Of a stretch of 64,000 nt of DNA, positions 1-64,000 are shown one piece after another. This DNA is from Bolinopsis microptera (Eukaryota > Ctenophora > Tentaculata > Lobata > Bolinopsidae). Within the stretch, counting starts at the first letter, position 1; the number at the start of each line of letters is the position of its first letter. A model generated the notes under the pieces. It worked only from the letters and a program-made list of their open reading frames with translations. It made no database searches and had not been told where the DNA came from. Made by a program: the position numbers and the translations under genes. Location: positions 20,054,837 through 20,118,836 of the forward strand of contig NC_087073.1 in NCBI RefSeq assembly GCF_026151205.1, in the 5' to 3' direction.

Positions 1-1521
1 TAATACTATTGGGCCCGGAGAGGGAGACTACGATCAGACTAGCTGAATACTATTGGGTCCGGAGAGGGAGACTACGATCAGACTAGCTGAATACTATTGG
101 GTCCGGAGAGGGAGACTACGATCAGACTAGCTGAATACTATTGGGCCCGGAGAGGGAGACTACGATCAGACTAGCTGAATACTATTGGGTCCGGAGAGGG
201 AGACTACGATCAGACTAGCTGAATACTATTGGGTCCGGAGAGGGAGACTACGATCAGACTAGCTGAATACTATTGGGCCCGGAGAGGGAGACTACGATCA
301 GACTAGCTGAATACTATTGGGCCCGGAGAGGGAGACTACGATCAGACTAGCTTAATACTATTGGGCCCGGAGAGGGAGACTACGATCAGACTAGCTGAAT
401 ACTATTGGGCCCGGAGAGGGAGACTACGATCAGACTAGCTGAATACTATTGGGCCCGGAGAGGGAGACTACGATCAGACTAGCTGAATACTATTGGACCC
501 GGAGAGGGAGACTACGATCAGACTAGCTGAATACTATTGGGTCCGGAGAGGGAGACTACGATCAGACTAGCTGAATACTATTGGGCCCGGAGAGGGAGAC
601 TACGATCAGACTAGCTGAATACTATTGGGTCCGGAGAGGGAGACTACGATCAGACTAGCTGAATGCTATTGGGCCCGGAGAGGGAGACTACGATCAGACT
701 AGCTGAATACTATTGGGTCCGGAGAGGGAGACTACGATCAGACTAGCTGAATACTATTGGGTCCGGAGAGGGAGACTACGATCAGACTAGCTGAATACTA
801 TTGGGCCCGGAGAGGGAGACTACGATCAGACTAGCTGAATACTATTGGGCCCGGAGAGGGAGACTACGATCAGACTAGCTGAATACTATTGGGCCCGGAG
901 AGGGAGACTACGATCAGACTAGCTGAATACTATTGGGTCCGGAGAGGGAGACTACGATCAGACTAGCTGAATACTATTGGACCCGGAGAGGGAGACTACG
1001 ATCAGACTAGCTGAATACTATTGGACCCGGAGAGGGAGACTACGATCAGACTAGCTGAATACTATTGGGTCCGGAGAGGGAGACTACGATCAGACTAGCT
1101 GAATACTATTGGACCCGGAGAGGGAGACTACGATCAGACTAGCTGAATACTATTGGGCCCGGAGAGGGAGACTACGATCAGACTAGCTGAATACTATTTG
1201 GCCCGGAGAGGGAGACTACGATCAGACTAGCTGAATACTATTGGGCCCGGAGAGGGAGACTACGATCAGACTAGCTGAATACTATTGGGTCCGGAGAGGG
1301 AGACTACGATCAGACTAGCTGAATACTATTGGGTCCGGAGAGGGAGACTACGATCAGACTAGCTGAATACTATTGGGCCCGGAGAGGGAGACTACGATCA
1401 GACTAGCTGAATACTATTGGGTCCGGAGAGGGAGACTACGATCAGACTAGCTGAATACTATTGGACCCGGAGAGGGAGACTACGATCAGACTAGCTGAAT
1501 ACTATTGGGTCCGGAGAGGGA
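1..1521. repeat. 44-bp minisatellite array, about 35 units
   Basis: A 44-bp unit repeats head to tail from the first base to about 1521, so the array probably continues outside the window. Units are nearly identical. Almost all variation falls on the two central positions of a GGGCCC hexamer: about 15 units read GGGCCC, 14 GGGTCC, 5 GGACCC and 1 TGGCCC. A few single changes mark individual units (one 'cttaat', one 'gaatgc'). No reading frame is convincing. The array ends abruptly into unique sequence. Confidence 0.97.
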
Positions 1522-4500
1522 GGCCTACTTTCTACAACATTACTGGAGTGAGGAAGAGCAAGTCGGGATCATACTGGCTGTAATAACCACAAATTTGAAC
1601 CTACACTAATGGTCTTATATCCTGAACCAAACAAACCACGGAAATTCAACGACTGCTGCTGCCGGAGTCCGGAGAAATAAAGGAAGCACAAGCTCAAAAT
1701 GAAGGTTATTGGTGTTGGTTATGCGCTCCTTGATCTGTGCAGAACTACTTGCTAACTACTAACTAGCTCTGATGCTGATGGTAACGCATCGTGGGTGAGA
1801 AGCAGATTTTGTTTGACAGTTTTAGTTTGGATAAAGTTAAGAAAATTGTACTAAGTACCTACTTCACTAGTTTAATTTAGACTTTCTGTGCGAAACTTCA
1901 CGTATCATAAAAATGTTCAATTATATATCGCATTTATCATAACCATTATATAACCCCAACATAATGCTTATAACGCTTGGTGCAATTGCTGGTTTATTGA
2001 AAATAAAGTTGTATTTAGTTGAGCCCATGCAGTACTGCTAAGCGTAGACTTCAGGGTTCAATGTTTATTTTCAGTGGGAAGACTTAACTTAATTACAGAT
2101 CGAATATCTCATACACCTAATCCTACCTCAGCATCGTGGGTACAACGCTTGTCACGAGGGGTCGGTTTATAAATAGCTCTCCACATGGTTTTCAGAACAA
2201 GTCGGGAACAAGTCTACAATTTAAAAGTAGTTAAAACTGGTTTTACTGACGCATCAGTGCGGTTACATAGTTTGTCTGTATACTAAATACCTGCTCCACG
2301 TGCTTCAAACCGTGAAGGTAGGGGTGGTGGAAAATGACCCTATTTAGCCTCAATATCGAGAAACATGATTGAAGGATCTTGATAACCGTTATATCAGAGT
2401 GTTACTGTTAGAGTCCTTCTAAACAGCAATAGAACAACGTTGGTTTATGCGTCAGGAATGCGAAAAACAGTAATTTGAACATCCCAACCTATAAATACTT
2501 CCGCATCTGGTTGGAGAATGTATCAAACAAGAATTCGGTGTTTTTGGAAATATTCCTTTGATTCGTATTCATGAAAAATAGGATTTCACAGTGCTTTATC
2601 CTTTCTTTGAATTTTGGACATGATCTTGGGACATACTAGGACACATTATGGGACAAACAACTAGAAATTCGCATAAATTTCTTTAACATTGAAAAGAATG
2701 TAGTTCAAACGTTTAAAGATGAAACCATCTATCATTACAGACGGACTTTGAACGTGCATTAGTATCTTTACTACTTGACATTCCTCATTTTTGACTCAGT
2801 TGAAAACTTAAAGTGAAAATGTCCTGACAGACGAAATAAACCAGTTTCATCATTCATGAGTCCACAATCTATTAATTGAGACTCAAATAATATGACGATA
2901 AAGGTTTCCCCGACCCACAGCCAGAAACCATAGCAGACTAGCAGATAATCTGCAAGGAAATTTTCGATTTCGGAGGAAATTTTCGATTTCGGAGGAAATT
3001 TTTGGTGCCAAAGAGAAAATTTTAAAAGTTTACGATCTCAATTTGAAAAATTTTCATACGAAGTTTTTTGTTGGTGAAGAGGAAATTTTCAAAAAATAAT
3101 TCAAAATTGTTGACAAATGAAAGAGGAAAAAACTAACAGTTCTTTAAATCGTTTTTGAAACTGTAGCTGTGTTTGAAAATGATCTCTATTGCCAAATTGC
3201 TTCTAGGCCTTCTGTGTGAGAATTTTTGCCTGCGGCAAACATATATTCAATTCCTGGCCATGTTTACTTGTGGGTTGTAGGAGAAAGCCATTTTGTAACA
3301 AACTATTTCGAAGGGCTTCAGATGTTATGTTATTGTAGATTTTAATGTGGACAAGCAAAAACGCAAAAAATTTTCTTGGCCTAGCTTCAAAAGCTTAAGA
3401 ACTGTCCTGCCTCACTCGCCGACATTGCGAGGAAATTTTTAACTTTCTGGATGTGGGTTCCCCGAATTGCTTCCCAATTTTGTGAAATTTGTCTGTTTTG
3501 CCTTAGGTACGTCATCATATAATTAATAGAATATCCAAACAAAGTGAATTTGCTACGCTTTAAACCGGGGCTCTTAAATATTGGGTAACATTTGCGTCCT
3601 ATTTGTCGGGAAACATTTTCTATCTTGACATGAGTCTGAGGCACGTTGTCATCCTTAAAATTGCGAGGCATGAAAAATAAATATCAAAGTAAATTAACTT
3701 TCGTTTTAAACGGTAGCTTTCAAGATTCAATGATCTCCTTCATAAGTAAAAAAAAACATCATTGTTGGAAAGTTCAGCTATGCCTTAAAAGTATATTTTG
3801 TAAAGCCTAGAAGAAAAGTTAGCAATTGCTTCCGCAATACGGTAACAACCTCGGTAATCTTAGGACTAATTTCTTATCATTCGGTCCCTTAGGAATTTCA
3901 AGAATTTCCAAGAGCGAAAATGAAACCTGCCTACACCTTGATTACCATCTTTCATAGTTTAAAAACATACAGAACTCTGTTTTAACATAATAGATATGCA
4001 GCTGCTTTTTAAAAAATACCACATTCGTTGTACGGCTGGCAAATGCAACGAACACAACCGGTTGCAACCCTGAATCAAACGATATACCTGGATATAAATA
4101 GGAACGAACATAAGTTACAATCGGTCTGACGTTTAATTGACCTGATGGCTTTTAGTCTGGAATTTTGAATCTCCATCTTGAGCAATTTACGAATAGTATC
4201 ACATTTATATGTAAGAGGTATAGAATACGTGCTTTCATATTCCTCGATTAATAGTCAAAAACCCCCTTACTAAATGTATTAACTGAAATACATTAATAAA
4301 CTAATGACCATCATCACAATAGATAAATAACGTCTGAATAGGCGAAGCGAGCTAAATTTCCACGCTTCAGCACGGAAATAATTTAATCTCAGCGTCCGCC
4401 CACCCGCCGTGGGCGTCTAGTAAGAGAATCGTCAAAGCCACAACTTTAAGTTATAATTAAGATTTCGATACTGCTACAAGCATTTAAGCATTCAAGCTTT

Positions 4501-5626
4501 TAAGCATGTAAGTGCAGCGTTGCAATGATCATTCAATGCTGTGGGGAGTGGGCATATAATATCATTATATCGGTTGTAAGAGCACTGTCATTTGTTAGAC
4601 ATAGCTGTCAGTCTCCAAGATGTCTTGTTCCGAGATCAAGGCAGCTTAATTTATGGGAGGGATAGATGGTGATAAAGATCATATTAGAGGCAGGGAAGTA
4701 TTTCAAAGATTTTGACAACATGATTTATCAACTAACTACAACTTTTAACCACAACTAGAGATATCAACTAGGATGCGGGATCAATTCAGACTTTGTCGAA
4801 AGTGAACTGCGAGCAATGGTGCGTGCTTTTTTCGCATATGTATTGCATCGTGCATGTGCAGTGTGCACGTAGCGAGGCGCGACTTACTGCTTACTATAGA
4901 CCACTAAGACTCATGCGTAACAATCACTACAATTATTTGGGCTATAGTAAAAGTACAGGCACTTGTGTTCACATTTGAATGAGAAATAGCGTAGGATTAA
5001 ATTAAAAAGGAAGAAAATTAGTGTCCCCGTCACTGAACATGAGAGATTTTAGTCGGATCGTCAGTGGTCTGATTGATCATCGCCCCATTAAAATGTTTCT
5101 CACATGTTCGGATAGGAGCTGCTGGAGCTGTACGTGAATACCAGTAATCCGTAAGTAGAGATAAAGTAGTGACAAGTGAGCGGAAGCCCCATATTCCACT
5201 GCGTAGCCTTACAGTGATACATCGACCACGAGTTTTAATCGACTTTGGTGATTTGTCCACGGTTGGCAAGTTATGGATTTGGGAACCGTATTAAAATGCC
5301 CAAGTATAGGCATCATGTGACAAAGTTCATGAAGATAATGCAGATATAATGGTGTTAAGTGAAATCTTTGCAACCATAGTTATAGCTCGGCCAATCACAG
5401 AATCATGATCTAATCTTATATCGCTTGTGATTTTTCATCAGAAATGGATCATGGCAAAATACAATTATCATTAGTGGGGGGGGGGGGGGCTCATTGCCAC
5501 TTTTCGACATTTTGTGGAATAAGAATGGTGAAAAATAATGGTGAAGCATGGACCGATATCGGGACTTGGACTCGAAATGATCGAGTAAAGGAACGCTGTT
5601 CATGATACAATGTGTATGAAATGTCA
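1522..5626. other. Non-coding stretch, no gene recognised
   Basis: No ORF here looks coding. I searched the minus strand for the RhoGAP exons expected downstream of the ARHGAP1-like exons at 7.3-10 kb and found none. Small features only: a short direct repeat near 2955-3000, and a G13 tract at about 5477. The longest minus-strand ORFs (near 3387-3671 and 5030-5269) show no recognisable domain. Confidence 0.6.
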
Positions 5627-5635
5627 CCAACCTTG

Positions 5636-6185
5636 GGGGGGGGGGGGCAACCATATTAAAGTATATTAAAATGTAGGATTTTTTCCAATTTTGACCCGGG
5701 GATATACTTTAATATACTTTAATATACTTTAATATACTTTAATATACTTTAATATACTTTAATATACTTTAATATACTTTAATATACTTTAATATACCTA
5801 CATTTTCTCCATTAAAATTTTGAACCATATTAAAGTATATTAAAATGTAGGTTTTTTTTCCAATTTTCACCCGGGATATACTTTAATATACTTTAATATA
5901 CTTTAATATACTTTAATATACCTACATTATAAAAAATTATGTGAAAAATTTTGTTTTATTTAATGTATGGATTAGATTTACCTTTCATGTAAAGTTAGTG
6001 TTGTTCAAAGATATTGATACTTGACCAATTTATGAGCCAAAATATATGAAGTATGAGTTCAGGGGACTAGCAAATGGCTTATCTTCTAATCTACTAATTG
6101 TAGGTATATTAAAGTATATTAAAATGTAGGATTTTTTCCGATTTTGACCCGGGGATATACTTTAATATAGTTGCCCCCCCCCCCC
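5636..6185. mobile_element. Foldback/MITE-like element with poly-G termini and 9-bp target duplication
   Basis: The element begins with a run of G followed by CAACCATATTAAAG and ends with the inverse, CTTTAATATAGTTG plus a run of C, so the ends are inverted repeats. Both sides carry the same 9-mer CCAACCTTG (5627-5635 and 6186-6194), which looks like a target-site duplication; its edge is slightly ambiguous because it abuts the G/C tracts. Inside are 10-bp ATACTTTAAT tandem arrays (5701-5797, 5877-5925) able to pair with inverse copies. There is no transposase ORF. The central part (5976-6055) resembles the loop of the foldback element at 11.5-12.0 kb. Confidence 0.65.
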
Positions 6186-6194
6186 CCAACCTTG

Positions 6195-7280
6195 TCCTCT
6201 TTGACACTAATGTGCCCTCTTGCTCCTACATCAACACTAATAATCCCTTATCCCAGTAAATCTGTGTGTGTGTGTGTATGTGTGTGAGAAATTTCCGAGC
6301 GGCTTAATTAAGAAAACGGTAAGAGTTACCGGACTGGTTTTTTTTTTCGGTATAGTGCCGACAAACTCTGATGAAGCCTATAAGCAATTTTTATTAAAAT
6401 CGGCCGGTGGTAAGTGGTTAAATTGATGGTTTTGTACCACAAATGTGTCATAAAATGGGTCACTTTTTCTCCCTCCTCGCTATCTCTCTTCCATTACTGT
6501 ATATGTAGCGTTGGTACATGAATCATAATAATGTTATTTGGCAGTGTATAAGATTCACTACTCCAACATTTGATATTCACTGTCATGTAATACTATAAGC
6601 TTATTAGGGGGGGGCACTCATTACGGTCTGCTTGGACTACTGCAGAGAGAGTTCATACTTCCATACGTCAATATAATGCGTGTTTTCGAATAAAATAGGC
6701 GGGTTTATACTTTTGCATTTCAACTGCGATAGTGAAGTCCCGGCAGTAGGCACGGATTACACTAGTATCTCTATAAGGAGCTCCACAGTAAGCACTACCG
6801 TTTACCGCTTTATACACTTCTTTTTGTAGGATTCTCCCATATTTTGATATTTTTTCATTTTGACATTTATGTTTCGATTTTTGTTCGTGGTCATGATTTG
6901 TGATAAGAAGTGAGAACTGCGTGTGGTTCTTGCGCTTTTGTATCTAATTGGGCAGTCCTCTATTTTTAACATGTATCTGCCCTAAGTTCTGACATTTCTT
7001 CCCTTTTATTCAGCTGCTATTAGTGTTCAATATAATAGCGCCATATCCAATATCGATCTGATGAAATCCTCCAAATATTTTCGAAGTAATAATTTAATTT
7101 AATTTTGCGGGGCGCGCCGCGCCATGTGCTTGCGCTCTGATCCCAGCAAAATATTTTAAGCGCCTGCTCAAAATTCCATAGTAAAAACTCAAAAGCTAGC
7201 GGGAAGTCGACATCGTACTACAAAAAATACAAGTAACACGAAATATTGAATAGCTCTACCCTGAACACTTAAGTACTTAC
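6195..7280. other. Intergenic or intronic stretch, nothing recognised
   Basis: Contains a short GT microsatellite near 6266 and a G7 tract near 6606. If the ARHGAP1-like gene has further 3' exons they should lie here or below, beginning with one base that completes a split codon; I did not find one. Confidence 0.5.
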
Positions 7281-10049
7281 ACTTTGACTTCAGAAGGAAT
7301 GTCGAGTCTGTCCAACATAACATGCTGCGCAAGGTCGCTTAATCTCTGACAGTACACTATCTTGCTGCTTGCACGAATACTGGAAATTAGTACGTCACGT
7401 GACCCGTAGATTAAATTCAGAATAAAGGGTTACGTCACCCGGGGTAACATTCAATGTTTAGTACAATGTGTCGTCATTTTACCTTGACGTCACCCGGGGT
7501 AACATTTAATGTTTAGTACAATGTGTCGTCATTTTACCTTGACGTGTCAAAGTTAAATTGTTAAAAGGATAATATCAAATTTAGTGTGCCAAATATAATA
7601 AGAGGTTTAATGCGTATATTAACCTGACTAAAGGCTTCATGAATCTGAAAACCATTTTCAGCTTTGTACTGGGATGAACGATGTAGAACGCTTTGATATT
7701 CTTCTTAAACCTGAAATTGAACAGTAGATAATAAAAGTTAAACAAATTTGACGTAAATACACATTTCAGTATTTCAGCGTGTCCCAAATCATTGTGAAGT
7801 TGTATGATCTCACAAGAAAACAGTTAGCGGCTAACTAGACCGAAGCACAAAAACCAATTCTCATGACGCAGGGAGAACCCGGAAGTGCTCCGCTTGTTTG
7901 TCCTCATTAATACCAGTTTAAACTGTTAACTCCACATGATTTCACAGCGTCTCCCAGCGAGGCTGCTGTCTTTACAATTTCACTGTGTGATCACAGTCTA
8001 GCCGTTATAATATATCCGGGCAAACGAATTGTTACAGTTAATAAACTAATAACATGTTTGGTCGTGGCTTACAGCTCACAATTTACAAGACACTTTACAA
8101 CTCATCTGAAATTGTGCACAGTCATTAAATGAAGGGCTGGTCTTGCTATCCTAACTCCATTGTCCGGTTTAGTAAACTCCGTGTTGTGATTATGACTCAT
8201 GACTTGCTAAAACTCCAACATTTCAGAAACACATACTATTAGTTGGGAAGGTTTGAAAATATCAATATATTCCTGGAATCTTGATACTGGTGGGAAGGTG
8301 AACCATATTATATTTGTGTATTAAACTGATCGTAACAGTGATCCAGAAGTTTTTATTTCTTAATGCTGAAAGTTCATCGCTGTCTCGTGTCAGAACAAAG
8401 TTCACCTACCACCAATTAATTAATTAATTAATTTAATTAATTAATTAAATTTGCAGTTCAATAAGTTTAAAACTAAACCAGCAGAACTTTAGGGTTGTCG
8501 AACTACTGTACGTGTCGAACTAGAGTACGTGTCCCGTTCTGATTATATTTAATTTATACATGACAGGACTGTTTGTATCATACCAAAGTATAAAGTGTCG
8601 ATCAGGTGAGAAAGAAGAAAGCGAAACTAACTTCCTATCAAAGCTGCGGTAACACGTGACCAGCCACTTCCAGGAGGGTTTGTTGAGTTTGTCGTAACCG
8701 TGGTGGAAGTAGACCAGACTGTAGTCGTTATCACAAATCTTGTCAAGTTGAACTAGCCCGAACCTGGGGTAAAGAGGTTAAAGTAAAAGCACGTGCAGTC
8801 TAATTTACTTATATTGGTTCCAGGTGGCATCCTGGTTGACATTGCTTGAAAAGCTCACAGTCCAGACATCCTACTTTCAGAAATTGCAATTATAATAAAA
8901 GTTTTAAAAAGCAACTTTTTAAATGAATTGGTATGTACATAAAAGCAATATGAGGTATAAAATGTGAACAATGACGCAGACGTTGTAAGTTTTAGCTTAC
9001 TGAGTAATACTATCTGCTGGGCTTGTATCATATTTCAGATATACTGCACTTGATATGCTGTAATCTAATGGAATGTTCTGCTTGTGGTACATCGACAGTC
9101 AATTTTTGCAGGTTAAGTCTTCACAATAGCTCGTTAATCTTGACTTTGACTAGCTAATTGAAGTAATCATGGGAATGGGGCATCTCCAATTTTAGAAAAT
9201 AATTAAAATGGATATCGATTTTCTCTTAATACGCTATAGACATCCAATTTAAAGTCTTAATTGTCTGCCAAAAAATATTCCCAGAAAATCATTCTTTTTT
9301 ATGAAATGAAAATAAAATAAGGAAGAAAATATCTGAATGTTTTGGCATTTGGTAATCGTTACAACCGTGTCGCGGGTACCCCTGATCAATTAACCCTTGT
9401 TCAATCGACGGTGCTAGACAATAATTAGTAAATTAGCGCGAGGGTGTCTCTTTGTGAAATTGTCAATTTGCAATAGTAACAAATTCATTCATCTTTAGTA
9501 TGACATATCTTTGCCATATCCGACCAAGATTAACATAATTCCATACATGCTTCACCGCTTCTCCTTCATTTAACCGTTCCTCCGTACAATTATGAATTTA
9601 TGGATTTTAGAATAATCAATCGTAACCATAAATTATCGTAATCACATCGAATAATCAACCCAAGCGTAATTTCAGTGTCCAAATTTAGATTTTATATTCC
9701 ACTGCGAAAGAAACAGTTTGGTTATGAATTTATCTCACTCAGACGATCATGACCATCCCAAACTAATGACCTATCTTAACAATAAACAAAGTAATAAGCA
9801 GTATTCTTCATAAATACAGCAGTAGTTTGCTAGATTTTCCCTCCAATTAGATGGTAAATAAACGATAAACTTAAAATAAACCAACAAAAAAGTAAGCATA
9901 CAAATAAGTAAGTACCTGAGGAGGCGGTCCCAGTCAGTGGTATTAATAGGAACTCTACAGGTAGCTATGGAGATACACATCCTCCCCGAGGGGTCGGCAT
10001 TACAACTCCCTATCATGTTGCATTGCGCCAGGGACCCAAAGTCTTCTTT
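7281..10049 (-). CDS. ARHGAP1: Sec14/BCH (CRAL-TRIO-like) domain protein, ARHGAP1-like, partial
   Basis: Four minus-strand exons were assembled from splice sites: 9916-10049, 8632-8763, 7624-7710 and 7281-7379. Acceptors end in AG after pyrimidine tracts, donors are GTACTT, GTTAGT, GTTAAT and GTAAGT, and every junction is phase 2. The joined peptide includes SGRMCISIATCRVP, DNDYSLVYFHHG, SFDRKFKKNIKAFYIVHP and RLSDLAQHVMLDRLDIP. These align in order with the Sec14/BCH module of human Cdc42GAP (SDYTLLYLHHG, EFDRKYKKNIKALYIVHP, YLSELSEHVKLEQLGIP). This module binds small GTPases and lipids in that family. The RhoGAP domain that should follow is not seen, so this is either the front part of a longer gene or a BCH-only protein of the BNIP2 type. 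The N-terminal exon before 10049 is also unidentified. Confidence 0.8.
7433..7546. repeat. Two tandem copies of a ~57-bp unit in an intron
   Basis: A segment beginning CGTCACCCGGGGTAACATT is present twice in direct succession with one base difference, within the last intron of the ARHGAP1-like gene model. Nothing suggests function. Confidence 0.8.
8413..8449. repeat. (TTAA) microsatellite
   Basis: Perfect TTAA tetranucleotide repeats with one phase slip in the middle, inside an intron of the ARHGAP1-like gene. Confidence 0.9.
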
Positions 10050-11484
10050 CTGAAAAATGCGGTTATCTTAAAAGACCTTATCCCGAACAGTATTTACAAT
10101 AAGAAAGTTGTTCTCATGATTGCGATAGCGCAATTATCAGGTTGACTCGATGAAGGGTTCCAAGGTCACATACAACTTATCATGTTTATCTAAGCGAGGG
10201 TTGCGTCACCCAAACCTCACCTAGAGACCTAGATAACAGGGTGTTTACCACTTCCACGACAAATATATTAATTATGGGGGGGGGGGGGGGGGCACACTCT
10301 GATGCGTCCCAATGAGGACCGATATTAAACAATAACGATGTATAATTTGTAGTGACAATGGGAGTGCTAAAGAACGGGTCTAGAAAGAATAGTTACAGTG
10401 TGTTCATCAGTGAGGTCCCTGAGTTACCAGAATACATTGTAACATTGCTACTGTCTTACTATATATAAAGCGAGACGATTATATATATATAATATATATT
10501 TTTTTTTTGTTGCCATTTTACAGACAGCACAACATTAATTTTAACACTACTTTCCGCGAAAACCGCGAGAGATATACTATTGAACCTTTTTTTGGCTGGG
10601 TCGAATGTTTTTATAGCCTTTTGAACAGTACATTTGTATAAAGAAATACAAAATTGGCTAAGAAATAAATAATTTAGGTCCCTTCAAGATGAAGGAAAAG
10701 CTGATCTCCTCGATTAAATAGCTCTTCTCGAACTAGACACTGATGGATACCCATCGTGAAGGGTCTCCTGATAGAGACAGAGACAGATGAAAATAAGCCG
10801 CTAAAAAGAAAGAGATTAGAGGAGACAGACTGTGCTTTTGAGAACGGACAGATGAACATCAGTGCAGACAGATCCATCTGGAGATATCTGGATAACTTGA
10901 TACGAGCAAACTTAACACGAGGGTCGAGGAACTAAACGCACGTTCTCCAGCTAACACTTATTGACATGTTAATCAGTTATCCATCAAGTGTTCAATTAAT
11001 TAATCAATTAATTATTGTTTATCATTTCTTCTTTCTTTATCATCCGAACGAAAAGTGTAAGAAATAAAACGTTAACCTTTTATTTCCTCTCTGATTAATA
11101 TAACCTATATTGAATACCCCGGTCGTAACGTCATGAAAAGTGCAAACGTACTCAAAGTCTGCTTAGCTTAGAAAACCTATCGTAATATATTATACATTGT
11201 ACAATACATTGTACAATACATTCGCCATTTTCTTATTTTCTAGTTTTGTGTACAAACCATTCTTGAGGTTGATACGAAATTCTTGTGGAAAAAACTCCGA
11301 ACTATGGTAAAACTTAGACATTTTGTTAACAAAAAAATTATCGGAGAGTCCTCTGATCATAATAACTTGAATAGTATCCATTGTATAATGTATTGCTCCT
11401 ACATAAATTCTGTTATCAAGAAAAAAATATTTCAGACATACTTTTTTCCTTCCCCATTTTGTTATCTTTAAGGGGGGAGGGGGG
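10050..11484. other. Non-coding stretch upstream of the ARHGAP1-like exons
   Basis: Holds a G tract at about 10277-10292 and an AT-rich run near 10450-10500. The AT run flanks a CGTCTCGC core that recurs inverted near 16530. The minus ORF near 10674-10877 follows a possible acceptor (TCTCTATCAG) but has no recognisable domain. The gene's first exon is not identified. Confidence 0.5.
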
Positions 11485-12020
11485 TTCAGCCTCAAAACTT
11501 GATTCTGACATAGCATAGCAGTTGACCAACAAACTAGGACCTGTGACCAAACTTGTGCAGCCGCGCCATATTTGTGCCCAAATAGACCCAATTAGGCCAA
11601 CACCTTAACATGTTTATAGGAAAGGTAAGCCTTAACAATACAATGTATCTAGGCTTACCTTTCATATAAAGTTAGTTTCATTTAAAGATATCGATATTTG
11701 ACCAATTTATTGGCCAAAATCTATCAAATTTGGTGCGTATGCCTAAATATGGGCATATGGTATTTGGCTCATAACTCAGTCATTTTTTGTCCAATCTGGA
11801 TAGAAATCCATTTATACGTGTTTTGGGAACCACTAGCTACTGGTAGAACACCTGAAATCTGAGTTTTGGGCATGTTAAGCTGATTTGGCCTATTTGGGCA
11901 CAAATATGGGTGCGGCTGCACCGCTGGCACCGGTGGACCCCCTCAAAAGTTTGATCATAGGTCCTAGTTTGTTGGTCAACTGCTATGTCAGAAGCAAGTT
12001 TCACGACAATTTCAGGCTGA
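11485..12020. mobile_element. Foldback element with ~120-bp imperfect inverted arms
   Basis: The left arm (11485-11610) and right arm (about 11870-12020) are imperfect inverted copies; both contain GTTGACCAACAAACTAGGAC or its complement and the segment ATTTGTGCCCAAATA. The loop contains 11654-11730, which is clearly related to 5976-6055 inside the G-tract element at 5.6-6.2 kb. There is no coding capacity and no clear target duplication. Confidence 0.65.
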
Positions 12021-12109
12021 ACAATTTGAAACGGTTTTCGATTAGAAAAAAGCGCACTCGATGGCCATATAATGCAGTATGTCTAGCTTAGAAAAATTAC
12101 ATCACAACA

Positions 12110-12720
12110 TAGGGCAACTTGGTCGTTTAGCTCCGGACAGTCTATGCAACGTCTATGCAACGTCCATGCAACAACAAAAGAACCGTCTATGCAACGTCTA
12201 TGCAACGTCCCTGCACAATGAACACTCTATGCACACTCCCTGCACGGTCAGTCTATGCAACGTCTATGCAACGTCTATGCAACGTCTATGCAACGTCTAT
12301 GCAACGTCCCTGCACAGTACCATATGAACACCGGCTACAAGCCGGCTACTAGCCGGCTACTAGCCGGCTAGTAGCCACTTTTGTAATAACAGCTCCTCAA
12401 CTTCACATTACCAACCGGCTACTAACCGGCACTTGAAAAGTGGTCACTAGCCGGCTACTAACCGGCTACTAGCCGGCTAGTGACCACAAAGTGGCTACTA
12501 ACCGGCTACTAAGCGGTCACTAGCCGGCTATTAGCCGAGCTCTAAAGCAGACCTACTAGTAGCCGGTTCCAAACCGGCTACTAGCCGGCACTTAGAAAGC
12601 GGTCACTAGCCGGCTACTAACCGGCTACTAACCGGCTAGTAACCACCAAGTGGCTACTAACCGGCTACTAACCGGTCACTAGCCGGCTCTTAAGCGGACC
12701 TTGGGTACAAAGGGTCCTAA
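12110..12720 (+). repeat. Composite repeat: TATGCAACGTC tandem array plus palindromic CCGGCTACTAG array
   Basis: The first part (12140-12310) is an 11-bp TATGCAACGTC array with CCCTGCAC variants. The second (12330-12700) is built of ACCGGCTACTA-type units, including perfect palindromes such as GGCTACTAGCCGGCTAGTAG(CC). A second copy follows in the same orientation at 12763-13130, and an inverted copy lies at 18480-19205. All short ORFs here are reading frames of the repeat. Confidence 0.85.
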
Positions 12721-12762
12721 GAGTGGCAAGATTAGGACCCTTTGTTGTTGCATGGACGTGGC

Positions 12763-13130
12763 ATGGACCCTATGCAACGTCCATGCAACAACAAAAGAAC
12801 CGTCTATGCAACGTCTATGCAACGTCCCTGCACAATGAACACTCTATGCACACTCCCTGCACGGTTAGTCTATGCAACGTCTATGCAACGTCTATGCAAC
12901 GTCTATGCAACGTCTATGCAACGTCTATGCAACGTCCCTGCACAGTACCATATGAACACCGGCTACAAGCCGGCTACTAGCCGGCTACTAGCCGGCTAGT
13001 AGCCACTTTTGTAATAACAGCTCCTCAACTTCACATTACCAACCGGCTACTAACCGGCACTTGAAAAGTGGTCACTAGCCGGCTACTAACCGGCTACTAG
13101 CCGGCTAGTGACCACAAAGTGGCTACTAAC
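12763..13130 (+). repeat. Second copy of the composite palindromic repeat
   Basis: Repeats the order seen at 12140-12500: the TATGCAACGTC array, then ACCGGCTACTA units, with almost identical junction sequence around CATATGAACACCGGCTAC. It abuts a 28-bp segment beginning GGGTACAAAGGGTCC that also occurs at about 12703, 13133 and 13297. Confidence 0.85.
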
Positions 13131-13132
13131 CG

Positions 13133-13425
13133 GGTACAAAGGGTCCTAAGAGTGGCAAGATTACGGTTGCAGATCTCGTTTGCGAAGGTGTAAACACTAG
13201 GAAGTCTGACGTCTCGTAGTTGCAGCAGTGCGTGTTGGACACCTGGTAGGTCAACTTTTGCAGTGTAATTGTTTTTGGGCGCTAGGACGACGCCTTGGGT
13301 ACAAAGGGTCCTAAGAGTGGCAAGATTACGGTTGCAGATCTCGTTTGCGAAGGTGTAAACACTAGGAAGTCTGACGTCTCGTAGTTGCAGCAGTGCGTGT
13401 TGGACACCTGGTAGGTCAACTTTTG
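13133..13425. repeat. ~164-bp tandem duplication
   Basis: About 129 bp starting GGGTACAAAGGGTCC occurs at 13133 and again at 13297, separated by 35 bp. Read on the minus strand each copy is open and gives KVDLPGVQHALLQLRDVRL and following residues, so the duplicated unit was probably part of the coding region of the zinc-knuckle gene next to it. Confidence 0.8.
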
Positions 13426-13719
13426 CTGCTACATCGCTTTCTTGAGAAGTGACTCCGAGAAATGTGTATCTGCTCCAGAGCGGCAGACTTTGAGAGACCA
13501 GAGTTGACTAGCTGCACAACGGCGTCGTATTCCGCTGTAACCCCGTCTAAAGAAAATATCCGCCTCGTTCTACGACCAGTAGGCAGAGCAGCAGCATTGG
13601 GAGCAGGTTGCTGATCAGTAGCAGGTTGGTGTCCAGGAGCAGCTTGCTGAGCAGGAGGTTGAGGAGAATTGGGAGCAGGTTGTTGATCAGTAACAGGTTG
13701 CTGTGCAGGAGCAGGTTGA

Positions 13720-13825
13720 GGAGCTGGAGGTTGAGGAGCTGGAGGTTGAGGAGCTGGAGGTTGAGGAGCTGGAGGTTGAGGAGCTGGAGGTTGAGGAGCT
13801 GGAGGTTGAGGAGCTGGAGGTTGAG
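13720..13825 (-). repeat. 15-bp coding-type minisatellite (QPPAP repeats), copy 1
   Basis: A 15-bp GAGGAGCTGGAGGTT-type unit repeated seven times. On the minus strand it encodes QPPAP per unit. The second array at 14080-14235 has about ten units and belongs to the tandem-duplicated segment. Confidence 0.9.
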
Positions 13826-14079
13826 GCGGTTGAGGAGCAGCAGCGGTACGAGGAGCTAGTCCTGGAACAGTGGGAGGAGGAGGGGGTGGGGTAGGTCTTG
13901 AAGTAGAAGAGGTTCTAAGTCGGTGATTGGTGGTGGGGATAGGTCTGTTATCGTCGAATTGTGGGTGTAGAGTGCAGGGAGCACGGATCGATGTGTACTA
14001 TAATCTGTAGATAATCTGGGTCCTCTCTGTAAGCGCTTCTAACAGTCCGAATGCAGGCAGTACATCTGAGGGAGGGAAG

Positions 14080-14235
14080 GTTGAGGAGCTGGAGGTTGAG
14101 GAGCTGGAGGTTGAGGAGCTGGAGGTTGAGGAGCTGGAGGTTGAGGAGCTGGAGGTTGAGGAGCTGGAGGTTGAGGAGCTGGAGGTTGAGGAGCTGGAGG
14201 TTGAGGAGCTGGAGGTTGAGGAGCTGGAGGTTGAG
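14080..14235 (-). repeat. 15-bp minisatellite (QPPAP repeats), copy 2
   Basis: Same 15-bp unit as 13720-13825, about ten copies. The downstream flank is also duplicated, so the array and its flank were copied together. Confidence 0.9.
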
Positions 14236-14763
14236 GCGGTCGAGGAGCAGCAGCGGTACGAGGAGCTAGTCCTGGAACAGTGGGAGGAGGAGGGGGTGGG
14301 GTAGGTCTTGAAGTAGAAGAGGTTCTAAGTCGGTGATTGGTGGTGGGGATAGGTCTGTTATCGTCGAATTGTGGGTGTAGAGTGCAGGGAGCACGGATCG
14401 ATGTGTACTATAATCTGTAGATAATCTGGGTCCTCTCTGTAAGCGCTTCTAACAGTCCGAATGCAGGCAGTACATCTGAGGGAGGGAAGGTCGGGACTGT
14501 AAGTCCTTCTGGAGCAGATTGAGGAGATGTGACCGGTAGACCCACAGTGATCGCATTTAGGAGCAGGTGTAGGAGCGGTATATCTGTTTCTTCTGGTCCG
14601 CATGTTGATTAAGAGTAAAGAATGATGTATAGTAAAGAACGATGTAAAGAACGAGGGATAAATAAGTTGGTGGCTAATGCTACTTATATAGTTTTTGGAA
14701 AGGCCTGCAGGTCCGTCAGGGCTCGTTATACCCATGGTTATTTGATCTGATCTATCATGCATG

Positions 14764-15684
14764 GTGTCACGTCAAATCCTAACGATTGCGGTGATCCGTT
14801 AGAACTCAATTGGGGATCACATCGTTTTCACTGATCACGTCCCTGCAGGGATTCTTATGCAAAAGGAGGGATATAACCTAAACAATCTTGATAAAAGGAT
14901 TAAAAAATGACTATGATACTTGATGCGTCCCATATCATAAATAATTTGGGATCCATCAGTTTCGGTTCGGTTTATCGATCATTTCTTAATAAAGTGGGAG
15001 CAAGCGGAGCATTCGTCTATTTTCAAAATGTAATAAATGCGATATTACTCGTCAGCCAGCGCAGGCCAGCGCAATATAGTTGCGATATTGTTCGATAGCT
15101 ACTGCTAGCGCCGGCCAGCGCTGGCTAGCGCCATGTATCGAAATCGGCTCTAACTAATTCGCTCGCCCAAATTTTCACGTGACGTTTCTATGGTTTTGCA
15201 GCCAAACAAAACGGTTTTACAGACACCCTAATCCCAACCTTAACCCTAACCCCGAAGCTATTCATAACCCTAACCACAACCGTGGTCACTATTAACCAAT
15301 GTCTCTATTAACCAATGTAAACAGTTCTGCGTGAGAAATTCGAGCTAGCTTGCTCAGGGGCTAAATTGGCCAAATAAGCTCATTGAAGCTAGCACTCACA
15401 CAACACTTGCCACAATGACAAAGGTTTAGCTACCTGTTATTAACACTAGCAGGAACCCATTAACCCTAAAGTGGTGTCAAGACTTTAGGAGGCCGGATCA
15501 GTTTCCTGCCGCAAAGTCTCCCAGTGAAAATTATTATTACCTATTTAATTCACGTTTTTGACACCACTTGGAAGTCCGAATTTTGGGCACTAAAATTCTT
15601 ATTTCTTGGCCTATTTTTTATTTTTTTATGTTGATTTGAAGGCCATTAAGGCATTTGACCCAGTCATAAAAAATTTGAGTATTA
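14764..15684. other. Non-coding stretch
   Basis: No coding signal. It holds CCAGCG-type short repeats (15055-15130) and a short run of degenerate CCCTAA-like motifs (15225-15275), too few and too scattered to be telomeric. Confidence 0.5.
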
Positions 15685-15686
15685 TA

Positions 15687-16453
15687 CAGGGTGGGCCAAA
15701 AGTCAGTGTGCAAACGTTGGGTCTTATACCTCCGCCGTGTTTTATATTTGAGAGCTGTTGCTTTGCAGATGGCATACTGTACTTACTGGTTCGAGGATTC
15801 CGTCGTCAAAATTTGAAAATTCGAATATTTTAGACCACGCCCATTCAATATTAAAACACCTATATTGTTTTCTCTGAACATGCTGAACGCCTAATTTTTT
15901 TAGAGACGGTAGATTATCAAATGTTGCATATGATCTGAAAACATGAGGCAAAACAGATTAGAAATGACGAAGTTATCAAGCATTTTGTGTATCTCGTTAA
16001 CAAAATTGACTGGGTGATTATGTGACACCGTGACACGACACCTTAATTGGGCACCCTTAACAATTCCCATAACGTTTAACGGGGTCGTTAACGGGGTCAC
16101 CTTATCACGTGATTAGGTAAACCAATCACCTGATCACACGTAATGAATAAACTCGTTATGCTTCAAATCTCGGTCATCTGAGAAGCTACAGTTCTAATTC
16201 TTTCAGGACAAACGTAATTCGAATGGCCAAACACAATTCAATAACATTTAGCTTGATCCGACTATCCAAACTATCAAATAAATGTGAAAATGAACATCCA
16301 TTTGAAAACAATGAACGCGAATATTTTTCGAGTTGACAAATTCCTCGAACCAGTGGTGGTACTAAGTCATACCAGAAGGAAGTATTTCAATTGGGCACTC
16401 AGTGAGTGAGCTATTAAGGCCAGCGTTTGCACACTGACTTTTGGCCCACCCTG
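15687..16453. mobile_element. Mariner-type MITE, 767 bp, TA target duplication
   Basis: The ends are inverted repeats of about 34 bp starting CAGGGTGGGCCAAAAGTCAG, flanked on both sides by TA (15685-15686 and 16454-16455), the Tc1/mariner signature. No intact transposase is visible. The right half is closely related to 32326-32600, which starts with the same terminal repeat. A further GGGCCACCCTGTA end at about 16685-16697 may mark the edge of another copy. Confidence 0.8.
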
Positions 16454-16455
16454 TA

Positions 16456-17460
16456 TCTTTTACGGTTTTTGCGGAACGTCGTGTTAAAGTTGATGCCCTG
16501 GTGTCAGTAAAATGGTAACAAATATATATATATCGTCTCGCTTTATATATGTAAGATTCTGTTAAATTTTGAAGCAAAAATATTTATCAGAACATAAGTT
16601 ATGCCACTTTTTGTTTTTAAAATAATTAGCAAGATCTGAGCGACATGTAACAATTTTAAGAGATAAGAACTGGTGAACGTTCTTGGGCCACCCTGTAAAA
16701 TAATTGCGTTGAGCAGTGCAAATTAGTTTGTAATTGCACAGAATATGCTTCCAGATGCTCTCAAAACAGTACAACTGTGCAATTAGTTTTGTAATCGCAC
16801 CCCCTAGGAAGAAAACCGGTGCGATTATGAAATTAATAAGTGGCCGTTAAATAGGTCAAAAGTGGAGTCATATGACGTATAACCATACAACGGTTACATT
16901 CTGATTCTAATAATCCCTGATAATATACTGTCACATGCTAAAATATTAAAACAGTGTTACATACTCCAATATTAATATAACATCAAGTCATATAGTTGAA
17001 AGCAATCCCTCGGAGGGTCCGATCAATGTTGTTGCTGGGGTAGGTGGAAACCAGAGTTACAATCCTACTATTGCGAGCTGTCTGCTTGGGTGTCGGTTCC
17101 GTGGTAGCCCGTTCCCTCCCTCACATTCTGCCAGATCACTCTTGCTCTAATCTTGGAGTTGTCAGGAGGGTGGGTGTGATCGCGGGCCCACTCCAAGGTA
17201 GAGGTAGGAGAAGTTCTAGTGGTAGAAGCCGTCGCTCTCCAGGATATCCCTCTATCCCGGTAGTGCTTGCTGTTCATCTCACATCTCCAAGTTATTGAGC
17301 CGTTTGACTTCTACCGGTGGTAGTTGTAGAGGAAGACGCCATGGGATAGCTTCGGCTTGTAGTGTTAAGATTTGATGAAGGTAAGCATGTTAGAAAGTTA
17401 AAGAGAGAAGTTGATGTGGTTGCTAATATTGTGAGTGATTTCTTCGGACATTTAAACCAT
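16456..17460. other. Non-coding stretch
   Basis: Contains the CGTCTCGC motif flanked by AT runs (16520-16550), inverted relative to 10456-10490, and a GGGCCACCCTGTA mariner-like end near 16690. ORFs at about 17044-17298 overlap on both strands and match nothing I know. Confidence 0.45.
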
Positions 17461-17464
17461 TCTC

Positions 17465-17820
17465 AATGGTTTCGTTTTAACCAGCAATCATATTTCGTCA
17501 TCCAATCTTGTAGTAGATACGTTTTGTGCGGTGATCAGATACGTTTCCACAAGCAATTGTGGTTCGTTAACCAAGTCTCATTAGGGTTTGATTCGTTTTA
17601 ACTAGCAATCACATTCCGTCATCCAATCTTGTATTAGATACGGTGATTAGATACGTTTCCACAAGCAAGTGTGCTTCGTTTACCAAGTCTCATTAGGGTT
17701 TGATTCGTTTTAACCAGCAATCATGTTTCGTCATCTAATCCTGTAGTAGTACGTTTTGTGCGGTGATCAGATGCGTTTCCACAAGCAATCGTGCTTCGTT
17801 AACCAAGTCTCATTAGGGAA
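17465..17820. repeat. Three tandem copies of a ~118-bp unit
   Basis: Units begin near 17468, 17590 and 17707 with TCGTTTTAACCAGCAATCA and end with CCAAGTCTCATTAGGG. Copies differ by small deletions, so no frame is conserved. Confidence 0.85.
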
Positions 17821-18123
17821 ATCACGTGACTTGGAAATCACGGGGACCATTGACTTGACTTTCTTAGGCAATCAGCTTTATCACTTTTTATTATATCCGT
17901 CACAACCAAAGAAACAGCCGAATTAAATGTAAAGCACAACGTAAATGTAAATACCACATAATCAATCAAAATGATGCTCGCAAATCTTTGCACGTGCAAG
18001 TTCATGTAGTAATCATCGTTACCATGGTTACTATACAAATTCCGTTTTTTACCTAACAAATATAATTCTCTGAATTTTAAATAAGATATTTAGTACTAAA
18101 GTATAATGATGAAATATCGTGGG

Positions 18124-18226
18124 GTCAATTGTCGGGGGGGTCAATTGTCGGGGGGTCAATTGTCGGGGGGTCAATTGTCGGGGGGTCAATTGTCGGGGGG
18201 TCAATTGTCGGGGGGTCAATTGTCGC
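18124..18226. repeat. 15-bp minisatellite, seven copies of TCAATTGTCGGGGGG
   Basis: Seven head-to-tail units of a 15-bp motif with a G6 run next to the palindrome TCAATTGT-like core. Open frames on both strands come from the 15-bp periodicity. Short CCAGCGCTAT repeats follow at 18270-18312. Confidence 0.95.
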
Positions 18227-18479
18227 ATTGCTATAAGCACTGGCATTTGGCCAGCGTGTGCGACAGTGTCATCCAGCGCTATCCAGCGCTATCCAGCGTT
18301 ATCCAGCGCTGGATAGCAACAACCGTTTTGACTATTAGTATTACAAAAGAACCCTTGAATACTGTTGCTTGAATTTAGACATGATTGTAAATATTTTATA
18401 CTACGGTGCTTGTACTTGTGGCTATCTGAATTTTATATTATATTATATTATATTTTATATTATATTCAATTTCAGAATG

Positions 18480-19205
18480 CCGGTTTGGAACCGGCTACTA
18501 GTAGGTCTGCTTTAGAGCTCGGCTAATAGCCGGCTAGTGACCGGTTAGTAGCCGGTTAGTAGCCACTTGGTGGTTACTAGCCGGTTAGTAGCCGGTTACT
18601 AGCCGGCGAGTGACCGCTTTTCAAGTGCCGGCTAGTAGCCGGTTTAGAACCGGCTACTAATAGGTCTGCTTTAGAGCCGGCTAGTGACCGGTTAGTAGCC
18701 GGTTAGTAGCCACTTGGTGGTTACTAGCCGGTTAGAAGCCGGTTAGTAGCCGGTTAGTAGCCGGCTAGTGACCGCTTTTCAAGTGCCGGCTAGTAGCCGG
18801 TTTAGAACCGGCTACTAGTAGGTCTGCTTTAGAGCTCGGCTAATAGCCGGCTAGTGACCGCTTAGTAGCCGGTTAGTAGCCACTTTGTGGTCACTAGCCG
18901 GCTAGTAGCCGGTTAGTAGCCGGCTAGTGACCACTTTTCAAGTGCCGGTTAGTAGCCGGTTGTTAATGTGAAGTTGAGGAGCTGTTATTACAAAAGTGGC
19001 TACTAGCCGGCTAGTAGCCGGTGTTCATATGGTACTGTGCAGGGACGTTGCATAGACGTTGCATAGACGTTGCATAGACTGACCGTGCAGGGAGTGTGCA
19101 TAGAGTGTTCATTGTGCAGGGACGTTGCATAGACGTTGCATAGACGGTTCTTTTGTTGTTGCACGGACGTTGCATAGACGTTGCATAGACTGTCCGGAGC
19201 TAAAC
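18480..19205 (-). repeat. Inverted copy of the composite palindromic repeat
   Basis: Reverse complement of the 12.1-12.7 kb composite: the CCGGCTA/TAGCCGG array first, then GACGTTGCATA units, ending with CTGTCCGGAGCTAAACGACC, which matches the opposite strand of the left end near 12120-12145. It is longer than either left copy and includes an internal duplication of the TAGTAGGTCTGCTTTAGAG segment (18500, 18660, 18820). Together the copies bracket 12.1-19.2 kb. Confidence 0.85.
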
Positions 19206-19852
19206 GACCAACTTCCCCAACATAGCATATTAGCATACATTGGGTATACAATATACATTATAATACAATATAGGTTCCACTGCGGTCATTTAACACCCAC
19301 ACAGCCCGCAGCACTTTAGCACGCACACACCAATAACACACAGTTCTGATCACCAATACCACCAGGAGCCTACAAAGAACCTGCCATTATACCACATTTA
19401 GAAAGGAAACAGTCACTTTACCCCACTGCTAGCTACATTGTCTCCCCTCAACTATAGCGCTCCTTCCCAATCTCTTAGCTTGTCAAGCCAGCTTTATTCC
19501 TTTGTTAGTAAGATTACAACGAGAGTTTTAATGGCCAGTGTCCGTCAACAAGTCGACACAATACAGACTGACTGCATAGTTAGTTTGGTTTGATTAGGCG
19601 GGAATATAACGTCATCCGGATAAGTCACGTGACCAGTAGGCTTACAAAGCGTGCGAGGACAACTAGTAACCTGGTGTTGGTTGGGCGCTGTTTAACTAAA
19701 GGAAGGCAGACAAAGAAGAAGTTACAGTAATTTCCTGCTTTTCCGGGCGTCTTGGGGAAAAGAAATATTGTGGTTAATGGGAGATCCCGGATGTCGGGGC
19801 ACAATAAAGCGTGGTTTACATCTCAGTGTTTTACTGTTTTACCTCGCTGAAC
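19206..19852. other. Non-coding stretch
   Basis: No coding signal on either strand. A GTCACGTGAC palindrome is at 19624-19633. Confidence 0.5.
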
Positions 19853-22800
19853 TTAAGCACACTATTAGACAGAAGAAAAGACAGACAAGATATAAGTTAC
19901 CAGACTGAACCCTTGGGTGTTATAAAAACAAAACAAGATAAAGTAGACGTTACCTGGCTGAACTCTATAGGAGGAAGGTCTGGTCCATTGAGCACACCTG
20001 ATGTCAGAACATCTGAAAATACCATTGTTATCATTGTAATAGGAGATTAAATTGTAGATTAAACAAACTAATTTAAAATTAATTGAGATAAGTTTAATTC
20101 CACTTCGATTCAGCCAAGATTCGTAAAATACTTAACATAACATTGTCCAACAAATCCACGCCAATGTAAAGCAGCTATATCGGGGGCATTCATACCATGT
20201 TGTTTACAAAACACGTTAGTGACCAAGCTGCTACTCATTCCACAGCAGCGGTTTAACTTTAACAAACCCATGTTAGGAAAACTTAGGATCAGCAAAATAA
20301 CGGCTATTCAAGCTAACACAAAGTTGATCAACTACCACGCAATAATTAATGAGTAAAACAGTGTTCACAAAGTAACGACTAAGTTTAACGAGTAACAACA
20401 GTAACATACAACGTTAACAGGGTGTGTAACAGCTAAATTTACTAACAGTAACCCCACCACACATAGCGACCACATCTTAGTGAGGGTCACACAATGATAG
20501 CCTCTCCCAGGTAGTGAATTATACGGGGAACGGGGGCTCTGTGTCACATGTCACGTGTTATAGGTTCTACATGTCACGTGACATTTGGGACCCTTTAACA
20601 TGTCACGGGTTGTCAGGACCTACTAATAACACAGTATCTGTTGGGGGCCGTGGCTACTAGCCGTGTGGGGCGGTGGTGTACAATGTTTGTGTATATTTAT
20701 AATATAATAACCACACAGCTACAATTACGTGAGGAGTACCTGATGATGATGCGTGGTGCTGGTTTTACGTGAGTATAAAACATGTATATTAACTACACGT
20801 ACGTGTAGCATGCTGTGTGTTTAAATCTTTACAGTACGTTCGCGTTAGATTGACTTGTCATATTGTATTTTTACGGTGCCACATACACGCTTAACATTTA
20901 TTACAAGAACTTATATTATTAGTTATGTTATTAGTGAGCAACAACTATCCCAGGGATGAACAATAAAATTCACAGAGAGGACTGTATTACACAACTTGGC
21001 ACTAAGGTTTAGTGCGATGACACTTCACGCGCTATAACTTCTTAAACAGCACTCACTTCAACCCACTTTACAAAACACCATATAGCTACAAATATGTCAC
21101 AAATATGTCATATTACAACCACTCTACAGCTCTGTGAGTACGCCATTTACTGGTGTAGTGACCACTGTAGTGACCACTGTAGTGACCACTGTAGTGACCA
21201 CTGTAGTGACCACTGTAGTGACCACTGTAGTGACCACTGTAGTGACCACTGTAGTGACCACTGTAGTGACCACTGTAGTGACCACTGTAGTGACCACTGT
21301 AGTGACCACTGTAGTGACCACTGTAGTGACCACTGTAGTGACCACTGTAGTGACCACTGTAGTGACCACTGTAGTGACCACTGTAGTGACCACTGTAGTT
21401 ACCACTGTAGTGACCACTGTAGTGACCACTGTAGTGACCACTGTAGTGACCACTGTAGTGACCACTGTAGTGACCACTGTAGTGACCACTGTACATGTAG
21501 TGATCACTGTAGTGACCACTGTAGTGACCACTGTAGTGACCACTGTAGTGACCACAACACTGTAGTGACCACCGTTGTGACCACTGGCACATTGGTCACT
21601 TTGCAGTTTACACACTATCAGTCTCACACAGCTCTCAAATCATCTTACTGTTGTCTTTCCATATCTTGATCCTACTCATCCAGGCCACTGTCCAGGCAAC
21701 TGTCCACCACTTGAGGAACTCTAAATCGTTTTGTAGCAGAGGGTGTATGTGAGACAGGGGCAAGAGTACTGGCAGTGAGCAAAAGCAAACAAATCTCATC
21801 GGGGTAGTAATACAAATTAGGAAAATGGAAAGTTTGAATGTTGTCAAATCTGGGGTTTTATTGTTTCTAGATAATACTTTTTAGACTAATCGATTTTTTT
21901 ATGAATGAAATGATAATTTATTTGTCGCCAACGACGATATTCCTGCAGATGAAGGCAAACTGGCGGTTAAGTTCAAATTGGGTATACTTTTGTGCTGTGA
22001 ATAAATGACTAACTTATTAATAACGGTAGCACTTTCAATCTAAATTCATATAAAATGTCAATTCTTATAAGATGCAATTTTCTATTTCAGGAGAGTGTTT
22101 TTAGCAAGTCACCTTGTACTGCACGTGGCCAGGTAATAGCATAAACATGTGGAGGTGGCGAAAGATAGGTGGCAGCGATTAAGCAATCACAGTTTGGACA
22201 AATCACACCCAAGTATCGCTGTCACTTGTCAAAACAACCCCACCTCCCTATCATGACGCCTATTTCGTGACTTTAAAAACTGTTTTAACTCTGACGTTTC
22301 ATGTTAATGACCTTAATTTGAAGTCCAATTGTCTCCATCGTCCTTCAATAGTCAATACTTGCAAACAATTTGGAAAAAATAAAAGGTCGGTAGTTCTATT
22401 GAATATCAAGAAATGCTTTGGCCTATTTGAATGTGCTTCATAGTTTCACTTATTGTATAAATGTGTTCTAGGATTGCATATACAATATAATAAACTCGAT
22501 GAGAAATAAAGGAAGAAGTTTGAAAAAGATCAAGGTAAGAAAAGAAAAATAAGCAAAACTCACCTGTTAAAGAACCGAGCGAAGCAGTGCTGACTGATCT
22601 TCCGTGCTCCATTAGTACCCACTGTCTTTCTGCGTCACCTAACAGGGTAAGATGTAATGTTAGTACCCACTGTCTTTCTGCGTCACCTAACAGGGTAAGA
22701 TGTAATGTTAGTACCCACTGTCTTTCTGCATCACCTAACAGGGTAAGATGTAATGTTAGTACCCACTGCCTTTCTGCGTCACCTAACAGGGTAAGTGTTC

Positions 22801-25800
22801 CATTAGTACCCACTGTCTTTCTGCGTCACCTAACAGGGTAAGATGTAATGTTAGTACCCACTGCCTTTCTGCGTCACCTAACAGGGTAAGATGTAATGTT
22901 AGTACCCACTGTCTTTCTGCGTCACCTAACAGGGTAAGATGTAATGTTAGTACCCACTGTCTTTCTGCGTCACCTAACAGGGTAAGATGTAATGTTAGTA
23001 CCCACTGTCTTTCTGCGTCACCTAACAGGGTAAGATGTAATGTTAGTACCCACTGTCTTTCTGCGTCACCTAACAGGGTAAGATGTAATGTTAGTACCCA
23101 CTGTCTTTCTGCGTCACCTAACAGGGTAAGATGTAATGTTGTCGCCCTATTTCCTTGTAAATGCCTCGCTATAAAGAGTGTTATAAAATTTGTAAGTTGT
23201 CCAAAATGTGAGCTTCTGTTCTATCTTTCCTCATTATTACAGTGTATGAGTCATTATTAACATCAATCAATCGATTATGTGACCTTAAATTAAGCTGTAG
23301 TAAGGTATATCCTAAAAGAATTAATTAATTTAGAGCAAGTAACTAGTGACAGAGTAAACAAACAATAGTGTGCAGCAGAAGGTACTCTACATAGTTAATA
23401 GACGACAAACCTGCACCTGTCATAACAATGACATACATAAATTTTCATGAATAAATATTATATTTCATAGTATATGATGAATACATGACATAGAGAAATG
23501 TAGTATGTAATTATAACAATGCACGGTAGGTACTTACTAAGATCATTTAGGTAAGGATGAAGCACGATCTCTGATGGCGTTATGTTACTTGACTGGTTAG
23601 ACCAATCCTATAAAATATTGTTAATTACTAATATAGTCATTTTAACAAATTTATGGTAAAGATATTGGGTATTGTAGTAATGTACAGACTGATCAAATCA
23701 ACATTATGTTCTAGCATGCTAACACGCCCAGCAATACAAAAAATATGCAAACTCAAGTCATAAAACATAAGTTAGGTTAAAGTGTACTTTTAAGATATTG
23801 TAATAGCAAAGATACCAGAGATCATCAAATAATGAGAATCTATCGTATCAAAGATATGTTTCAAATACTTTTCAAGGATTTCCCACTCAACATAAGTTAC
23901 AATAGTACAGATTTGGTACAGTCAAAGCAAGCTCAGCAAATAGCCTTCTGCCTAATTTGAATCTTCGAGCATGACCATAACCTAAAGAATTGGATAGTGG
24001 TTATAATTGGTTCACAATGTCTTGCCCTAAAACAAGGTTCACAACATTTTCTTTTCACAGCCCATCCAGTCGTACCTTGGCGCTGGTCAAAAGCATAAAG
24101 ATCTTAACTCGATCAGCTTGTTGAAAACCTGAAAATCGTGACCATGCAAACTCACACTCTTATCACTATCACATTTACTCACTGATGGAGTTAGTGATCT
24201 GAGGTCAGGAGTTAGGGGAATCAAACTAAAACGTCTTGGACTTCCCTGATAACCCTGACAGGTTGTTGCATGTCAAAATGATAAGTGCAGTTGTAGGCAC
24301 CCAATGACAACACTCTAAAACTATGAATAAAATATATTGTTTAATAGTGTATCTGAGATGTATTTTTTTGCCCTGGAAATAAGCACTCCTCAGTATTGTT
24401 CAACACATCACAACATGCAACAGTTAGCCAAAGCAATTACTGGAGATAATGAATTAGATCGAGAAGAGCTGGATGTCGAGCTAGCGGGAGTAGGGCTGGG
24501 ACTCATCAAATAGTAGCGTCCCAGTGGGTGGCCACTGGCATCAACAGGTACTGGTATTGGAGTGGGGCCACGAATTGGATGAGGAGCTGGTCCAAGACCC
24601 CTAAATTCGAAGCTTGACTCGGGGCTTGACTGGAAATGTACAGAATTTACATCAAAATTCTAAATTAAAAATTGATGATCACATTGATCAGTAAACAATG
24701 GTGAAACATCTTTATCGCCAGTCAACAATAAGGAGGAATTTGAAAGCTAGATCTGGTGAAGTTTTGGAAGGATGAAAAGTTGGCCAACTTTGGCTGAATC
24801 TACACTTTTCAATTTGAATTCCACTTATCTCTAATTGTTCCAAGTTTAATCAGCACAGTAAATACCGTTTGCAACGAATTCATGGTGGGTTCAGGGGTTT
24901 TAACATAGTTGTTTCCACTTCCAGGTAAACTAAGAAATCCATTTTCTTCTGGTGGAGTTGGTGGGGGACTGAGAACGTTCACCACTATCTAGTGGAGTGA
25001 ATGTATTTTTCACACATGGTCAAACTACACTAACTACCGTAAAACCCTGATTTACAATACTAATTTCTCCTTCCCAATATGTGCAGCAAATCAGGATTTT
25101 ACTGTATTCTGTAAGAAAAACATCATGGAATAATTATTTGAAAAATCAGTTCAATTGTTAATGCCTTTAACGAGTTGATTTTGATCAATTAATAGAAAAA
25201 CCACTTTTCGACCATTTCAATGGCATAACTTTGACCTGATCAACTAGTCTTGCCAGCTCCTCATCATCCTCATCATCATCATCCATGGTACTAAAGGTGC
25301 TGTTTAGACTATTGGCCCTCCAAAAAGAAATGTTCTTTTCTCTGGGGGATAACAGATCGGCAGAATCAAATGAGTAGCGAACATCTCTTCTGTAGTGACT
25401 TGGGTACGATGGATGTTGTGATCCAGCTGACACAACTATCAATGGTTGTTGAGGAGGGTTATTCTCGCCATTGGTAATTACAACTTGTGGTGGACAAGAA
25501 TCATCTCTTTCTCTTGAGCAACTTGGTTGCGATTGAGGTGTTGACTCAGGGGACACAACTATCAATGGTTGTGCACAAGGATTAGTGTCGCTGTTGGTAA
25601 TGACAACTTGAGGTGGATGACTTTCATCATCAGCAAATATAAAAACATCAGGAATTTTCATCACTAGGAATTTCAATCCTTGATCCCAAATATTTTCCCT
25701 TTTACCATATAATACTGAAACAAAAACTGTAATAAACACAATGGTTTTACCGAAATCATAATTATAGGGACTACGGGTGGAAGATGAATAATTGATATTC

Positions 25801-25844
25801 CAACAGGATCTTGTTCCCTTCATTGTGCTGATTCCGGGAAGCAT
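19853..25844 (-). CDS. Unrecognised Ser/Pro-rich, acidic-patch protein, multi-exon
   Basis: Exons from splice sites and phase: A 25236-25844 (ATG at 25844; the true start may be elsewhere), B 24866-24988, C 24441-24629, D 23538-23607, E 22564-22638, F 19954-20012, and a possible 9-nt last exon 19853-19861 ending TAA. Junction phases fit throughout (0,0,0,1,1,0). Exon A has two copies of a PPQVVITN...QPLIVVS motif, then SPREKNISFWRANSLNSTF and the acidic DDDDEDDEE. B and C are Pro/Ser-rich (VNVLSPPPTPPEENGF, GPTPIPVPVDASGHPLGRYY). D and E give PSEIVLHPYLNDLSDAERQW and MEHGRSVSTASLGSLT; F gives VLTSGVLNGPDLPPIEFSQ. I do not recognise the family. If exon C is not spliced at 24441 it runs to a stop at 24408, a possible shorter isoform. 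The first ~80 nt lie inside the 4-kb inverted repeat. Introns carry the 12-bp and 48-bp arrays. Confidence 0.6.
21153..21570. repeat. 12-bp minisatellite (TAGTGACCACTG), about 35 units
   Basis: Nearly perfect 12-bp tandem array with a single point variant (about 21400, TTACC for TGACC) and one interruption near 21490. Because 12 is divisible by three and the motif lacks stops, four frames stay open, giving artificial (VVTT)n, (CSDH)n and (SGHY)n peptides. It lies in the intron between exons E and F of the Ser/Pro-rich gene. Confidence 0.97.
22590..23135 (-). repeat. 48-bp VNTR spanning a splice acceptor, about 11 units
   Basis: Eleven or so copies of a 48-bp unit, all but one exactly 48 bp; the unit around 22795 is 47 bp. 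On the minus strand each unit contains a 3' splice site (CATCTTACCCTGTTAG) and the first 27 nt of exon E (GDAERQWVL in one frame). The copy at 22638 joins the unique remainder of exon E and its GTGAGT donor. The frame through the units is open (16 residues each, ...LTLLGDAERQWVLTLH) until the 47-bp unit shifts it. Confidence 0.9.
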
Positions 25845-25981
25845 TCTGTTTACGCTCTCATCATTCTGTAGGATGAGATATCGTTCATTTAAAATTGGGT
25901 AATTATAGGCCTGTCAAAGATTGCAGCCCAATTAAGAGCTGATCAATTGCAGCTCATTGTGCCATATAAGGGATAACTGAG

Positions 25982-26040
25982 GTCACGTGACAGTCGGTCC
26001 TATCACGTGACCTTGATTCGTAAATCCTCGAGCACGTGAT
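25982..26040. promoter_or_regulatory. Triple CACGTG cluster upstream of the Ser/Pro-rich gene
   Basis: GTCACGTGAC (25982-25991), ATCACGTGACC (26002-26012) and AGCACGTGAT (26031-26040) lie 140-200 bp upstream of the ATG at 25844. CACGTG is the core bound by bHLH-ZIP factors (Myc/Max, USF, TFEB/MITF families), and GTCACGTGAC matches the TFEB-type palindrome. The cluster is mirrored at about 29470-29528 in the other arm. Function is inferred from position and motif only. Confidence 0.45.
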
Positions 26041-26814
26041 CACATTCGTAACGTGTCGTATGCCGACTAGGATATTTTGTGACGTCACCAGAGCTCAAGT
26101 GACTTGATCAGGCCTTATATGGAATAATATAGTGTTTCGCATGTAATTGGACCCAATTAGAGCAGCTGAGCGCTCAATTATAGCAGCATCTGGTACCACC
26201 TTCTGAAACCCAGCAGACAGCTGGCTCAGAGAATCAAAAATAGAAGGATTTTTTATGGATGAAAATCGAAGGGAAAACCTTGTAACCCTACGTTTTCGAT
26301 GACGCTGAACAAGATTAAACCGGTTATAATTATCATACTATCGTGTAAATTGCTTTAAAACGTAATTGAAATTTGAATGATGCTATCAATTGTAATACAA
26401 TTTGTACAAAAAGCTGAGCGGCTTAACCGCTGGCATTCCTTGGCCGCGCTCATCCCAGCTTGTCATTCCGCCTCAGCTTCACTGTTTGTGAATATTACAG
26501 CCTGGGGTCCCCAGGTAACCGGTAACGGCTGGCATCGCTATCTCTGTATAATCGAAGTTTTTGTAAATACTTACGACTAGGTTAACGCTCCTGTTATGAG
26601 AATGTTCCCCTTCCGTTGTACATTACTTAGGATCGTTAAACTGTGTTTTTTTGGATAGACCATTGAGCCATTAGCCATAATATGTTCATTATATGCAAGC
26701 CTCTTGATTTATAACAGAACTTATGATTGTCCGTTCTATTTTGTGTACAATTTTGTGTAAAGCTATCTCATTACCTTCTGCCTCAAGTTTAAAGTTAACC
26801 TTACATTTTACTTG

Positions 26815-27880
26815 GCATCTGTAGTTAACATTACCTTGTGTCTTACATCTAGAGTAACATTAGGTTGTGTCTTACATCTGTAGTTAACATTACCTTGTGT
26901 CTTACATCTTGAGTTAACATTAGGTTGTGTCTTACATTTGTGGTTAACATTAGGTTGTGTCTTACATCTGGAGTTACCATTACCTTGTGTCTTACATCTG
27001 AAGTTAACATTACGTTGTGTCTTACATCTGTAGTTAACATTACCCTGTGTCTTACATCTAGAGTTAACATTATGTTGTGTCTTATATCTGGAGTTAACAT
27101 TACCCTGTGTCTTACATCTAGAGTTAACATTAGGTTGTGTCTTACATTTGTGGTTGACATTAGGTTGTGTCTTACATCTGGAGTTACCATTACCTCGTGT
27201 CTTACATCTGAAGTTAACATTACGTTGTGTCTTACATCTGTAGTTAACATTACCCTGTGTCTTACATCCGGAGTTAACATTAGCTTGTTTTTTACATCTG
27301 ACCAGTTAACATTAGGTTGTGTCTTACATCTGTAGTTAACATTACCCTGTGTCTTACATCTAGAGTTAACATTATGTTGTGTCTTATATCTGGAGTTAAC
27401 ATTACCCTGTGTCTTACATCTAGAGTTAACATTAGGTTGTGTCTTACATTTGTGGTTAACATTAGGTTGTGTCTTACATCTGGAGTTACCATTACCTCGT
27501 GTCTTACATCTGAAGTTAACATTACGTTGTGTCTTACATCTGTAGTTAACATTACCCTGTGTCTTACATCTAGAGTTAACATTAGGTTGTGTCTTACATT
27601 TGTAGTAAACATTAGGTTGTGTCTTACATCTGACCAGTTACCATTACCTCGTGTCTTACATCTAGAGTTAACATTAGCTTGTTTTTTACATCTGACCAGT
27701 TAACATTAGGTTGTGTCTTTCATGTGGAGTTAAGATTACCTTGTGTCTTACATCTGGAGTTAACATTAGCTTGTGTCTTACATCTGGAGTTAATATTACC
27801 TTGTGTCTTACATCTAGAGGTAACATTATGTTATAATACCGTACATGCGGAGTTAACGTTACATTAAACCTTACATCTAA
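26815..27880. repeat. 30-bp minisatellite, left arm
   Basis: Around 35 units of a 30-bp motif (CTTACATCTGTAGTTAACAT plus ten bases) with internal variants forming a higher-order pattern; for instance 26900-27290 is echoed at 27315-27610. All ORFs here (repeating MLTPDVRH or CLTSVVNIT) are artefacts of the 30-bp period. Confidence 0.95.
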
Positions 27881-28299
27881 AGTTAACATTATGCTGTACC
27901 CTACCATGATGTACCTTACATTCCTTATTCCGGTTTATTCGACATTCATTATATGAACTTTGCCTGATACAACAATGTAGTTTGCATGAAATATAACTTG
28001 TTTAAAATTCCAACTCTGGGAATGTAACTGGATTATCAGCGAGTTACAACCAGCCTAGCTGTTCCTCAACTCCTGACGATAGCGACCCCATTCAGTGGGT
28101 TCACCTAACTAAATATATGCTGTACGGTATTTGGAAAGAAAGTAGAACGTATGATAGCTTTTCATATATTTGCCAAATACTGAAGTCTTAATCACAATAT
28201 TTTTCGTAATATTATGGACACTGTTCATTTGATTTTGAGGTTATTGGTAAATATAAGTGACCCTATTAAACTTAAAGGCACAATATATCATTGTAATAC

Positions 28300-28735
28300 T
28301 AAACCTAATGTTTACTACAAATGTAAGACACAACCTAATGTTAACTCTAGATGTAAGACACAGGGTAATGTTAACTACAGATGTAAGACACAACCTAATG
28401 TTAACTCTAGATGTAAGACACAGGGTAATGTTAACTACAGATGTAAGACACAACCTAATGTTAACTGGTCAGATGTACTGTAAGACACAACCTAATGTTA
28501 ACTCTAGATGTAAGACACAGGGTAATTTTAACTACAAATGTAAGACACAACCTAATGTTAACTCTAGATGTAAGACACAGGGTAATTTTAACTACAGATG
28601 TAAGACACAACGTAATGTTAACTCCAGATGTAAGACACAAGGTAATGTTAACTACAGATGTAAGACACAACCTAATGTTAACTCTAGATGTAAGACACAA
28701 GGTAATGTTAACTACAGATGCCAAGTAAAATGTAA
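28300..28735. repeat. 30-bp minisatellite, right arm (inverse orientation)
   Basis: About 15 units of the same 30-bp motif in reverse complement. It is shorter than the left-arm array by some 20 units, so copy number has changed since the arms formed. Confidence 0.95.
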
Positions 28736-29639
28736 GGTTAACTTTAAACTTGAGGCAGAAGGTAATGAGATAGCTTTACACAAAATTGTACACAAAATAG
28801 AACGGACAATCATAAGTTCTGTTATGGCTAATGGCTCAATGGTCTATCCAAAAAAACACAGTTTAACGATCCTAAGTAATGTACAACGGAAGGGGAACAT
28901 TCTCATAACAGGAGCGTTAACCTAGTCGTAAGTATTTACAAAAACTTCGATTATACAGAGATAGCGGTGCCAGCCGTTACCGGTTACCTGGGGACCCCAG
29001 GCTGTAATATTCACAAACAGTGAAGCTGAGGCGGAATGACAAGCTGGGATGAGCGCGGCCAAGGAATGCCAGCGGTTAAGCCGCTCAGCTTATTGTACAA
29101 ATTGTATTACAATTGATAGCATCATTCAAATTTCAATTACGTTTTAAAGCAATTTACACGATAGTATGATAATTATAACCGGTTTAATCTTGTTCAGCGT
29201 CATCGAAAACGTAGGGTTACAAGGTTTTCCCTTCGATTTTCATCCATAAAAAATCCTTCTATTTTTGATTCTCTGAGCCAGCTGTCTGCTGGGTTTCAGA
29301 AGGTGGTACCAGATGCTGCTATAATTGAGCGCTCAGCTGCTCTAATTGGGTCCAATTACACGCGAAACACTATATTATTCCATATAAGGCCTGATCAAGT
29401 CACTTGAGCTCTGGTGACGTCACAAAATATCCTAGTCGGCATACGACACGTTACGAATGTGATCACGTGCTCGAGGATTTACGAATCAAGGTCACGTGAT
29501 AGGACCGACTGTCACGTGACCTCAGTTATCCCTTATATGGCACAATGAGCTGCAATTGATCAGCTCTTAATTGGGCTGCAATCCTTGACAGGCCTATAAT
29601 TACCCAATTTTAAATGAACGATATCTCATCCTACAGAAT

Positions 29640-29743
29640 GATGAGAGCGTAAACAGAATGCTTCCCGGAATCAGCACAATGAAGGGAACAAGATGCTGTT
29701 GGAATATCAATTATTCATCTTCCACCCGTAGTCCCTACATAAT
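29640..29743 (+). pseudogene. Orphan inverted copy of the Ser/Pro-rich gene's first coding segment
   Basis: Plus-strand copy of the start of exon A (reading MLPGISTMKGTRCCWNINYS) that stops matching at about 29743, where the inverted repeat ends. It has the same upstream CACGTG cluster as the real gene but no downstream exons, so any transcript from it would be non-coding or truncated. Confidence 0.65.
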
Positions 29744-29805
29744 TATCAAATTAGAATTCATCAAATATATGGTGTATGAAGACAATTAATTTACTAGTTT
29801 CAGTA

Positions 29806-30200
29806 ACCCTCTAGTTCCATGGCCAATTTTTCACTGTATAAATACGCTCAAAAAAAATATGTACGATTTTTTGGCTCTCTCTTTTCGATTCACTGCATCA
29901 ATTGAGCTTTAAAAATCGTAAACATGTTTACGATTAAATTTTTCCCACTATTAGTACAGTCGCTATGGTCGTAATCGATATTATAATTGCATTTTGTTGT
30001 CCCGCAAGTTTCTGGGATCAACTATCTTCCGTTAAAACTTGTGTGGCCGCAGTCCTGATCTTGCCCGACACCACCAATAGTAATAGTAATCGATTACTGC
30101 GTGCAAATTAATACAGGCATGGAACAGGTCACCCGTATTAATTTTATTTCACAAATAAACATTTTTTTCACTGTATTAATTGGCCATGGAACTAGAGGGT
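29806..30200. mobile_element. 395-bp MITE with 23-bp TIRs and TA target duplication
   Basis: Starts ACCCTCTAGTTCCATGGCCA and ends with the exact inverse, TGGCCATGGAACTAGAGGGT; TA flanks both ends (29804-29805, 30201-30202). No ORF inside. Consistent with a Tc1/mariner-type non-autonomous element. It sits 60 bp outside the right arm of the 4-kb palindrome. Confidence 0.85.
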
Positions 30201-30569
30201 TAGAAATAATATCAGAAGGAGACAAATTTGGGATGAAATTGTGAATCTAAGCCGAGAACAGTTTCATGGCATTGGGTTTATCTATGTGACATTAAAAATG
30301 ACTCACTGGGAATGAAAACTGGGTATACAAAAATACAAGGATACAAAAGTGATAATTACTTTATTCAGTACACAACAGTTAAAAACAATTCCAATTATTT
30401 ACAGATGTGTTGGAATGATATAGAAATTTATAATAAGCTAGTTGAAAAATAAATTGAATTTGTGGAGTTCGATTTTATTTTGAGATCCTATTATATAGGA
30501 TATATATTTATTATATATATATGAAGAGCCAGCTTTAGAAGATCCAGGCCACGCCTCTCCAGACTCAGC

Positions 30570-31595
30570 TGAGGATTCTAATTCTGGAGGTTACTTCCCT
30601 TGTGCTAAGAAATGTGATATATGCAAAAACTTCCTGAAACCATCAACCACCATCCAGAGGCGGCTCGTGGGAGCTGGCTGGCAGTTGTGTTGGGGGTCCA
30701 ATCGATGGACTGGGGGGGAGGGGGGGAGGGGTGCTTGGGAGCCGGCTCAAGCTGATCCCTCCAAACTACTGATTACATTACACACAGGGCCTTGTTATAT
30801 GTAATGTGTAACACTTTACAGGCGACAGCAAACAAAAACAAAAACTTATAACATGGTTGAAACAGGACACCACACGTGTACGATCTTAGCCGCGCAGTAT
30901 CATAGCGGTCAATAGTTCAAACTGCAAAGGGTCCTGGACCCTCAAATCGAGGCAAATCATAATAGATTACCTGTAATGGCATGCGCACGATGTGCTTTGT
31001 AACGTTTACAATTAACTATGTGTTAAAACTGCGCGGCTGAGTAGTCCAATGGTAGGGTTGGACTCCCTACAACACAAAATTTCACGAAGATCATGCGTGC
31101 GCTTACATTAAAACGTATGATAGTGAATAAAGAGCTTAATATTGTGATTTGTTATTTCCTAACACTATTACTAATTACTATTTCTATTTTAAGCACCAGC
31201 CACCAGATAATAATTTAAGGGCGTCCACGGACGCCTGGACGCCCTCAATAGCCGCCTCTGTCACCATCGGCAGTTTCCACACCAACTAAGTATTCAGTAT
31301 CAAAGGACGATTGGACTGTGATACCAAAAATGTTGTACACATAGTTAATGATATTAATTGTAAGTTAAGTTATATAGGATGTAATTCAGACTCTCTAAAG
31401 GTTAGATTTATGAACCATAAATCTCACATTAAAACCCAAAGAAGGACTTTCCTGCCATTTTATAGATTTAATGAGATTTTGCACAAAAAAACAACAATTT
31501 CAAGAAAACAACAATTCTATTCAGTATCAATTGAAGCAGACAAAAGTATATTTCATATATATATAAGATCAGATATCTTGTGGGACTTGGAGTAG
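30570..31595 (+). pseudogene. Penelope-like element relic: Cys linker and GIY-YIG endonuclease fragment
   Basis: The upstream part (30586-30654) reads GGYFPCAKKCDICKNFLKPS, the Cys-containing linker that follows the RT in Penelope-like elements. After an inserted hAT-type element the reading resumes at about 31280 with VFSIKGRLDCDTKNVVHIVN, then KLSYIGCNSDSLKVRFMNHK: YIG followed by a conserved Arg and an H, the pattern of a GIY-YIG nuclease. In-frame stops and a degraded tail show it is dead. Family assignment rests on motif order, not on a search. Confidence 0.6.
30655..31260. mobile_element. 606-bp non-autonomous hAT-type element inserted in the Penelope relic
   Basis: The terminal inverted repeats are CAGAGGCGGCT at the left and AGCCGCCTCTG at the right. 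They are flanked by an 8-bp direct repeat with one mismatch (CCACCATC at 30647-30654, TCACCATC at 31261-31268). An 8-bp target duplication and a CAG-starting terminus fit the hAT superfamily. The interior has G-rich tracts (30710-30730) and a hairpin at 31219-31244, but no transposase. It splits the Penelope coding fragment, so it inserted later. Confidence 0.75.
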
Positions 31596-32184
31596 CAAGA
31601 GATTGACTAGAAGGTATATACCTTTTACAAAGATACGTCGAGAAGAATCCAGGGTGATACAGGATCGGAGAAACACAATCTTGACCGTACCACCACTAAG
31701 TTTTTTACCAGTACTTTAAATATAGTATATGGAAGTAATGTATAGTAAGGACATTTATGTTTCTATTATAGAGAAAGTTGACCTAGGGAATTTTGAGCAA
31801 TGTGCCCAGGATAGACTAAGTATATTATGTAAACAAAGGGAGAACTTTTGACAAAACCAGCTTAAAACTGTAAAACACTTTGGAGGGAAGAATGTTAGAG
31901 AAGAAAGATGATTTTTTTTTCTTGCATATTTTATTTTATCACCTCTACCACTCATTTGGGATTTTCACCCACCAGTAATTTGAATTGCTGAGTTACGTAA
32001 ATTTTTGTAGCGCGATGCGTTACTGTGCCGCGCCGCGCACTCAATGAGGCTTCTCACGGCGAGATGCGCTACTGTGCCGCGCCGAGCTGCCATGAATTGA
32101 CATCGTCAATTAACGTAAATTTCTAAATTTTTAATTTCTATTTATTTGATTGATTGAATGATTGATATTTTGAATAAATTTGCT
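31596..32184. other. Non-coding stretch
   Basis: Decayed tail of the Penelope relic, then AT-rich sequence with a GC-rich patch (32010-32095) in which CTGTGCCGCGCCG occurs twice. Confidence 0.45.
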
Positions 32185-32196
32185 AACATGTCTTTA

Positions 32197-32280
32197 CCTG
32201 GGGACCCCAGGCTATTATGTTCATAAACATAATAGCCGAATAAAGATTCGGCGGAATGACCGGCTGAGCGCCGCCCAGTA
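32197..32280. mobile_element. 84-bp hairpin-rich insert with 12-bp target duplication
   Basis: Flanked by an exact 12-mer AACATGTCTTTA (32185-32196 and 32281-32292). The insert contains three consecutive potential hairpins: CCTGGGG/CCCCAGG, CTATTATGTT/AACATAATAG, and CCGAAT/ATTCGG. A related sequence occurs in both arms of the 4-kb palindrome (about 26420-26515 and 28984-29080). It is too short to code; it may be a tiny SINE or MITE. Confidence 0.6.
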
Positions 32281-32325
32281 AACATGTCTTTATATTAAGA
32301 TGACTGTAAAAGTACTGTAAAAGTA

Positions 32326-32640
32326 CAGGGTGGGCCAAAAGTCAGTACCCATACGTTGGCCTTTATAGCTCAGTCACTGAGTGCCCAATTTAAATACTTC
32401 TTTCTGGTATGACTTAGTACCACCACTGGTTCGAGGAATTTGTCAACTCGAAAAATATTCGCGTTCATTTTTTTCAAATGGAGGTTCATTTTCACATTTA
32501 TTTGATAGTTTGGATAGTCGGATCAAGCTAGATGTTATGGAATTGTGTTTGGCCATTCGAATTACGTTTGTCCTGAAAGAATTAGAACTGGACAACCCCC
32601 GGAAAATTTTTGCGAAACAGGGTGTTTTAGACGACATTTG
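32326..32640. mobile_element. Truncated copy of the mariner-type MITE
   Basis: Begins after TA with the same CAGGGTGGGCCAAAAGTCAG terminal repeat and then matches the inverse of 16200-16453 almost base for base to about 32590. No opposite terminal repeat is found, so the copy is truncated. The two overlapping ORFs on opposite strands here are not conserved in the other copy. Confidence 0.75.
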
Positions 32641-34142
32641 GCATTAAAGACATTTGTAGGACAGCAATAAACTGGGATTGAAAAGAATCAAGTACTCACG
32701 TAAATTTGGTAACTTCACAACAGCAATCTACATTCTCCAATCAGAATTTACGACTTACTCAAGCCTCCTCGTCTTAAGATTTTTACATTTCCTACGGTCT
32801 AGGGGACACTATTGACTATTTATAGAAGTCTTCTAGAATGTTTGCTTGGATTTAATGACAGATATTTACTAATCCACAGTTCAAATCTTTGACTGACTGC
32901 AGTCATAAACACAGCCCAGTTACCAGGCGACTAGGGGGCTTATCTTTTTTCTGGGGTTTGATTTTTTCCGGGGGGGCTGCCGCCCCCCTAGCCCCCCCCC
33001 CCCCCTGTCTACGTGCCTGAGAGTAGCGAGCAATAGACTAGCAAGCTAGGTAAGGTCGGGCAATCATCTTGAACCAACACAAATGAAACAATAATTGAAA
33101 GAGTAATCTTAACTGCTAAGATTATTAATATACCGAAAAATCAATAAACACATGATTTAAAGGGTAATGCCAAGGGAGCAGACTAGAGTTCAATTGACAA
33201 AATATCATCAAAATTCGCTCTCGGAAAACATTAACATTTCATATCCTAATAATTCATAGCTTTAACATCAGTCCTGAGATAGTATCCACGAGATTTCCAG
33301 TCGGCTCCGGTTATGAGATCAGTCGAGATCGTGAAAAGTAGTGAGATCTTAGTGAGCTACCCTACTAGTTAATATTACAATCATATGTTATAATCATTAC
33401 AAACCTTTTAATACGGTAAAATTTTGTAACAAGGTTTCAAACACGATTGGGGAATATTTGTTATCTAGAACATTCACGAATCCTTGTGCTTGACACACGT
33501 GCGGCACATGCTCTTCTTATGAAGTGCGCGCGTCGAGCACAAGGTTTTGTGAAGCTAAAACAAGATGTGGATCCTACGTTTTTAGTGTGACACTACAATG
33601 TGTTCGTACAAATTATTCATTATTCATCTCATATTTTACTATCATACTATTTACATGCAAATAAACAGAAGCATAAAAACATCTCATTAAAGATCGGAAC
33701 GACTAGCTCCAGCTCTATCAAGGCGTGGGATGAGTCGATAGGTGAAAAACACGAAAATTGAATACACTAAACATGAAGTAAAGTTGACGTGAAGTTGTAA
33801 AATGTGTAAAGCCCGAAAAAAGGATATATCCAAAATGAATTAATGATAAAGTACTAAAACACATTACACCGCAACAAATCACAACTAAAGAGAAATAAGG
33901 AATATTAATACATATAGAGGACAGTACTACGTGGTATTAATTCTAATCTTAGAATTTATACGTTATTTCACGGAACACCTGATTACGTGTTGTGACGTCA
34001 TACACCACGTGCTATGAAATCACTCGCCATTTTAGCTTTTTAACCAACAATTAACTACAGTGCAAGTGTAATTTTCACTAAAGAATATGATAAACTGTCA
34101 GTGGTGTTCTCTCTTTAAAACTAATAGCGCCTCATTTCTAGT
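32641..34142. other. Non-coding stretch downstream of RAP1
   Basis: No exon recognised. A G7/C-rich patch with CCGCCCCCCTAGCCCCCCC lies at about 32975-33006. The rest is AT-rich and unique. Confidence 0.5.
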
Positions 34143-36978
<2,836 letters not shown>

Positions 36979-38657
36979 CCTGTCTTGCCTTGCTAATAAC
37001 AGTCAAACAGTTAGCTAACCATATATTAATCAACTTAATACTTAACCAACATTATATATAATACAACAACTCACGTAATGTAAGCTCTATTACATTGTTG
37101 ACGGTAAAATAATGACCTCTAGTAAACATTCGAGTTTACTGTATATATCCACAACAATTCCTTAGTCTGGTTATAGTGGATATGTTTACTGTTTAGTATT
37201 ACGGCCTCCCACAACACCCAAAACATAATATAATCAGTCTCATCTCAAATTCTCAAAGTAGGGAGATTGTTTTACAAGAGAAAAAGAAATTAGTGTCACC
37301 AGAATTAAACTATAATAACTATTATATATACGATTGGAAATCAAACTCTGAACTGAACAATAAGTGGTTAGAGCTGTAACAGAAAATATAGGACACACAG
37401 CGCTACACACAGTTTCTTAACATCTCCGCCTGCACAGAGAGCCGCTATATTTAGCGAATAAATTAACGTTACACTACAATTCATATAATGCTGCACAGAT
37501 AGGTCACAGCTCACTGTCCAGTCAATTAGCAAATCAATTATAATCTGATTTTCAGGAAGAGTATTTTTATCTGCCGTTTTTATGAAGGAGCACCAGCCGT
37601 TTTCCACACGAACAGAGCAAACATGAAAATTACACGAAAATAATTAAAAGTTGGCGGGTGGTGGCCGGTGCAGGATGAGAAGAAGAAAATAAGAGATTTG
37701 TTATTAAATCAGAGATAATGAGCATGTAAGGAGTTCCCCACACAATTACACACCGTAACTAATGTACGTGACAATACAGTTTACAAAGTGAGGCGTAAAA
37801 GTGGGCGAGTTTCACGCTTTAATAAAGTCATCATCAATACAAAATGTTGTCATCAATATAAAATATTGATGAAAGTACAGGTAACTTTTAAACTATCCTA
37901 AAAAGGGAATTAAGTGATAAGACAAAAGAAAAATTGCTAGCAACATCAGCCATTAATCATAAAATAGACAAACCATAATCGATTAAATGATGAGCGAAAC
38001 AAAGCTAGATATACTACGACACTAGTTAGACTGATGTGGACGCGGAGATTTGACAGGTTAAAACTCGGACAGGTAACACCGGCAGTATTAAGTCATCCTG
38101 CTTCGTGTTGAGATATTATTAGATATTGTAATAAGTAATAACGTACAGCTTTAAAATAATGGTACAGCTTCAGGAGGGGGGTGCCAAAGATCAGTACACA
38201 TGCGTAATGCGTATGTGACTTTAGCACCCACGGCGGCCGGCCCTCCCTGTATAAAAACTCGCCAAGTCTGCCCTTTTAAAACTTGGAATGATTGGATATT
38301 TAGTAGCAAAATAATATAATACCATATAAGACTACATTACAGGGGGCATACTAGGTTCCGTACAGACTCAACTCTGCACCCGTGTCAATATGTTCATTAT
38401 ATGCAAGCCTCTTGAATTTATACCCTATAGGAGCATAAGAGCTAGCTATTATAGTTCAAATAGCTTTAAGTAAATATCAACTTTGTACAAAGCTTAGATA
38501 AGATACAGGTATTGAAGAAAGTGCTCTCAGAAATATAACAATAACGAAGATTATCAGCTAACAAAAGATAGCAATTTAGTAAGATATATAACTATATAAG
38601 CGAGTGTGTGGCTATCTAACTCTCATTATATCGGTCTGTCATCATGAGCAGCTCACA
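36979..38657. other. Non-coding stretch upstream of RAP1
   Basis: No coding exon found. An AG just upstream of the RAP1 ATG (GCAAGACAG) would allow a separate 5' untranslated exon, which I cannot place. Confidence 0.45.
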
Positions 38658-38715
38658 GTCCAGCAACATATAGAGGGCTAAGAGGGCCCTCTTAGCCCTC
38701 TATATGTTGCTGGAC
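38658..38715. repeat. 58-bp perfect palindrome
   Basis: The sequence from 38658 to 38715 equals its own reverse complement, centred on GGGCCC between 38686 and 38687; each half contains CCAGCAACATATAGAGGGCT. There is no spacer. Confidence 0.97.
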
Positions 38716-39013
38716 ACTTACTGCTGACACTCTGTTATCATTCTGTTTCTGTTACGCTTTACAGCTCATCCTTTCTTACACTCTTCTTTCGGCACAGTTC
38801 CTTCACTTACAGCAACATTTCTCGGGGGGAGGTTAAATTCCTTAAACGAATCATTTAAAACATTAATTAAACTATATTCAGGAATGTAGCTGTGAAACAG
38901 TACAGAAATGTTGCTGTAAGTGAAGGAACTGTGCCGAAAGAAGAGTGTAAGAAAGGAGGAGCTGTAAAGCGTAACAGAAACAGAATGATAACAGAGTGTC
39001 AGCAGTAAGTGTT
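38715..39013. mobile_element. Hairpin element with ~108-bp inverted arms
   Basis: Arms 38715-38822 and 38906-39013 are inverted copies with very few mismatches (for example CTCATCC against CTCCTCC), around an ~83-bp loop. The termini read ACACTTACTGCTGACACTCT inward. No target duplication could be identified, partly because the left end coincides with the end of the 58-bp palindrome. Probably a MITE; transcribed, it would fold into one long stem-loop. Confidence 0.7.
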
Positions 39014-42000
39014 ACTCTGCTAGTAACATCTAGTTAGGGCGGAGCAACCAAGGTGACAGCATTAACAGTGAGCTAACAAACTAGCGAAGTCCTACAAGGT
39101 AGTAACTGGCTCTCCCTCTCCCTCTCTGTTCTACCATACTGGATTACATTATAATATCTTATATCTTACACTCCCGATAAGGCACTGGATCACATGATAT
39201 CTTACTATACACTCTTGATAAGACATGTACACTGGATCTACAGTCTACACGCACATTATAAATAACACGAATGTCACAATAATAATATCACATGATAAAC
39301 TGAGGGAAGTTCGTCACACTATCAGAATAATATGACATCCGGAGTAAAGTATCTCACACCAATATAGATGTGTCAGTACGGGCCCTGTACTGTGACACGA
39401 GCGCGGGAACCTGACATTCTTGACATCTTTACGAGTTCACATTACCGTATATGAGATGATACAGGGGAGACGTGGCAGTTACTTTCACTGTCACTGAGTA
39501 CGTATCAAATTAGGGACCCACTGCTTATTTGGTTGTGTGTGTAAAATATTGGTTTTATGGTCCGGTCTGCTGGATGCTTTTATCTATCAAGAACATCCTT
39601 GCCAAAGTTATTACAGCTTTCGGTCAGTTGTGCGTACAGTTTTCAACTTTCGATTGAAGAATATAAGAAATAAAAATGGTCACCTCCTTTACTCACGATT
39701 TGACAGGCTAGTGTATGTTTGCTTTAATAAAGACGAGTGTACATTTTTGAGAATTTAATTTATAAATACTGTATGAGATTGCTAACCATCGCATCATGTA
39801 ATTAATTAGATACTACTCAATTCAATTATCAACTGATAGATTCCATGTAAGATTATGTTAAGTTTGTAGCTGAAAAGTTCGAGAACATTCATTCGCAGAT
39901 TTTCAATTCCAACCACTTTTAATAACTATACGTAAAAAAAGATCACCTAATTGTACAGGTTAGCAGCAACCAGGCAGATCTCCTCTCCTAGCAAAAATGA
40001 ACGCCACTCCCCAACCCTTAGAGTTGTTCTTTACAGTTACTACTTTCTTGTAATGTACACATCTCACTACACATTACTATTAAGTACTCACCGTAATATT
40101 TCACAAAGTCGAAATTACACAAAAGGATGATCGCATCATGCAGTGTACACGCACGTAGAAGCTACTCAATAATTAGGATGGTTTATAAGACTCTCAGAAG
40201 TGAATATTAAGACGCTCAGAAGTAGATATCAACACTCCCAGATCTTCATTCAGTAACTTTCTAACGTCTGTATAATCTTTAATAAACCATGACTTGATAT
40301 TATGACTCGAAAATATTTTGCATAACGATAGTATCTAGTGTCTAGGTGTCTTTGATCAATTTCCTTACATTTGAAGATCAACTTGTACTGTTAGAATAGT
40401 CATTAAGGTTGATAAAAACCATCAAAGCTCAAAATGTGCTTTTTGTAATGCTTTTTCCAGTTTTATAGCAAAATATGCCTGTTTACTGATATGTAAGGTT
40501 AATAAATACACATACAAATTCTCCAATAGCAGTCCGCAGAACAACTAAAAAACAAAAAAAGCGGACTATTTGGCCGTAGCAAAGGAATAATTCTGCTTCC
40601 CGAAATAGCAAACCTGGCTACAAACTACAGAGTAGTGGAGCAGGTCTGTCAGCTGGGAAGGACAGACCCACGTGACACTCACGTGACTAGATGCTGTCAT
40701 CTCATTGAGTCATTCACCAGAGACACTGTGCAACATGAATATAATTAGTGCAACCAGGAAGAAGAGAATTTAGTAAGCATTACAACCGCTATAAAACATG
40801 TTGTATAAGTAATACTGGGCAGCAAGTGTTACTAAGCGGATCACAATCATTACCAAGTTGTACAAAACAAGGTGACAGTTAAACTGCTTCACAGTTAAAA
40901 CTCTACATCGTCTGCTCGAGAGACTGTGGTTTAACTTTATTAATATTACAGTTAAGAAACCAGCTTTGTGCAGGAGATTTGTGGATATAACGCCACCATT
41001 AAACTCAAATTTAGTGCGGTACTTGACTAATTTATTCAATTTAGTTTCCATGAAGGCGAGAACAGCAAGCGTAAAAATAATGTAGGAATCACGTATAATT
41101 AATCAAGATAAGCCAGCTTCCACTACTATACACCAAATAATTATAACAAACAAAATATAAGCCCTGAAGCAGCAGAGAAAGAAGGATGCTCATTTCTACA
41201 CCAGGATGTATTTAAAGAAACACCCAGACTGGACCTATTGAATGACAGTGACACAGTTCTTTTGTTGTGGTATTGGTCAGTTTAATCTTTTAAAGTAACT
41301 TTATTTGTTTTAAACGGTTTGCAGACAATAAGATAGTCAGAGTTGCACAATGTGTTGCGGACAAGTACTGATGATCTGTTTATGGGTTAAACTTTTATTA
41401 ATGATCACAAAAACATGCACTATTATTTATAGACAACAGTATCAACGTCATGCTTTCTTATTTTCCTTCCCTTCTGCACTCAATTTCACCTTCCCCTATG
41501 TTCGTTCCCTCCATGAATCATCATCTCCTATTATACTTCGTTCCTTCACTCCATCACTCCTGCACTCATTAGTCATTATCTTGTTCTCCTTTTCTAACTC
41601 GTCCCATCACTCCTTTACTCCTGCACTCCTTTACTCCTGCACTCATCATCTCGTTCTCTTTTTCTAACTCGTCCCTTCACTCCATCACTCCTGCACTCAT
41701 TATCTCGTTCTCCTTTTCTAACTCGTCCCTTCACTCCATCACTCCTTGACTCTCGCACTCATTCTCCTCTTTTCTTCACCACTTCACTCTTTCTCAGAGA
41801 CTCATCTTACATTTAGAAATAAAGAGTTGGAACGAACGATAAAGTAGCCATCACCTGACCTACTCCTGGAAGTGTTACATTTCATATACCGCCTCTTCCA
41901 CCGGGGCCCTGTTTTATTGTATATATTATATTGTATATATTATATATATTATATAATATAGCCCAAATATATCACCGCAGAAACTTTCGACCATTTTCAG

Positions 42001-42460
42001 AGCTCTTTCTTATAATCTATTTCTCACCTGGACTACTAAATATATATAAGTTTACAGAGGGAATGAAATGGCCGGCAAACCTTAAGATCTCTATTAGCAG
42101 TGAAGAACGCCATATAAAATATCACAAGTAAACGGAAACTAGATATTATATACTAGGAAAACGCGACACTTACTTCCAGCACACAAAATCGTAGTTCATT
42201 AAGATATCGCCAAATATAAAGGTACAAAAATCAACACCTACCGAACAACGAATATTTTTACGAATGATATGACCAATTAAAAGGTCATATTTCAAAAGAA
42301 GAACGAGCTCTAGTTGAGTGATGCTGAGCTAGCGTACAAAAGGTGCAATATGTTGGAGAGAGCAGCTGGAGGGAGGGAGGTGATGACAACTTACACTCCG
42401 CAGTTATCTCCAGCGATGGAGTTTTAAAGTACAAACTTCAGCACTGTTACATCACCAGCA

Positions 42461-42559
<99 letters not shown>

Positions 42560-43167
42560 GGAGGCCTCTGTAGTACACCTCGCTAGAGTTACGAATACAC
42601 CCCTGCTCAAAATAGCAGACTATTTAGTTCCTGGTATATTACAATGGTTTCATTAGTGTGTAATAAGTTGTAATGAAGTATACAGAACTTGGTGGATCTA
42701 CCTTCTATCATAATATAGTAACCCTAAATTACCAGGTGGCAATCAACTAAAACCATAAATCTTGATGAGAACTTTTAACTGAGAACTGAACTGAAGAAAT
42801 TCGGAGAGTGATCTCCAAGCTAAAAAAAACGTACCAACCTAAAAAGCCTCGTTAAAACTAATAAAAAGACGATAACGTAATAAAGAAGATTACGTGTTAG
42901 AAGACACGTAATTAGAAGACAGATTACACAGCCGGCCCCTGACACACACAGTTCCACTTTATCCGGAATGTGTGGGTGTTACACACGTGATGAAACCACT
43001 GTTAGGTCACCGGATCATGTTACAGTAATAAATAAGCCATTACTCACGGTCTCATCACTGATAATGTGTCAGTGAGGCTACTGTACACGTCTGAAGTGAT
43101 CTCTGAACATTGTCTGTCTAGTGTGGTCCATAACTCACTTTCAGAGCATAACTTGAGTTTAAAACTA
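39014..43167. other. Long non-coding stretch
   Basis: No exon recognised. It holds a pyrimidine-rich tandem region at 41500-41760 (units of about 58 bp around CTAACTCGTCCCTTCACTCC), a CACGTGACACTCACGTGAC double E-box at about 40668-40687, and a GA microsatellite at 42468-42556. ORFs at 39537-39758, 40770-41051 and 41350-41667 have no recognisable domain and look like chance frames. Confidence 0.5.
42468..42556. repeat. (GA)n microsatellite
   Basis: About 44 uninterrupted GA dinucleotides. The 62-residue Arg-Glu ORF over it is an artefact. Confidence 0.98.
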
Positions 43168-43220
43168 GAGTTCGATGGAGTTTAGAACAACGTGACGTTG
43201 TTCTAAACTCCATCGAACTC
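43168..43220. repeat. Perfect 25-bp-arm hairpin with 3-nt loop
   Basis: GAGTTCGATGGAGTTTAGAA plus five bases, a TGA spacer at 43193-43195, then the exact inverse. No element ends or target duplication. It fits a local template-switch (snap-back) event rather than a transposon. Confidence 0.95.
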
Positions 43221-44050
43221 AACGTCCGAAAAAGCTGACATCGGAATTTGTGGTACACGTCGCCAAAGTGATTACAGAAAACTAAGTTCAATAATAATAT
43301 ATACTAGTCTCTAAAAAGTACAATGTGACGAGCTGCTCAATACGGCAATGTTCATGTCGCATATTTGGAGATGACATATAACATTGGAATCCGTGAAATC
43401 ACATTCATGTCACATTCAGAGTTGTGCAGTAAGAGTAAAATTATATTGTTCAGTATGGAGCATCACGGCTCTCAACAGATTAAGTGAAACAAGGCAAATG
43501 ACTGGCATGGTGAAAACTAAATAAAATAATCGACGTTTCGGCACTCATTGACCTTTTACTAAGATTAGTGATTATAAGTTACAAGGGTATCACCGAAGTA
43601 GGCGAGCCAAATTTTAGGAACTAAAACAAGTCGAGTAAGAGTAAGGAAACTAACTAAAGTTAATGTAACGGTCATACAGGGCGGACTTACATTAGCTCAC
43701 CTTGCATATGTACATGATATTATTAAACAGACGTAGAAACGACATCATTGCGACGTTTCAATAACATTAAATCATAGTAAAATTTATCCCAACCTAAGTC
43801 ACCGATTCGTCACTACAATACAATGAAACTCATAAATTATATTAAGAGGTTTTACTGACAATTGTAATAAGTTAACAAAAGCAAAATACAAAATATTATA
43901 CCCAATCCTTAATAAGAATTAAAATCTAAAAACAAACGATTAAAAATATTTTTCGCTAAAAAGTAAAAAAACACCCGGTAATCTGAAATGATAACTTAGT
44001 TAAATAATTTAAAGACCAAGTTAGACAATTAAAACAGATTGCGAATACCC
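43221..44050. other. Non-coding stretch, 3' flank of the pseudouridine synthase
   Basis: AT-rich, with no coding or structural signal recognised. Confidence 0.5.
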
Positions 44051-46262
44051 TCAAGCTGAAGGAGACATCTGCAGCAGCTGGTGAAACTCCTCCGGGATCC
44101 ACTCTTTAGGACACCATTCAGGGAGTGGTGAAACATAAAACTTGCCATCTAACTCATACCTGACAGCATGCAAGAAGATGAACATATCCTGAGGATCAGG
44201 AACTAGCCGGATCCAGCTGCACTCTGGACACCCCTTCTCGTAACTGAGACGTGGGATCCGCGCGTACACTTTACCATCCAGACAGAACTTACCCTCTGGG
44301 GTTATGGAGATTTCAGCTGCTTGTTTAATGCCGTCCCCGGACACTGTGCAGTGTCCTGCTGACTGCTGCAAGCTATCTTCTGAGACTGTTGTATCATTCT
44401 TTACGGTATCTGGTACTGCAGTGGTGTCAGCCTCTTTAGCTTCCTTATCAGTTGGTTCCTTATCTTTAGCTTCCTTATCAGGTGGTTCCGAGGAACATTC
44501 CTTTTCTCCGGTAGAAATACTCTGCTTGAGTTTATCAGAAACATTGTCCTCCATTTTACTACTAATCAGTGTAGAAATATTATCATTCCTGAAGAGAACT
44601 TCAGTCAACTCCTTGCTAAACTCATCAGTGGACTTCTTGGCCCAGTTCTCTCGAGAGTAGATAGGATCATTGGTTATAGGATAACCCCTGTGAGCCAAGT
44701 GAACTCTTATCTGATGCATCTTTCCAGTTTGAGGCAAGCACAGAACTAAGCTCCTGTTGGTTGCTCTGTCATAATGTAACCTCTTAAAGTCAGTGTGAGC
44801 AGCTTTACCGTTCACGTGGTCCACTTTGTTGATTCCTAACTTGTGAGATACTTGTAAGATAGGCTCCGAGCAGGACAGTCCGTCAACTGGGAACTCACCG
44901 TCACACAGTGCTATGTAGGTTTTACTTACTTTCTGGGCTCTAAACTGGGGTGGGACAGTTTGCTATTAACTAATTAACTAATTAACTAATTACCTAATTA
45001 ACTAATTAACTAATTAACTAGTAGGTGTTCCAATCAGAGAGGGCTAATTGGGGGAAACCTTTCGATGGAATGTGTTTATTGTTGTTTGGGCAAACATGTC
45101 TCAAACACTGTTAATTTACAGCTTGCTTAATTGTGAAATTATGTGGCGATGATATGCGCAATTTTGATAAGTTTTTAACTATTTTATAACTGAAAATTAA
45201 TTATAAACTTCAACACTTAGCTACTGTAGATGTACAAGAACCAAAAAATTGGGACTCTGTCTCTAAGCATAAGCAAAGAAATAAAATAATAGACTGACCA
45301 GTGCACCATACTCCTTTGCTTTCTGAGTAGTTTTCAGAAGCACAATAATACCAGAAGTTAGCCGATCCAGCCTATGGCAAGTGAAAAGCTTTTGACCGTG
45401 TTTCGTCTCCAAATGTTTGAGAAGTGTATTGTGTCTGTACCTTCCTGTCGTATGTATTGGAATTGAAGCAGGCTTGTTTACCACCAGTATCTGAAATATT
45501 AGATTACTGTTACACTGCTTCAATACAATGAGTGAAAAATAATATAATAATATTTCTCATACTCATTTATATAATGACCTAAAAATATCCCAATGTCAGG
45601 CAAGTACATCCTCAATACAAAAGAACTAAAATAGCATTATACGTAAATAACAGTAGTATAATATGATATTATGATAATATAAACGAACCTCCTCGCACTC
45701 CGCTATTGTCTGAATTACCCCGTCTATAACGGGAGGTTCGTGTCTGTGAACATGGTGAGCGATAAAGTCGTGATCTTGCAGCAGATAGTCATGTCCCACT
45801 GTCTTGTCGTTCACAGTGATCCTGCCGCTGGACAGTGCTGTTTCGTAGTAGGATGCCGGGTAGGCTTGGAATTCTTGGGATAATACCTGTAAACATGTGT
45901 AACAAGATCACTACATGCCATGTTAAGAGTACTGCATAATGATGAACAAATTTAGTGCAAGTTGTTGGAGAATTAAGAAATAAGTCTTAACTTTTAGTTT
46001 TAACAATATTTTCGATAAGAGTGACTCTTAAAATGCATACCTCTAAAATCCCCCTATCAAACCACCTCTTCTTTGTGTAAGTACGAAGTATGAACTTGTA
46101 AGGAACCACATATCTCAGTCCATCTATTATTTTGAACTCTGGTTTCTCTTCTTCAGCTTCCATTATTTCTCCAACAGGAAGACACCTTCGTCTCTTCCTT
46201 TTTGGGCTCTGGGACTCTTTTGACATGTTTCTAATAAAGTTAATCTTTAGACGAGTGAACAT
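44051..46262 (-). CDS. RPUSD2: RluA-family RNA pseudouridine synthase, RPUSD2-like
   Basis: Four exons, all phase 0: 46041-46262, 45689-45886, 45299-45490 and 44051-44944, giving about 501 residues. Converts specific uridines in RNA to pseudouridine. The S4-like N-terminal part runs VLSQEFQAYPASYYETALSS and VHRHEPPV. The catalytic motif HRLDRLTSG, with the essential Asp, is at about residue 175-185. Further on are EPILQVSHKLG and the RluA-typical GKMHQIRVHLAHRGYPITND. The C-terminal extension has a low-complexity acidic/Lys-rich stretch (KEADTT region) followed by a CPECSWIRLVPDPQDMFIFL block that matches the human RPUSD2 tail (CRLVRQDPLPQDLVMFLHAL). Two Met codons are possible starts: residue 1, giving a basic leader (MFTRLKINFIRN), or residue 13. 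Its stop is 779 bp clear of the next repeat; PRPP synthetase starts 237 bp upstream on the same strand. Confidence 0.93.
44965..45021. repeat. 8-bp microsatellite (TAATTAAC) in an intron
   Basis: Seven or so units of TAATTAAC-type repeat with one variant, only 20 bp upstream (on the minus strand) of the acceptor at 44945 of the last RPUSD2 exon, so it lies where the branch point should be. Confidence 0.9.
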
Positions 46263-46498
46263 GATTATCTTTAGGGTAGAAAAATAACATTGTATGAATC
46301 TAAGATACGCATATAGACGGGATTCATTTTTAAAAAGATAGGATTTTAAATTAAAACTTCATGACATATAAAAGTTCTGGCAAATGATTAAACCATAAAT
46401 AATCTAAAAAGGGCAAATCTGCAAAATGTGCCGTAAGAAATAATAATTTCACAATTTGTGCTCCTTTTCATTGTAAAAACCGTCAGTATCAAAGGGTG

Positions 46499-47458
46499 TT
46501 ATAAACTTTTATCAAGAGTGGAATTACTACCAGCATTTTCAATTGCAGCTCCTACGAGCTCTGAAATGTCAATAACTTCCAACTTTGGACACTTTTCCAT
46601 ATGTTGAGGAAGTGTATTTGTTACAGTAAAACGTGAAATACTGCTACTCTCGTTTATCTTCTTCAAAGCACTGCCAGATAGGATACCGTGAGTCATTACA
46701 GCCTCGACATCACTTGCTCCCATCTGGATCAACAAGTCTGCAGCTTTGATAACAGTACCACAAGTGTCAGCCATATCATCCACAATCACTGCCCTCCTCC
46801 CTGTAACGTCTCCGACGAGCGTCATCCGGGATATGGTGCCATCTGATGAGCGCTCCTTGTGGATAAGCGCAAATGGGAGTCCTGTTAGCTCAGATATTGC
46901 TGTGACCTTTTTCATGGCACCAGCATCAGGAGCAACAAGGATTACGTCCTTGGATTTTTGAAAGATATGTTTACTGATGAGTTGGGTTGTTTGAATGTTA
47001 GCTACGGGAATGTTAAAGAAACCCTCTGTTTGTGAAGAATGTAACTCCACAGTAATGACATGATCTGCACCTGCAGCTTCTAGCAGTTTACAGATAAGTT
47101 TAGCAGCGATGGGTAAGTTTCTGGACTCTGACTTATAATTATCCGATCTAGCGTAAGGAAAACAGGGGATAACAGCTGTCACCGAGGTGGCATGGAGTTG
47201 TTTGCAAGCTTGGATAGCTAACAATAGCTCCATTATTTGATTATTTATGTCTGAATGGGGAGACTGGACAACAAAAGCTGATTCATTGCTCTGCACTGGA
47301 ACAACTAACTTTGTCTCCGCATTGGAAAAGGAACTGTTGGTTACGTGGGAGATTTTGTAGTCAAGTTTTTGAGCTAGGTTAGTGGCCAAATCCGGATGAG
47401 AAGAGAGTGATAGAATATGGGAAATCGATCCGAATCTTCTCACCAACTGAAGAAGCAT
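46499..47458 (-). CDS. PRPS1: Ribose-phosphate pyrophosphokinase (PRPP synthetase), intronless
   Basis: A single 319-residue ORF, the usual class I length (human PRPS1 has 318). Makes PRPP from ribose 5-phosphate and ATP for nucleotide synthesis. Seen motifs: CFPYARSDNY (ATP-binding loop), ITVELHSSQTEGFF (metal-binding His kept; the family Asp before LH is Glu), VAPDAGAMKKVT, ALIHKER (catalytic flexible loop Lys and Arg kept), and the PRPP-binding loop VDDMADTCGT, intact. Differences from the canonical enzyme are concentrated in the ARQDKKDKSR stretch, here ARSDNYKSESR. There is no insertion of the PRPSAP type. The lack of introns, next to multi-exon neighbours, and the divergence suggest a retrocopy or fast-evolving paralogue, though the frame is intact. 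Activity is likely but not certain. Confidence 0.92.
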   Translation of the reverse strand: MLLQLVRRFGSISHILSLSSHPDLATNLAQKLDYKISHVTNSSFSNAETKLVVPVQSNESAFVVQSPHSDINNQIMELLLAIQACKQLHATSVTAVIPCFPYARSDNYKSESRNLPIAAKLICKLLEAAGADHVITVELHSSQTEGFFNIPVANIQTTQLISKHIFQKSKDVILVAPDAGAMKKVTAISELTGLPFALIHKERSSDGTISRMTLVGDVTGRRAVIVDDMADTCGTVIKAADLLIQMGASDVEAVMTHGILSGSALKKINESSSISRFTVTNTLPQHMEKCPKLEVIDISELVGAAIENAGSNSTLDKSL

Positions 47459-48114
47459 TTCAAAATCTTAATCTAATGAAAAACGTAGTAATCAATTAAT
47501 AACTCATCAAGATTCAAAGAATTGGCATTTTCCTTTGCTTCAACCTACTAGAGAAATGGGATGCTGGATGCAATATAGATTTTAGAATTAGATACTTTTG
47601 TCGCTTTAAGTGTGTGTATATTATTAATTATTATAATATGTAGTATTTATTTTAAGTATTCAAGTGAAAGAAATTGGATATAAAATGAATAATAATCTCA
47701 CTATTCCACATTTTGTATGAGAAAATATAATAATATCATATAATATAATATGATAATCAAACACCATAAATTAGTCAGAAAACAAACCATCAATAATTAG
47801 ACAACGTTAGATAATAATAATAATTAGACAACAGAGAAATTAAATTGAAAACATTAATCATGTTCAAAAATACAGTTATAATCAAGATGTATATAAACCC
47901 ATTTAACAATTCATCACATATGCAATAATTGTTTACGAGTCAGACTAGCCTACTTTAAAAAGATTAAATGATTAAGATAAAAACGGCTTAAAGGTATTAT
48001 TATAGGCAAAAAGTTCATCAAATTATAGAAAATACAACATGATATTATAGAAATGTTCAGAGAGAAAAATCGGGATGGTGCCCTGATAAAATATTATATT
48101 ATAAACTATAACTA
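47459..48114. other. Intergenic stretch between PRPP synthetase and the INPP4-like gene
   Basis: AT-rich with no coding signal. It must contain the promoter of the PRPP synthetase gene and the 3' untranslated region of the INPP4-like gene. Confidence 0.5.
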
Positions 48115-51052
48115 TTAAGGCATATATTCAGGAAACATTTGCTCATTCAATACAAAATGGTCATGTGACCTGCTTTTACCAGCCCTGTTCAGAAGTACTC
48201 CTTGTCGGAGAGATCTAAGCAGCTGTGTAGCTTTGTTGCTACTGAGATTGTAGTTTGTCTTTAAGTGGTCCACTAAGCTGTGCGTAACAGTCATTGCAGA
48301 GAAATCAATGCCGTTTGCACATGTGACTATCTGACCTGGGATAGAAGGCATGGTTAGTCTAGTTTTAAGAGCTTATAGTGAAATTGATGAAAGTAATTAG
48401 ACGTTATTCAAGAGAAAATTTATCACATGTTTACATTGCTGAATTTAATGAATAAACATTGCACCCACCAGCACAAAGTAATTTTCCAAGCTTTTGAAAT
48501 GCTGGAAGTAACTGAGAGGGATCTTCGAGTGACAAGCATAAATCCTTCAGTTGTGACAAATGCTCAGAGATAGCTGTCATCTTCTTCCCATCTTCAATAC
48601 TTTGATAAAACACAGGGTTACTTTCCAAGATCTTTTTCACATACTCAACGCTTTTACTGTTGATGGTCTGGATGAACTGCTTTTCAGAATCAGATAACAA
48701 CATTATTTCTGTTCGGTCAATAATTTGATTGCAGAACATGGGCAAAATGTTGAGCTTCCTACTGCTGTAACCTTGACACACATCTAGGAGCAAAGCATAT
48801 ATTTTTGTGGTCACTGGGACAGAAATCAGCATGTTGTACCTGCTTCCAGAGAAGGTAGGAAGAGTGTGATCCTCATCTCTGCAGGTGATTTCAATCTTAC
48901 AGTTTTTTAGCAACTCTGAAGCAACATAGATGTCTTCCAACTGAATGCGTTCTAGGCCACGACATGAAAGAAGAGACTCAATCTGTACAAAAAATCCAAT
49001 ATTGATAAGCTGAAGCCAAAAGAAAACATCATCCATGTATACATAAATGCTGCTATAAATGGCTGTGATAGTAGCCAAAAGTAACTGTCCAACAACCGCA
49101 TCTGACCTCATTATAAATCTGTTCATGACACTTGGTATGTTTTGAATGCAATGAATTTTGTAATCAAGAGCAGCTTGTGAAACACGAATAAGGCTCAGTA
49201 CATCTCTTTGAAACTTGTTGCAAGGAAGAAACAACAGTTCGACCCATAGATCAGAATGGTAATCATTTACTAACTCTGTGCATGTGTCTGTTAAATGTTC
49301 TATTTGTCCAATGAGGTCACGCAGATTGCTTGCAACACTCCATGTTTGATCGATATACATCACTCTATCGTTGAGCCATACATAAAGAGGATTATTGGTT
49401 TCTTCTCCCAGTTCTGTTGCCAACTCAATTACCAAATCAGCAACCTCAGCATTGGCACATAGTGAAATCAAGCTATGCGCATTAGCTTCATAATCTTTAA
49501 AACTTCTAGTAAAATTATCAAGATCAAAGTTGGCCAAAGCCATGGCAATGCTAGCAAGATGAATGTCAAGCTGTGCTGAGCAATGTAATAGTTTATCTTT
49601 ATAGTGGGTGAGCCTTTTACACAAGTAAAAAGTACTTTTAATGCTTTGATCACAGAGCATGGAATAAAGTCCGCCTCCTTTGTTACTGTCAGTGCTTTTA
49701 GAAGGAGCAGAAAATATTGTTTTTTCATAGATCTCATAATGCTCAAAAGAAGAATCCAGTATCTTGACACGATATGAAACAAGGTTGGAGGGAAAATACA
49801 GAGTTTGGTATCCAGACTTTTTTAGAGACTTTTGACGTTTAAATGCCCCAAAAGTGTTTTGAAGACATTGCTCATGCTGTTGGTTGATGTCAATGCGAAA
49901 CTCCAGATTACTTGTATTTCCAAACAATATGTTATTGTCACCATACTTACTTATAAGTGTTAGTGTTTCATTGTCTCTCCTGTTTAGAAACTCTAGGTAT
50001 TTGATTGTAACCTGAGGTATATCTCTCAGTTTTAGAAGGCATTCATGAAGAAGACTTACAGGAGTACCAGTTATTGCCGACTTGGGGTTGATTAGAAAGT
50101 TATTCTCAGATTTAGTGATAAACATCAAGCTAAACAACCTGTCTTTTTCTTCCATGGGCAAAGGTTGAATTGAGTCTGAAAACAGACATGAAGATCTATG
50201 ATTCGATTGTTTTGTTACAGATGCTAGAGCTTTGTCCATATTCACAAAGGTGACCGTCAGTATGCCACACGCATGATTGTTATCAATTTGATGAATTGAG
50301 TCACTGATGCTGCCAATCCCTTCAATGATATTGTAAGGGCATATTTCTGTACTGAAAATGTTAACATAACAGGATTGCCTAGCTACAGAGCTAGATCTAA
50401 AAATGCAGATTTTGTAGTACTCATTGTAGATGTACATTGGCAATAACAAAGTCTCATGAAATTCTATTTCATTTGAATTACATGGTTTGCTGCTGGTTTT
50501 TAGTAAGCAGGTATCAGATTGGTTAAAAACTTGAATTTGAATGTGCCATCCTGGTAATTGAACTTGCAAACCTTGCAACTTTAACAATAAAGCCACCTTC
50601 TCTGGCTTCTCTGAAGAATTCATATTGTTGTTTGACAAGTCGCCATTGTTATTGGATAGCTTCGATAAAATTGAGTCATAATAAACAAGACAGTTTCTCA
50701 AATATCTAAAGTTGGCTTCTTTGATAGCCTGAACCCAGGATGTTGCTTCATCTGGCTCACAAATAAATGACAGAAGGCTAGACCGAGTAGAATCTGTGAA
50801 AACAACTTTGAAACCTAGATCAGTTATGTCAGTGTAACACGATTCAAGAACATAGCAGCTGTGGGCATGATCCCCAGGTGATGGTTCTGAATAGGATTTA
50901 AAAATAAAGAGTAAATTACACTTCACAACAATCCAGAGATGTTTTGCTTTATGCTTCTTTGTCACTTTCCGAACATGCCCTTTTCCAGCTGCATCAAGGG
51001 TAGTGGCTGCATATGAAATAAGTTCTTTTTCATTGTATCTCAGAGATGACAT
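48115..51052 (-). CDS. INPP4-family protein with N-terminal PH-like domain; probable pseudophosphatase
   Basis: Two exons: 48469-51052 and 48115-48335, joined in phase 1 (donor GTGGGT, acceptor TTCTATCCCAG), giving about 934 residues, the usual INPP4 size. Residues 1-130 begin RYNEKEL and end ANFRYLRNCLVYY, closely resembling the PH domain of PLEKHJ1. A C2-like stretch (about 150-275) follows. The rest aligns with inositol 3,4-bisphosphate 4-phosphatases: LINIGFFVQIESLL (human INPP4A YTIGLLAQFESLL), LPTFSGSRYNMLISVPV (LPVITGNRDGFNVRVPL). In the catalytic block TCANGIDFSAMTVT aligns with SCKSAKDRTAMSVT: Cys867 is kept but the Arg of CX5R is Phe873 and both Lys are gone. Catalysis by the known mechanism should be impossible. 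The C-terminus (FVLNEQMFPEYMP) still matches the family end. It may act as a phosphoinositide-binding scaffold. Confidence 0.88.
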
Positions 51053-51579
51053 AAAGTTGGTATTTTATCAATCAAGGAACCAAACCCTGAAAAGATGTAA
51101 AATTTGAATTGTAAATCTAAGTTGTTCCACAAAAATAAAAACATTCACATCCAATCAGGTATAATATCCGATTGTGATCAAAATCCGACTTTTAATTACA
51201 TATTTAAACAAACACAGAAACAGTGATCATCAATTCGGCTGAGTTGTTGAATTCATCCTAAAAATTCACCGAAAAACAAAATTTGGATAGAGCAAACTGT
51301 CTTTTGTCAGCGCACTGTTTAGAACAACATGATAAACACAAATTGGCCCTATTTTAACCGCCTGCCTCTAAAAAAGACAGCAAACATGTTATATCATTTG
51401 ATGATGCATAAATCTTTTTATTTGATAATTATAATAATGGTTGGACAGGAGTCAATGGATCTCTCGTGATAATATTAGGACGAAGGCTACAAGACATGAC
51501 TGGCATGCGGGCTGAGTATAGCTCTTCATTACACCTTTGATCATAGATTCCCGATCATACGGCTAAGTCAACCGTGGGA
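51053..51579. other. Intergenic stretch upstream of the INPP4-like gene
   Basis: No coding signal. Promoter position for the INPP4-like gene. 51440-51580 may be the front of a SINE. Confidence 0.4.
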
Positions 51580-51720
51580 AGACTTTATGGCTAAGTTGCC
51601 TAGTGATTAAAGCTCTAACCTTCTGCACAGTGGGTCCAAGGTTCGGATCCTCGAGTCGCCTAGTCTAGGGAGTAGCTAAGGATCCATTAAAGAAATAAAA
51701 TGTTTCAAACAGTACACAGA
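51580..51720 (+). mobile_element. tRNA-derived SINE-like sequence
   Basis: A-box-like TTGCCTAGTGATTAAAGC at about 51598 and B-box-like AGGTTCGGATCC at about 51640 have tRNA-gene spacing, but no cloverleaf acceptor stem forms. The tail (CATTAAAGAAATAAAATGTT) resembles the tail of a second copy at 63105-63180. Confidence 0.5.
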
Positions 51721-51792
51721 TAATTTCAGCAATGGTAATTGTCTAGCTGTAAGGATAGACACCCTCGAAAAATAAATAAACCAATACAATAG

Positions 51793-52207
51793 ATTTTTGA
51801 TTGAAATAAATTTTCGTGCACATACAGAATGAATGGTTAATAATTTAATATATATGTAGACCAAGGTCTGTGCACGGGATGCTTCCTGGAAGAATCCAGT
51901 TCTTTTAGCGGGGCACCCTACCTAAAGCCAAATTGAGATATAATAATCATACTATCATATTCCTAGAGAAATAATCAGAAATCGAATACCAATCAAATAA
52001 TATGATATATAGGAGTAGTAACCATATTTACTGTGCAAAATGCCCCAACCACATAGTGTAAATTTATATAGAATTCAAATTCCATATCATCATTAAACCT
52101 CAATAGTCAATATAATAGCCCAAGCAAAATTAAATAACTTCTTATATACCTTACTGTCATACTACAAATTAATTAAACATTTGAAATCTGTTAACCAGAG
52201 AATACAT
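51793..52207 (-). mobile_element. 5'-truncated 3' end of the AlkB-type LINE, minus orientation
   Basis: About 410 bp that are the reverse complement of 62655-63058, the 3' untranslated end of the full-length LINE, with only scattered differences. It begins at the LINE's very 3' end and is truncated at the other side, as expected of incomplete target-primed reverse transcription. Confidence 0.9.
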
Positions 52208-52481
52208 TTCTCTCAATAGACAATCCATTAAATCTACGCAATATTGCACATCTGCATAATGTCTCCTAGGTAGACTAAGGCTGCAGGCGAATGAAATGAA
52301 ACTTGATTGAGGGTTTAAAGATAAGATAAGTGGCCTGCCAACAGATCAAGAATCTTCTAAGGATTATAATCTGTTCCCCTTCAGTACATCTACTGTATAT
52401 ATATCATGTAACACATAGACATAGTACGATACTATGAAGTAAAGTTAGTAATTAATTCCTAAAGGACTCGAACAAGGTAGC

Positions 52482-53411
52482 AGCTAAGTAAAGTAAAGTA
52501 AAGTAAAAATTATGACATAACATCATCACTAATGTCTACAAAGTATCATCACACTACATGGGAAAATAACTATTTCTCCATCAAATTTAAAGGTAACAAT
52601 TTATCAAATATTAATCATGAATAAAAACAACATTACAAAATTTAATTTATTCATACTTCCCAGTGGAGTAAAGATTTATAAAACGTTTCTTTGCTACATA
52701 AGGATGGAACCACAGATAATCATTGTGTTTTTCCTTATTACTGATATAACTGGTACCTTCAATTCTTGTTAAAACTTCTTTCGAAACATTCCAAAAATGA
52801 AAGTCATTTACAATACATTTAGAAATCATATTCTTTTTAAAACTTTCCAATCAAATTTTAAAACTCAAAACTGTCAAGCAGTTCTTCACCTCCGAAGGGA
52901 GTTTGTTCCAATAAGGAACAACCCGCTCTGGAAGAAAAGAACACTGAAGATTCTTGACCTTTGTCACACTCTTACTACATCTATTGGATGAAACCAGATT
53001 AAGACCTGATCTGCTTGGTCTGAACAAGTCTGAACCATAATCAGTCAAGCCATTAATAACCTTAAAAGCTTCAATAAGGTCCCCACGTATTTGCCGCTCT
53101 GCCAGCGTTGTCAAATTAAGGATTTCCAGTCTACGGCTGTAAGGAAGAGTACCCACCTCATCAATCAGACGGGTAAACCGCCTCTGGACGCTCTCCAGCT
53201 CCAAAACAGTCCCCCAACTTCCATGAGCCGCAACTGGATTCCACAATTGGACACAATACTCTAGATGAGGTCTTATCAAAGCTTTATAGATGGCTATCAT
53301 TACACATTTTTCTCTAATTATCAAATTCCTTACAATCCAGCAAATCATACGATTTGCCTTGGAAATACATGCTTTTATCTGTTCATTCCAAAGCAGCTGT
53401 CTGGTTACAAG
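52482..53411 (-). pseudogene. 3' part of a second non-LTR retrotransposon (RT C-terminus)
   Basis: Reads LLWNEQIKACISKANRMICW, IYKALIRPHLEYCVQLWNP and VPYWNKLPSEVKNCLTVLSF, the C-terminal part of a CR1/jockey-type reverse transcriptase, stopping at 52851. A 3' untranslated part and an AAGTA tandem tail (52482-52506) follow. The tail and about 190 bp inside it recur in direct orientation at 63607-63766. The catalytic FADD region is missing. The frame is open into the exon at 53412-53466. Confidence 0.8.
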
Positions 53412-53709
53412 TGTTAGATGGCCTCTAGTTGAACAATAAAACCCGTATTTGTCGTATGTACAAAACCTGTAAAACAAAATACTTTATTACATAATAGAAT
53501 AACTTTACCACCAAATTAAACCAATTCCAAATAAATACCTAATAACTAAACATTATAAATACTTACCGATTGGACGGTAGTGTGCTGCCAATGTTCCACT
53601 CCTCCCCAGTCCAATCGGTTATCCTCCTTTGCTTGTCATTGCTAGAAAAGGTAAACACGGTTAGAAGTATTCTGTCACGAAAGAGAGAGAAAAGTGTGAA
53701 CAGTAATAA
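53412..53709 (-). other. Duplicated exon pair, uninterrupted copy
   Basis: On the minus strand, exon 53567-53641 (acceptor TTACCTTTTCTAG, donor GTAAGT) and the exon starting 53466 (acceptor GTATTTTGTTTTACAG) are separated by a 100-bp intron. The joined peptide reads ITDWTGEEWNIGSTLPSNRF then CTYDKYGFYCSTRGHLT. I do not recognise the protein. 53412-53675 is matched at equal length by 56788-57051. Confidence 0.65.
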
Positions 53710-53799
53710 CATTCCCCGGGTTTCCTTTTCCAGCAATGCTAGCCCCAATTTCTCTCAAGATTGCACTGTTAAATTACACAAAAATACGCTCGAAGATCC

Positions 53800-54620
53800 C
53801 GTCTGAGCTACAGCTGTCGTCAGATTATCACCCGCAGTGACCTATCTGGACGAATCCATTAAATAATTAAAATACAGTCAACAACCCCGTTTGAGTTATA
53901 GCTGTCTTCAGATTATCACCCGCAGTGACCTATCTGGACGGATCCATTAAATAATTAAAATACAGTCAACAACCCCGTTTGAGTTATAGCTGTCTTCAGA
54001 TTATCACCCGCAGTGACCTATCTGGACGAATCCATTATATAATTAAAATACAGTCAACAACCCCGTTTGGGTTATAGCTGTCTTCAGATTATCACCCGCA
54101 GTGACCTATCTGGACGAATCCATCAAATAATTAAATACGCTCAACAACCCTGTTGGAGCTACAGCTGTCTTCAGATTATCACCCGCAGTGACCTATCTGG
54201 ACGAATCTATCAAACAATAAACTTGTACCCACAAATACGCTCAACAACCCTGTTGGAGCTACAGCTGTCTTCAGATTATCACCCGCAGTGACCTATCTGG
54301 ACAAATCTACCAAACAATAAACTTGTACCCACAAATACGCTCAACAAACCCCGTTGGAGCTGCAGCTGTCTTTAGATTATCACCCGCAGTGACCTATCAA
54401 GACGAAACTGCCGAATATTAAAATCGTCCCTGTATTTACGCTCAACAACCCCGTTGGAGCAACAGTTGTCTTTAGATTATCACCCGCAGTGACCTATCAA
54501 GACGAAACTGTCAAACATTTTGATAATACACATAAATCATAAATACGCTCAACAACCCCGTTGGAGCATCAGATGTCTTCAGATTATCACCTTGAGTGAC
54601 CTATCGAGACGAAACTGTTC
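53800..54620. repeat. Tandem array, nine units of 88 to 107 bp
   Basis: Units share CAGATTATCACCCGCAGTGA and are spaced 88, 88, 88, 87, 100, 101, 100 and 107 bp apart. The conserved core is about 60 bp (CAACAACCCCGTT...GACCTATC); spacing grows through changes in the AT-rich part. No coding frame. Confidence 0.9.
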
Positions 54621-55550
54621 GGAACTTATTACAGAGAAAAACATAACAAGTCATATTAAAATCTCTTTAAAACCCCGCTAAAATATAAATGCCACGCGAG
54701 CGCGCATTTTAAAATGCTAACACTAAAAGTACTTTCTATACCTACGAGCTCAAAATTACTAGCAACACAGAAATTCCTTTGTTCTCAAAAAAACTCACCG
54801 AGATGTTATAATATCTAGCTCAAAAACTAAAAGCGTCCCCATAAAACGAGTAAATATTTGAGATAAATACTAAAAGAACAACTCAGCAAAGTAGATTAGC
54901 TCCCTAAATTAGCTACAAACATATTATATACGCAGATATATTATTATGTTTACCTGCGACCACATTCTTTTGCAAATTAAAATGATATATACAAACTTAA
55001 AATAAAAACTGACGAGACGAAATAATATATACTCCTGACATTGCTCAGCAATTAACTCGTAAAAAACGACTAAAACACGATTCTACGAATCATGGAACTG
55101 AATTTACATACTGAATATTACTCTTATTTCTTATAAACAGACATAATTGATCTTATAATAATTATTCGACTCATTTCTATATTTATTATCATAGAATCCG
55201 ACAATAAAATGCGATAAAAACTTAAAACACGACACATAACAAATTACAAAACATAAAGCTGAATAAACTCACAATTCCTAAAATAGAAACATTAACTTTT
55301 GTTTGACCCAACGCTCTTGACTCATACATTAAACGACACAAAACAGTCATTTGATTGCCTTCTTGTTTCTCAATCAAGATACTTTTCAAAATCTACTCTG
55401 AACAAAGGTTTTTATGTATTGCTAGCTCTCTCGATCATTCCGTATTTCCAAGGTCAGCATCCTCAGATCCGGGGAATGTGTTAAAGGAACACTGAGCAAC
55501 CATATTTCAGAATAAAACAAATATTCAGAATAAAACAAATATTATATTCA
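54621..55550. other. Non-coding stretch
   Basis: AT-rich, with no coding or structural signal recognised. Confidence 0.5.
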
Positions 55551-55952
55551 AATCTCTTTATTCAACAATATTAAATCATTATAGAACCTAATTTGTGGCT
55601 TGATCGTTATGTTAGGGCTATTCTGTTAGCTGATGCTGACAGGCACTGCATGGGGCAGAGACTTAGGACCATTACGCTGGAGGCTTACAATGACCCTTTT
55701 TGAACCCCATGGCAGTGCTAGTTTTATTATGGTACAAATTGTAAATCGAAGTTATGAAAACGATCAAGTCACTCCTGTTTTACACTATCAACAGCTACTT
55801 AAAACAACCTAGATTGTACAACTCACTTTGAAGATTAAACTGTTAAGTGATGAGTGATTGGGCTCATTAAACATTTTAGTAGCGGAGACATGCGGATCAG
55901 CTTCTTGAGGTTCTAATAGTTCATTCAGACAAGAAGTTTTATTTTTTCAAAT

Positions 55953-56294
55953 TTAGTCGTTCAAGCTGCCTGAGTTCAGGAAGTTTGCCAAAGAGGCCCA
56001 GGTATTCTTGTCACCTTTACCCTGAGACGAGAGAATGACTTTTTTTACCTTTGATTTGAATACACCATGAGTGATTTCAAGGTCGTTCAGTGCCAACATC
56101 TGACGGAATGAATTCCAAAGGCAACTAGATTTGTAAACGAAACTGTTTGAGGGCATGGTTGTTATAAGAAGAGTTTCTTTGCCGGGTCTTTTAGACAAAC
56201 AGAAAAGTTCAAATAGTGCAATTGGTGTTCGATATTTAAAGACTTTAAAAAGTTCATTGCAGCAGTGATACGCGTATAAATTATGCAATGTCAT
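55953..56294 (-). pseudogene. C-terminal fragment of a third non-LTR retrotransposon RT
   Basis: 113 residues including CCNELFKVFKYRTPIALFEL, SFVYKSSCLWNSFRQM and FKSKVKKVIL, the layout of the extreme C-terminus of a LINE ORF2 (basic segment, conserved LWN, then a helix with FK). The upstream RT is missing. The probable 3' untranslated part is 55550-55952. Confidence 0.55.
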
Positions 56295-56374
56295 GAGTGA
56301 TTGACGGGCAAAAATTGGCTTGGTGTGCTAAATGACCTGGTTGGTGGCATATATAACAACATACCTTGGGACTA

Positions 56375-56644
56375 CTACTCCCCCTCATATGAAGACTGAG
56401 TACTGTCCTTCTTATACAGTTTGTCCAGTTCGGCAATGAGTTTAGCAACTCCATCTTCTGCTCCTAGCACCTTTAATGTTATGTTTATAGAAACCTCCTG
56501 TGGTCTACCTTTCATGTTCATAATCAGCTTACTAGCTTGCTGTTTCGTTGATGCTGCGGTGCCAAGCTGCCATATTAACACTTTCTTCTTCCATGTGCTG
56601 TAATCAGCGCTGTCGTCTAAAACTGGTATCTCACGAAGACTCAT
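56375..56644 (-). pseudogene. Gag-like N-terminal fragment of an LTR retrotransposon
   Basis: 89 residues: IPVLDDSADYSTWKKKVLIW, then a helical SKLIMNMKGRPQEVSINI and VAKLIAELDKLYKKD. The pattern (aromatic-x-x-W, a helical core, L-x-x-LDxxY) resembles the start of copia-type gag polypeptides. It ends at a stop right after the LDKLYKKD segment, and no pol is seen, so it is a fragment. Confidence 0.45.
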
Positions 56645-56787
56645 AGTTATAGTTCGACTAAAAAACTCTAAAACTGTCTCTCAAATTAGTCTCTTAATTA
56701 GTCTCTAAATTGTAGTCTAAATAACACACAAACAAAGTGCCACTGTCAGGTCGTTGCGTAGAACGTTTTCCGACTTCCTGCTATCAC

Positions 56788-57051
56788 TGTTAGATGGCCT
56801 CTAGTTGAACAATAAAACCCGTATTTGTCGTATGTACAAAACCTGTAAAACAAAATACTTTATTACATAATAGAATAACTTTACCACCAAATTAAACCAA
56901 TTCCAAATAAATACCTAATAACTAAACATTATAAATACTTACCGATTGGACGGTAGTGTGCTGCCAATGTTCCACTCCTCCCCAGTCCAATCGGTTATCC
57001 TCCTTTGCTTGTCATTGCTAGAAAAGGTAAACACGGTTAGAAGTATTCTGT
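56788..57051 (-). other. Duplicated exon pair, copy interrupted by the LINE
   Basis: Same length and almost the same sequence as 53412-53675, including the two exons and the short intron. It continues after the LINE at 63059-63104 (ATTCTGTCACGAAAGAGAG...), which matches 53669-53709. Confidence 0.9.
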
Positions 57052-57369
57052 TTTTTACTAATTACAACACTACAAACTAATTACAACACTACAAATCTAT
57101 TACATTTATTGAGGACCCCCAGTGGGAACTAATGCCTCGGTAAATGTAACGACCATTACAGGTTGTATGTCAATGTAAATGGTTGTTGCACGATAAAGTT
57201 ATCTTAAAGACATCCTAAGGACTATCAGACATCGGTTTTTAAAGCAGTTTACTCCCATCTATCACCTAAAGATTATCAGACATCACTTATCCTTATCCTC
57301 CGGAGTGCTACAAAGGTACTGTAATCATTAACTAAATTTCGAACAGTAGCAACTTTTTTGTGATAAACT

Positions 57370-59022
57370 ATGTCTAGAATACCAGTTGGCTCAAGACATT
57401 ACAATCTGAGATATCGAGGGAATTCTGTTAAATTCCCCAGCAACGGCTCTTGTCCTACTGATAAATGTTCAAATTGTTTAACTCTATTAAGAGAGAATGA
57501 TAGTCTTCGTCGGCAAATTTCTTTTCTCTATAAACAATTATCAGAAAGTGACAGTGCACTCAAAGTTCCCCTCAGCGATGGTTCACTTATCCCTGTGTTG
57601 CCCCAGGTACCTGATCACTGTGAACAGTCTATCAATGTTCCCCTCAGTAATAGGTCATCCTCGCATCTTGTTTCTGAGTTAACCCAAGAGCTATCCAAAT
57701 TAGCAGAAGACAGTGAACATTCAGCAGAAATTATCAATTTGGAAAATCCCAAACACTCTGTAAATGGTGACAATGATGTGAGCAACTCTATCAATCCATA
57801 CCAAGATTTGAGTCGAGGAGTTTTTCAGTTTGTTGACACTGCCAAGTTAGATATAGAAACCCACTATACTCATAAGTTTGAGAATAGGGCAGTTGCATAT
57901 TACGGGGACTTTCCCTACGCTTACAATGGAGGCTTTCATAACACAAGGCCAGTAGCAGACAATCCATACCTAAAGTCTATTCTAGAACGCTTACGCTCAC
58001 AGTTCCCAAAATTGAAATTTAATAGTGCTATGATTACCAAGTATAGAAATGGTCAGCAAGGAATTCCCTTTCACTCGGATGACGAGAGGTCAATTTCACC
58101 AGGCTCCATGATCTCCACCATCTCTTTAGGGGCTACTAGAGTCCTAAGCTTCAGATCCAAACTTAGAGCTCATATTGCTGACCTCACCCTCTCCCATGGT
58201 GACATAATGAATATGACCAGACAATCCCAGACCAGCTTTGAACACAGCCTCATCCAGGACAAGTCTGAAACCATGAGAATAAGCATTACTCTGCGCCTAA
58301 TTGATGGCAGCGCAACCTTATCTACTCTGTCTGATGTTTCCAGTCAAGTTAAGAACACTGAACCCTCGGCCCCTAAGACTAGATCAATAGAACATTCTGG
58401 TAAATCTTTGTGTGTCTACATTAGCTCTAGTATGTTCTCCAAATTAGAGGGAGAAAAGCTATCGTCCAAACATCATGAGGCACATGTATTCAGCTACCCT
58501 GGTGCCACAGCCAATGCAATCAATGAACGGTTTCAATCAGATGTAAGAAAAGACACTCTTAATACCAATAATGTGAAAAGCATTGTACTTATGTGTGGTA
58601 CAAATGACGTGGACTCTATCCTGAACAGCCCTCGCAACATGAGGACTAAACTTCTGTGCCCTGATAGTTTTTCTGGTGATGCTAGAGCTCTTGACTTTAC
58701 AAACAATTGTATTGAAAAACTTGTACTTTTCCTTCACAAGTGGGCACCTGGAGCTGATATTAAAATTGTTAACTTATTACCTCGGGAGAGTTTCTCCAGA
58801 AACAAGGTTATAACTGATATCAATGAGTGTATATCAAATCTGCAAAGAAAATACACCTATGTAAAACTGCTCTCAACCGAGACAAATCGTTTCTTGTTTA
58901 GTGATAAGAAAGGCTTTAGAAAATCGTCATTTTTTAGTAGTTATGGAGAGGATAATGTCCATCTCAATGATTATGGCATAGTTAAATTAGCAAGGCACTT
59001 GAAGTATCATGCACACCATTAG
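57370..59022 (+). CDS. LINE ORF1: AlkB-like 2OG-Fe(II) oxygenase domain plus SGNH-hydrolase-like domain
   Basis: 550 residues. N-terminus: a small Cys cluster (C28, C33, C36) and a short coiled-coil-like stretch (38-60). Residues about 150-311 look like an AlkB-type 2-oxoglutarate/Fe(II) dioxygenase: ITKYRNGQQGIPFHSDDE gives the HxD iron ligands (H235, D237), FEHSL the distal His (H292), and TMRISITLRL the Arg residues (R303, R309) that bind 2-oxoglutarate. AlkB proteins remove alkyl groups from nucleic acids. Residues about 345-550 resemble an SGNH/GDSL esterase as found in CR1-type ORF1 proteins: block III GTND (410-413) and block V DNVHL (D528, H531) are present; the block I serine motif is less clear (ISSSM, 351-355). 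Role in the element (RNA binding, protection of template RNA, membrane or lipid interaction) is inferred only. Confidence 0.85.
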   Translation: MSRIPVGSRHYNLRYRGNSVKFPSNGSCPTDKCSNCLTLLRENDSLRRQISFLYKQLSESDSALKVPLSDGSLIPVLPQVPDHCEQSINVPLSNRSSSHLVSELTQELSKLAEDSEHSAEIINLENPKHSVNGDNDVSNSINPYQDLSRGVFQFVDTAKLDIETHYTHKFENRAVAYYGDFPYAYNGGFHNTRPVADNPYLKSILERLRSQFPKLKFNSAMITKYRNGQQGIPFHSDDERSISPGSMISTISLGATRVLSFRSKLRAHIADLTLSHGDIMNMTRQSQTSFEHSLIQDKSETMRISITLRLIDGSATLSTLSDVSSQVKNTEPSAPKTRSIEHSGKSLCVYISSSMFSKLEGEKLSSKHHEAHVFSYPGATANAINERFQSDVRKDTLNTNNVKSIVLMCGTNDVDSILNSPRNMRTKLLCPDSFSGDARALDFTNNCIEKLVLFLHKWAPGADIKIVNLLPRESFSRNKVITDINECISNLQRKYTYVKLLSTETNRFLFSDKKGFRKSSFFSSYGEDNVHLNDYGIVKLARHLKYHAHH

Positions 59023-59177
59023 AATACTGCTGAATACTGACATAACACTCCTACCATCAGTTTTATTTTTACAGTACGACATCCAGACAAATACAACCTG
59101 CTTTTATTCTGTTTTTTAGTTTAAACACAACTTTACAACTTTTATTCATTCCATTGTGAATTAATAAGATTCACAAG

Positions 59178-62153
59178 ATGACAAATTTTAATAATGCAGC
59201 TGATAGGTTTCACAACCTCTGCATTGGTCATTGTAACATTCAAGGAGGGCTTCTCAATTTAGCTAAAAGTAATGAACTTTCCCAACTTATTAGAGATCAT
59301 AAATTAGACATACTTTCCCTAAATGAGATGAATCTTAATGATACTATTGACACAGACACCATAAATATTCCTTCCTCCTTCAACCTTATGCGATGCGACA
59401 GGCCAAACAGTTCTAGGGGTGGTTGTGGTTTAATGATAAACAAAAAACTAGCTTACACAGAATTAGTTATGGATAGTAAGCTTGATAACATTGAAGCATT
59501 ATGGGTGAAGCTTAAGAATAGCAAGATCAATGTTTGCTGCTTCTATCGCTCTGGAAATTATTGCAGTGTTGATAACTTTATTGAATACATTCATTTTTGC
59601 ATGAAAAAATTGAATGGGAAAAAGGTTATCTGGATTGGGGATATAAACATTGACCAGAATAATATCTCATCCACCCAGTACAAAAAATTAGATATGACCT
59701 TGAGATGTTACAATCTAGTTCAAACCATTCAAGGGATAACTAGAGTTGCTAAACGTGGAGACAATGTTACCCAGACTACTATTGATGTAATATTCACTAA
59801 CTGTTATGCAGATTTTGTCCAATCTTCTGTTCTTGATGAACGTATTGGAGATCATCAAGCTATTATGTGTGAGATAGATTGTAAAGTACCTATAGCTCCT
59901 AAATTTGAGAAGGTTGAAATTAGAAATCATTGTAAACGTAATGTTAAACAATTCTTAGACTATCTAGACACCTGTTCTGATTACAGTCCACTATTGGAAA
60001 GTACAGATGTTGAAGCTATCACAGCTGGCCTTTGTCATCATATTGAACAGGCATATGCAACCTTCTTCCCTTGCAAGACCATAGAAAGGCATGAAAAGTT
60101 CATACATAAACCTTCTACTGAACTTTTATATGCCATTAATCATACACATTTTCTTCTAAAGAAATTCCGTAAAAAGAAGGATAAGAGAGACAATGGAAAT
60201 TGCAATAAATGTGGTACATGTAGCAAATGTATAAAGTGTAATGAGGCCTGGGATTGCTACAAGATTCAGAGAAATATTAGAAATAAATTAGCTAAAACCT
60301 GCAAAAAGGCTAATGTAATCGATGATCTACAAGTTAAAAGTGCCAAGAATGATCTTAAAGGGATATGGAAAACTATCAAACTGGCATCAAATATGACCCC
60401 TGGTACAACTAATTGTCAAACTATCAATGAGAATGATCCTGAGCTATTTAACTTTCATTTTGCAAATGTTGGATCAAGATTACAAAATCAGGCCCCCAAT
60501 ATTGAAAGAGTTAGTTTTACTGATTTTTTACCTCCTAGAACTTCTAATATCTCATTTGATAGATTCCAAGAAATAAATGAAACTGATATCCTAATGTATG
60601 TCGAAACGCTCAAGAATGACAAGGCCTCATATGACAATGTGCCTCTATTTTTACTTAAGCAAGCTGTACCACACATAGTTGAGCCACTGACCCACATTGT
60701 CAATCTGAGCCTTAATACAGGTGTTGTACCAACCCTTTGTAAAAAAGCTAGAGTAACTCCCATCCATAAGGCAGGAATGAAAGATGATCCTAATAATTAC
60801 AGGCCAATATCCATCCTTCCACTTGTAGGAAAACTTATAGAATACTTTGTCGGCAAGCAACTCACTGATTACATGGAAGAGAACAAACTTTTCATCCGGC
60901 ATCAATATGGCTTTCGGAAAAATCACTCCACAACTTATCTGATGTACGATCTGATGGACGAAATATATATGAGTAAATCTAAGTCTTATAAACCAGGAAT
61001 CATCTTTCTTGATCTTAAGAAGGCCTTTGACACAGTGAATCATGAAATATTGCTTCAAAAATTGGCATATTATGGAATTGGTGGCATTGCTTTAACCTGG
61101 TTTAAGAACTTCTTATCTTGTAGATATCAATGCACTAGGATCAATGGCAATCTAAGTTCATTTTTAGAAGTTCTGAGTGGTGTACCACAAGGAAGCATCA
61201 TTGGGCCTATATTATTTAGTATCTTCATAAATGACATCATTTATGCCTGTAACCTATCTAAGCCCTTTCTATTTGCAGACGATGGTGCACTATTCTTTGA
61301 TCAAACCTGCAGAAGCACATTTATAAACATGAAAATAGAACTTATGACAATCTTTAAATGGCTCAGTGTTAATAAATTATCACTCAATGAAAAGAAGACT
61401 GAATTCCTATTGTTTGATTCTGTTGACCAACATGATGAAATAACCATTGATTGTAATGAGGTAACTTTCACAATCAAGGAGTGCAAAGAGACAAAATATC
61501 TTGGCCTCATTCTAGATAGTAAATTAAACTTCAAAAGCCATGTAGATTATATTATTAGGAAGGTCATGAAGAGAATTGGTGCCATGTATAGAAGTAAAGC
61601 ACTGCTACCCATTAAATATAGGAAAATGTTTGCCAATGCACTCATGTTGCCACAATTCGATTATTTAGACACGATCTATTGTAGAGCTGGCAAGACAAAA
61701 CTTGCTGAACTTGACACTCTGTACAAAAAGGTAGCCAAAATAGCTCTCAACGTTCCAAAAACAGAGAGCAGCCTTAATGTTTATAGAGACATGAAATGGT
61801 TACCACTCCATCTTAGACGACAACTCCATCTGTCAAATTATATGTTTAGAATCATCCATGACAATTGTCCTACAAACTTTATGAACAAATTTAGTTACAT
61901 ATCAGGAGGTAGTAGGAGCGGCGAAAGCTGCAACCTTTATGTCAATAGATCAACATCACATAAAAACTTTCAATACTTGGGGGCAAAATGTTGGAATAAT
62001 GTTCCAACAGATCTACGAAATCTGCCCGATGTTAAAAGCTTTAGTGATTCGTATAAGAAACAGCTACTATCATCTATAACAACAGACCCTAATTATACCG
62101 TCGACAATTCATATGACAAATTTTACACTGCAATCATAGTCGCCGATAACTAA
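59178..62153 (+). CDS. LINE ORF2: APE-type endonuclease and reverse transcriptase
   Basis: 991 residues. Endonuclease/exonuclease/phosphatase domain at about 10-230: GHCNIQGG, ILSLNEMNL, WIGDINID and GDHQAIMCEI (catalytic His, in GDH instead of the usual SDH). A Cys cluster follows (about 340-360: CNKCGTCSKCIKC). The reverse transcriptase from about 500 has YRPISILPLVGKLIEY, YGFRKNHSTT, FLDLKKAFDTVNHEIL, SGVPQGSIIGP and the catalytic FADDGAL near residue 700. The C-terminus carries the LINE-type SHKNFQYLGAKCWNNVP block. It cuts the target and primes reverse transcription of the element's RNA. All catalytic motifs look intact. The order and motif style fit the CR1/L2/jockey group. Confidence 0.95.
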   Translation: MTNFNNAADRFHNLCIGHCNIQGGLLNLAKSNELSQLIRDHKLDILSLNEMNLNDTIDTDTINIPSSFNLMRCDRPNSSRGGCGLMINKKLAYTELVMDSKLDNIEALWVKLKNSKINVCCFYRSGNYCSVDNFIEYIHFCMKKLNGKKVIWIGDINIDQNNISSTQYKKLDMTLRCYNLVQTIQGITRVAKRGDNVTQTTIDVIFTNCYADFVQSSVLDERIGDHQAIMCEIDCKVPIAPKFEKVEIRNHCKRNVKQFLDYLDTCSDYSPLLESTDVEAITAGLCHHIEQAYATFFPCKTIERHEKFIHKPSTELLYAINHTHFLLKKFRKKKDKRDNGNCNKCGTCSKCIKCNEAWDCYKIQRNIRNKLAKTCKKANVIDDLQVKSAKNDLKGIWKTIKLASNMTPGTTNCQTINENDPELFNFHFANVGSRLQNQAPNIERVSFTDFLPPRTSNISFDRFQEINETDILMYVETLKNDKASYDNVPLFLLKQAVPHIVEPLTHIVNLSLNTGVVPTLCKKARVTPIHKAGMKDDPNNYRPISILPLVGKLIEYFVGKQLTDYMEENKLFIRHQYGFRKNHSTTYLMYDLMDEIYMSKSKSYKPGIIFLDLKKAFDTVNHEILLQKLAYYGIGGIALTWFKNFLSCRYQCTRINGNLSSFLEVLSGVPQGSIIGPILFSIFINDIIYACNLSKPFLFADDGALFFDQTCRSTFINMKIELMTIFKWLSVNKLSLNEKKTEFLLFDSVDQHDEITIDCNEVTFTIKECKETKYLGLILDSKLNFKSHVDYIIRKVMKRIGAMYRSKALLPIKYRKMFANALMLPQFDYLDTIYCRAGKTKLAELDTLYKKVAKIALNVPKTESSLNVYRDMKWLPLHLRRQLHLSNYMFRIIHDNCPTNFMNKFSYISGGSRSGESCNLYVNRSTSHKNFQYLGAKCWNNVPTDLRNLPDVKSFSDSYKKQLLSSITTDPNYTVDNSYDKFYTAIIVADN

Positions 62154-63104
62154 GTAACTTCTAATTCTTTTAAATCTGAGGCATATATAATTGATGTATC
62201 AAAAAGATATTCCCTTTTTTACCACCTTACCATTCTGATTGATTTTGCACATGACTGACATGTTTTAACTGGAGAAGGGGTTCCCACAGTGGTAGTTTTA
62301 TAAACCACTTTTAATTTATTGACCTATTATACTTAGTGGTAGTTTTATAGACCACATTTAATTTATTAACTTATCATACTTAGTATTTTTTTTGGTGACT
62401 GTATCACCCAGTTTTAACATTTGATAATTGTACAGTTTATTGACGACACATTGACTGAATGTTATTTTATATTCTAATTTATATTCTAGATATTTTATTT
62501 ATTTTACAACAGACGACAACTTCCTGTTTTTTCTTCTATATTAGTTACTCATATCTCTTGTACAGACTTTTTTACAAGGACATTGACAAATGATACTCAC
62601 ATTAGGCATTCATTATTGCATCTAAATTATTTCACTTGCATTAGGCTTAGAAATTTATTCTCTGGTCAACAGATTTCAAATGTTTAATTAATTTGTAGTA
62701 TGACAGTAAGGTATATAAGAAGTTATTTAATTTTGCTTGGGCTATTGTATTGACTAGGTATTGAGGTTTAATGATGATATGGAATTTGAATTCTATATAA
62801 ATTTACACTATGTGGTTGGGGCATTTTGCATAGTAAATATGGTTACTACTCATATATATCATATTATTTGATTGGTATTCGATTTCTGATTATTTCTCTA
62901 GGAATATGATTATTATATCTCAATTTGGCTTTAGGTAGGGTGCCCCGCTAAAAGAACTGGATTCTTCCAGGAAGCATCCCGTGCACAGAGCTTGGTCTAC
63001 ATATATATTAAATTATTAACCATTCATTCTGTATGTGCACGAAAATTTATTTCAATCAATTCTGTCACGAAAGAGAGAAAAGTGTGAACAGTAATAACAA
63101 CAAG

Positions 63105-63180
63105 ATGTAATGTTTTTAAAAGGTCGTACGTGAGTTCGAACCCTGCTAGTACCATTAAAGGATGCGAAACGTTCCAGAAA
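63105..63180 (+). mobile_element. SINE fragment with tRNA B-box
   Basis: GAGTTCGAACCCTGC at about 63132 is a canonical B box; no A box is present, so it is 5' truncated. The tail (ACCATTAAAGGATGCGAAAC) parallels that of 51660-51715. Confidence 0.5.
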
Positions 63181-63606
63181 ATTTTTAATCTTGGTAAGCG
63201 TTATAATACATGGTATATATAAACTGGAGTTAAACTTTAAAGTAGCATAACAACTATTTATTACATATAATTAACTTATATTAAGAACGAACCTGTAAAG
63301 TTATTATACATCTACAAGGCTCAAGAAAGCCGGGCAGGCACCTGAGTCCTTGTCAATGTCGTTAGTCATAAACTAGTCACTTAAAACCGAACGTAGGAAT
63401 AAAAAGGCTTTGGAATCAGTACAAATGGTGAATAATGCATAATGGGGAAATTCAAAACTTTTCTGGGAAAATTTATAAATCTTAATCTATAAAAATTATC
63501 AATTAATAAGTCCGTGCACATACAAATAAAGCCGCGCCTCATAACCAAAACTATTCGCTATTGCACATTGCAAAAGAAATAATGTTTTATGCAAATGTTT
63601 TTTGAA
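63181..63606. other. Non-coding stretch
   Basis: No coding signal recognised. Confidence 0.5.
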
Positions 63607-63766
63607 TAAAAGTAAAGTAAAGTAAAGTAAAAATTATGACATAACATCATCACTAATGTCTACAAAGTATCATCACATTACATGGAAAAATAACTATTTC
63701 TCCATCAAATTTAAAGGTAATAATTTATCAAATATTAATCATGAATAAAAACAACATTACAAAATT
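63607..63766 (-). mobile_element. 3' end fragment of the second LINE family
   Basis: Direct repeat of 52482-52665: the AAGTA tail followed by about 140 bp of 3' untranslated sequence, with a few substitutions, ending abruptly at ACAAAATTAA. A very short, 5'-truncated insertion. Confidence 0.85.
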
Positions 63767-64000
63767 AATCGAGCAGCTTAGATTACAAGTGGTTTAATAA
63801 TTAAACAAAGAATACAAATCGAATTTGAACCTTTCTTTTTAGTTTCTTTTTTAAACGAATCAAGACAGAGGCATATAATTTATATCATATCATTTAAATC
63901 TAAATATTGATTGACGATGTCAACCCAGCAAAAGTTACTAGCTGACGGTGGTACTAGAGGTGGTTTAATTTAAACAGAGGGCTTGACCTCGCGCGCGACA
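63767..64000. other. Window end, nothing recognised
   Basis: AT-rich sequence with no ORF or repeat match elsewhere in the window. Confidence 0.5.

Follow-up and report, generated by a model that had tools for sequence, protein, structure and literature searches.

A LINE retrotransposon of the ctenophore Bolinopsis microptera encodes an ORF1 protein in which, judged by profiles and catalytic residues, an AlkB-type dioxygenase is fused to an SGNH hydrolase. The element lies in a window of 64,000 nucleotides (the whole stretch of DNA that was analyzed), and a search of this one genome shows that the same pair recurs there, both in LINE-like ORF1 proteins of several architectures and in Helitrons. 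The finding suggests that LINEs and Helitrons may carry an enzyme that edits the methylation of their own RNA or DNA.

The element and its two-enzyme ORF1

The limits of the element were set by BLASTN against 20 other copies: the long copies have a block in common that runs from 57053-57109 to about 63055-63072, and the flanks differ. Its features, in window coordinates, are as follows.

57053..63060, + strand: complete LINE of about 6.0 kb (limits from BLASTN)
57053..57369, + strand: 5' UTR that opens with short repeated units; two alternative starts among the copies
57370..59022, + strand: ORF1, 550 aa, consisting of an N-terminal region, AlkB domain, linker and SGNH hydrolase
57466..57549, + strand: possible coiled coil, ORF1 residues 33-60, by eye
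57787..58305, + strand: AlkB-type 2OG-Fe(II) dioxygenase domain, ORF1 residues 140-312 (PF13532, ALKBH2 match, AlkB alignment)
58072..58086, + strand: H235-x-D237-x-E239, invariant in 16 aligned AlkB domains
58243..58245, + strand: H292 (AlkB alignment, open copies)
58276..58296, + strand: R303-x5-R309 (AlkB alignment, open copies)
58396..59019, + strand: SGNH hydrolase domain, ORF1 residues 343-550 (PF13472; SGNH family profile to 4c1b)
58429..58431, + strand: S354, aligned with the serine of GDS, invariant in the SGNH alignment
58597..58608, + strand: GTND block with G410 and N412, invariant in the SGNH alignment
58951..58962, + strand: DNVH block, D528-x-x-H531, with H531 invariant and D528 nearly so
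59178..62153, + strand: ORF2, 991 aa, with EEP endonuclease (about residues 19-229) and reverse transcriptase (531-778), from Pfam
63047..63060, + strand: 3' end of the LINE, around TTTCAATCAA

ORF2 matches PF03372 (3.6e-7), PF14529 (7.1e-4) and PF00078 (6.3e-36). Several other copies end at the 3' side in variable TCAA units, and there is no poly(A). No convincing target-site duplication was seen in 13 copies (that of the window plus 12), which have a 10-base match in L021 and 7 bases or none elsewhere. Scans of the 64-kb window with Rfam (at gathering thresholds) and for tRNAs gave no match. With an endonuclease and a reverse transcriptase in ORF2 and dispersed copies that share a 3' end, the element qualifies as an APE-type LINE, one that is intact and has been active recently.

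The genome searched was one assembly of 264.65 Mb in 232 contigs, and the places fetched from it carry labels: L009-L042 for families A and B, L043-L045 for host-like genes, L046-L062 for other transposon places and L143-L146 for places from the SGNH list. A tblastn search with ORF1 gave 82 matches, many of them fragmentary. Family A comprises 23 full-length matches at 96-100% identity, window included, one of which has a stop; family B, known from ORF1 stretches alone, comprises 16 near full-length matches at 65-67%, and four decayed matches stand at 42-50%. Both reading frames are full length in 12 of 20 fetched family A copies. The elements at L014, L015, L017, L024, L025 and L027 are interrupted or stop short of the common 3' end. 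An earlier note on this DNA had called ORF1 the intact first frame of a young LINE, and these copy numbers and identities bear it out.

The dioxygenase is the better marked of the two enzymes in the Pfam scan of the window's own ORF1. Residues 183-309 match PF13532 at E 4.2e-19, with 70 bits against a cut-off of 31.2; the earlier note had proposed an AlkB-like fold and had named the lack of such a profile match as a result that would speak against it. A phmmer search of the PDB with ORF1 returned 16 distinct sequences at E <= 1, every one of them ALKBH2 or ALKBH3 (best E values 4.1e-13 and 2.5e-11, respectively), and no ALKBH5 or FTO chain is among the matches at that threshold. An HxD...H iron triad and an R-x5-R motif define the AlkB family. 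The predicted arrangement of H235, D237, H292, R303 and R309 is present at those very positions, and E239, which follows the HxD, joins it; in the printed alignments this residue is common to ALKBH2 and ALKBH3. We take H235, D237 and H292 to be the iron ligands, E239 to be a conserved acid and R303 and R309 to be the AlkB signature arginines. When 16 AlkB domains are aligned, 13 from transposons and three host-like (the near-copies L049, L051, L052, L053, L060 and L061 being left out), just 14 columns do not vary, and all six residues are among them. Profile and catalytic residues thus make the domain an ALKBH2/3-like member of the AlkB family. A structure prediction of full ORF1 from six close sequences reached a mean pLDDT of 32.5; this low-confidence model has a helix at residues 34-59.

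For the C-terminal domain, which the earlier note had called SGNH-hydrolase-like, the signal in the window by itself is weaker. The window's ORF1 taken alone matches PF13472 at E 1.7e-4 and 22.5 bits, under the cut-off of 32.9. The residues are all there, however: across 12 aligned sequences S354, G410, N412 and H531 are invariant, and G378 and D528 are nearly so. A profile built from the 12 SGNH domains of related ORFs matched 20 distinct sequences of the PDB at E <= 0.01. The best was 2hsj (1.2e-13), a putative platelet-activating-factor protein, and the second best 4c1b (6.1e-9); both values belong to the family profile, not to the window alone. 4c1b is the esterase of the ZfL2-1 ORF1 protein, from a zebrafish LINE (PMC3905857). 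By this family resemblance, the C-terminal domain of ORF1 is a LINE-type SGNH hydrolase with a complete set of catalytic residues.

The fusion is not only intact but, by the rates of change between families, selectively maintained. Every one of the 32 other open family A and B copies retains the six AlkB residues, iron ligands included, a count made from the 34 places L009-L042 after L039 and L040 (decayed, with no open ORF1 frame of 300 aa) had been dropped. The SGNH residues agree in 30 or 31 of these 32; where they do not, the cause is a short deletion, truncation of the frame or, in one case, a broken copy. When the window is compared with the family B copy L029, the AlkB domain has a dN of 0.10 and a dS of 1.13, a ratio of 0.09, and two further family B copies compared with family A give 0.093 and 0.085. 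The SGNH domain has a dN of 0.23 in the same comparison with L029 (dS 4.5, near saturation), the linker 0.44 and the N-terminal part 0.63 (dS saturated). With the lowest dN, AlkB is the best conserved of the ORF1 parts between families A and B, and these ratios indicate that it is under strong purifying selection. Among family A copies it is the N-terminal part that changes fastest, with ratios of 1.8 (against L026) and 2.5 (against L041) from few changes; family B copies differ very little from each other, and their ratios for the whole ORF range from 0.27 to 1.1.

The domain pair elsewhere in the genome

How widespread is the pair? A genome search with PF13532, in which only the best candidates were scored, gave at least 151 AlkB matches, family A copies included. 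Twenty places outside families A and B were fetched from this list, three of them host-like (L043-L045) and 17 in transposons (L046-L062). L043 matches ALKBH2 in the PDB at 207 bits and L044 matches ALKBH3 at 139 bits, and these two are taken for the host's own stand-alone ALKBH2 and ALKBH3 genes; L045 groups with ALKBH3 in both of the trees described below. At the transposon places, AlkB is paired with SGNH in 17 of 17 cases and shares one open frame with it in 14. The frame of L053 breaks off just past the SGNH start, L055 has a stop within the SGNH part, and the SGNH of L061, matched by Pfam, lies some 1 kb farther upstream in a different open frame. Fourteen of the 17 places were scanned with Pfam: AlkB is over the cut-off in every one, and a GDSL match at E <= 0.1 is found in 10, none of the 10 over the cut-off. 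The SGNH domains of L048, L059 and L062 are recognized by aligned S/G/N/H motifs only, and L051 and L060, outside the Pfam scan, resemble L048 and L057 by eye. The domains are arranged as follows.

N-terminal region-AlkB-SGNH: families A and B, L046, L057, L060, L056
PHD-AlkB-SGNH: L047, L052, L058, L059, L062
AlkB-long coil-like stretch-SGNH: L048, L050, L051
SGNH-AlkB: L049, L054, L055, L061

The PHD matches are weak, PF00628 being over its cut-off in L059 only (24.8 against 24 bits) and L062 matching only a related profile, at E 0.05.

The converse search with PF13472 gave at least 150 matches, mostly at places other than those of the AlkB list; by hand, 12 of them adjoin an AlkB match of that list. 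The frames of 400-530 aa that top the PF13472 list were considered as SGNH-only ORFs, a reading given up because an AlkB-like stretch is present in four of the four fetched places that have no listed AlkB neighbor (L143-L146), so that no SGNH-only ORF is proven among the places fetched. PF13532 matches L144 and L145 at 6e-17 and 4.3e-16; in L143 and L146 the AlkB is seen through PF03171 only (0.0046 and 0.026) and a visible motif. PF13472 itself is over the cut-off in all four frames, at 40.5-52.4 bits. Viral contigs scanned with the AlkB-bearing stretches of the window and L144 yielded no relative.

Which of these places are LINEs? An endonuclease stretch lies behind ORF1, by Pfam, in L046 (6.2e-7), L047 (4.8e-6), L052 (3.3e-6) and L048 (8.7e-7), and weakly in L050 (0.012). 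The window's endonuclease is 53% identical to that of L046 and 25% to that of L047 over 163 aa; BLASTP against the short L048 and L050 stretches found nothing significant. The second ORF of L058 starts with a weak C1-like stretch (0.0043) and that of L059 with what is, by eye, a PHD-like one. In L143 and L145 the second ORF has no Pfam match and resembles the endonuclease of the window over a short stretch only (0.013 and 7e-4). L053, L056, L057, L060 and L062 are presumably LINEs too, a label given because their ORF1 resembles that of the others.

The Helitrons came to light through six giant open frames (>2000 aa) in the PF13532 list. Two were fetched, and Helitron_like_N (PF14214) is in both, within the same open frame as AlkB (L054, 3.4e-22; L055, 1.7e-23). 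L054 has SGNH, AlkB and Helitron_like_N within one open frame, its helicase being seen by eye only, and L049 and L061 resemble it by sequence. A search for the spread of the pair had been suggested beforehand; the recurrence that it revealed, Helitrons included, goes beyond what the earlier note had envisaged.

In a tree of 27 rows, 12 of 14 transposon AlkB domains (nine labeled LINE and three Helitron) lie beyond a branch with support of 98/98, on the other side of which are the host-like, PDB and eight bacterial AlkB domains. When three domains were added, 15 of 17 transposon domains stood apart, the branch being 99/100 with its bootstrap unsettled; midpoint rooting of this larger tree serves for drawing only. 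L048 and L050 fall on the cellular side of both trees, on a long branch in that of 27 rows, and L048 finds its best match in the PDB in ALKBH3. A second, independent capture of AlkB by the type that has the domain at its N terminus (L048, L050) was nevertheless dropped and is not claimed, because a tree with all transposon AlkB domains together is not rejected (p-AU 0.44). Exchange of AlkB between LINEs and Helitrons is suggested by the Helitron domains, which sit among the LINE-labeled ones at forks that the tree leaves open.

What the dioxygenase might do

What would a transposon gain from such an enzyme? Both LINEs and Helitrons have a single-stranded stage, and ALKBH2 and ALKBH3 are m1A and m3C repair enzymes. 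The favored reading, with perhaps an even chance of being right, is that AlkB acts as a demethylase and clears methyls from the Watson-Crick face (m1A/m3C) in the single-stranded nucleic acid of the element. Its predicted substrate would be methyls on that face, damage and enzymatic marks alike. ORF1p, which its putative N-terminal coil would multimerize, would sit on the element RNA and remove lesions at which reverse transcription stalls; the counterpart in Helitrons would be their intermediate of single-stranded DNA. The esterase, for its part, may tether ORF1p to membranes or lipids, as has been proposed for the zebrafish ORF1 esterase (PMC3905857).

m1A, m3C and other methyls have been described as blocks to common reverse transcriptases, and m1A impedes the R2 reverse transcriptase (PMC12140624), R2 being a non-LTR retrotransposon according to a title cited in the same paper. 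In that OTTR study AlkB removed m1A and m3C, and the capture of most 3' tRNA halves went up; the capture of intact tRNA, with the R2 enzyme, was changed only modestly by AlkB (PMC12140624). Because methyls block reverse transcription and AlkB removes them, the domain would be useful to a LINE in a particle that holds the template, and because intact tRNA capture changed only modestly, the benefit could be small. The specificity of AlkB could also have changed, since the transposon domains outside family B share only 23-39% identity with that of the window.

A broader proposal is more tentative, namely that AlkB and SGNH together form an accessory module devoted to the copying of single-stranded nucleic acid. 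Many LINE lineages would have kept this module, and it would have been exchanged with rolling-circle Helitrons or reassembled there; its AlkB would act in cis on methyls that block the polymerase. A functional link between the two enzymes can be argued for since the same pair occurs in two transposon classes with different domain order. If such a module exists, transposons would run their own template repair.

The main alternative is that the domain is an epitranscriptomic eraser that strips a host mark such as m6A from element or host RNA, evading surveillance, as has been suggested for Ty3/gypsy elements of orchids (PMC9289625). An AlkB encoded by a gypsy element of orchids demethylates m6A in vitro, and its H448A mutant is without activity and retains RNA binding (PMC9289625); purifying selection on catalytic residues would fit an eraser equally well. 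We consider it unlikely all the same, as the orchid domain is ALKBH5-like, and the window's PDB matches, like the glutamate after its HxD, point to ALKBH2 and ALKBH3; AlkB in DNA-based Helitrons is also harder to explain by an RNA mark. Countering host m6A is less favored here than cleaning the template because the similarity is to ALKBH2/ALKBH3, with no ALKBH5 or FTO chain at E <= 1.

Does the domain need to be an enzyme at all? Schneider et al. report that no esterase ORF1p in Repbase has a structural RNA-binding domain, and arginine-rich peptides, rather than a domain, were proposed for RNA binding (PMC3905857). Under the favored reading, too, AlkB may supply the structural nucleic-acid-binding domain said to be missing from these proteins. 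That it is mainly a binding or packaging domain, with catalysis incidental, would agree with this reported lack and with its place between the N-terminal region and the esterase, but is distinctly unlikely: the iron ligands and both arginines, kept in 16 of 16 aligned domains and 32 of 32 open copies, are unneeded for binding alone. It is improbable, too, that AlkB has a target other than the nucleic acid of the element, such as alkylated host DNA where the element inserts, or some protein. The closest PDB match is ALKBH2, a double-stranded DNA repair enzyme, and target-primed reverse transcription does open genomic DNA, but in the general view ORF1p acts on the RNA of its element. Although transposons do capture host genes, a passively captured AlkB without function in the element is hardly credible and was rejected because the AlkB dN/dS between families A and B is about 0.09; the pair moreover recurs in several lineages, and most transposon AlkB domains stand apart from the host-like ALKBH2/3 in trees.

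The presence of an ALKBH2/3-like domain in ORF1 would have several consequences. It would offer a nucleic-acid-handling domain to a class of ORF1 that is reported to have none, and tie AlkB to an esterase whose role in ORF1 has stayed speculative (PMC3905857). The question of whether base methylation limits retrotransposition also becomes testable.

Relation to known systems

Parts of this picture are already in print: AlkB in an LTR retrotransposon (PMC9289625), SGNH in LINE ORF1 (PMC3905857) and SGNH near Helitrons (PMC4021074). No description of AlkB in a LINE ORF1, of an AlkB-SGNH fusion or of AlkB in Helitrons was found in the literature searched, which was mostly without subscription journals, bioRxiv and Repbase reports and was judged largely by titles and abstracts.

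The closest relatives in layout are the esterase-type (type IV) ORF1 proteins of CR1/L2 LINEs, such as ZfL2-1, which likewise have a C-terminal SGNH hydrolase with intact catalytic residues (PMC3905857, PMC4120745). The window's ORF1 differs from them in having AlkB between the N terminus and the esterase, and its relatives have AlkB first or behind the esterase; the words 'AlkB' and 'oxygenase' are absent from the main text of those two papers. The orchid Ty3/gypsy element is also a retrotransposon with an AlkB-type demethylase, with in-vitro activity shown in orchid, but it is an LTR element with a separate ALKBH5-like ORF that acts on m6A (PMC9289625), whereas the window has an ALKBH2/3-like domain, fused to SGNH in a LINE ORF1. 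Plant RNA viruses (Alpha-/Betaflexiviridae and Closteroviridae, cited in PMC9289625) are likewise selfish RNA-based replicators with an AlkB of their own. Their replication machinery, on the other hand, is unrelated to that of the window LINE. To our knowledge, the viral AlkB has no SGNH partner. Cellular ALKBH2 and ALKBH3 share the profile family, the catalytic residues and the HxDxE motif with the window's domain, but are stand-alone genes. Finally, the Texim genes of fish Helitrons encode an SGNH hydrolase related to CR1 esterases that travels with Helitrons (PMC4021074, in the text of which the word 'AlkB' is absent). Texim is a separate gene beside the Helitron (PMC4021074), whereas L054 has SGNH, AlkB and Helitron_like_N in one frame.

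Divergence and 5′ ends of the window LINE

Between two LINE families of this genome, A (the window copy and copies 96–100% identical to it) and B, dS is about 1.1 in the AlkB part of ORF1 (57787–58305), lower than in the SGNH part (58396–59019), where it is near saturation. The lower AlkB value possibly reflects extra nucleotide constraint or exchange between the families.

Comparison of 20 other family A copies (L009–L028) with window 57053–57109 revealed two alternative 5′ starts; both lie in short repeats, and they join the window copy at 57074 and 57109, respectively. The window also holds a fragment of another LINE, recognised by eye, and two repeat arrays that give rise to long, artificial-looking open frames, in some cases on both strands:

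52851–53483, minus: reverse-transcriptase-like C-terminal fragment, 210 aa open frame
21046–21669: repeat array
26808–28925: repeat array

ALKBH3-like frames and AlkB places with PHD-like fingers

Additional to the ALKBH3-like L044 is a second ALKBH3-like frame, in which no Pfam SGNH match was found. In four transposon places (L047, L052, L058 and L059), ORF1 carries PHD-like zinc fingers according to weak Pfam matches; in two, a second ORF starts with such fingers, again weakly matched:

L045 555–1442, plus: ALKBH3-like open frame, 296 aa
L047 3–1367, minus: second ORF
L052 2–1207, minus: second ORF

The ORF behind AlkB-SGNH

In four places with an AlkB-like stretch and SGNH, a further ORF follows, with hydrophobic stretches at its start and an NPGP motif:

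L143 1420–2199, plus
L144 1756–2301, plus
L145 2–841, minus
L146 1556–2101, plus

A Pfam scan of this ORF in L143 and L145 gave zero matches. Its NPGP start resembles a 2A-like sequence, albeit one without the usual DxE.
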